DNA from: Saprospiraceae bacterium
GTDB lineage: Bacteria; Bacteroidota; Bacteroidia; Chitinophagales; Saprospiraceae
Reading direction: 5' to 3'
NCBI GenBank assembly: GCA_025056735.1
Contig: JANWVR010000029.1
Location: forward strand, 1 to 36,963
Length of the DNA stretch: 36,963 nucleotides
Positions within the stretch are counted from its first letter, which is position 1. Each line of letters begins with the position of its first letter. A program made the position numbers and the translations under genes. The notes beneath the pieces were generated by a model. That model was not told the DNA's origin and searched no databases. It worked only from the letters and a program-made list of their open reading frames with translations. Shown in pieces: positions 1 through 36,963 of the stretch.

Positions 1-519
1 CACCGACTGCGGGAAAAACTGTGGGCGATGCTGAAAACCATTGCGCAACTGCCGCAACACCGACACCAATACATCGTCGTACAGCGAGTCCACCTCGTCG
101 AGCAATAACACGATCGGCTTGGACAAACCGCGCGCCCACTCGTAAAGATAGGTCTGAAACAAATTCGGCTTTGAAGGTAGTCCCTCTGGAACGGGCGGGT
201 AGTATTCCGCTGGCAGAAAAACAGTACAGGCCTGATACAGTGTGTCCACAATAACCTGGTTGGCCGACTCCACGGAAATACTCGGATATCCTGCCGACTC
301 CAAAGAGCAGACGACGGACACATATTTCCCCTCTGCATTCAGCCGACGCGCCAGCGCGTGCAGCAGTGTCGTCTTGCCCGTCTGCCGCGGCGCGTGAATG
401 AGAAAATACTGTTTAGCTTCAATCAGCCGACAAATATCCGGGTACTTCCCACGGAGCGGGTCCACCATGTAGTGTTCCTCCGGGTTGCACAGACCTGTGG
501 TGTTGAAATAACGTGCCAT
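1..519 (-). CDS. AAA-like P-loop ATPase, partial (3' end outside window)
   Basis: The reading frame is open from an ATG at 519-517 to the window edge, giving 173 codons. It contains a Walker A motif (APRQTGKTTLL, about residues 50-60) and a Walker B motif (PIVLLLDEVDSLYDD, starting near residue 133), so it binds and hydrolyses ATP. The N-terminus (FNTTGLCNPEEHYMV, then a segment ending KQYFLIHAPRQTGKTT) is typical of the AAA-like 'ATP-binding protein' family that is multi-copy in Bacteroidota and cyanobacteria; the cellular role of that family is not established. The C-terminal part is not visible. A TATCTTTG promoter box lies at 532-525, so the transcript would begin at or next to the ATG. 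A two-unit hairpin repeat sits directly upstream (538-591). The ATPase call is firm; the biological role is unknown. Confidence 0.8.
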   Translation of the reverse strand, partial: MARYFNTTGLCNPEEHYMVDPLRGKYPDICRLIEAKQYFLIHAPRQTGKTTLLHALARRLNAEGKYVSVVCSLESAGYPSISVESANQVIVDTLYQACTVFLPAEYYPPVPEGLPSKPNLFQTYLYEWARGLSKPIVLLLDEVDSLYDDVLVSVLRQLRNGFQHRPQFFPQSV

Positions 520-524
520 AGCGG

Positions 525-532
525 CAAAGATA
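525..532 (-). promoter_or_regulatory. Bacteroidota -7 box (TATCTTTG) of the ATPase gene
   Basis: Read on the minus strand this is TATCTTTG, an exact match to TAnnTTTG. Only five bases separate it from the ATG at 519-517, so the mRNA is predicted to be leaderless or nearly so. I see no TTTG -33 box at the usual spacing; that position is occupied by the hairpin repeat. Confidence 0.55.
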
Positions 533-537
533 GCCCA

Positions 538-591
538 GTAACCGCCGAACTTGTTCGGCCCAGTACCGGCGAAACTCGTTTGGCCGGCGCC
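538..591 (+). repeat. Two-unit copy of the GTAACCGCC hairpin repeat
   Basis: Unit A (538-557, linker GCCCA 558-562) matches the 20-nt core of the array at 32016 except at two positions, A to G in the left arm and T to C in the right arm. These two bases face each other in the stem (GCCGAAC / GTTCGGC), so the pairing is kept. The GCCCA linker is identical to linkers in the big array. Unit B (563-591) is more diverged: CCGGC and GCCGG form the outer stem and AAAC and GTTT the inner stem, with one mismatch. The element lies between the mqnC 3' end and the ATPase promoter. Confidence 0.75.
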
Positions 592-695
592 TGACTCACC
601 TCCCCAACCACCAGCAACGCAGAGGTCTGTAGAGAGAAAAGTCACCTCATGCCTACCGAAAAGCCAGAAACGGGAGTTCCGGATACGTATTTCCT

Positions 696-719
696 GTAAC
701 CGCCCGATGAATCGGGCGG
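696..719 (+). repeat. GTAACCGCC-type hairpin downstream of mqnC
   Basis: The element opens with GTAA and continues with a perfect 9-bp inverted repeat (CCGCCCGAT 700-708, loop GA, ATCGGGCGG 711-719). It shares its first nine bases with the units at 538, 14958 and 32016 but has a different inner stem. It lies 24-47 nt past the mqnC stop in the direction of mqnC transcription, so it could also serve as that gene's 3' hairpin. No strong U-tract follows it on the minus strand. Confidence 0.6.
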
Positions 720-742
720 ATAGGCTGCAGTTTGGCCAGTGT

Positions 743-1903
743 TCAGTCCACGATCAGTGCTGAGCGGTCGAGTTCCTGTTGGCGGATGTTGGCGGGCAGT
801 TCGCGGAATTCGTACTGTTGGTTGCGCAGGCGCGGTTCGAAGCCGGCCTCGCGGATGGCGCGCTGGATGCCGTCGGCGGTGAAGCGGAAGCGGGCGCCGG
901 CGGCAGAGACGACGTTTTCCTCGATCATGATGCTGCCGAAGTCGTTGGCGCCGGCGTGCAGGCACACCTGGGCGACCTGTTTGCCTACGGTGAGCCACGA
1001 GGCCTGAATGTTGGTAATGTTGGGCAGCATGATGCGGCTCATGGCGATCATGCGCACGTATTCGTCGCCGGTGACGGCGTTGCGGGCGCGCTTGAGTTTT
1101 TTCAGGATGGTGTCTTCGTCCTGGAACGGCCAGGGGATAAAGGCGATGAAGCCTTTAGCATCGGCGGGTTTTTCGGACTGCACCTGGCGGATGGCAGCGA
1201 AGTGCTCCATGCGCTCTAAGTTGGTCTCGATGTGGCCAAACATCATGGTGGCCGAGGTGGTCAGGCGCAGCTGGTGGGCGGCGCGCATGATGTCCAACCA
1301 CTCCTGGGCGCCGCATTTGCCTTTGGAGATGAGGCGCCGCACGCGGTCGTTGAGGATTTCGGCGCCAGCGCCGGGCAGTGAGTCCAAGCCGGCCTCTTTG
1401 AGGGCTTTCAGGACGTCGTAGTGGCTCATCTTCTCCAATTTGCAGATGTGAGCCACTTCGGGCGGGCCGAGGGCATGCAGCTTCAGGTTGGGATAAAGCG
1501 ACTTCAGCTCTCGGAAGAGGCGAGTGTAGTAGTCCAGCCCTAAGTCGGGGTGGTGGCCGCCCTGCAGGAGGAGTTGCTCGCCGCCGAAGGCGAAGGTCTC
1601 CTCTATTTTTTGCTTATACTCCTCGATGGTAGTGATGTAGGCCTCTTCGTGTCCGGGTCGGCGATAGAAGTTGCAGAATTTGCAATTGGCGATGCAGACG
1701 TTGGTGGTGTTGGCGTTGCGGTCAATGATCCAGGTAACGACGTTGCCGGGCACGTGGTGCTGGCGGAGCTGGTTGCCGACGTACATCAGGTCAGCAGTGG
1801 GGGCCTGCTCGAAGAGGAAGACGCCTTCTTCGGGGGTGAGCCATTCCCGCTGGAGCGCCCGGTGCAGCAGGTCGGCGATGGATGGCGATGCGGTGGTGGT
1901 CAT
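743..1903 (-). CDS. mqnC: Cyclic dehypoxanthine futalosine synthase MqnC
   Basis: This radical SAM enzyme cyclises dehypoxanthinylfutalosine in the futalosine route to menaquinone, in the cytoplasm. The 386-residue protein has the 4Fe-4S motif C-x3-C-x2-C (CIANCKFC; Cys70, 74, 77). It also has the MqnC-type stretches RRPGHEEAY, QLLLQGGHHPDL, PGAGAEIL, TTSATMMFGH and AFIPWPFQ, which separate it from MqnE. I chose the ATG at 1903 (MTTTASPSIADLL) over longer upstream starts because family similarity begins there and a TATCTTTG promoter box lies at 1943-1936, inside the longer frame. No other mqn gene is in the window, so the pathway genes are scattered. Its presence implies menaquinone-based respiration. 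Confidence 0.93.
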   Translation of the reverse strand: MTTTASPSIADLLHRALQREWLTPEEGVFLFEQAPTADLMYVGNQLRQHHVPGNVVTWIIDRNANTTNVCIANCKFCNFYRRPGHEEAYITTIEEYKQKIEETFAFGGEQLLLQGGHHPDLGLDYYTRLFRELKSLYPNLKLHALGPPEVAHICKLEKMSHYDVLKALKEAGLDSLPGAGAEILNDRVRRLISKGKCGAQEWLDIMRAAHQLRLTTSATMMFGHIETNLERMEHFAAIRQVQSEKPADAKGFIAFIPWPFQDEDTILKKLKRARNAVTGDEYVRMIAMSRIMLPNITNIQASWLTVGKQVAQVCLHAGANDFGSIMIEENVVSAAGARFRFTADGIQRAIREAGFEPRLRNQQYEFRELPANIRQQELDRSALIVD

Positions 1904-1935
1904 CGTGTGCGCTTGTTTTTGCGTCGGTGTTGGAA

Positions 1936-1943
1936 CAAAGATA
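1936..1943 (-). promoter_or_regulatory. -7 box (TATCTTTG) of mqnC
   Basis: On the minus strand it reads TATCTTTG, matching TAnnTTTG exactly and identical to the box at 525-532. It would give an mqnC leader of roughly 25-28 nt. No clear -33 box is visible. Confidence 0.5.
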
Positions 1944-2122
1944 GGCTGCGTAGGTTTGCGGGAGTTAGCATAGCGTGCCTGGCTATTGGTCTGGCGTTCC
2001 TGGCGATGTCGAAGGTCTATTTTCTGGCGAAGCCGGGCTTTTGAAAAGCAGAAAGCCAATGCACAAGGTTAATGTGCTTTTCTTTGCCCAACCGAATCGC
2101 CTGCACGTGTTCTGGGCTGATT

Positions 2123-2887
2123 ATGAACATCCTTTTCAACGAAGACTGTATTGGCGGCATGGCGAAGCATTTGCCCGACGCCTGTGTGGACCTGGTCATT
2201 ACCGATCCGCCTTTTGGTATTGATTTTAAGGCGCAAAAAGGCAATTACAAACGCAAGGGTAGGCGCGTACTCGAGGGCTACAGTGAGGTTCAGGGCGGTA
2301 GTTACCTGGATTTTACTCGAGCCTGGTTGGCACAGGTGCGCCGCGTGTTGAAGCCCGAGGGGAGTCTGTACGTTTTCTCGGGCTGGAACTACCTCAAGGA
2401 TTTGCTCGTCGCGCTCGATGAGATGCAGTTCACCTTAGTCAATCACCTTATTTGGAAGTATCAATTCGGCGTCGTCACGCGGCGCAGGTACGTGACGGCA
2501 CACTACCACATTCTGTATGCGTGCATAGATGACCGTCGGCGCAAGTTTTTTCCGTATGCCCGCTTTAGCCCAGAGGTGCGCCATCCCGAAGGTGGCAGCG
2601 CTCACTACCGCGATAAAGAGGATGTTTGGAGTATCCCGCGCGAATACTGGACGGGCGATTTGAAAACGCCTACGAAACTGCCTGCCGAGATTATTCGCAA
2701 AATCCTGGCGTACAGCAGTGAGCCGGGCGATCTGGTGCTCGATCCTTTCCTGGGTTCAGGCCAGGTGGCAGTAGTGAGTCAGCAGGAAGGACGGCGATAT
2801 GTGGGTTTTGAAATTGTGCCGGAGTACTTTGCGTTTGCGCAAAGGCGGCTTTCCGAAGGCTGTTACCGGCTGAAAGCGGAGGAATAG
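2123..2887 (+). CDS. Site-specific DNA methyltransferase (N6-adenine or N4-cytosine), solitary
   Basis: This 254-residue protein transfers a methyl group from S-adenosylmethionine to an exocyclic amino group in DNA. The catalytic motif IV (ITDPPFG, D28-P-P-F31) comes first and the SAM-binding motif I (VLDPFLGSG, about residues 205-213) near the C-terminus. That is the beta-class order, and DPPF favours adenine N6, though cytosine N4 cannot be excluded. TPTKLPAEII (about 182-191) is the usual segment just before motif I. The ATG at 2123 was chosen because NILFNEDCIGGM is the typical family start. Neither neighbour is a restriction endonuclease, so it looks like an orphan enzyme. The flanking genes are on the opposite strand. 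Confidence 0.9.
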   Translation: MNILFNEDCIGGMAKHLPDACVDLVITDPPFGIDFKAQKGNYKRKGRRVLEGYSEVQGGSYLDFTRAWLAQVRRVLKPEGSLYVFSGWNYLKDLLVALDEMQFTLVNHLIWKYQFGVVTRRRYVTAHYHILYACIDDRRRKFFPYARFSPEVRHPEGGSAHYRDKEDVWSIPREYWTGDLKTPTKLPAEIIRKILAYSSEPGDLVLDPFLGSGQVAVVSQQEGRRYVGFEIVPEYFAFAQRRLSEGCYRLKAEE

Positions 2888-2939
2888 CCTGAGATAAAAG
2901 TGAGCAAGTGAGGGGCAAGAGAGGGGCGCAATCAGTAAG

Positions 2940-4676
2940 TCAGCGCACCAGCAACACATCACCAGAACGTTGCTCGCGGCGGCGGCCCTGTGGCGTGTCG
3001 CTCTCCCATTCGGCATACCAGACATAGATGCCTGGTGGGGCAGGCAGGTCACGCACATAGCCGAGCCAGGGGGTATCCGGGTTGTCGGTCTGGAAGACGA
3101 GGTTGCCCCAGCGGTCGAAGATGCTCAGGCGGAAGGTCTGCCAGGTGCATGGGAAGAAGAGCTGCCAGGCATCGTTGCGTCCGCCGCCGTTGGGTCGGAA
3201 GGCGTTGGGGGCGTAAAAGGCGCAGGTTTCACATGCCAAGAAGGCTACGGCTACGGTGTCGGCGAAGGTACAGTACGCTGTCTGGCCGCGCAGAGCATAT
3301 TGGCCGGCAGTAGCGATATCGAGTGTGGCGGTGCGGTCACCTGTGCTCCACTGCCATTGAGTCAGGTAGGCGGGTGCGCTGAGGCGCAATATTTCGCCAT
3401 GGCATAAGGTAGTGTCAGCGCCCAGAGAGAAGCCCACCTCTATGCGCACATTTACTGTTGAAGTATCGGCTGCGCAGTTGGCTGGAGCAGGCGCTACGTA
3501 TCGGTAGGCGCCGGCCGGGTGGATAGCAGGATCGAAGCGTCCGCCGGGCAGCGCGGGTAGCCATTGTCCACCGGGCGTAGGCGAGCCGCGCAGAACACGA
3601 AAGAGGTCAATAGTCGCACCGCCGGTGCACAGCGTGGTGTCGCCCGGAAGACCTGCACTGCCGCGTTGAGCGATGAAGAGGTAGGCATAGCGCACGCCCA
3701 GCGCGCCACACTCGCCATAGGCTTGCACAGCCACTAAGCGTTCACCGCCGGTGGGCGTAGGGCCATCGTGTCGATAGCGTATCTGACGCAAGGCTTGCAT
3801 CCAATGGGCAGCAGTGGCGTTGCCGTTATTAATGAGAGTCCAGCCGGCAGAGCCGTTGGGCGCAAGCGAAAGCGAGGCGGGCAACACGCCAATGGCTTGC
3901 AGGCGCTCCAGCGCGGCATCTTTGACCAGCAACAGACGCAGGTTGATGGAGTCTATGGGTTTGTCGAAAGCGACCAGCAGGTCGTCGTCAGCGATGGGTA
4001 GCACGTAGGGCGGGCCGCAAAGGGTGTCGGCAGCGAAGCCGTCGTCGGTGGCACGTGAGCTGTTGTCGGCGTCGAGGTCGAGGACAAACGGGTCTTCGAG
4101 CACGACATTGTCTAAGCCGCCGAAATCGGCACCAGTGAAGTATTCGCCCCGGATACGCAGAGCGCTAATGTTGGCCAAAGCGGCACGAAATTCCGCAGGC
4201 GTGGGCGTCGGGCCGTTGAGGTTGTTGAGTCGCCAGCCGGCGTCTTCGCGCAAGAGCACTTCGAAGGGCGTCCAGGTCTTTTGGGGGCTGTATGTCAGGT
4301 CGTAAGTCAGCGTCAGCCCGCCGCCGATGAGCACGACATCAGGTCGGCCACCAATGGGGCTGATCTGGGAGGTGTCGCTGGCGTACTGCTCCCAGCGCAG
4401 ATAGCGTCCATAGGCACCGCATTTATTGCCGCGGAATTTGAGCGGAGCAGAAAAGTACCACAGGTCTCCCGTAGCGGCGTCGGTAACGCGGATATGTCCG
4501 CCCGGATTGCCCCCGGTGGGTATCCAAATGGCGACACTGCTGACCGGGTCGCCCACGGCGCCCCAGCCTTCGTTATCCGTGTCGAAGGTGCTGTGTTGCG
4601 CGAGAGCCGGCAGACCGCCGCTTAAGAGCAGTGCAACGATAACAGTAGTACAAAAGGTGTTGACACGAGCAGGCAT
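2940..4676 (-). CDS. Secreted surface protein with laminin-B-like N-terminus and T9SS type-B sorting domain
   Basis: The 578-residue protein starts with a signal peptide (hydrophobic VIVALLLSGGLPALAQ). Next comes a laminin-B-like domain (STFDTDNEGWGAVGDP through GGLDNVVLEDPF, about 30-200), then Ig-like cell-surface segments. It ends in the CHU_C-type sorting domain: PNAFRPNGGGRNDAW, FRLSIFDRWGNLVFQT, PPGIYVWYAEW and a terminal GDVLLVR. In Bacteroidota that domain directs export through the type IX secretion system. The function of the exported part is not known; adhesion or matrix binding is plausible from the domains. I prefer the start at 4676 over 4709 because the signal peptide then sits at the N-terminus. 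It is transcribed divergently from the M23 peptidase gene. Confidence 0.88.
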   Translation of the reverse strand: MPARVNTFCTTVIVALLLSGGLPALAQHSTFDTDNEGWGAVGDPVSSVAIWIPTGGNPGGHIRVTDAATGDLWYFSAPLKFRGNKCGAYGRYLRWEQYASDTSQISPIGGRPDVVLIGGGLTLTYDLTYSPQKTWTPFEVLLREDAGWRLNNLNGPTPTPAEFRAALANISALRIRGEYFTGADFGGLDNVVLEDPFVLDLDADNSSRATDDGFAADTLCGPPYVLPIADDDLLVAFDKPIDSINLRLLLVKDAALERLQAIGVLPASLSLAPNGSAGWTLINNGNATAAHWMQALRQIRYRHDGPTPTGGERLVAVQAYGECGALGVRYAYLFIAQRGSAGLPGDTTLCTGGATIDLFRVLRGSPTPGGQWLPALPGGRFDPAIHPAGAYRYVAPAPANCAADTSTVNVRIEVGFSLGADTTLCHGEILRLSAPAYLTQWQWSTGDRTATLDIATAGQYALRGQTAYCTFADTVAVAFLACETCAFYAPNAFRPNGGGRNDAWQLFFPCTWQTFRLSIFDRWGNLVFQTDNPDTPWLGYVRDLPAPPGIYVWYAEWESDTPQGRRREQRSGDVLLVR

Positions 4677-4725
4677 AATTGAGCCAGAAAAAACCGCGAG
4701 AAGGAACAAAGTTCAAATACTGCCC

Positions 4726-4733
4726 TATTTTTG
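4726..4733 (+). promoter_or_regulatory. -7 box (TATTTTTG) of the M23 peptidase gene
   Basis: An exact TAnnTTTG match lies in the divergent spacer, about 80 nt before the chosen ATG at 4813. The leader would be about 75 nt. No clear -33 box is seen. Confidence 0.4.
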
Positions 4734-4812
4734 CCGCGTATCCTTTACTCTTTCACCTTCACTAAATCCGATACTATCTGTGCAGACAGACGACTCAAAG
4801 GCATCGAAATGG

Positions 4813-6120
4813 ATGCAATCCTTTTGGAAAACCACTTCAACAACGACGGTAATCCTGGCTTTGAGTGCCCTCGTATTAGCCGCCGTTTTAGCCACGCACT
4901 TAGAGCTTCAACCAAACAATACCGCTGCTGCTCTGGCTTTGGGCCGAATAGAACACGCCCCATCTGCCACCTTTAAAAGTCGCTGGGATTTTCCCTTAGA
5001 TCAGCTGCGCATCGAGGAACATCTGCTTAAACGCGGGGATGGTTTGGGGGCGATTTTGCAACAAAAAGGCCTGACGCCCCAGGAGATCAGCGCTGTAGTT
5101 GAAAGCGCCGAAGGCGTGTTTGGCCTCCATCTATTGCGCATGGGCAAATCGCTGCATTTTCTGCATCGCCAAAAGGGCGACGATGGTCGTCCCATGTATA
5201 TGGTGTACGAGCCTTCGCCTTACGAGTACGTTGTTTTTCACCTATATGACCAGCCCTGTGTCGAGGTGGTCAAACGCCCGGTAACGGTCGAGACCTGCAT
5301 ATCGGCGGGCGAGATCAAAAGCAACTTCTGGCAAGCGCTTATGGAAAGCGGCCTGAGCGACCCTTTAGCCGATGCTATGATTGACGTTCTGGCTGCCTCG
5401 GTGGATTTCTACCGCCAGAAGGTAGGCGACCGCTTTAAGGTGCTCTACGAGCAAGATTTTGTGGAAGGGCAGCGCGTGGGTTCCGGCAAGATACTGGCTG
5501 CCGTCTATGAGCGCGACGGTAAGAGTTATTACGCCTTCCGCTTTCAAAAGGAAGATGGCAAAGTGGAGTATTACGACTACGACGGGCGGCCGGCGCGCAA
5601 GGCCTTTTTGAAAGCGCCGGTCAAATACAGCCGCATTTCCAGCCGTTTTAGTAGAAAGCGGCTGCATCCGATTTTGGGTTACCATCGCCCTCATTTCGGC
5701 ACCGACTACGCTGCGCCGTACGGCACGCCCATCCTTGCTGTAGGCGACGGCATCGTTACGGAAGCCACCCAGCGCGGCGGCAACGGCAAATTTGTGCGCA
5801 TCCGTCACGACAAGGTCTATGAAACGCAATACTTGCACATGAGCGGCTTTGCACCCGGCATCCGCCCGGGCGCGCGCGTTGTGCAGGGGCAGATCATCGG
5901 GTACGTCGGCTCCACGGGCCTGGCTACGGGCCCACACGTATGCTTTCGCTTCTGGAAAAACGGCCAGCAGGTGGATCATTTGCGCCTCAACCTGCCCCAA
6001 CCCGAACCCATCTCCGGGCCGCTGCTGAAAGCCTTTCAGGAAGAACGCGATCGGCTGCTTAAACAGCTGAATGCGGCATCGCCTCCGTCGGGCGAGGACA
6101 CGCCCGCCCCAGCGCCGTAA
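4813..6120 (+). CDS. M23-family (LytM-like) peptidoglycan peptidase, membrane-anchored
   Basis: This 435-residue protein has an N-terminal membrane segment (TTTVILALSALVLAAVLATHL) and a periplasmic portion. The C-terminal M23 domain has HFGTD (His294, Asp298), YLHMS (His342) and GPHVCF (His375, Cys377). In characterised M23 enzymes the zinc ligands are the first His, the Asp and the last His of HxH. Here that last His is Cys377, so the ligand set would be His-Asp-Cys, or the enzyme is inactive. The segment before the domain (LPLDQLRIEEHLLKRGDGL-like, about 60-150) resembles the substrate-occluding region of DipM/MepM-like hydrolases. Likely role: cell-wall remodelling or activation of an amidase. 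The upstream frame extension lacks family-like sequence, so ATG 4813 was chosen. Confidence 0.87.
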   Translation: MQSFWKTTSTTTVILALSALVLAAVLATHLELQPNNTAAALALGRIEHAPSATFKSRWDFPLDQLRIEEHLLKRGDGLGAILQQKGLTPQEISAVVESAEGVFGLHLLRMGKSLHFLHRQKGDDGRPMYMVYEPSPYEYVVFHLYDQPCVEVVKRPVTVETCISAGEIKSNFWQALMESGLSDPLADAMIDVLAASVDFYRQKVGDRFKVLYEQDFVEGQRVGSGKILAAVYERDGKSYYAFRFQKEDGKVEYYDYDGRPARKAFLKAPVKYSRISSRFSRKRLHPILGYHRPHFGTDYAAPYGTPILAVGDGIVTEATQRGGNGKFVRIRHDKVYETQYLHMSGFAPGIRPGARVVQGQIIGYVGSTGLATGPHVCFRFWKNGQQVDHLRLNLPQPEPISGPLLKAFQEERDRLLKQLNAASPPSGEDTPAPAP

Positions 6121-6263
6121 TGCTTCCCAGAAGGGACAGATGTTTCCGGCTGTGCTTCAATGGAACGGCGTAACATTGTTTTAATCATTTGGTAACACCC
6201 ACTTTCAAGGAGCATGCGCTTAGGGTCGGAAGTTTGTAGGCTTTTTTTGATAAAATCGCCTGC

Positions 6264-6917
6264 ATGTTACCACCTTTACCGCCCGACCCTTTTGTTGCCC
6301 TCCGGGGTGAACGCATTTTGCTGGAACCGCTCCGCGAGGAACACTTCTCTACCTTGGTGATGCTGGGAAGCGATCCTCGTATCTGGGAGCACTTTCCTGA
6401 AAGCCGCGCCGATATCGCGTATCACTGGGCGCACTTAGAGGAAGCCATCGTTTTGCGCGATGCGTGGATACACCATCCTTACGTGATTCGCCTCTTGGAG
6501 GACGGGCGCATAGCGGGCTTCACTCGCCTACACAATTGGAACGCCACCCATCGGCGAGCAGAGACCGGGTCGTGGTTGCATCCAGATTTTTGGCGCAGCG
6601 GCATCAATGTGGAGAGTAAATGGCTTTTGCTACGCTACTGTTTTGACGATTTACAATTAGTGCGCGTCCAATTCCGCACGTCGCCCAAAAACCAGCGCTC
6701 GCGTCAGGCCTTAGAAAAGATGGGGGCCACCTTTGAAGGAATCCTTCGCAACGACCGAATCCTGCCCGACGGGCGATGCCGCGACACCGCTCTCTACAGC
6801 ATCATTGCTGAGGAGTGGCCACAGGTGCAGGAAGGGCTGCTCCTGCGGATGCAGCGCCATCAGCAACCCGGCCCGGCGGCCGCTAAAGGCGGCATCGTTG
6901 TCTCAGATGCCGTCTGA
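6264..6917 (+). CDS. GNAT-family N-acetyltransferase (RimJ/RimL-like)
   Basis: The 217-residue protein has the layout of the Acetyltransf_3 (RimL-type) group. The N-terminal strand is GERILLEPLREEHF, and WLHPDFWRSGINVESKWLLL is the acetyl-CoA-binding core; the usual R/QxxGxG/A here reads WRSGIN. It is followed by VRVQFRTSPKNQRSRQALEKMGA, the family signature for the last helix. It acetylates an amine from acetyl-CoA, but the substrate (protein N-terminus, small molecule or antibiotic) cannot be read from the sequence. The last 25 residues (QQPGPAAAKGG...) are a low-complexity tail. It lies 143 bp after the M23 gene and 41 bp before the transporter gene, same strand. Confidence 0.85.
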   Translation: MLPPLPPDPFVALRGERILLEPLREEHFSTLVMLGSDPRIWEHFPESRADIAYHWAHLEEAIVLRDAWIHHPYVIRLLEDGRIAGFTRLHNWNATHRRAETGSWLHPDFWRSGINVESKWLLLRYCFDDLQLVRVQFRTSPKNQRSRQALEKMGATFEGILRNDRILPDGRCRDTALYSIIAEEWPQVQEGLLLRMQRHQQPGPAAAKGGIVVSDAV

Positions 6918-6958
6918 ACCTTAGGCGATGCGGTGGCTCGTCGTATCTTTCGGGCGCT

Positions 6959-7990
6959 ATGATGACGCGCATTCCGGGACTATTGCTGCGCCAGATTACC
7001 CTGCTGCTCCTAATTATAGGGCTGGCAAGCGTCATTTTTTACACCCTGAGCGCCTATCTACCCGCGCTGTTGGGCGCTTATACACTATATGTGTTATTGT
7101 CGCCATTGATGGCCTTTCTGGTAGATAAAAAGCAATGGACACCCATAGTGGCCGCCCTGCTGCTCGTTCTTTTATCAGGGGCAGTGCTGGCGTTAGTGAT
7201 TTACTTTCTCGTTCAGTTGGTACAGCAGCCGCTTCTGTCGGCGCTGCAACACTCGCCGGAGATCATCCAGAACATCGAGCAAGTAGCAGAGCATTTGAAC
7301 CGGGAGTACAATCTGGAGTTGATTACCCCGGAGAACATTCGGGCGCTCACGGGCTGGGTGGGTAAACAGGCGCGAGCCTTGCTTACAGCCACCGTGGAGA
7401 ACACCATAATGACGTTGCTGGTCGCTTTTGTGCTCTACTTCATGCTGATGAACCGGGCGCGCATTGAGCAAGCATTCTACGACTTTCTTCCCTTCAGCAA
7501 AAGCAATACCACCGAATTTAAGGAGCGGCTCAACGCCTTAGTTTTCAGCAATGCTTTAGGTATTCCGTTCATGGGCATCACGCAGGGGTTAGCAGGGCTG
7601 CCGTTCTATTGGCTTATTGGCGTCCCTAACGTGTGGTTGTGGTTTGCCATCACCTGCATATCAGGCATGCTGCCTATTGTGGGAGTAGCGTTGGCTTACG
7701 TGCCCATGTCGGCGCTCATGCTGGCCAATGGCGAGCCGGTGCGGGCGGCAGCGCTTTTTTTATACGGCTTCATTGTCATCGGCTCGGTGGATAACCTCGG
7801 GCGCATGTGGTTGCAAAAGCGTCTGGGCGAGACACACCCGCTCATTACCCTGTTCGGCGTTATTGCGGGTCTGCAGTTGTTCGGGTTTATTGGCTTCGTC
7901 TTCGGGCCCATTCTTATTGCGCTTTTCCTGCTGATTGTGCGCATTTATGGACGAGAATTCGGCCGAAAAAGGCGGCCAAATCGGCCATGA
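6959..7990 (+). CDS. AI-2E family transporter (PerM/YhhT-like membrane protein)
   Basis: The 343-residue protein is strongly hydrophobic, with about seven or eight membrane segments. Two or three lie in the first 100 residues, then comes a soluble loop (about 90-150, QLVQQPLLSALQHSPEIIQNIEQV...), and the remainder fills the C-terminal half. The C-terminal stretch GSVDNLGRMWLQKRLGETHPLITLFGVIAGLQLFGFIGFVFGP fits the family signature (normally D-N-x-x-R-P, then HPxxxxxGxxGGxxxFGxxGxxxGP). Members export small molecules such as autoinducer-2, or exchange ions; the substrate here is unknown. Start codons at 6959 and 6962 (MM) are equivalent. The 3' region leads to the bidirectional hairpin at 8051. 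Confidence 0.88.
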   Translation: MMTRIPGLLLRQITLLLLIIGLASVIFYTLSAYLPALLGAYTLYVLLSPLMAFLVDKKQWTPIVAALLLVLLSGAVLALVIYFLVQLVQQPLLSALQHSPEIIQNIEQVAEHLNREYNLELITPENIRALTGWVGKQARALLTATVENTIMTLLVAFVLYFMLMNRARIEQAFYDFLPFSKSNTTEFKERLNALVFSNALGIPFMGITQGLAGLPFYWLIGVPNVWLWFAITCISGMLPIVGVALAYVPMSALMLANGEPVRAAALFLYGFIVIGSVDNLGRMWLQKRLGETHPLITLFGVIAGLQLFGFIGFVFGPILIALFLLIVRIYGREFGRKRRPNRP

Positions 7991-8050
7991 CGGGCAGCAT
8001 AAAAGCCTGAAAGTCCAATAAGGGCAGATGCAGTGGCCGTAGTGGGCATA

Positions 8051-8076
8051 AAAAAAGCCCGCCTGAGCGGGCTTTT
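8051..8076 (-). terminator. Rho-independent terminator after the tRNA genes
   Basis: A 10-bp inverted repeat (AAAAGCCCGC, 4-nt loop, GCGGGCTTTT) occupies 8053-8076. On the minus strand the stem is followed by a run of T (complement of the A-run at 8051-8056), so it should end the tRNA transcript 9 nt past tRNA-Pro. On the plus strand the T-run is shorter, but it may also stop transcription from the AI-2E gene. Confidence 0.85.
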
Positions 8077-8084
8077 AAGTTTTG

Positions 8085-8158
8085 TCGGGATACCAGGATT
8101 CGAACCTGGGACCCCCTGCTCCCAAAGCAGGTGCGCTACCGGACTGCGCTACATCCCG
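8085..8158 (-). tRNA. tRNA-Pro (anticodon TGG)
   Basis: A 74-nt cloverleaf can be folded by eye. The acceptor is CGGGATG / TATCCCG with one G-T pair and discriminator A; the D-stem is GCGC/GCGC. The anticodon stem is CCTGC/GCAGG with loop TTTGGGA, and the T-arm is CCAGG-TTCGAAT-CCTGG. The C1-G72 pair is characteristic of bacterial tRNA-Pro. CCA is not encoded. Confidence 0.96.
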
Positions 8159-8187
8159 AGCGTTTGGCCATAAGGAAGGCAAAGAAG

Positions 8188-8277
8188 CGGATGGGGCGGG
8201 ATTCGAACCCGCGGTACGAGTTTACCCCGTACGACGGTTTAGCAAACCGTTGGTTTAAGCCACTCACCCACCCATCC
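8188..8277 (-). tRNA. tRNA-Ser (anticodon GCT)
   Basis: A 90-nt tRNA has acceptor GGATGGG / CCCATCC, discriminator G, anticodon stem ACGGT/ACCGT with loop TTGCTAA, and T-arm GCGGG-TTCGAAT-CCCGC. The long variable arm (CGTACGGGGTAAACTCGTAC) is diagnostic for a serine tRNA. CCA is not encoded. It is 29 nt upstream of tRNA-Pro in the same transcript. Confidence 0.96.
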
Positions 8278-8300
8278 GAACGGGTGGCCTAATGTGGGTG

Positions 8301-8333
8301 CAAAGGTACACCTGCTTTTCAGACACGTCCAAA
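8301..8333 (-). promoter_or_regulatory. Promoter of the tRNA-Ser/tRNA-Pro operon
   Basis: On the minus strand TTTG (8333-8330) is followed after 21 nt by TACCTTTG (8308-8301). That is a complete Bacteroidota-type -33/-7 promoter. Transcription would start about 17 nt before the tRNA-Ser 5' end. It lies between the tRNAs and the end of dnaA (stop at 8373). Confidence 0.7.
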
Positions 8334-8372
8334 TTTCTCAGCGTGTTTTTTGACACCCGCCCGGAGAACGCA

Positions 8373-9803
8373 TCAATGGCTGAGGCTCATTTTGACTTTT
8401 TTCTCCAATTCTTCTACGTTAGCGCGGAAAGTCGGGTCGGTATCTATCATGTCCTGAACGGTACGGCAGGAATAGAGGATAGTGCTGTGGTCGCGTCCGC
8501 CAAAGGCCTTACCAATGGCTTTGAGGGAGTGGTCGGTGAGTTGCTTGCATAGGTAAATAGCGATATGCCTCGGTACCACTAAGTTGCGCTTTCGTCCTTC
8601 TTGCGAGAGGGTCTTGACAGGTACATTGAAGTGCTCTGCCACCAGATTCTGGATGGCCTCCATCGTGATGCCGCGGCTGGGCGATTTGACGAAGTTAAGA
8701 ATGGCTTTTTTGGCCAACTCCAAGTCTATTTCGCGGCGCATGAGCGTGGCCTGGGCCAGGAGGGTGGCCATGATGCCTTCGAGGTCGCGCACGTTGTCCT
8801 TGATGTTGTAGCAGATGTACTCCAGGACGTCTTGGCTGGCCTTGACGCCCGCGCGCTCGAGTTTAGCGCTCAGAATGGCCATGCGCGTCTCCAAGTCGGG
8901 GGCATGCAAATCTGCGCTCAGGCCCCAGCGAAAGCGAGAGATGAGGCGATCCTCAATGCCCTCCAGATCGCGTGGGGCGCGGTCCGACGTCAGGATGATC
9001 TGTCGCCCGCTCTGGTGCAGCTGGTTGAAAAGGAAGAAGAAAATTTCCTGGGTTTTTTGCTTGCCCGATAAAAACTGGATGTCGTCCATGATGAGCACGT
9101 CAAGCGCCTGGTAAAAGTTCACAAAAGCATTAACGTCGTTCTTTTTAATAGCTTGTATGATCTGGTTAGTGAACTCTTCCGCCGAGACGTAGAGCACTAA
9201 TTTGTCGGGGAATTGCTGGACAATCTGGTTGCCAATGGCTTGGGCCAGATGGGTTTTCCCCAGGCCGACATCGCCAAAGATAAACAGCGGGTTAAAGGCG
9301 GTACCACCGGGCTTTTTGGCTACGGCAAGGCCAGCGTTGCGCGCTAAGCGGTTGCAGTCGCCTTCGATAAACGTCTCGAAAGTATAGTTAGCGTTAAGGT
9401 TGGATACCACCTTGTCGCGCCGAATGCCAGGGATAATGCGCGGGTCTTTGATCTTCTCAATATCAAAGGTGCCCGGAACCATCGGCGACTCTGAGGGAGC
9501 CAATGACTCAGCCGCCCCATTATTTGAAGCATTTGGCTTTGGGACGGCACCATTATTCAGAATACAATAACGCAGGCGCCCGTCCTTTCCTAATACCTGA
9601 AAGATGGTATTGCGAAGTATCTGAACGAAATTCTCCTCCAGCCACTCGTAGAAAAGCTTGTTGGGTACCGCTATGGTCAGTACCGAATTCTCCAACTTCA
9701 CGGGTTGAATTGGCTCAAACCACGTCTGATAACTTTGCGGAGGCACGCTTCGTTTGATGATGTGAAGACAGTTCTCCCACACCACCTGGCAATTATTCGT
9801 CAT
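8373..9803 (-). CDS. dnaA: Chromosomal replication initiator DnaA
   Basis: The 476-residue protein initiates chromosome replication by ATP-dependent assembly at the origin. Domain I is residues 1-80 (NCQVVWENCLHIIKRSVPPQSYQTWFEPI). A linker rich in N, A, S and P spans about 85-115. The AAA+ domain has Walker A GDVGLGKT (177-184) and Walker B LIMDD (237-241). Domain IV ends in the DnaA signature GGRDHSTILYSCRTV for box recognition. I chose the ATG at 9803 (MTNNCQVVWENCL) because the longer frame adds 67 residues with no family similarity. The 620-bp region upstream shows no DnaA-box cluster to my eye, so the origin may be elsewhere. The nearest genes downstream are two tRNAs rather than dnaN or recF. 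Confidence 0.97.
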   Translation of the reverse strand: MTNNCQVVWENCLHIIKRSVPPQSYQTWFEPIQPVKLENSVLTIAVPNKLFYEWLEENFVQILRNTIFQVLGKDGRLRYCILNNGAVPKPNASNNGAAESLAPSESPMVPGTFDIEKIKDPRIIPGIRRDKVVSNLNANYTFETFIEGDCNRLARNAGLAVAKKPGGTAFNPLFIFGDVGLGKTHLAQAIGNQIVQQFPDKLVLYVSAEEFTNQIIQAIKKNDVNAFVNFYQALDVLIMDDIQFLSGKQKTQEIFFFLFNQLHQSGRQIILTSDRAPRDLEGIEDRLISRFRWGLSADLHAPDLETRMAILSAKLERAGVKASQDVLEYICYNIKDNVRDLEGIMATLLAQATLMRREIDLELAKKAILNFVKSPSRGITMEAIQNLVAEHFNVPVKTLSQEGRKRNLVVPRHIAIYLCKQLTDHSLKAIGKAFGGRDHSTILYSCRTVQDMIDTDPTFRANVEELEKKVKMSLSH

Positions 9804-10426
9804 AGCCCAGATAGTTTTATCGTTTTGGGAAGTTCCCCAAAATGGTGCTTGTAAGAATCGCAACTGTCGGATTGGAGGACAAAGATTGAAGTTTCTTCGG
9901 GGAACCAAACAAGCTCTGACGCACTTTTCGACGAAAATTTTTTCACCCCTTTTGCCAGCTTCGCCAGGTGCCTGACAATCAGACGCATACGTTTTAGCAC
10001 TCAAAGACCGAGTTTTCTTTCATTCTTATGTTCGGCTTTTTATTTCTTTTTGTTTGAAAATAGCAAAAGAATGGGCGTATGGCCAAACAATCCTTCGTTT
10101 TGGCTGGCTCATAAGAAGTTACGTATTTCACCGCTCCGAGAACAGCAGTAGCTGCGTATCAGAAGACGCATCGAGTCGGCAGTGCAAAGTGCCGGTGTCT
10201 ATCGAGGTGCAGCGCAGAGGCTTGTCGTGAGGTAATCGGCGCCCTCGTAAGAACATTGTTTTCAGGCTTCTGGACACAAGATTCGGGTTAACAGGCAGTT
10301 GCGCATTTTGAGGCGACGCCGGCTTTTCAAAGCAAAGAGCGGGGGCCGAAGCAGCATATTTTCTTCACCTCTTGGTCTTTTGCACCGTGGAGTATGTGGC
10401 CTTGGAGTTTAGTGGAGTGAGACAGG
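9804..10426. other. 623-bp gene-free region upstream of dnaA
   Basis: I see no convincing coding frame. It holds a T-rich stretch at about 10013-10060 in otherwise GC-rich sequence. I looked for TTATCCACA-like DnaA boxes and found none, and found no TAnnTTTG box for dnaA. It probably contains the dnaA promoter and 5' leader. Confidence 0.5.
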
Positions 10427-10951
10427 TTAAAAGAGTTGGCCGGCTTCCGTTCGTATGGCCACGATGGCTTGCTGCAACGGAGTAGGCTCTCCTTGTGCCT
10501 CGAGCATGGCCAAAAGGCGGTTCACTAAAGCCTCATCGGCCGCCTGAGGGTCGAGTCCTTCGGCGGCCTGGGTGATTAAGAGGATGGTTTGTTGCCGAGC
10601 CACAGTGATGATGCGCCACAGTGTATCGGAGACGAAGAGCTGTTGCGAAGTGTTATGGTCAAATTCTTGGTTGATGGCTATTAGAAGGGCGTGGGTCAAC
10701 TGAGCAACGGTCATACCGGGCATGCGAACGCGCAGCAGCGTGTTCGGAATGGACGCCCGGTCGCACAGCAATGTCAGGCGTTCGTACGCCTGGAGGCGCA
10801 ATGGGAGAGTTATCTTTTGGGCATCCTGCCGGAGCAAAACAGCATCCATGCGCTGGCGTTCTTCCAGCAGTAGTTTGAGCATAAAATATACGGTGAAGAA
10901 TACGACCAACGAGGGCAAGGTCAATTTGAGGATTTCGAGGAAAAAACTCAT
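10427..10951 (-). CDS. Conserved small membrane-anchored protein (DUF7935-like)
   Basis: The 174-residue protein has one N-terminal membrane segment (LTLPSLVVFFTVYFMLKLLL, about 8-28), then a cytoplasmic helical part. It begins with KITLPLRLQAYERLTLLCDR and continues with RVRMPGMTVAQLTHALL, EFDHNTSQQLFVSDTLWRII and a C-terminal IRTEAGQLF. This pattern is a family conserved in Bacteroidota; from memory it is DUF7935, but I cannot check the accession. No function is known. ATG 10951 was chosen because the membrane helix then follows directly and a good promoter precedes it. It stands alone, with long non-coding spacers on both sides. Confidence 0.8.
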   Translation of the reverse strand: MSFFLEILKLTLPSLVVFFTVYFMLKLLLEERQRMDAVLLRQDAQKITLPLRLQAYERLTLLCDRASIPNTLLRVRMPGMTVAQLTHALLIAINQEFDHNTSQQLFVSDTLWRIITVARQQTILLITQAAEGLDPQAADEALVNRLLAMLEAQGEPTPLQQAIVAIRTEAGQLF

Positions 10952-10984
10952 GTCGTGTGGCAGTGTTACTACATAAAAGGCGGG

Positions 10985-11015
10985 CAAAGGTATGCCAATG
11001 TCCGCCAGTACTCAA
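10985..11015 (-). promoter_or_regulatory. Promoter of the DUF7935-like gene
   Basis: On the minus strand TTG (11015-11013) is followed after 20 nt by TACCTTTG (10992-10985). This has the same -7 octamer as the tRNA promoter and near-equal spacing. The leader to the ATG at 10951 would be about 28 nt. Confidence 0.65.
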
Positions 11016-11120
11016 GCAGGCAAGAGTACTACTGGATAACATGGCTACCCAATCGCCTCCGCGCAAGCCCTTTCTACCACAGCGACGCCCTTCTTGTTGG
11101 CTCTCAAAGGGCGTTGAAGC

Positions 11121-11217
11121 TGCGTTTCTCCTGCTTCTACCGCCGAGAACGCAGAAGACCGCCGAGGGAAAAAATCTCTGCGTTTCTCCGCAGCCCTTCT
11201 GCGGTCTTTTAGTTTTT
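11121..11217. repeat. Cluster of direct and inverted GCAGA-type repeats with a terminator-like hairpin
   Basis: TGCGTTTCTCC occurs at 11121-11131 and again at 11180-11190. ACCGCCGAG occurs at 11139-11147 and 11158-11166. AAGACCGC (11155-11162) is complementary to GCGGTCTT (11201-11208). The cluster ends with CCGCAG, a 5-nt loop and CTGCGG (11188-11204), then TCTTTTAGTTTTT, which resembles a plus-strand terminator although no plus-strand gene precedes it. The CTCTGCG/CGCAGA word style resembles interspersed repeats of many environmental genomes; that likeness is from memory. Confidence 0.55.
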
Positions 11218-11457
11218 AATCGCTAAGGAAAAAATCCTTGTGGGCTTTTGCAGTTACAAAAGGCGTAGAAGGCCCTCTAACAGGCAACTTTTTTACTCGG
11301 GGGGAACATCAGGCCCTAAGTGCTTTATGGCTCTTTCAAAGGCGCCTTTGCCAGCGCCTGTAGCCAGGCCGCACAAACAGGCGGAGACGGATAAAATGCT
11401 TGGGCGAGCAATCATTGTCTATCGGCTTTTTAAACCCTTACTCGCCAGGAATGTCTT

Positions 11458-12051
11458 ATGCAACAAAATCTGCACAAGCCTGTGCCCGCGACCCGTCCGC
11501 ATGCTTCCGACGAGCACATCGTGAGCCTGTTGCGCTCCGAAGAAACCTTCGAGGAGGGTTTTCGGCTGCTCCTGCGCACGTATGGAGAGCGGCTGTACGG
11601 GCATATTCGCCGGCTCGTGCTAACGCACCAGGATGCCGACGATGTCCTGCAGAACACGTTCATTAAAGTTTACCGAGGTATTAGCGGGTTTGAGGGTAAA
11701 GCACAACTCTACACCTGGCTGTACCGCATCGCTACTAACGAAGCGCTGTCTTTTCTGGAAAACCGCCGGCGTCAGCAGACTATTTCCATCGAAGACGGCG
11801 AAAGCCCGATAGTTCAGCGGCTGCGTAGCGACCCGTACTTCGATGCCGAAGGGCTGCAACGCCAATTGTACGAAGCCGTGGCTCGGCTGCCGGACAAACA
11901 AAGAGCCGTGTTTAACCTCCGCTACTTCGAGGAGATGCCCTACGAAGAAATGTCGCGCCTTTTCGACACCTCCGTAGGCGCCTTAAAAGCTTCCTTTCAC
12001 CACGCTGTGAAAAAAGTGGAAAACTACCTGCGAGACCATAACCTGCACTGA
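11458..12051 (+). CDS. ECF-type RNA polymerase sigma factor
   Basis: The 197-residue protein has the two-domain layout of group 4 sigma factors. Region 2 (FEEGFRLLLRTYGERLYGHIRRLVLTHQDADDVLQNTFIKVYRG..., about 32-95) contains the core-binding and -10-recognition helices. After a linker, region 4 (LYEAVARLPDKQRAVFNLRYFEEMPYEEMSRLF, about 140-172) is followed by SVGALKASFHHAVKKVENYL, the -35 helix. It directs RNA polymerase to its own regulon. Two genes follow closely on the same strand: 12058 (6-nt gap) encodes a membrane protein and 12562 a periplasmic protein. This is a known Bacteroidota arrangement of sigma factor, regulator and sensor, so self-contained envelope-stress control is likely. 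Confidence 0.93.
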   Translation: MQQNLHKPVPATRPHASDEHIVSLLRSEETFEEGFRLLLRTYGERLYGHIRRLVLTHQDADDVLQNTFIKVYRGISGFEGKAQLYTWLYRIATNEALSFLENRRRQQTISIEDGESPIVQRLRSDPYFDAEGLQRQLYEAVARLPDKQRAVFNLRYFEEMPYEEMSRLFDTSVGALKASFHHAVKKVENYLRDHNLH

Positions 12052-12057
12052 ATTGAT

Positions 12058-12540
12058 ATGGAAAAAGACAACCTGCACGATGAGCTGGCCGAATCAGGTG
12101 CCTCGCTGCTGCGCACCGATGGATTAAAACATCCCTTGGGCACACCCGAAGGCTACTTGGAGCACATAGAAGAAGCCATCATTCGGCGCTTAGAGTTAGA
12201 AGGGCTGCGCAAACGCCCATCCAAGCGCCGCATTCTCACCTCGTGGCGCTTTGCTCTGCGCACGGCCGCAGCCGCAGCCGCCGTACTGGCCATTGCATGG
12301 ATTGCCCACAGGGCCTGGCCTTCTGCGCAAGTACCAGCACCCTTGCCCGAACCTACTCCAGAGGAAATTGGCGCCTATCTTCAGGAAAACCCAGAACTTA
12401 TTGACCCAGATGCGATGAACACCGCATTATCGGAAAGCATCTGGGATGGCGCAGCCGAACAGAGCAGCGAGGACGAGCCATCCTGGGAATTATTCCTGCG
12501 CGACCTATCGCCAGAAGAAATAGAGCACATAAACCTGTAA
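12058..12540 (+). CDS. Single-span membrane protein, putative anti-sigma regulator
   Basis: The 160-residue protein has a short cytoplasmic N-terminus (1-65). It includes HPLGTPEGYLEHIEEAIIRRL, a segment common in proteins encoded next to ECF sigma factors of this phylum. One membrane helix follows (RTAAAAAAVLAIAWIAHRAW, about 68-87). The periplasmic tail is acidic and ends EPSWELFLRDLSPEEIEHINL. I see no zinc anti-sigma motif HxxxCxxC. Its position 6 nt after the sigma gene suggests it restrains that sigma factor at the membrane; this is inferred from context and topology, not from a recognised domain. Confidence 0.72.
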   Translation: MEKDNLHDELAESGASLLRTDGLKHPLGTPEGYLEHIEEAIIRRLELEGLRKRPSKRRILTSWRFALRTAAAAAAVLAIAWIAHRAWPSAQVPAPLPEPTPEEIGAYLQENPELIDPDAMNTALSESIWDGAAEQSSEDEPSWELFLRDLSPEEIEHINL

Positions 12541-12561
12541 ATACCGCTAAATCAGACATCT

Positions 12562-13017
12562 ATGAAATATGCCATGGGGAGCATTTTGCTCTTGTGCCTG
12601 ACCTTATCTGCCCAAGCCCAACCTGACCCTGAGCGGCGCGACGAGCGCATGCGCGCCTTTCGCGTAGCCATCTTTACCGAAGTGCTTCGCCTGACACCCG
12701 AGGAGGCCCAGGGCTTTTGGCCCATTTACAACGAATATTTAGAGAACCGAGAAAAAGCCATAGAGGCCCTGCGCCCGCAAAAGCAGCTAGACGCCATGAG
12801 CGACAGCGAAGTAGAAGAGGCCATCAAGCGGCACTTTGAAATGCGCCAACGCGAGCTCGACTTAGAGAAGGAACTGTTTCAGAAATTGCGGCGCGTGCTG
12901 CCTGCGCGCAAAATCGCGCGTCTGCCGTTAGCAGAGCGTTCGTTCCGCGAGCGCTTAGTAGAACGCCTACAGCAAGCGCGCGAACATCGGCAGGAACGCT
13001 TGCAGCGCCGAAACTAA
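12562..13017 (+). CDS. Periplasmic Spy/CpxP-like helical protein (ECF-associated sensor type)
   Basis: The 151-residue protein has a signal peptide (MKYAMGSILLLCLTLSAQAQ). An all-helical, highly charged body follows: VAIFTEVLRLTPEEAQGFWPIYNEY, then long helices rich in E, R, K and Q. The LTPEEA segment corresponds to the LTxxQ-type motif of Spy/CpxP periplasmic chaperones and metal-stress sensors. In Bacteroidota such proteins are often annotated as 'sensor of ECF-type sigma factor'. It is the third gene of the sigma cluster, 21 nt after the membrane protein. A role in sensing misfolded envelope protein or metal is likely but not shown. Confidence 0.75.
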   Translation: MKYAMGSILLLCLTLSAQAQPDPERRDERMRAFRVAIFTEVLRLTPEEAQGFWPIYNEYLENREKAIEALRPQKQLDAMSDSEVEEAIKRHFEMRQRELDLEKELFQKLRRVLPARKIARLPLAERSFRERLVERLQQAREHRQERLQRRN

Positions 13018-13049
13018 ACTCTGGTGCTCCACCCAAGGCTTCCAAAACA

Positions 13050-13083
13050 AGTGCCGAAGCAACGGCGGGTCTGCTTCGGCACT
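13050..13083. terminator. Bidirectional hairpin between convergent genes
   Basis: A perfect 12-bp stem (AGTGCCGAAGCA 13050-13061, 10-nt loop, TGCTTCGGCACT 13072-13083) lies midway between the ends of the ECF cluster (13017) and the subtilisin gene (13121). T-tracts are weak on both sides, but position and perfection argue for transcription termination of both units. Confidence 0.7.
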
Positions 13084-13120
13084 CATAACTTCTTGAATAC
13101 GGGCAAACAGTTTCGACCGG

Positions 13121-14809
13121 TCAGGGTGTTGCGATCTTGACGCGCTTACCCGCCCCGGCTTCGCGCCAGATGGCTTTCTTGTTCTTTTTCGCCGGTTTGG
13201 TTTTCTCCGCCATAGCGATGGCGTTGACGGCATTGACCACGCCGCCGCTGATGCACAGGTCGCTGAACTTGACCTTTTCAGTGCTGCCGGGTTTGTAGAC
13301 CTCGCCTTCCTGTTTTTCTGCCGATTGCACCAGAATATCGCGCACCTGAGCGGCCGACAGTTCAGGGTAGTAGGAGCGGAGAATAGCCGCTACACCGGAT
13401 GCTGAAGGCGCAGCCATGGAAGTGCCGCTAAAAGTGGCGTACTCGTTATCGGGCACGGCGGACTTGATCTGGTAGCCGGGAGCAAATAGGTGCACATTGC
13501 GCTTGCCGTAGTTGGAGAAGCCGGCCACGCGGCGTTCGCCGCCCGCCCAGGAGAGGGCGCCCACTTCGAGCCAGTTGGGCGCTACGCGCTGTTTACCAAA
13601 GAGGCCTTTGCGCTCCGGCTCTACATAGTTGGCATTCGGGAAGTTGGGCCGCGTATCGTTGTTTTCGGCATCGTTGCCGGCAGCATGTACGAGCAACACA
13701 TCGTGGGCAGCGGCGTATTTGACAGCATCGTCCACGTACTTTTTATCCGGGCTGTAGCCTTTGCCGAACGACATGTTGATAATGCTGGCGCCATTGTCCA
13801 CCGCGTAGCGGATGGCATTGGCCACATCTTTATCGCGCTCGTCGCCGTCGGGCACGCAGCGCACGGTCATGATACGCACATTGTCGGCAATGCCGTTGAT
13901 GCCGATGCCATTGTTGCGGATAGCAGCGATGATGCCCGCCACGTGGGTGCCGTGAGCGGCGTCGGGGCCGCGGTAATCGTTGTTGCCGTAGAAGCGATTG
14001 GTCAGGTCGTTGGGGTTGTCGCCCACAATGTGTCGCGGGTTGTAGTCGGGGTTGAGGTTGTAGCGCAGCTGGTCGCCGGAGGCTTCTTCTTTTTGCTGGG
14101 CCAAATTGTCGGGAGTCAGGCCGCGCGGAATGACGCGCTTGGCCAGCGCTACGGCCTCGTCTAAGTCTTTGTCCGCGCTGGTGTCCAACCCTTTGAGGTC
14201 TTCTTCGGTGAACGAGGTTTTGCCCAGCGCTTTGGCGATGGTGGCAAAAGCCTTTTCTACGCGCTCAAACTGAGCAGCAATTTGGGCTTTCATGGCCTCG
14301 GCCTTTTGGCGGGCTTCTTCAAAGTCTTCCTTGATTTTCTGATAGTAATCGTACTCCTTCTTGGCCTCGCCGTAGAGTTTTTTAGGATCGGTTCCCTCGA
14401 ATTTTTTGCTCAGGCGCACGTATTCGCGCGTCAGTTCGAGCGTCTCGTGGTGAACACTCTTGCCGTCGGGGCCTCCGAGGAAGTTCCATCCGTGGATGTC
14501 GTCCACGTAGCCGTTTTTGTCATCGTCAACACCGTTGCCTGGGATTTCGCCCGGATTAACCCATATGATATCTTTCAGGTCTTCGTGCATGACGTCCACG
14601 CCGGAGTCGAGCACGGCCACGATAATAGGCTGGCCTTTGCGACCCTTAGCTTTGAGCGCAGCCAGGGCCTTATCGGAACTGGTGCCTTGCACATTGTCGG
14701 TAGCTTTGTCTAAGGTGAACCAGTTGTCGGGAGCCTTCGATTGGGCAAAGAGGAAAAGCGCCGGCAGACAGAACAGGGCCAGTAAGAAAATACGCTTGGC
14801 GTTCATCAT
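13121..14809 (-). CDS. Secreted subtilisin-like serine peptidase (S8)
   Basis: The 562-residue protein has a signal peptide (FLLALFCLPALFLFAQ). The S8 catalytic residues are Asp68 (VAVLDSGVD), His286 (HGTHVAG) and Ser464 (FSGTSMAAP), with oxyanion Asn379 (HAAGND). About 217 residues separate Asp from His, far more than in classical subtilisins. The insert (about 120-280) is highly charged and probably coiled-coil (KKFEGTDPKKLYGEAKKEYDYYQKIK...), and I believe it recurs in related Bacteroidota subtilases. No type IX sorting domain is visible at the C-terminus (KKNKKAIWREAGAGKRVKIATP), so it is probably periplasmic or released. MM at the start means 14806 is an equivalent start. Confidence 0.92.
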   Translation of the reverse strand: MMNAKRIFLLALFCLPALFLFAQSKAPDNWFTLDKATDNVQGTSSDKALAALKAKGRKGQPIIVAVLDSGVDVMHEDLKDIIWVNPGEIPGNGVDDDKNGYVDDIHGWNFLGGPDGKSVHHETLELTREYVRLSKKFEGTDPKKLYGEAKKEYDYYQKIKEDFEEARQKAEAMKAQIAAQFERVEKAFATIAKALGKTSFTEEDLKGLDTSADKDLDEAVALAKRVIPRGLTPDNLAQQKEEASGDQLRYNLNPDYNPRHIVGDNPNDLTNRFYGNNDYRGPDAAHGTHVAGIIAAIRNNGIGINGIADNVRIMTVRCVPDGDERDKDVANAIRYAVDNGASIINMSFGKGYSPDKKYVDDAVKYAAAHDVLLVHAAGNDAENNDTRPNFPNANYVEPERKGLFGKQRVAPNWLEVGALSWAGGERRVAGFSNYGKRNVHLFAPGYQIKSAVPDNEYATFSGTSMAAPSASGVAAILRSYYPELSAAQVRDILVQSAEKQEGEVYKPGSTEKVKFSDLCISGGVVNAVNAIAMAEKTKPAKKNKKAIWREAGAGKRVKIATP

Positions 14810-14956
14810 TGTTTGTTGTGAATTTTAATGGAAAAAACAGCTCGTTTGCAGGGGCTCTGGGCGTTTTTAACACCGCACCAAGCTAACCAAGGTTAACAAA
14901 CGACAAAGATGGCCTTTTGGCGCGGTGCGCCTTAATCCTTTAGACCAAACGGGGGT

Positions 14957-15015
14957 AGTAACCGCCTAAAGGCGGCAAGCGAACTGTTTTTGGGTAATCA
15001 CCATTTAAAGGTGGC
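14957..15015 (+). repeat. Two GTAA-led hairpins of the same repeat family
   Basis: The first element is GTAA, then CCGCC, loop TAAA, GGCGG (14958-14974). The second is GTAAT, then CACC, a 7-nt loop ending TAAA, GGTG (14994-15014). Their stems differ by paired substitutions (CGCC/GGCG versus CACC/GGTG). They lie between the divergent subtilisin and CoA-transferase genes, about 110 nt before the latter's ATG. The GTAACCGCC opening is shared with the elements at 538, 696 and 32016. Confidence 0.55.
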
Positions 15016-15126
15016 ACCGGGTTCTTTCCACTTTTTCGGGTTTGCATCGGGTTTTAACGGAGACTTTACGCCACTTTTGCGCCCCGTCGGCGTACCCTTG
15101 CGCCCGAAAAAGCAATCCAAAACCGC

Positions 15127-16413
15127 ATGCGTGTTGAACTTTCCTATGTATCTCCGCAAGAGGCGCTGTCGGTCATTCAGTCGGGCCAGCGCGTGTACAT
15201 CCACGGCGGCGCCTGTACCCCCACTTCGATGCTGCGCCATCTGGCCGAGCGGCGCCACGAGCTGCGCAATGTAGAGCTAGTTTTTATTAGCCTGTATGGC
15301 GAGGTAGCAGTAGCACAGCCCGAATGCGCAGAAGCATTTCATCTGAATGCCATGTTCGTTTCGGAGCCTGTGCGCAGGGCGGTTAACGAAGGCCACGGAG
15401 ACTATATTCCCGTGTTTCTGAGCGAGATACCCGAGTTGTTCAAACAGGGTATTCTGGCAATTGATGTGGCTATCATACAGGTATCGCCGCCCGACCGCCA
15501 CGGCTATTGCTCGCTGGGACCATCGGTGGACATCGCGCGCTCTGCAGTGAATACCGCAAAATACGTCATCGCCCAGGTGAATCCGCAGATGCCGCGTACG
15601 CACGGCGATAGCCTCATACACGCTTCGCGCTTCCACTGCGCTGTATGGTTAGAAGAACCTTTACACGAGGCCCAATTCGGCGCCCGCGTCGGTCCTGAAG
15701 AGCGCCGCATTGGCGAACACATCGCCGGGCTTATTGAAGACCGTAGCACTCTGCAAATGGGCATCGGCGCCATCCCCGACGCTGTACTCAGCTGCCTAAC
15801 CAACCACAAAGACCTCGGCGTACACACCGAAATGTTCTCCGACGGCCTAATCCCGCTATTCGAGAGCGACGTCATCAACAACAAGTACAAGGCCGTGCAT
15901 CCCAACAAAACGGTAACCGGTTTTGCCGTCGGCTCTCGCGCCCTGTACGATTACGTGGACGACAACCCAGCCATCGTCTTTCTGGACATTGACTACGTAA
16001 ACGAACCGCACGTCATCCGCCGCAACCCGCGCGTGGTGGCCATCAATGCGGCCATTGAGGTGGATCTCACTGGCCAGGTCTGCGCCGACTCTATTGGCAC
16101 GAAGCAGTATTCAGGCGTGGGCGGACAAATGGACTTCATGCGCGGTGCAGCGCTAAGCCAGGGCGGTAAGCCCATTATTGCCCTGACGTCGCGCACGGCT
16201 AATGGCGTTCCGCGTATCGTGCCCTACCTGAAGACGGGCGCCGGCGTGGTTACCACCCGAGCGCATGTGCACTATGTGGTTACGGAATACGGCGTAGCCT
16301 ATTTATTTGGCAAAAACCTGCGCCAACGCGCCCGAGCGCTCATCGAAATTGCGCATCCCGACGACCGCGAAATGCTCGAGCGGGCGTGTTTTGAGCGCTT
16401 CCGACATTTGTGA
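15127..16413 (+). CDS. Acetyl-CoA hydrolase / CoA-transferase family protein
   Basis: The 428-residue protein belongs to the class I CoA-transferase group that includes 4-hydroxybutyrate CoA-transferase and acetyl-CoA hydrolase. GIGAIP (212-217) is the GxGxxP CoA-binding motif. Glu235 in GVHTEMFSDG is the expected nucleophile that forms the glutamyl-CoA intermediate. GGQMDFMRGA and the TEYGVAYLFGKNLRQRARALI tail are family features. It moves CoA between short carboxylic acids, or hydrolyses acyl-CoA; which acid cannot be read from sequence. The next gene begins only 23 nt after the stop, or overlaps it by 4 nt with the alternative GTG start, so the two probably form an operon. Confidence 0.9.
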   Translation: MRVELSYVSPQEALSVIQSGQRVYIHGGACTPTSMLRHLAERRHELRNVELVFISLYGEVAVAQPECAEAFHLNAMFVSEPVRRAVNEGHGDYIPVFLSEIPELFKQGILAIDVAIIQVSPPDRHGYCSLGPSVDIARSAVNTAKYVIAQVNPQMPRTHGDSLIHASRFHCAVWLEEPLHEAQFGARVGPEERRIGEHIAGLIEDRSTLQMGIGAIPDAVLSCLTNHKDLGVHTEMFSDGLIPLFESDVINNKYKAVHPNKTVTGFAVGSRALYDYVDDNPAIVFLDIDYVNEPHVIRRNPRVVAINAAIEVDLTGQVCADSIGTKQYSGVGGQMDFMRGAALSQGGKPIIALTSRTANGVPRIVPYLKTGAGVVTTRAHVHYVVTEYGVAYLFGKNLRQRARALIEIAHPDDREMLERACFERFRHL

Positions 16414-16436
16414 GCAATAACGTAAAGCATTGTGTT

Positions 16437-17258
16437 ATGGGCAAGAGGCTATTTTCGCAAAAAACGGTGCTCATCACCGGCAGCGGTAGCGGCATTGGCC
16501 GGGCCACAGCGCAAGCCTTTGGAGAGGCGGGCGCCTCGGTCATGCTCAATGGCCGAAACGAAGAAAAACTGCAGCGCGCCTGCGAACACCTGCGCCAGTT
16601 GGGCATCGAGGCCGACTACTTCGTGGCCGATGTGCAGCAATACGACCAGTGCCAGGCGTTGGTAGAACGCACGCTGGAGCGCTTCGGGCGCTTAGACGTG
16701 GCCATAGCGAATGCCAGCTCGAGCCAACGCTCTGAATTTGTACGCACCGACCCCGCTATTTTTCGGCATGTGCTGGACTCGAACATCCTGGCGCCGGCCT
16801 ATACCGCCCATGCGGCGCTGCCGGCACTGATGGAGACTCGCGGTAGCCTCATCTTAGTAGGCTCACTGGCTGGCCTGATTGGCCTGCCGACCAGTGCGGC
16901 CTACTCAGCGGGCAAAATGGCCCTGACGGCCTTTGCCCAAAGCCTGCGCACAGAGGTGGCCGCAGCGGGCGTGCACGTGGGCATCGTTTACGTGGGCTTC
17001 ACGCGCAACGACCCCGAGAAGCGGGTGTTCGACCCAGAGGGCCGCTTAGTTCCCGTAGCGCCACGCGAGGGCCGCTTGCAACAGACCCAGGAAGAGGTGG
17101 CACACGCATTTGTGCGCATGGCGCATCGGCGCCAGCGGCGCGCAGTACTGTCGCCGTTGGGCAAATTACTTTGGACGCTCAACGCCATCAGCCCAACGCT
17201 GGCCGAGCAGGGCGTGCGCTGGTCGTATCGGCGTTTTCCGCACATGTATCACGGATAG
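16437..17258 (+). CDS. Short-chain dehydrogenase/reductase (SDR)
   Basis: The protein is about 273 residues. It has the NAD(P)-binding motif TGSGSGIG (TGxxxGxG) near the N-terminus, a variant of NNAG (IANASS), a catalytic Ser in LVGSLAG, and YSAGK (YxxxK). The product is therefore an NAD(P)-dependent alcohol/ketone oxidoreductase of unknown substrate. I chose ATG 16437 (MGKRLFSQKTVLITG). A GTG at 16410 would overlap the upstream stop by 4 nt and add nine residues, and cannot be excluded. Its 3' end overlaps the convergent moeA stop by 10 nt. Co-transcription with the CoA-transferase suggests short-chain or hydroxy-acid metabolism. Confidence 0.88.
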   Translation: MGKRLFSQKTVLITGSGSGIGRATAQAFGEAGASVMLNGRNEEKLQRACEHLRQLGIEADYFVADVQQYDQCQALVERTLERFGRLDVAIANASSSQRSEFVRTDPAIFRHVLDSNILAPAYTAHAALPALMETRGSLILVGSLAGLIGLPTSAAYSAGKMALTAFAQSLRTEVAAAGVHVGIVYVGFTRNDPEKRVFDPEGRLVPVAPREGRLQQTQEEVAHAFVRMAHRRQRRAVLSPLGKLLWTLNAISPTLAEQGVRWSYRRFPHMYHG

Positions 17259-18442
17259 GGCCAAAGCGGGAAAACCTCGCCAGACTCAAAGTGGTCGCGT
17301 CCGCGCGGCAGTTCTATAAAAGCGTCGGCCTCGTGCAGGTTGGCTAAGTCGCCGCTGCCATGCCCAGGTTGTGGGTGCGCCCAGAGTGCACCCTGACGAT
17401 TTTCCACACGGACGGGTACGAACCACGTCAGGTCGGGCCTGAACTCAAGCGACTCCGCTAAGAATGCCCACTGAGCAGGTGCCTTATTAGCGCCGCTGGC
17501 CCGGCGCACCCAGGGCAAGGCATAGCGCACCGTGCACATGAACGCAGATACCGGATTGCCCGGCAGCGCAAATACCGCCCCGCCCTGTGGCGTGCGGGCG
17601 AAGAGAAAAGGTTTGCCTGGCCGCTGAGTTACCTTGTGGAACACCACTTCTGCCCTACCCTCACGCAGCACGTCGGGCACAACATCGCGCTTGCCCGCCG
17701 AAACGCCTCCTGTGATGAAAACCAAAGCGTGTTCGCGCAGGGCCGGCAACAAAACAGCACGCAGGTCGGCAATGTCGTCGGCACAGCGCTGATGAACGCT
17801 CGACGCCACCCAGGGCTTGAGCAGCGCCTCTATGGCCCAGGGATTCGACAAGCGTATTTGCCAGGGCAAGGGCGCATCTTCCACATCGGCCAACTCGTCG
17901 CCGGTAGCTATGATGATTGCTGTCGGCCGGCGCGTAACGCGTACACGGCTGTGGCCCACCGTGGCCAAAAGCGCCATTTGCGCTGCACCCAACACGACGC
18001 CTGGCTCCAGCAAGACGTCGCCCTGGCGGCGGTCTTTGCCCTGAGCATGCACGTTTTGGCCGGGCCGCACCTCCTTGGCCACTATCGTGGCTTGACCTTC
18101 CGAAAAAGTTACCTGCTCGTAGGGCACAACAGTGTCGGCGCCTTCGGGCAACACGCCGCCCGTAGCCACCTCCCAACACCGCTCCAAACCACCTAACGGC
18201 TGCGGCGGCGCACCCGCCGGAATCTGGCCCGACACTGCAAAAACGCGACGCCCGGCCTCCCAGGCGGGGTATGCAATGGCAATGCCATCCATCGAAACGC
18301 GCGCAAACGGCGGGAAATCGCGGTCGGCGCACACCTGCTCGCGCAAAACCCGCCCCATCGCCTGCGCCAAGGGAACCTCTTCTACTTCCCAAAGCGGCGT
18401 GTGGGCCGCCAGCTGTTCGTCGGCTTGTTGCACACTAATCAT
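17249..18442 (-). CDS. moeA: Molybdopterin molybdenumtransferase MoeA
   Basis: The 397-residue protein inserts molybdate into adenylated molybdopterin, the last step to Mo-cofactor. Family signatures appear in order: FPPFARVSMDGIA (43-55), TGGVLPEGADTVVPYEQ (about 94-110), IIIATGDEL, VFITGGVSAGKRDVV, RPGKPFLFA and ALPGNPVSAF. It is divergent from mobA with a 43-bp spacer, which groups two steps of cofactor synthesis. The final codons overlap the convergent SDR gene by 10 nt (17249-17258). No other mo genes or molybdoenzymes are in the window. Confidence 0.95.
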   Translation of the reverse strand: MISVQQADEQLAAHTPLWEVEEVPLAQAMGRVLREQVCADRDFPPFARVSMDGIAIAYPAWEAGRRVFAVSGQIPAGAPPQPLGGLERCWEVATGGVLPEGADTVVPYEQVTFSEGQATIVAKEVRPGQNVHAQGKDRRQGDVLLEPGVVLGAAQMALLATVGHSRVRVTRRPTAIIIATGDELADVEDAPLPWQIRLSNPWAIEALLKPWVASSVHQRCADDIADLRAVLLPALREHALVFITGGVSAGKRDVVPDVLREGRAEVVFHKVTQRPGKPFLFARTPQGGAVFALPGNPVSAFMCTVRYALPWVRRASGANKAPAQWAFLAESLEFRPDLTWFVPVRVENRQGALWAHPQPGHGSGDLANLHEADAFIELPRGRDHFESGEVFPLWPYP

Positions 18443-18467
18443 GGCAATACGTGGCAGGTAGAATGCC

Positions 18468-18475
18468 TATTTTTG
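18468..18475 (+). promoter_or_regulatory. -7 box (TATTTTTG) of mobA
   Basis: An exact TAnnTTTG match lies in the 43-bp moeA/mobA spacer and ends 10 nt before the mobA ATG, giving a leader of only a few nucleotides. No -33 box is evident. Confidence 0.5.
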
Positions 18476-18485
18476 GGCGAAAAAT

Positions 18486-19103
18486 ATGGACACTTCCGCG
18501 ACGCTCGACATTCCACCGCTGAAGGGCCTGGTCCTGGCCGGTGGGCGCTCCACACGCATGGGACAGGACAAAGGGCTGATGCTGTGGCACGGCCGGCCGC
18601 AGCGGCTGCATTTAGTCGCCTTGTTGGAAGAGGTGGGCATCCCTGCCTACCTTTCTTGCCGGCCCGAACAGGCCGCTGAATTGGCCGGATATCGGCTTGT
18701 TGTAGACCGTCTGCCCGATGCCGGCCCGCTGGGCGCGCTATACTCAGCCTTTTGCCAGGAGCCCCAAACGGCGTGGCTGGCAGTGGCTTGCGATATGCCG
18801 CTAATAGATGCGGAAGCCATTCGGCATTTAATCGCTCAGCGGCGCCCCGAAAGCGGTGGGACGGCCTACCACGCTCCAGCCTTCGACGACGGCTCGCCCG
18901 ACCCGCTGTTCGCCATTTGGGAACCCATCGCCTTCAATACCATATGCCAGCGAATACAGGCTGGTCAACGATGTGCGCGCAAAGCCCTCCAGGCTGCTGG
19001 CGCGCATATCGTCGAAAACCCACGCCCAGAGGTGCTCGCTAACGCCAACACGCCGCAAGAGGCCCTGCAAATGCTCCAACGACTGGGGCACACAACTTCC
19101 TGA
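18486..19103 (+). CDS. mobA: Molybdenum cofactor guanylyltransferase MobA-like
   Basis: The 205-residue nucleotidyltransferase has the MobA signature LVLAGGRSTRMGQDKGLMLWHGRP (about residues 15-38), GPLGALYSAF and VACDMPLI, the metal-binding aspartate segment. It attaches GMP from GTP to Mo-molybdopterin to form the bis-MGD cofactor. MobA-like proteins that use CTP (MocA) share this fold, but the divergent moeA neighbour supports a molybdenum role. The presence of mobA implies at least one DMSO-reductase-family molybdoenzyme elsewhere in the genome. Confidence 0.88.
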   Translation: MDTSATLDIPPLKGLVLAGGRSTRMGQDKGLMLWHGRPQRLHLVALLEEVGIPAYLSCRPEQAAELAGYRLVVDRLPDAGPLGALYSAFCQEPQTAWLAVACDMPLIDAEAIRHLIAQRRPESGGTAYHAPAFDDGSPDPLFAIWEPIAFNTICQRIQAGQRCARKALQAAGAHIVENPRPEVLANANTPQEALQMLQRLGHTTS

Positions 19104-19254
19104 GACGCTTCAGGCGGCTAAGGCTTTTCATCCTAAGACCATGGGCGGGTCCATCGTTCAAACTGCCACAACGGTTGCACAAGGGCCGCCGTCGAGAAAG
19201 CGCCGACGCATATAGAAAGCGCCCTTACTTTGCAGCTTTCAAATCGGATAAGAC

Positions 19255-20544
19255 ATGTGGCGACAAGCATTTTTGATGTTCCTCCTGGCGTTTGGGGCAA
19301 CTGCCTGGGCGCAAGGCCCTTCTCGGAAGGTCAATGAAACGGCGCTCCCGCGGCCAGTGGTTTTTGTGCATGGTTTTCTGGCCTCTGGCGACACATGGAC
19401 GCGCTTTTACAGTGACTTTGTCCGCGCTGGTTACCCGCCAGAGCGCCTGTATGCCCACGACTGGAACACCCTGAACCAGGCAGCCGACCATGTGAAGGCC
19501 TTAGACGAAGCCATTGACTCCGTGCTGGCGCGTACAGGCGCCCGCCAGGCCGACCTCATCGGCCATTCTGCTGGCGGCGGTCTGGCTTACCGCTATCTGG
19601 CCGACTCGACGCGCGCCGCTAAGGTGGCCCGCTATGTGCACATTGGTAGCGCGCGCCAGAAGCAACCGGCCGGCCCCGGCGGCCGTACGCCTACGCTCAA
19701 CCTATGGTCGGACGGCGACCGCGTAACCGCTGCGGGCGGCGGCGATATCGAAGGCGCCACCAACCGCATGCTGCCTGGCTTAGACCATTATCAGGTGGCC
19801 ACGCACCCCAATGCTTTTCGCGAAGTGTACCGCTTCCTCAACGACTCACTGCCGCGGCTGCGGCCCATAGCCTCCAAAACATCGCTATCCATCGGCGGGC
19901 GCGCCGTCTTTTTTGGCGACAACAAGCCGGCCTCGGAGGGGTCTATCGAACTCTATTACACGGACCCCCGTACAGGCCAACGCCTCTCTGAGCAACCCGC
20001 CGCCCAGACCCAAGCCGACGCCCAGGGGCGCTGGCACCTCGAAAATGTGCGCCCTAAAACACCTGCAGAATTGGTACTGCGTGCTTCGCAGAGCGCTCGA
20101 CCGGTGCACTATTTCTTCGCCGGCTTTGAGCAGCCCAACCCATTGGTTTATCTGCGTGCGCTGCCTACGGGCGCCAGCATGACGGCCATGTTGCTGGCCG
20201 GCCTTCCCGATACGTCGGCGCAAAGCGTCATAAGCATCTACGTCTCCCATCAGGCCGTCCAGGCCGAACGCGACACCCTGACTATTGACGGACTGACGCT
20301 CTCTACTTTAACGCTGGCCCCGCCCGAAAAGACGGCCATCTCGTTTTTCCTCTTCGACGAAAACGGCAACGGCCGTACCGACGGCACGGCGCTCAACCGC
20401 TTTGCGCGCTTTCCGTTCCTGAACGGGGCCGATGCTTTTTTCTCGCCCGACGATGGCGCACCTGTAGAGGTATATTTCAACGGCCAGCGCCAACGGGTGC
20501 GCAAGATTCCTTCCAACCAGGGGGTGCAGGTGATCGTATTTTAA
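19255..20544 (+). CDS. Secreted alpha/beta-hydrolase, lipase/esterase-like, with C-terminal beta domain
   Basis: The 429-residue protein has a signal peptide (FLMFLLAFGATAWAQ, cut near 20). The alpha/beta-hydrolase part contains the oxyanion segment VVFVHGFLASGDTW (about 35-48) and the nucleophile elbow GHSAGG (Ser105). A probable acid is Asp153 or Asp155 (LWSDGDRVT) and the histidine is His178 or His184 (GLDHYQVATH). The C-terminal 220 residues are beta-rich with no second catalytic motif. An FDENGNGRTDG stretch near 360-372 resembles a calcium-binding DxNxNGxxD loop. This layout resembles bacterial class I.2-like or polyester-hydrolase lipases; the substrate is unproven. It converges on the TonB receptor gene. 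Confidence 0.82.
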   Translation: MWRQAFLMFLLAFGATAWAQGPSRKVNETALPRPVVFVHGFLASGDTWTRFYSDFVRAGYPPERLYAHDWNTLNQAADHVKALDEAIDSVLARTGARQADLIGHSAGGGLAYRYLADSTRAAKVARYVHIGSARQKQPAGPGGRTPTLNLWSDGDRVTAAGGGDIEGATNRMLPGLDHYQVATHPNAFREVYRFLNDSLPRLRPIASKTSLSIGGRAVFFGDNKPASEGSIELYYTDPRTGQRLSEQPAAQTQADAQGRWHLENVRPKTPAELVLRASQSARPVHYFFAGFEQPNPLVYLRALPTGASMTAMLLAGLPDTSAQSVISIYVSHQAVQAERDTLTIDGLTLSTLTLAPPEKTAISFFLFDENGNGRTDGTALNRFARFPFLNGADAFFSPDDGAPVEVYFNGQRQRVRKIPSNQGVQVIVF

Positions 20545-20649
20545 GATTTGGCAGAGGCAGAGCAACGCTTTAAGCAAGATGGGGAGCCGCCATCGAATTT
20601 TTCTTCCTTGTATTAAAAGCGGAAGACTGCAATGGGCGGGTAAAGAGCG

Positions 20650-22725
20650 CTATTGTTTCCATTCCCAGAGCATGCCGGCAAAAAGGGTGCGCCCGGCGGC
20701 GGGCTCGAAGAAGCGTCCGGCGGCAGCATTGGGTCGGATGTGATGAAAGTATGCCGCCTGGTTAGCATTGTCGGCTCCGGCGAAGACTTCGAGGGTGTGT
20801 CGCTGTCTACAGTGTCGGTATCCGACGCGAATTTGCAAGAGCGTTACGGGCGCTATGAGGGTCTGGTTGGCGTCGTCGGCAAAGTAATCGCCCAAATAGC
20901 GCACTTGTGCCCGGGCGAACCAGCCGCGGTCAGCGCCGTAACGCACATCGAGTAGGCCCCAGTGCTGCGGGAGGGCAGGCAGTCGGTTTCCGTCAAAATT
21001 GCCTGCTGGCGTGCTGTAACGGACGTACCGGAATGCTGCTGACGTCCAGGTCAGTTCAGCGGCCAATGTGGGTGTAGGGCGAGTGATCAGCGTAAGTTCG
21101 AGGCCGGCGCGTTGTGTTTGTCCGGCATTTTGATAGTAAAGACGCCCGGGCGTTTGCGGGCGTTCAAAAGGGGTGAGTTCGTCGTATGTAGTGGCCCAGA
21201 AGAGGGTGGCGTTAGCTTGAAAGGGTTTCTTCGGGTTGGTTTGCAGCCCGATTTCCCAGGTTTGGGTGCGCTGTGGGCGTAGGTTGGGGTGGAAGCCGCC
21301 GGTGCCGTAGGGGTTGTTGCTCAGCTCGCCCAGGGTAGGGGTCTCGAAGTGGGTAGCCCAGTTAGCGCGCATTTGTAGGCGATCGCCCAGGGAGCCCGTT
21401 AGGCCAGCCCAGGGGCTGAGGCGTGCATAGGTGCTGCGGCCCGATTGGTCGCCATCGGCTGAGTAGTTATCGGCGGCACAGAGCCAGACCCTATCGGCGC
21501 GCAATCCGGCGCTGAGACTCCACCGAGGATGCACTCGCCATTGGGCAGCGGCGAAGAGACCCGTGGCGACAAAGGTTTCTATTTGGTCGAGTTCCAGCGA
21601 GCCGCGTTGACCGTTGAGGTTATCAAAGCGTTGGCGGTCGTCGCGCTGATAGTCAAAGTCAAGGCCGGCAGAAATCGTTATGTACCGGATTATCCAGTGG
21701 TGTTGCGCGCCTGTTCCGGCGGCGAAGCGTCGCAAGCGCACCTGGCCGCCGCGCTGGAAGGGCAGGCGGTTTTCTAAGTTTCGGCGCAGGGCATATGCGC
21801 GGGCAGAGGAGGAGTGGCCACTTTTCCAGGCTTTTTCAACGACGAGTCCCGCGCGTCCCTGGGCCACGCTTTCGCCAGCGTTGAAGCGTGTGTTGGTGGG
21901 GTGTGCGGCACGTCGGTTGGCGGCCGTTTGTTCGGCGGTGAGGGCGCCAGGGTCATCGGCCTGAGGGCTGCGGGCGTAGTTGAGCAGCAGGCGCAGGCGG
22001 AGAGTGGAGTCATGCGAGGGCCATTCCCATCGGGCGTTGAGCAAGGCAGCGCGCATAGCTGAATGCTCGCGGTAGCCGTTCAGGCGCTGATGGGTCAGTG
22101 CGACGCGCAGACCGTGTCGCCCGAGGCGACGGCTACCCGAGACATGCGCCTGTAAAAGCCCCCAAGAGCCGGCAATCGTGCGCAAACGCAGCGTCGGGAC
22201 GTTGCTAACACCGTCCGTGTGCAGGCTGATGACGCCACCAGAGGCGTTGCCGTACAGGCCGCCAGAGGAGCCGCGCAGCACTTCAATGCGCTCTACAACA
22301 GCTAGATCGAGGTTGTCTACCTGGCCTTGCCCATCGGGGGCAGACTCGGGGATGCCGTCGAGCAGCAGCCGGATGCCGCGTATGCCAAAGGCCGAACGCG
22401 CTCCAAAGCCGCGAATGGCAATGCGAATGTCCTGAGCGAAGTTGGCCTCGCCCGACAGCCATACGCCCGGAACAGCGGCCAAACTTTCGCGCAGGGTCAG
22501 CTGCGGCTCTGCCCGACGCAGCCAGTCGCCCTGAAGCGTCGAAACCGACAAAGGCGCGCGACCCGGCAGAGTAGGCATGCGCACCACTGAGATCGTTACT
22601 CCCCGCAGCGTATCTTCGCGCAGGGTGTCGGCTACCATGGCCTGAAAAGGTCCCAGGCAAATGCCCGCTGAGGGCTTTAGTAGCATCGCACCCAATATCA
22701 AGAGACAACACGAGCTCACTCGCAT
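20650..22725 (-). CDS. TonB-dependent outer-membrane receptor
   Basis: The protein is about 691 residues with an N-terminal signal sequence (MRVSSCCLLILGAMLL). The plug domain runs about 50-180: TLRESLAAVPGVWL, IRIAIRGFGARSAFGIRGIRLLLDGIP and VERIEVLRGSSGGLYGNASGGVI. A long beta-barrel follows with alternating polar and aromatic strands, ending in an aromatic strand (TLFAGMLWEWKQ). It imports a large scarce ligand such as an iron-siderophore complex or vitamin using TonB energy. No SusD-like partner follows and no carboxypeptidase-like N-domain is present, so glycan uptake is less likely. ATG 22725 was preferred over a GTG at 22743 because the signal peptide then starts cleanly. Confidence 0.9.
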   Translation of the reverse strand: MRVSSCCLLILGAMLLKPSAGICLGPFQAMVADTLREDTLRGVTISVVRMPTLPGRAPLSVSTLQGDWLRRAEPQLTLRESLAAVPGVWLSGEANFAQDIRIAIRGFGARSAFGIRGIRLLLDGIPESAPDGQGQVDNLDLAVVERIEVLRGSSGGLYGNASGGVISLHTDGVSNVPTLRLRTIAGSWGLLQAHVSGSRRLGRHGLRVALTHQRLNGYREHSAMRAALLNARWEWPSHDSTLRLRLLLNYARSPQADDPGALTAEQTAANRRAAHPTNTRFNAGESVAQGRAGLVVEKAWKSGHSSSARAYALRRNLENRLPFQRGGQVRLRRFAAGTGAQHHWIIRYITISAGLDFDYQRDDRQRFDNLNGQRGSLELDQIETFVATGLFAAAQWRVHPRWSLSAGLRADRVWLCAADNYSADGDQSGRSTYARLSPWAGLTGSLGDRLQMRANWATHFETPTLGELSNNPYGTGGFHPNLRPQRTQTWEIGLQTNPKKPFQANATLFWATTYDELTPFERPQTPGRLYYQNAGQTQRAGLELTLITRPTPTLAAELTWTSAAFRYVRYSTPAGNFDGNRLPALPQHWGLLDVRYGADRGWFARAQVRYLGDYFADDANQTLIAPVTLLQIRVGYRHCRQRHTLEVFAGADNANQAAYFHHIRPNAAAGRFFEPAAGRTLFAGMLWEWKQ

Positions 22726-22790
22726 AGCGCGGCAAGTTCGCACAAAGCCGCCCTACCTTCGCTCGAAAAAAAACGACCACTCGTTTTTCT

Positions 22791-23675
22791 ATGCCTCAAC
22801 ACCCTATTTTACTCATCACCGGCGCAAACGGCCAACTGGGCCGCTGCTTCGAGGCTCTGAGTCACCAGTATCTTCCGTGGACTTTCGTGCTGGCCAACAC
22901 CCAGGCGCTCGACATTACCAACCGCCGTGCTGTTCGTCGTTTTTTTGAAAAACACCGGCCCAACTGGTGCCTCAACTGTGCCGCTTACACGGCGGTAGAT
23001 CGCGCCGAAAGCGAACCTGAGCAAGCACAACGCGTCAACGCGCTCGGGCCGCGCCATCTGGCCGAAACCTGCGCTCAAATGGGCTGCGCGCTCATCCATT
23101 TTTCCACGGACTATGTCTATCACGGCCGACATTATCTGCCCATTCGGGAGGATGCTCCTACGCGCCCGCGCAGCGTGTATGCCCGCACCAAGCTAGCCGG
23201 CGACCGGGCTGTGCTGCGCCATTGCCCTGAAAAAGGCATGATCATCCGCACTTCTTGGCTGTACTCCCCCTATGGCCATAACTTTGCTCACACGATCGCA
23301 CGCTTGGGGCGCGAGCGCTCAGAGCTGCGCGTGGTATTCGATCAAATAGGCACGCCCACCTATGCGCCGCATCTGGCAGAAGCCGTTCTAAGCATCATCG
23401 AGCGCGTCCATACGCAAAACGCGCCCGTAAATGTCGCCGGCATCTGGCACTACTCCAACGAGGGCGTCTGCAGCTGGTATGATTTTGCCCAAACCATTGC
23501 CGACCTCAAACAACTGGCTTGCCGCATCACTCCCATTCGCTCCGAAGAGTACCCCACCGCAGCCGTGCGGCCACCTTTTAGCGTCTTAGATAAAGCCAAA
23601 ATTAAGACCGCATTTGCCATAGAAATACCGCATTGGCGAAGAGGTGCCGAGCAGTGGGCGATGCAAACAACCTGA
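22791..23675 (+). CDS. rfbD: dTDP-4-dehydrorhamnose reductase RfbD/RmlD
   Basis: The 294-residue extended-SDR enzyme catalyses the last step of dTDP-L-rhamnose synthesis for surface polysaccharide. Motifs: GANGQLG (NADPH-binding), NCAAYTAVDRAE, IHFSTDYVYHG, the catalytic YxxxK in SVYARTKLAGD, RTSWLYSPYGHNF and the C-terminal SVLDKAK. rmlA, rmlB and rmlC are not in the window. It is divergent from the TonB receptor (65-bp spacer) and followed 105 bp later by the double-AAA gene on the same strand. Confidence 0.94.
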   Translation: MPQHPILLITGANGQLGRCFEALSHQYLPWTFVLANTQALDITNRRAVRRFFEKHRPNWCLNCAAYTAVDRAESEPEQAQRVNALGPRHLAETCAQMGCALIHFSTDYVYHGRHYLPIREDAPTRPRSVYARTKLAGDRAVLRHCPEKGMIIRTSWLYSPYGHNFAHTIARLGRERSELRVVFDQIGTPTYAPHLAEAVLSIIERVHTQNAPVNVAGIWHYSNEGVCSWYDFAQTIADLKQLACRITPIRSEEYPTAAVRPPFSVLDKAKIKTAFAIEIPHWRRGAEQWAMQTT

Positions 23676-23780
23676 TTATCGAAAACACTGCGCATCTTTC
23701 CGTCCATCTTTCGTTATTTTGCCGAACTTTCCGTTTCTATACCCTCCGAAGACCCATTCCACTCAAGCACACCTTGCAAT

Positions 23781-26441
23781 ATGATGTATTTTGGCTCCCA
23801 ACAATTAAATCCACCGGAAGAAAACCCGACCCACCGTCTCTGGAAGTTTCGGGATTTGAAAATCTACTCTTCCACCGAGTGGTTGGCCGACAACAAGAAG
23901 AAGTATCGGCAGGTGTTTGACCGCTATGAGACTACTTATGTATACGCGGAGCTGTCGTTTTATAATAAAAATTTCGACATCGAGGACTGGGAAATCAAGG
24001 TAGAGCTGCGCTGTTTCGCTGTCAAGAAACAAAAGAAGCAAATCTGCGCGCTGGCGTTTACACGCAAAGTGAGCAAATACGACCCGGTAGGCTACGTCCG
24101 CGAGGGCTGGGGCAACAAACAGGAAGGGCTTTTTTGGAAAAAAGGCGCCTACTATTGGGAGGCTTGGATTGAGGGCGAAAAAGTGGCTACGCGCTACTTT
24201 TATATCGAGGACGGCGGGAGGCCTATCGAACGGCAAAACAACCCATATTGCCAGATAACCTCCCTGCGCTTGTACGAAGGCCCTTACGACGATTTGCCCG
24301 AGGCCGACCGGCGCTACATGCGGCGCTTTTTGGGCGATGAAACGCGCTACATCTACGCTGAAATCACGCTCAAGAACCTGCTTTTGACGCGCCCGTGGCA
24401 ATGCGAGCTGTTTATCAAATTTTACAACGACGCTCGGGAGCTCAAAGGCCAGGTAGTGCGCCTGCATCGGGTCGAGAAAGGCGACGAAGTAGTCAAAATT
24501 ACCGCGGGTTGGGGCAGCAATGTCAAGGGGTCATGGCGCAACGACCATTATACGGTAGAGGTCGTATTTATGGAGCACCTGTTGGCCGTGCTTCCCTTCG
24601 AAGTATCCAGTGAGTGGGAGGAGGGCAACAACCCCGTATGGCTGCCGTATGCCACAGCACCTTTGCTACAGCCTTCTGAAGAAAGTGAGCCATTCGAGCA
24701 GGTGCTCCAGCGGTTGGATGCGCTCATAGGCCTGACGGAGATCAAGCAAAAAGTGCGCGAACACGCCCAATACCTCAAGTTTTTGCGGCTGCGCCGCGAG
24801 AAAGGTTTTCAGGAGAAGGAGGAACTCAACATTCATTCTGCCTTTGTGGGCAACCCTGGCACGGGTAAAACTACCGTGGCCCGCATGATGGGCCAGCTGT
24901 ATCGCAGCATGGGCCTGCTGTCAAAGGGACATGTCAAGGAAGTGGACCGTTCTGACTTAGTGGGCGAGTACATTGGCCAAACCGCCCCCAAGGTCAAGGA
25001 GGCCATTGAAGCGGCACGCGGCGGCATTCTGTTCATTGACGAAGCCTACTCGCTGGCCCGCTCGCCCGAAGACAACAAAGACTTTGGCAAAGAGGTCATT
25101 GAGATGCTTGTCAAAGAAATGTCGAATGGCCCGGGTGATCTGGCTGTTATCGTAGCCGGCTATCCGCGCGAGATGAAGACCTTCCTGGACTCGAACCCAG
25201 GCTTGCGCAGCCGGTTCAAGATGAATTTTGAATTCCGGGACTACCTGCCGCAAGAACTCATTCGCATCGCTGAATACGCCTGCCAAGAGAAGGAGATTAC
25301 CTTAGATGAGGGCGCCAAGGCCCTGCTCAACGAGTATATTACCGAGGCCTATCGCCGCCGCGACCGCACTTTTGGCAACGCCCGCTTCGTCAATGACCTG
25401 TTGGACAAGGCCAAAATTCAGCTGGCCTTGCGCCTAATGGCCGACCCGAATGTGCGGGACATGCCGCCCGAAACGCTCCGACTCGTAACACGCGAAGACA
25501 TGGCAAAAGTGCAAGCCATGCCTCCGCAGCGCACTACTCCACATATCCCTATTGATGTCGTGCTCCTGCAGCAGGCCCTGCACGAACTGGATAGCCTCAT
25601 CGGCATGCAAGACATCAAAAAAGACATCCGCGAGATGGTCGAAGTCGTGCGTTTCTACCGCGAAACCGGCCGCGACGTCTTGGGCCGCTTCTTCCTGCAC
25701 ACCGTTTTTGTGGGCAATCCCGGCACCGGCAAAACCACGGTGGCGCGTATTCTGACCAAAATCTACAAAGCGCTCGGCATCTTGGAGCGCGGCCATATGA
25801 TAGAAACAGACCGCCAGGGCTTAGTAGCCGGATACGTCGGCCAGACCGCCCTCAAGACCGCTGAACGCATCGAAGAAGCTATGGGCGGCGTCCTCTTCAT
25901 TGACGAAGCCTATGCCCTTACCCACACCGGACGCAGCGCCCAGGGCGACTTCGGAGACGAGGCCATACAGACCCTGCTCAAACGCATGGAGGACAACCGA
26001 GGCGAATTCTTTGTCTTCGTAGCCGGCTACCCCGAACAAATGGAAGCTTTCCTCAAAGCCAATCCGGGCTTAGCCAGCCGCTTCGATAAAATCTTACGCT
26101 TCGAGGACTACTCGCCCGAAGAACTGCTCGAAATCGCCCTGCACATGTTCCAGCAGGAAAACTACCGCGTGGACGAACGCGCCCGTGAGCATCTGGGCAA
26201 ATACCTAAACTTCCTCTATCAGATGCGCGACCGATACTTCGGAAACGCCCGCGCCGTGCGGCAGGTCGTCCTGGAGGCAATTAAAAACCAAAACCTCCGC
26301 CTGGCCCAAAGCCACACCGACCAACCCACATCGCCTGACGAGCAGCACACTATCCTGCTCGACGACGTGGCTTCCTTTACCTTAGATAAAAGCAAACTCT
26401 ACCTTTATCAGCGCCGGAGTATCGGTTTCAGCCATTCGTAA
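23781..26441 (+). CDS. Tandem CbbX/SpoVK-type AAA+ protein with duplicated N-terminal domain
   Basis: The 886-residue protein has four parts. Two copies of a beta-rich domain lie at about 47-142 and 183-275. They share the pattern ET-x-Y-x-YAE, then N, W, a basic strand, GWG-x-N/K-x2-G-x-W/F and a terminal aromatic strand. Two AAA+ modules of the CbxX/CfqX family follow. The first has Walker A GNPGTGKT (357-364) and Walker B LFIDEAY with Asp420/Glu421; the second has Lys651 and Asp708/Glu709. Both keep pore-loop-like segments (GEYIGQTA, AGYVGQTA) and NPGL-x-SRF arginine-finger regions, so both look active. This AAA type remodels protein complexes (Rubisco activase CbbX, EccA, SpoVK). The target here is unknown. 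The small gene at 26484 follows by 42 bp. Confidence 0.88.
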   Translation: MMYFGSQQLNPPEENPTHRLWKFRDLKIYSSTEWLADNKKKYRQVFDRYETTYVYAELSFYNKNFDIEDWEIKVELRCFAVKKQKKQICALAFTRKVSKYDPVGYVREGWGNKQEGLFWKKGAYYWEAWIEGEKVATRYFYIEDGGRPIERQNNPYCQITSLRLYEGPYDDLPEADRRYMRRFLGDETRYIYAEITLKNLLLTRPWQCELFIKFYNDARELKGQVVRLHRVEKGDEVVKITAGWGSNVKGSWRNDHYTVEVVFMEHLLAVLPFEVSSEWEEGNNPVWLPYATAPLLQPSEESEPFEQVLQRLDALIGLTEIKQKVREHAQYLKFLRLRREKGFQEKEELNIHSAFVGNPGTGKTTVARMMGQLYRSMGLLSKGHVKEVDRSDLVGEYIGQTAPKVKEAIEAARGGILFIDEAYSLARSPEDNKDFGKEVIEMLVKEMSNGPGDLAVIVAGYPREMKTFLDSNPGLRSRFKMNFEFRDYLPQELIRIAEYACQEKEITLDEGAKALLNEYITEAYRRRDRTFGNARFVNDLLDKAKIQLALRLMADPNVRDMPPETLRLVTREDMAKVQAMPPQRTTPHIPIDVVLLQQALHELDSLIGMQDIKKDIREMVEVVRFYRETGRDVLGRFFLHTVFVGNPGTGKTTVARILTKIYKALGILERGHMIETDRQGLVAGYVGQTALKTAERIEEAMGGVLFIDEAYALTHTGRSAQGDFGDEAIQTLLKRMEDNRGEFFVFVAGYPEQMEAFLKANPGLASRFDKILRFEDYSPEELLEIALHMFQQENYRVDERAREHLGKYLNFLYQMRDRYFGNARAVRQVVLEAIKNQNLRLAQSHTDQPTSPDEQHTILLDDVASFTLDKSKLYLYQRRSIGFSHS

Positions 26442-26483
26442 CACCTCACCACCTCTCGCAAAAAGCAGTTTCTCTCTTCGCTC

Positions 26484-26765
26484 ATGCGCATCCTGGGTAC
26501 CCTATCACACCCGCTGCTGAAGATCACCGTCTTCAAAATGGACAACCGTATCTCGGTCAAATTTGAAAATGCCGGCTACGAGCAAACCTTCAAATTGGGC
26601 GCCGACGAACGCTACCAGACGCTGGAAGCCATCCAGCAGTGGGCGGACGAAACGCTGATCAACGAAGTGCTGGCTCGCATGAACGACATGCACCGCAGCC
26701 GAATAGAAGCTGAACAGCGCGCCTTTCCAAATACCGAACAAACTGAATTTGAGGAAATCATTTAA
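26484..26765 (+). CDS. Small protein of unknown function downstream of the double-AAA gene
   Basis: The 93-residue protein is soluble, with no signal peptide or membrane helix. The first half is beta-like (LLKITVFKMDNRISVKFENAGYEQTFKLG) and the second helical and acidic (YQTLEAIQQWADETLINEVLARMND..., ending TEQTEFEEII). I do not recognise the family. It lies 42 bp after the double-AAA gene on the same strand with no obvious terminator, so it is a candidate partner or adaptor; this is inferred from position. An internal Met (MDNRIS) is an alternative start. Confidence 0.6.
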   Translation: MRILGTLSHPLLKITVFKMDNRISVKFENAGYEQTFKLGADERYQTLEAIQQWADETLINEVLARMNDMHRSRIEAEQRAFPNTEQTEFEEII

Positions 26766-26924
26766 TCCACCCTGCCACTTCTTCCGACTCTCCGCGCGAA
26801 AATGTCGAAGCCAGAAGGCATCCAAACCGTCTTTTCCCTGTTCATTTGCGTCTCAGTATGAAAACACCATGGCCCTAAATCAGGCATGGCATTTGGCTAT
26901 TGCACCAACAAAAAACACCGAACT

Positions 26925-29225
26925 ATGCGAAGATTATTTGCATTCCTTTTTTTCCTATCCAACCTATCCATCGTGTTCGCACAAGTGAGCTCTGTCGTTA
27001 CCGTCATTCCGCAGCCCGTGCAGGCGTATGTACGGGAAGGCAAGTTTGAGTTGAAGGCAGACACGCGCATCCATTTTCCGCAAGGAAAGCCCGATTGGGC
27101 GACGGCAGCGCAGTACTTCATGGGCGTAGCGCAGGCCGCCACCGGTTTTCAGCTGACAGGGCTGCCGTTTCAGACGACACCGGCCAGCCTGCGCGAAAAC
27201 GGCATCTATTTTCTGCCCGATGAGACCGTGGAGCGCTCTGAAGGATATCAGCTGGAAATCATGCCAACCTTCGTCGCCATTCGAGCGCGCACAGCCGCTG
27301 GGGCCTTCTACGGAGCACAAACCCTGCGCCAGATGTTTGGCCCTAACATGGGCAGTTCCACGCCCGTCAAAGACTCTACCTGGACGGCAGCGGCCTGCAT
27401 CATCACAGACTACCCGCGCTTCCCGTATCGAGGCATGCACTTAGATGTAAGCCGCCATTTCTTCCCGGTAGAGTTTATCAAGCGCTACATTGACCTGCTG
27501 GCCATCCATAAATTCAACTACTTCCACTGGCACCTGACCGACGACCAGGGCTGGCGCATTGAAATCAAAAAGTACCCGCGCCTACATCAAATAGGCGGCT
27601 GCCGCGAAGAGACCCTCGTAGGCCATGCCACCGATGCACCGCCGCGCTTCGACGGTAAAAAATACTGCGGCTATTACACGCAAGACGAAGTGCGCGAAAT
27701 TGTCGAGTACGCGCGCAAGCGCTTTATCACCATCATCCCTGAAATTGAAATGCCTGGCCACGCCTCTGCTGCGCTGGCCGCCTATCCGGAGCTGGGTTGC
27801 ACAGGAGGCCCATACGAGGTAGCCAAAACCTGGGGGGTCTTCGAAGACGTCTTTTGCGCCGGCAACGATAAAACGTTCGAGTTTCTGGCCGATGTGCTCA
27901 AGGAGGTCTGCGCTCTATTCCCTGGCGAATACGTCCATATTGGCGGCGATGAATGCCCTAAAACGCGCTGGAAAGCCTGTCCTAAGTGTCAGAAGCGCAT
28001 AGCTGCTGAAAAACTTAAAGACGAGGACGCGCTGCAAAGCTATTTTATCCGCCGCGTGGGCGAGATACTAAGCCGCCACGGCAAGAAGCTCATCGGCTGG
28101 GACGAAATTATCGAAGGCGGATTGCCCGCTGGAGCCACCGTCATGAGCTGGCGCGGCACCGAGGGCGGTGTGGCGGCCGTGCGCGCTGGCCAATATGCCA
28201 TCATGACGCCCACCTCACACTGCTATTTCGACTATTACCAGAGCGACCCGGCTCAGGAGCCATTGGCCATCGGCGGCTTCCTGACCTTGCAGCGCGTCTA
28301 TGACTACGAACCTGTGCCATCCACCCTTATCGAAGAGGAGGCGCGTTTCATCCTCGGCGCACAAGGCAACGTCTGGACAGAGTACATACCCACGCCCCAA
28401 CAGGTCGAGTACATGGCCTTTCCGCGCGCCTGTGCCCTGTCCGAAGTACTCTGGACGCCTGCCAACAAACGCGCTCGCGGTGACTTTCTGCGCCGCCTGC
28501 GCATCCACTTCCGCTTCATGGACAACATGGGGGTCAACTACGCGCGCAGCTACTACGACGTGAAAGCCAGCTACAACGGCGGCTACGTATCGCTTTCTAC
28601 CAACGACGCCATGGCCCAAGTCAAATACACGCTCGACGGCTCTGACCCGAAGCCCACCAGCCCAGGCATGTATTCGCCCATACCTCTGTCGAAAAGCACT
28701 ACCGTCAAAGCCGCTGCATTGGTAGATGGCAAATTCCCGGGGCGCGTACTCACCGTGCATTACCTCGTCCACAAGGCTTTAGGCAAGCCCTATACCCTTT
28801 CCGCCCAACCCATGCAGTACTCAGGCGGCGAAAAATACGCCCTGACCAACGGCTCCATCGGCGCTCTGCGCTCCTGGGCCAACTGGGTCGGGCTACAAGA
28901 TGCCGACTTCGACCCGGTCATTGATTTAGAAAACACGACTCCCATCCAGAAAATCAGCGTCAACTTCTTGGTAGGGACTGGCCATCTCATCTATCCGCCG
29001 CGCAGCATCGAGGTGTTTACCTCTAACGATGGCGAAAACTTCACCTCTGCTGGCAAGCGCGACATCCGCGTGGACGAACTCGTCGGCAACCGCATCGAAA
29101 CCGTCTCGTTCAACCTCGGCGGTGTCGGGGCGCGCTACATCAAACTCGTAGCCCGACGCTATGGCCCTGCGCCCAAGACCGGCGATAAAACGTGGTTGTT
29201 CTTAGATGAAATAAGCGTGGAATAA
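26925..29225 (+). CDS. Beta-N-acetylhexosaminidase (GH20), secreted
   Basis: The 766-residue protein has a signal peptide (MRRLFAFLFFLSNLSIVFAQ). A GH20b-type N-domain spans about 25-150. The catalytic barrel contains FHWHLTDDQGWRIEIKKYP, IIPEIEMPGHA and the catalytic pair Asp342-Glu343 in HIGGDECPKTRW. Next is a chitobiase-like C-terminal segment (GYVSLSTNDAMAQVKYTLDGSDP...). The last 150 residues form an F5/8 type C (discoidin-like) carbohydrate-binding domain ending WLFLDEISVE. It removes terminal GlcNAc/GalNAc from chitin oligomers, glycans or wall fragments in the periplasm or outside the cell. ATG 26925 was chosen because the signal peptide begins there. No type IX sorting domain is seen. 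Confidence 0.94.
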   Translation: MRRLFAFLFFLSNLSIVFAQVSSVVTVIPQPVQAYVREGKFELKADTRIHFPQGKPDWATAAQYFMGVAQAATGFQLTGLPFQTTPASLRENGIYFLPDETVERSEGYQLEIMPTFVAIRARTAAGAFYGAQTLRQMFGPNMGSSTPVKDSTWTAAACIITDYPRFPYRGMHLDVSRHFFPVEFIKRYIDLLAIHKFNYFHWHLTDDQGWRIEIKKYPRLHQIGGCREETLVGHATDAPPRFDGKKYCGYYTQDEVREIVEYARKRFITIIPEIEMPGHASAALAAYPELGCTGGPYEVAKTWGVFEDVFCAGNDKTFEFLADVLKEVCALFPGEYVHIGGDECPKTRWKACPKCQKRIAAEKLKDEDALQSYFIRRVGEILSRHGKKLIGWDEIIEGGLPAGATVMSWRGTEGGVAAVRAGQYAIMTPTSHCYFDYYQSDPAQEPLAIGGFLTLQRVYDYEPVPSTLIEEEARFILGAQGNVWTEYIPTPQQVEYMAFPRACALSEVLWTPANKRARGDFLRRLRIHFRFMDNMGVNYARSYYDVKASYNGGYVSLSTNDAMAQVKYTLDGSDPKPTSPGMYSPIPLSKSTTVKAAALVDGKFPGRVLTVHYLVHKALGKPYTLSAQPMQYSGGEKYALTNGSIGALRSWANWVGLQDADFDPVIDLENTTPIQKISVNFLVGTGHLIYPPRSIEVFTSNDGENFTSAGKRDIRVDELVGNRIETVSFNLGGVGARYIKLVARRYGPAPKTGDKTWLFLDEISVE

Positions 29226-29619
29226 GGTAAGTAAGCAGCTCGCGCGCCTGAAAGAAACCCGCCTCGGGCGCGCAAGCGCTTCACGAGTTGTTGTATGGAT
29301 TTAAAAAAATGATGTTGCGAACAGGTTAGATGGAGTGGCTTGTCAGCGTCCAACCCGCCCGGCCAAGCCTTTTCTATCAGACGCTTCATTCTTTAGATAG
29401 TCCGCTCCATTCGATAAATCGGGCAGGTAAAGGATGTTTGATGTGCCCGCCGCGACAGAACAAAGCCACCTTTAACGAACGACATTCTGCCTCGCGATGC
29501 AGAGAGTCAGTTGAGACCTCGCCATCGCCAACCGGCCCGCGCGTCGTAGTTTTGCGCCACACCGGCAGCGCCCGTTTCTATAGAGGCGTGTGCTCTGCTG
29601 CCAACGTCTCTTTCACGCT
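29226..29619. other. 394-bp region without a gene
   Basis: GCGCGCC (29242-29248) and GGCGCGC (29267-29273) can form a GC-only 7-bp stem 17 nt after the hexosaminidase stop. It is a possible 3' hairpin without a T-tract. A TAGTTTTG box lies at 29547-29554 before the E1 gene. A reading frame at 29330-29896 runs through this region and into E1 in another frame, and does not look coding. Confidence 0.5.
29547..29554 (+). promoter_or_regulatory. -7 box (TAGTTTTG) of the E1 gene
   Basis: An exact TAnnTTTG match about 65 nt before the E1 ATG at 29620. No -33 box at normal spacing. Confidence 0.4.
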
Positions 29620-32019
29620 ATGGTTAAATCAAAATCAAACGCCTCTGCTCCTGCCGTTGCCCATACCATTACCGAAGCCTATCGGCAGGAAGTGCTGCGC
29701 GACTACCGCATCTGCTGCCTCAGCCGCGAAGCCAGCATCCTGGCACGCAAAGAGGTGCTCACGGGAAAAGCTAATTTCGGCATCATCGGCGACGGAAAAG
29801 AGGTCGCTCAGGTGGCCATGGCTAAGGCCTGGCGCAAGGGAGATCTACGCGCCGGCTATTACCGCGACCAGACGCTCATGCTTGCCCTCGACCTGATGAC
29901 GCTGGAAGAGTTCTTCGGCCAGCTGTACGGCGACCCTGAGAACGACCCCTTCTCCGGAGGGCGGCAGATGAATTGCCACTTCGCTACACCTTTTATAGAC
30001 GAAAACGGCGAATGGTTAGACCTGAAAAACCGATTCAACATCTCTTCGGACGTTTCGCCCACGGGCGGCCAGATGGCGCGCGCACTGGGGCTGGCGTTCG
30101 CCTCCAAAAAATTTCGAGAAAACCCGGCTCTGTGCGGTCAGCTCTCCAACAACGGTGCCGAGGTAGTCTTCTGCACCATCGGCGATGCCTCTACCTCGGA
30201 GGGCGTTTTTTGGGAGACCCTCAACGCCGCCGGCGTCTTGCAGGTACCGCTGGCTGTTTCCGTGTGGGACGACGGCTACGGCATCTCCGTACCCAAAAAG
30301 TATCAGACCGTCAAAGAAAGCATCTCAGAAGCGCTGTCGGGCTTCGAGGGCGCCATGGATATCTATCGGGCAAAGGGCTGGGACTATCCAGGGCTGTGTC
30401 GGCTCTATTCGGAGGCCATCGAGACGATGCGCCAGACGCACCGGCCTGCGCTGTTTCACATTGAACAAATGACGCAGCAGCTGGGCCACTCCACTTCTGG
30501 CGATCACCGCCGCTACAAGTCGCCCGAACGGCTGGCCTACGAAGAAGAGTACGACTGCAACCGACGCATGGCCCGCTGGATGGTCGAAACGGGCATTGCT
30601 ACCGAGGAAGAAATCGCCACCATTCAGTCAGAGGCCAAAACCGAAGTTATGGCGGCTGCGCACCGCGCCTTTCGCCACTACCACGATGCTGTGGAGGCCC
30701 AGCGCAAAGCGCTGCGCACAATCCTGCAGGCAGCTGCCGAGGCGCACCCTAACGCATATGCGTTGCCTCAACTGACCACCGAACTCGACCGCATGCGTGA
30801 GCCATTGCGCTTTGAACTGTTGCGCCTCGCTCGTCGGGCACTCTTTGCCCTGGCCGGCCAGAACAGCCGGGCGCGCCAGGAGTTGGCCGCCTTCGCTCAA
30901 CGAGAAACCCAAATCGGACGCCAATGGTACGGCACGCACCTGTACAGCCAGACGCCTCGCTCAGCACTCCGCGTGCCCGTAGAGCCGGCGCGCTTTTCCG
31001 AAAACTCGCCCCTCAAAGACGGTTATGAAATTCTAAACGCCTGCTTTGATGCCAACTTTGCGCGGTACCCTGAACTGTTCGCCTTCGGCGAAGACGTCGG
31101 CCACATTGGCGACGTGAACCAGGGCATGCGCGGTATGCAACAGAAATACGGCCCAGAGCGCGTGTTCGATACCGGTATCCGCGAATGGACCATCATGGGC
31201 CAGGCCATTGGCATGGCCATGCGCGGCTTGCGGCCCATCGCTGAAATCCAGTACTTAGATTATCTGCTCTATGGGTTGCCCGCTCTGTCAGACGACTTAG
31301 CTACCGTCCGCTGGCGCTCTGTAAATCGGCAAGCTGCCCCGGCCATCATCCGCACGCGCGGGCATCGCTTGGTGGGCGTATGGCATTCTGGCTCGCCCAT
31401 CGGCATGATGCTCGGTTCGCTCCGCGGCATGCACCTGTGTGTGCCGCGCAACATGACCCAGGCCGCTGGCATGTACAACACTCTGCTGCAAAGCGACGAC
31501 CCAGCTATCGTCATCGAATGCCTCAACGGGTACCGCATCAAAGAGCGCCTGCCCGACAACATCGGCACCTTCACCGTGCCGCTGGGCGTGCCTGAAATCG
31601 TGCGTCCGGGAGCCGACGTTACCCTCATCACCTACGGCTCCTGCGTGCGCGTAGCCGAAGAAGCCTGCGACCTACTGGCCCAATATGGTATCTCCGTCGA
31701 AATAGTGGACGTGCAAACACTTCTGCCCTTCGACCTGCCGAACCTATGCCTTAAGTCCATTCAAAAAACCAATCGCGTCGTCTTCTTAGACGAAGACTTC
31801 CAGGGGGGCGCCAGCGCCTACATGCTCCAGCAAGTATTGGAAAAACAAGGCGCCTACCGCTACTTAGACTCGGCGCCCGTTACCCTCACTGCACCCGACC
31901 ACCGGCCTGCTTACGGCCAGGACGGCGACTATTTTAGCAAACCTCAAGTAGAAGACGTCGCCGAAACCATCTACACCCTCATGCGCGAAGCCGAACCCGC
32001 AAGGTTCCCCCCCCTGTAA
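29620..32019 (+). CDS. 2-oxoacid dehydrogenase E1, fused alpha and beta subunits
   Basis: The 799-residue protein joins an E1-alpha half (about 1-440) and an E1-beta half (from about 465). The alpha half has the thiamine diphosphate segment GDASTSEG (from Gly188) through SVWDDGYGIS (Asp217/218), where many E1 enzymes have NN. The beta half starts KDGYEILNACFDANFARYPELFAFGEDVG and contains FDTGIREWTIMGQAIGMAM and VVFLDEDFQGGASAY. It decarboxylates a 2-oxo acid (branched-chain or pyruvate) and passes the acyl group to lipoyl-E2. E2 and E3 are not in the window. Fused E1 forms are common in Bacteroidota. The stop TAA (32017-32019) lies inside the first unit of the hairpin array and is preceded by eight C (32007-32014). 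Confidence 0.93.
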   Translation: MVKSKSNASAPAVAHTITEAYRQEVLRDYRICCLSREASILARKEVLTGKANFGIIGDGKEVAQVAMAKAWRKGDLRAGYYRDQTLMLALDLMTLEEFFGQLYGDPENDPFSGGRQMNCHFATPFIDENGEWLDLKNRFNISSDVSPTGGQMARALGLAFASKKFRENPALCGQLSNNGAEVVFCTIGDASTSEGVFWETLNAAGVLQVPLAVSVWDDGYGISVPKKYQTVKESISEALSGFEGAMDIYRAKGWDYPGLCRLYSEAIETMRQTHRPALFHIEQMTQQLGHSTSGDHRRYKSPERLAYEEEYDCNRRMARWMVETGIATEEEIATIQSEAKTEVMAAAHRAFRHYHDAVEAQRKALRTILQAAAEAHPNAYALPQLTTELDRMREPLRFELLRLARRALFALAGQNSRARQELAAFAQRETQIGRQWYGTHLYSQTPRSALRVPVEPARFSENSPLKDGYEILNACFDANFARYPELFAFGEDVGHIGDVNQGMRGMQQKYGPERVFDTGIREWTIMGQAIGMAMRGLRPIAEIQYLDYLLYGLPALSDDLATVRWRSVNRQAAPAIIRTRGHRLVGVWHSGSPIGMMLGSLRGMHLCVPRNMTQAAGMYNTLLQSDDPAIVIECLNGYRIKERLPDNIGTFTVPLGVPEIVRPGADVTLITYGSCVRVAEEACDLLAQYGISVEIVDVQTLLPFDLPNLCLKSIQKTNRVVFLDEDFQGGASAYMLQQVLEKQGAYRYLDSAPVTLTAPDHRPAYGQDGDYFSKPQVEDVAETIYTLMREAEPARFPPL

Positions 32020-32268
32020 CCGCCAAACTTGTTTGCCCAGTAACCGCCAAACTTGTTTGGCCACAGTAACCGCCAAACTTGTTTGGCCGCAGTAACCGCC
32101 AAACTTGTTTGCCCACAGTAACCGCCAAACTTGTTTGCCCACAGTAACCGCCAAACTTGTTTGGCCCAGTAACCGCCAAACTTGTTTGGCCCAGTAACCG
32201 CCAAACTTGTTTGCCCACAGTAACCGCCAAACTTGTTTGGCCAAAGTAACCGCCAAACTTGTTTGGCC
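32016..32268 (+). repeat. Ten-unit tandem array of CUUG-type hairpins
   Basis: Ten cores begin at 32016, 32040, 32066, 32092, 32118, 32144, 32169, 32194, 32220 and 32246. All read GTAACCGCCAAACTTGTTTG without a single difference. The linkers are CCCA, GCCACA, GCCGCA, CCCACA, CCCACA, GCCCA, GCCCA, CCCACA and GCCAAA, so the period is 24-26 nt. Where the linker starts with G, the arms GCCAAAC and GTTTGGC pair over 7 bp around TT; the other units keep CAAAC/GTTTG. As plus-strand RNA the loop is CUUG, a known stable tetraloop. Linkers starting with C break one pair. The array fills most of the E1-HMGR spacer. Related copies lie at 538, 696 and 14957. Confidence 0.97.
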
Positions 32269-32294
32269 CTTTCATGAACTTCCCCACTCGCCAA

Positions 32295-32302
32295 TAGTTT
32301 TG
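32295..32302 (+). promoter_or_regulatory. -7 box (TAGTTTTG) of the HMG-CoA reductase gene
   Basis: An exact TAnnTTTG match lies 26 nt after the end of the hairpin array and about 65 nt before the ATG at 32367. It suggests that the reductase gene has its own promoter. The nearest TTTG upstream (32262-32265, inside the last array unit) is farther away than the usual -33 spacing. Confidence 0.45.
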
Positions 32303-32366
32303 TACCCACGTCAAGCGACCGTATTTTCATTGAAACAAAACCCTGTCTCTTACCGGCTATTTCATT

Positions 32367-33698
32367 ATGGCAAAAACAGTTACGGGCTTTTCAAAGTGGA
32401 GCAAGGCGCAGAAGATCGAGTGGCTCGCGCAGAACTTTTTTTCCGACCCCCAGGCGGCTCAGGCGGCATTGACGGCCTGGCATCGGCCCGAAGAAGAGCA
32501 AAAGATTATTGACAGTTTTACGGAAAACGCCATCAGCAATTATACTCTCCCTTTCAGCGTGGCACCTAACTTTCGCATTAACGGTAAAGATTATGCGGTG
32601 CCCATGGTGATTGAGGAGAGCAGCGTGGTGGCGGCGGCCTCCAGCGCAGCGCGTTTTTGGTTAGATCGCGGCGGTTTTCACGCCGAGGTGCTCGGCACCG
32701 TTAAACTGGGCCAGATACATTTTCGCTGGGGTGGCTGTTCGGAGCGTTTGCGAGCACTCTTTCCGCGTCTGGAGTCGCATTTGAAAAGCAGCTGCGACGA
32801 CCTGACGGCCAACATGCGTCGACGTGGAGGCGGCATTTTGGGAGTAGAGTTGCTGAATTTCACCCATCTTGAACCCCATTATTACCAGCTGCGCGTGTCG
32901 TTTGAGACCTGCGACAGCATGGGCGCTAATTTTATCAATTCCGTGCTGGAGCGTATGGGCGACCAGTTGGAGTACTTTTTAGAAAGCGAACCCGAGCTGA
33001 CCGATGCTGAGCGCGACGTAGAGGTGATCATGTGCATCCTCTCCAACTTCACACCCAACTGTTTAGTGCGCGCTTGGGTGGAGTGTCCGGTGAGCGAGCT
33101 GGAAGATCTGGCCCAAAGCGCCGGCCTGCCGGGCCACGCTGCTGTGGATCGCTTTTGCACGGCGGTGCGCATTGCGGAGATAGATCCGTATCGGGCCGTT
33201 ACGCACAACAAAGGCATTTTCAATGGAATAGATGCAGTGGTTATCGCTACGGGCAATGACTTTCGGGCTGTAGAAGCCTGCGGGCACGCCTATGCCTGCC
33301 GCAGCGGGCAATACCGGAGTTTGAGCCGGGCGGAGGTGAAGGACGGCCAGTTTCGCTTCGAGTTGGAAGTTCCGCTGGCGGTGGGCACGGTGGGTGGCCT
33401 GACGGCGCTGCATCCGTTAGCCAAACAGGCGTTGGAGATGTTGGGCAATCCTTCAGCTACGGAGCTGATGACCATCATCGCTGCCGTTGGGCTGGCGCAA
33501 AACTTCGCCGCTGTGCGTTCGTTGGTAACGACGGGCATCCAAGACGGGCACATGCGCATGCACCTGAACAACATCCTGCTCCACCTGGGCGCTACAGAGG
33601 CGGAGAGCGAGGCCGCTCGCAGCCATTTTCAGGGGCAGACGGTTAGTTACAGCGGCGTTCGCGCTTTTTTGGAGCGTCTGCGCGCAGTGCCGGTCTAA
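32367..33698 (+). CDS. mvaA: Hydroxymethylglutaryl-CoA reductase, class II (bacterial type)
   Basis: The 443-residue enzyme interconverts HMG-CoA and mevalonate with NAD(P)H in the cytoplasm. Catalytic residues expected for the family are visible: Glu83 (PMVIEESSVVAAAS), Lys282 (THNKGIFNG), Asp298 (ATGNDFRAVEA) and His395 (IQDGHMRMHLNN). DSMGANFIN (183-191) is the cofactor-binding motif. There is no membrane domain, unlike class I enzymes. Its presence suggests isoprenoid synthesis through mevalonate, which occurs in some Bacteroidota lineages, although class II enzymes can also run in the degradative direction. No other mevalonate gene is nearby. The stop codon overlaps the convergent TonB receptor by 4 nt. 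Confidence 0.93.
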   Translation: MAKTVTGFSKWSKAQKIEWLAQNFFSDPQAAQAALTAWHRPEEEQKIIDSFTENAISNYTLPFSVAPNFRINGKDYAVPMVIEESSVVAAASSAARFWLDRGGFHAEVLGTVKLGQIHFRWGGCSERLRALFPRLESHLKSSCDDLTANMRRRGGGILGVELLNFTHLEPHYYQLRVSFETCDSMGANFINSVLERMGDQLEYFLESEPELTDAERDVEVIMCILSNFTPNCLVRAWVECPVSELEDLAQSAGLPGHAAVDRFCTAVRIAEIDPYRAVTHNKGIFNGIDAVVIATGNDFRAVEACGHAYACRSGQYRSLSRAEVKDGQFRFELEVPLAVGTVGGLTALHPLAKQALEMLGNPSATELMTIIAAVGLAQNFAAVRSLVTTGIQDGHMRMHLNNILLHLGATEAESEAARSHFQGQTVSYSGVRAFLERLRAVPV

Positions 33699-36106
33699 TC
33701 AAGTTTATAGCTGACGCCTACGCGCATTAAGCGACGCGGCTGCGGGTTGTACAGCAAGTCGTCGGGCGTCTGGGTAGCGTCTATGCCGGCGTAGCGGCGG
33801 TTGAACAGATTGCGCGCTTCCACGTAGGCCGAGAAGTAGTTGCTCAGGAAGAGGCGAAATGTCAGGTCGAACGTGGCGAAGTTGGGCAGCGCAGCGGGTG
33901 TTTGCGAGCGTTGATAGCGCGCAGAATAGGCCACAACGCTACTGCTCATGGTTGCGCCGCGCAGATAGAAGATATTGGCTTCCCATCTTCGGCCAAAGGC
34001 CAGCAGGCGCAGTTGCGTCAGCCGGCGCGGGAAGTTGCGCACATCGGACAGGGCCGGGCGGTCGTCGCCAAACCATTCTTGACCGCGGCTATACTGGAAG
34101 GCGTATTCGACATGCAAGCCTACCTCGTTTTTGCCTAAATCCTCCCGGTGCATGCGCGAGTGAAACAGCTGCCGCCCCAGCACGGCCTGGATACCCCAGA
34201 GGCGCAGGGCTAAGTCGGGCGTCTGCCGAAAGCCATAGCGCCAACCAGCGTCGGTGAGCGTCATATGGCCGTCTCGGGTCAGTTGGCGGGCTTCTTGATA
34301 AAAAGCAATGACTTCCACGGAAGCGTACTTTTGAAGGCGAAGCCCCATTTCGGCGGCGCGCGTGCGTTCGGGCAGGCCGATGAGTGCCTCGTCAGCAATA
34401 AGCGGGCGGGCATCGGTAGGGCCTCCTCTGCCCAGCCAATAGGTATGTGCGGCACGGAAGGCCAGCGGGCGCTGGAAGCCTTCGGCGTATGTCAGCCGTG
34501 CCGACAGGCTGCTGTCGAAGGCATGGCGCAAGGCCAAACGCGGCGCCAGCACAGGTAAACCTCCAGAGGCCGCCTGGAGGGCCACGCCCCCAAGCAAAAA
34601 CGAGCGTTGCGTACGCCATGTTCCCTGCGCAAAAAGGTTGGCGTCTGCGGTCGTCTGGTTGCCTACGGGTATCGGCAAGTCAACGGGTGGGTCAGTACTG
34701 CCGCCGACCGATGTGGTTACGGGCGTTCGGAAATAGCCCATGGGCGGCACGCCGCCGGCCACATTGACCTGCAGGCCGGCATCCAGGCTGAGGCGCGGCG
34801 TCAGGGCCGTGTGCCGACGCGACTCCAAGCGCAGGTCTATGCCGTTGGCGGTTTGGTAACGTTCTTCGTCGGCGTAGCGCTGGGCCAGCGCCCGTATCAG
34901 CTGGCGGCGTTCGTCGTCGGTAGTGGGCGTTTGCGCGGCATAGAGGGCAGCGCTAAGCCCGTCGAACACGGGCGCAAAGGCCGATGAGCCTTGCACCGAA
35001 TAGCGCATAAACGACAGCAGGTGCGAAGTTGTCGTGCGTCTGCGCGTGCGCTGGAGGCCAGCTGCAAAGACCTCTATTTGTTCGGCCACGCGGTTCGATG
35101 GGTTGGCATACGAGGCCGCCAGCGGACTCAGCCCCAGGCTGCTGTGCTCGAAGCGGCTCATGCGATGGTATTGAAAACGGATGCCGCGCCAGGTGAAATG
35201 CAGCCCCAGCAGGCGGCTTTCGTGCGGAATGGCCGCCGTGCGCGCTACCGAGTCTCCCGGCGTCTGCGGGCGATAGTTAGGCAACAGCCGCAGCAAGGAG
35301 GTGTCTAAGCCAAAAGGCAAGTAATGGGCCGGCACAAACAGCCGGTTGTCGTAGTAATAATCGGTGGCCTCGCGCACAGTACTGCTGCCGTAAAGGCTGA
35401 ATCGGAAGCTGTTTTTGCCTTGAAAGAGCTTGCCGCCCAGCGTCAGGTCGAGGCGATTAAAACCGTAATTGCCCAGAGAGAGATCAGCCTGTGTGTAAAC
35501 CGGGCGTTCGCTTTCCCTTAAAATTAAATTAATCACTGCCGCACAGGCGCCGTCGCCGTAAACAGCGGAGGCTGGGCCGATGAGCACTTCGATGCGCTCG
35601 CATTGGCTCAGCGGCAGCTGCGCCCCAATGGGCATGCCCGGCGCCGCCGAAGGGCGTATCGGAACGTCGTTGATGAGCACCTTCGTGTAGGCGTTGCCTC
35701 GAAGCCCGCGCACTAAGAAAAGCTCGCCTTCCAGCGCGTTGCCCGGCTGCGATACACGCACGCCCGGCACAGCCCGAAGCACATCGGCCAGTGTCACAAA
35801 ACCATGGCGCGCAATCTCTTGCGCTGTAAACACCCATACCGTGTGCGGCAAGTCCTCCACCCGGTCTAAAGAGCGCGTAGCGGAAATGGCCAGACGCTCC
35901 AGCGCGTCCGTGCGGCGAACCTGAACGTTCGTATCCGAAAGCACCTCTGGCACAAGGACAAATGCCGTATCCGGCTGGCCAAACAGCCCGATGGCCGTCC
36001 CCAAAAAACAACAACACACAAGCGCCCACATGCAAGGAGAGTTCGTTTCGATTGCAGGGCCAAAAGAACAAAAAAACAACGCCTCTAAAGGCCTCTGTTT
36101 TTCCAT
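33695..36106 (-). CDS. TonB-dependent outer-membrane receptor
   Basis: The protein is about 803 residues. It has a hydrophobic N-terminal segment (MWALVCCCFLGTAIGLFGQ) and a plug domain: LPHTVWVFTAQEIARHGFVTLADVLRAVPGVRV, LFLVRGLRGNAYTKVLINDVPIRP and CERIEVLIGPASAVYGDGACAAVINLI. A long beta-barrel ends YFSAYVEARNLFNRRYAG ... RRLMRVGVSYKLD, the usual last strands. It imports an unknown ligand across the outer membrane. The start is uncertain. ATG 36106 (MEKQRPLEAL) puts about 25 residues before the hydrophobic stretch, while ATG 36031 (MWALVCC) starts directly at it but lacks a positive N-region. No SusD-like partner is present. It differs clearly from the receptor at 20650. Confidence 0.88.
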   Translation of the reverse strand: MEKQRPLEALFFCSFGPAIETNSPCMWALVCCCFLGTAIGLFGQPDTAFVLVPEVLSDTNVQVRRTDALERLAISATRSLDRVEDLPHTVWVFTAQEIARHGFVTLADVLRAVPGVRVSQPGNALEGELFLVRGLRGNAYTKVLINDVPIRPSAAPGMPIGAQLPLSQCERIEVLIGPASAVYGDGACAAVINLILRESERPVYTQADLSLGNYGFNRLDLTLGGKLFQGKNSFRFSLYGSSTVREATDYYYDNRLFVPAHYLPFGLDTSLLRLLPNYRPQTPGDSVARTAAIPHESRLLGLHFTWRGIRFQYHRMSRFEHSSLGLSPLAASYANPSNRVAEQIEVFAAGLQRTRRRTTTSHLLSFMRYSVQGSSAFAPVFDGLSAALYAAQTPTTDDERRQLIRALAQRYADEERYQTANGIDLRLESRRHTALTPRLSLDAGLQVNVAGGVPPMGYFRTPVTTSVGGSTDPPVDLPIPVGNQTTADANLFAQGTWRTQRSFLLGGVALQAASGGLPVLAPRLALRHAFDSSLSARLTYAEGFQRPLAFRAAHTYWLGRGGPTDARPLIADEALIGLPERTRAAEMGLRLQKYASVEVIAFYQEARQLTRDGHMTLTDAGWRYGFRQTPDLALRLWGIQAVLGRQLFHSRMHREDLGKNEVGLHVEYAFQYSRGQEWFGDDRPALSDVRNFPRRLTQLRLLAFGRRWEANIFYLRGATMSSSVVAYSARYQRSQTPAALPNFATFDLTFRLFLSNYFSAYVEARNLFNRRYAGIDATQTPDDLLYNPQPRRLMRVGVSYKLD

Positions 36107-36233
36107 ATAGGCAGGTGAAGTCTCCGTGCACAAAGCATTCCTCGAAGATGAAAGCCAGCAAATCAGCCGCTATTCCTCAATTAGACATCTGCCGTATCTT
36201 GCGCAACTGTTAAAACGCCATACGGTCTTTACA

Positions 36234-36241
36234 TACCTTTG
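36234..36241 (+). promoter_or_regulatory. -7 box (TACCTTTG) of the interrupted ATPase gene
   Basis: The same octamer as in the tRNA and DUF7935-like promoters lies 18 nt before the ATG at 36260, giving a leader of about 12 nt. It suggests the broken gene is still transcribed. No -33 box is evident. Confidence 0.5.
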
Positions 36242-36259
36242 CTCATCAATCATGGCGCA

Positions 36260-36963
36260 ATGGCACTTCCAAAACTTCCCATCGGGCTGCAGGATTTCCG
36301 AACCATTATCTCGGAGGGCTACAAGTATGTGGATAAAACCCGCTACGTCCATCGGTTAGTAACGAGCGGTAAATTCTTTTTTCTTTCGCGTCCGCGTCGT
36401 TTTGGCAAGTCGCTGACGGTTTCGACGTTGCAGGAGTTGTATTCAGGCAGCCGGGAGTTGTTTGAGGGTTTGTGGATAGAAGATAAGTGGGACTGGAGTC
36501 GGAAACATCCGGTTCTTCGATTGTCATTCAAGGATGTCAACTTCGAGCAGTTGGGCTGAGAAAAGGCACTGTTCGATCGCGTCGAAGAGATCAGCGTCAA
36601 AATGAATGTTCCCGTTACACGGAAGACGGCCAGAGACCAGTTCAGGGAGATCATTCAGGTATTGGGGGTAAAGCAAAAAGTCGTTGTGCTCATTGACGAA
36701 TACGATGCGCCCATCATTCACTATCTGGGCAAGGACCTGCCTCAGGCCCAGGAAAATCGTGAATTGCTCAAAGGTTTTTACAGCATACTGAAAGAATTAG
36801 ACCACCTGCTGGAATTAGTCTTCCTGACCGGCGTGAGCAAGTTCTCGAAGGTGGGCATCTTCTCTGGCCTCAACAACCTGCAGGACATCAGCCTGCACCC
36901 GGCCTACGCCACCATGCTGGGCTACACACAGCAAGAATTGGAAGAAAACTTCGCCCAGGAAAT
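36260..36963 (+). pseudogene. AAA-ATPase-like (PF09820-type) protein interrupted by in-frame TGA, partial
   Basis: The N-terminal 99 codons (MALPKLPIGLQDFRTIISEGYKYVDKT, then the P-loop-like LSRPRRFGKSLTVSTL) are the start of the AAA-ATPase-like family. Its members usually carry a C-terminal PD-(D/E)XK nuclease domain. A TGA at 36557-36559 stops the frame after FEQLG. The same frame then continues open to the window end with the next family blocks: KKVVVLIDEYDAPIIHYL-like Walker B region (VVVLIDEYDAP), LLELVFLTGVSKFSK and FSGLNNLQDISL. No frameshift is needed, so a single base change explains the break. TGA is a normal stop in many genes here. It could be a real nonsense mutation or a sequence error. 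Confidence 0.82.

Follow-up and report, generated by a model that had tools for sequence, protein, structure and literature searches.

Ten hairpin-forming cores stand in tandem directly behind a gene for a 2-oxo acid dehydrogenase E1 component in the window, i.e. the whole 36,963-nt stretch of Saprospiraceae DNA analyzed here, which raises the question of whether they form a switch of this gene or belong to something more widespread. Exact copies of GTAACCGCCAAACTTGTTTG (n = 10) start at positions 32016, 32040, 32066, 32092, 32118, 32144, 32169, 32194, 32220, and 32246, compared to a mean of 0.01 matches in 100 shuffles, and TRF run on the window reports 32016-32268 with a period of 26 and 9.9 copies. 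The nine linkers of 4-6 nt take six forms (CCCA, GCCACA, GCCGCA, CCCACA three times, GCCCA twice, and GCCAAA). The first-pass annotation is thereby confirmed on the ten exact 20-nt cores and their variable linkers, and likewise on the start of the array at the E1 stop codon, which lies inside the first unit (Table 1).

Table 1. Positions of the array, its neighboring genes, and the second unit-bearing site in the window.
Feature	Position	Strand	Remarks
2-oxo acid dehydrogenase E1 gene, before the array	29620..32019	+	PF00676, PF02779, PF02780; start inferred
Array of ten head-to-tail REP-like units	32016..32268	+	ten exact 20-nt cores, 4-6 nt linkers
TAA stop codon of E1	32017..32019	+	bases 2-4 of the first unit
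Last unit in its 23-nt form	32246..32268	+	GTAAC + hairpin (7/8 pairs); extent used for the family
HMG-CoA reductase gene, after the array	32367..33698	+	PF00368; 98 nt past the last unit
Second site with two units	538..585	+	GTAACCGCCGAACTTGTTCGGCC, linker CA, GTACCGGCGAAACTCGTTTGGCC

Anatomy of the unit

We write the family unit as 23 nt, consisting of a GTAAC head followed by an 8-bp stem with a TT loop (GGCCAAAC-TT-GTTTGGCC), because the 3' arm runs on into what the first-pass annotation had regarded as linker. Its description of the cores as hairpins is correct in that the unit is palindromic, but the 20-nt core drops the 3' arm and the stem is damaged in four of the ten units. None of the ten window units pairs at the outermost stem position, where C faces C, and units 1, 4, 5, and 8, whose 3' arm reads GTTTGCCC, lack one additional pair; RNA folding of a single unit gives a minimum free energy of 0 kcal/mol for this form versus -6.2 for the other. 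Of the 144 units initially counted in the window genome, only 4 have this damaged-arm form, which is seen in four units of the window array. Among the units first counted in this genome and in its relative CALJPQ, the head is GTAA in 109/144 and 55/95, GTAC in 15/144 and 13/95, and GTAG in 10/144 and 13/95, respectively.

The second site in the window precedes a minus-strand AAA ATPase gene. A nearly identical pair with its flanks is found at L016:469-516, also before an AAA ATPase gene, and the same pair occurs with different flanks at L028:5552-5599, which together suggest that a gene was duplicated and a doublet copied.

Distribution among genomes

Four Saprospiraceae genomes were compared in most analyses: the window genome (G000) and three metagenome-assembled genomes (MAGs), CALJPQ (taken to be G035), CALHAM (taken to be G002), and SKYG46 (taken to be G011). 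The E1 gene is 92% identical to that of the window in CALJPQ, 91% in CALHAM (part of the gene), and 88% in SKYG46, and relatedness is judged here from E1 identity and one 8-kb region. With the 22-nt family pattern GTANCNGCCRAACTTGTTYGGC and up to two mismatches, 243 matches were obtained in the window genome, evenly divided between the strands (122:121), 124 in CALJPQ, one in CALHAM, and none in SKYG46. The array might have turned out to lack other copies in its own genome and in relatives, an outcome for which the first-pass annotation had allowed and which these 243 and 124 copies rule out.

Beyond this group, a scan of the genus with at most one mismatch left 38 of 42 genomes without a match; the remaining four are the window genome, CALJPQ, CALHAM with its one unit, and a genome (G019) with a single mismatched site, which we take as chance. 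Within the order, an even draw of 396 genomes from a larger group, in which CALJPQ was not included, gave three with the exact pattern, namely the window genome, CALHAM, and a member of another genus of the family (G255). In the latter, L239:1501-1522 is a single long perfect palindrome that contains the unit sequence and its complement. Since the genus and order scans give just single matches elsewhere, the family is present in numbers in two species only. Twenty contig starts not picked for units (220,811 bp) contained five units in two clusters, with about 14 expected from the genome-wide density.

The palindrome (14-18 nt, either strand form) was not found in the literature searched, which excluded subscription papers and preprints. 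A plasmid-borne element was rejected after no blastn match was found in PLSDB, as was a phage-borne one: the exact pattern matches two IMG/VR contigs, but one match lies inside an open frame (L133) and the other contig is nearly identical in sequence (L134), so that both were taken as chance. A weak recurrent match in CALHAM was traced to low-complexity TTTTCACTTTTCAC in the query. A low-complexity repeat of the TTTTCACTTTTCCAC type at L030:12002-12070, to which several places in CALHAM have short matches, has no relation to the hairpins studied here.

The E1 locus compared among three genomes

The E1 loci of the window genome, CALJPQ (L033), and SKYG46 (L047) carry ten, one, and no units behind the gene, respectively. 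With ten units here, one in CALJPQ, and dozens of sites elsewhere, the array is one case of a dispersed family and not an E1-specific switch. In CALJPQ, the unit reads GTAGCGGCCAAACTTGTTTGGCC and provides the stop codon TAG. Once it is removed, the E1 gene ends in TTC CCC CTC TCC CCG TGA, with the old TGA in frame, and the SKYG46 gene ends in TTC CCG CCA CTC CAC TGA; the distance from the TTC codon to TGA is thus 18 nt in both, with different letters. Because these lengths agree, a 23-bp insertion into the last E1 codons without target duplication would explain this one site. The window flank past the array is out of frame, and at three other sites the outgroup flanks are too diverged for such a comparison. 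Excision of the element at stop-supplying sites (11 of 13 in the window genome and 18 of 18 in CALJPQ) did not generally restore an early in-frame stop.

Shared sites and growth of arrays

We examined stretches totaling 609 kb of the window genome (57 clusters of units) and 400 kb of CALJPQ (59 clusters). Of the 57 clusters, 36 are matched by an element at the corresponding place in CALJPQ, two of these sharing a partner with another cluster owing to contig breaks, while three correspond to a place without the element, a number under-counted because the CALJPQ stretches were also picked for holding units, and 18 could not be mapped. As at least 36 of the 57 clusters are matched in this way, much of the dispersal is older than the split of the two species. 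Units compared across shared sites resemble each other no more than those of random site pairs (similarity of 0.888 vs. 0.883), and either constraint or exchange across the genome would lead to this pattern.

The number of units differs mostly in one direction. The window genome has more units at 30 of the 36 matched sites, equally many at five, and fewer at one (28, 5, and 1 of 34 when the contig-split doubles are dropped), an excess that is inflated because most of its stretches were picked for holding units. The whole-genome counts given above point in the same direction, as does the maximum of three units in the 59 CALJPQ clusters. The direction of change between the species was read from private variants, without an outgroup.

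Within the window genome, identical linker pairs make up 0.56 of the pairs within arrays, compared to 0.08 in shuffles (maximum of 0.16; 37 arrays). Since linkers match seven times more often than in shuffles, the arrays of this genome grew by local tandem duplication. The first-pass annotation had left open whether the identical cores reflect recent amplification or selection on the core, and for the window array the linker identity decides in favor of amplification. The cores alone carry a small signal (0.902 within clusters vs. 0.893 for random units, standard deviation of 0.004). In CALJPQ, units within clusters are no more alike than random ones (0.859 vs. 0.853, standard deviation of 0.006), and none of its four arrays with two or more linkers has an identical linker pair. 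Evidence for duplication is thus limited to the window genome and has no counterpart in the units or linkers of CALJPQ. Neighboring units are spaced by 25 or 26 nt at 124 of 148 distances in the window genome and at 28 of 35 in CALJPQ.

CRISPR spacers are regular, mostly unique, and some 25-45 nt long. The linkers here measure 4-6 nt at 128 of the 148 neighbor distances in the window genome and are often repeated within an array, and the first-pass annotation was right not to regard the array as a CRISPR.

Several sites deserve separate mention. At L024:8206-8536, a 77-bp block comprising one unit and its downstream flank is present five times at the stop codon of a gene, where CALJPQ has two plain units. 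Three tandem blocks of ~80-90 bp, each with a gene 3' end and a reversed unit, are found at L027:3542-3737, and CALJPQ has no unit there. At one matched site (L032:4637 and L157:11827), the units have opposite orientations in the two species.

Relation to known repeat classes

Broadly defined, the REP class includes this family: the unit is a palindrome in the 20-40 bp range (23 nt, 8-bp stem, 2-nt loop), it is present in more than 100 copies per genome in both species, and only 1 of 57 and 1 of 59 clusters lie mainly in coding sequence (CDS). The suggestion of the first-pass annotation that the array may be a REP-like element is thereby borne out, as the family is dispersed, extragenic, palindromic, and REP-shaped. 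In build, it is closest to the SM3 REP of S. maltophilia, listed as GTAGwTGCCAACCTTGGTTGGCA (PMC3686654 Table 2), with which it has in common a 4-nt tag, one spacer base, an 8-bp stem, a TT loop, and a length of 23 nt.

REPs of the GTAG superfamily are described as extragenic, with tags that often provide stop codons and with units reiterated in tandem together with flanking DNA (PMC3733652). That superfamily carries a GTAG (or GTGG) tag at one end. The units studied here also have a one-sided tag, but it is GTAA in most of them and GTAG in only 10/144 and 13/95, no cognate RAYT (a Y1 transposase, PF01797) was found in the window genome or in CALJPQ, and the arrays run head-to-tail. Given the predominance of GTAA tags and the negative RAYT search, we keep the family out of the GTAG superfamily. 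REPINs and BIMEs, which also form intergenic clusters of REP units, pair these units in inverted orientation (PMC3686654), whereas mixed orientations are seen here in only 4 of 57 clusters in the window genome and 1 of 59 in CALJPQ.

REP classes without a cognate RAYT are reported to appear quite often (PMC3686654), and some REP species may miss RAYT-REP units (PMC3733652). The missing RAYT is a likeness to such orphan REPs, for which a model of RAYT loss expects gradual decay (PMC3686654), but the arrays of the window genome are tandemly amplified. With VNTRs or minisatellites, the arrays have in common the local duplication and a unit number that varies between relatives; they differ in that the unit is dispersed at many sites and its palindrome is kept by paired changes.

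A possible mobilizer

The first-pass annotation had proposed to look for a REP-type transposase gene, and this search found no PF01797 protein in the window genome or in CALJPQ. At E ≤ 0.001, the profile has no match in these two genomes, CALHAM, or SKYG46, and at E ≤ 10 just one (E of 0.31), inside a 2595-aa frame of the window genome. PF01797 is present in 33 of 41 genomes of the genus, the eight without it including all four. No GTAN-headed perfect hairpin was seen at 20 RAYT loci of other members of the genus (a subset of the matches, without a positive control), and we set aside the idea that RAYT-bearing relatives have REPs of this kind in common. A difference in SbcD between the genomes was likewise rejected, as each of the four has one match below the curated cut-off and these are alike.

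Taken together, we consider it likely that the array arose by local amplification from one copy of a dispersed REP-like element, abundant in only two close species of one Saprospiraceae genus. This element, a short palindrome located outside genes and headed on one side by GTA[A/C/G]C, would have been dispersed by single-strand transposition of the hairpin through a Y1-type (RAYT-like) enzyme that may since have been lost. We infer transposition of the RAYT kind from a hairpin with a head at one end, from an insertion that is likely clean, and from units spread over both strands. Tandem growth of the 25/26-bp unit would then proceed by replication slippage or unequal exchange between palindromic direct repeats, probably the simplest cause of array growth. 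Against this explanation stand the absent RAYT, the mostly GTAA tag, the insertion that rests on one site, the excision result, and the units of CALJPQ, which are no more alike within a cluster than at random.

An alternative would be that a trans-acting enzyme other than a RAYT still recognizes the hairpin and is behind the dispersal of units as well as the growth of arrays. Additional units could then enter behind an existing tail, where GGCCCA resembles the CCC[A/C/T] motif before heads. Heads are indeed preceded by a C-rich tetranucleotide, with C at -3 in 22 of 28 clusters in the window genome and 44 of 58 in CALJPQ (the count covering 28 of 33 and 58 of 59 clusters, respectively). The larger arrays at many sites of the window genome are consistent with such an activity, as are the doublets of CALJPQ, which already have the 25/26-nt spacing although their units are no more alike than random. 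However, the search, made with PF01797 only, provided no candidate enzyme, the linker homogeneity within arrays of the window genome fits duplication better than repeated insertion, and a partner is missing at only 3 of 39 mapped clusters, in CALJPQ stretches picked for units. Altogether, we regard such an enzyme as unlikely. Similarly doubtful is the wider proposition that a REP-like family without a RAYT, which was either lost or never present, grew in step at many sites of one species because palindromic direct repeats were acted on by some host-wide or trans-acting activity other than a known REP transposase.

Conservation of the palindrome

Unit positions 11, 12, and 17 are near-invariant, and two-sided stem changes are seen from G-C to A-T, C-G to T-A, and A-T to G-C. 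The 108 distinct units contain 35 double-changed canonical cells, versus 10.5 on average and at most 18 in 1000 shuffles that take the units as independent and do not control for their relatedness; the number of extra pair types (17) equals the shuffle maximum. These compensatory changes preserve the palindrome and fit a folded strand and a dyad-symmetric duplex site alike. They are thus equally suited to a multi-site protein-binding array with 25/26-bp phasing, i.e. operator or nucleoid-protein sites, for which the near-invariant inner palindrome and the regular spacing also speak, together with the similarity at matched sites, which is as expected under constraint. Still, the two species vary freely in the number of units, which occur in all orientations on either side of genes as well as between them, and one position has lost half of its symmetry in four window units, making protein binding quite unlikely as the explanation of the array.

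Position relative to genes and stop codons

Genes were called with a custom codon-usage script, by which 82% of the DNA examined in the window genome and 84% in CALJPQ is coding. The very small number of clusters mainly within called CDS and the even strand split answer the two points on extragenic bias and orientation that the first-pass annotation had named for checking. Where the head of a cluster faces a gene 3' end, unit bases 2-4 provide the stop codon in 13 of 27 cases in the window genome and 18 of 33 in CALJPQ; TAA or TAG within the unit is thus the stop codon of many genes, among them E1. Heads and tails face gene 3' ends equally often (27:29 in the window genome and 33:35 in CALJPQ).

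T4 tracts were counted in 51 of the 57 and 58 of the 59 clusters, all same-strand. A tract within 12 nt 3' of the hairpin was found in 1 of 51 and 2 of 58 in the sense direction and in 1 of 51 and 3 of 58 in antisense. In addition to this rarity of U-tracts, the region near E1 has just one terminator-like site, which lies on the minus strand and does not exceed the shuffled expectation (one found vs. a shuffle mean of 1.5), and an intrinsic terminator was rejected. A search of positions 30500-33800 in Rfam gave no match at E ≤ 1, by which a known RNA family was ruled out.

These data bear on the first-pass proposal of an array that protects or attenuates the 3' end of an mRNA. As a selected RNA element of the E1 transcript, stacked CUUG hairpins would act in 3' protection, attenuation, or termination, in line with the location directly at the stop codon, the palindrome kept across the family, and a region that folds better than shuffles (z of -6.13), but tandem palindromes fold well for trivial reasons. 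Moreover, CALJPQ has one unit behind E1 and SKYG46 none, larger arrays occur elsewhere, and the stem is broken in four window units. Together with the rare U-tracts, the missing Rfam match, and the lack of a head or tail bias, this makes a selected RNA element very unlikely, and the proposal is not supported. Most likely, the ten units do nothing specific at E1 beyond providing the stop codon.

An assembler-made unit number is hardly credible, since the window array is bridged, its linkers differ, and the unit also occurs in the separate CALJPQ assembly and, once, in CALHAM, even though contigs C10, C11, C28, C48, C53, C61, and C110 of the window genome end inside units or within ~100 bp of them, where the real number may exceed the assembled one.

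Implications

The finding is real but centers on the family and not on E1, a gene for which it is ordinary. Our verdict is a new RAYT-less REP-like family with tandem expansion. What stands out is that, at many sites of a genome with no detectable RAYT, array sizes differ mostly in one direction. One model holds that REPs persist only while their RAYT is active (PMC3686654). Here, two close species, both with no detectable PF01797 protein, share many REP-like sites at which unit numbers differ mostly one way. Comparing the two opens a way to study the forces that maintain or expand orphan REPs, as well as the frequency with which host genes come to take their stop codon from a dispersed palindrome.
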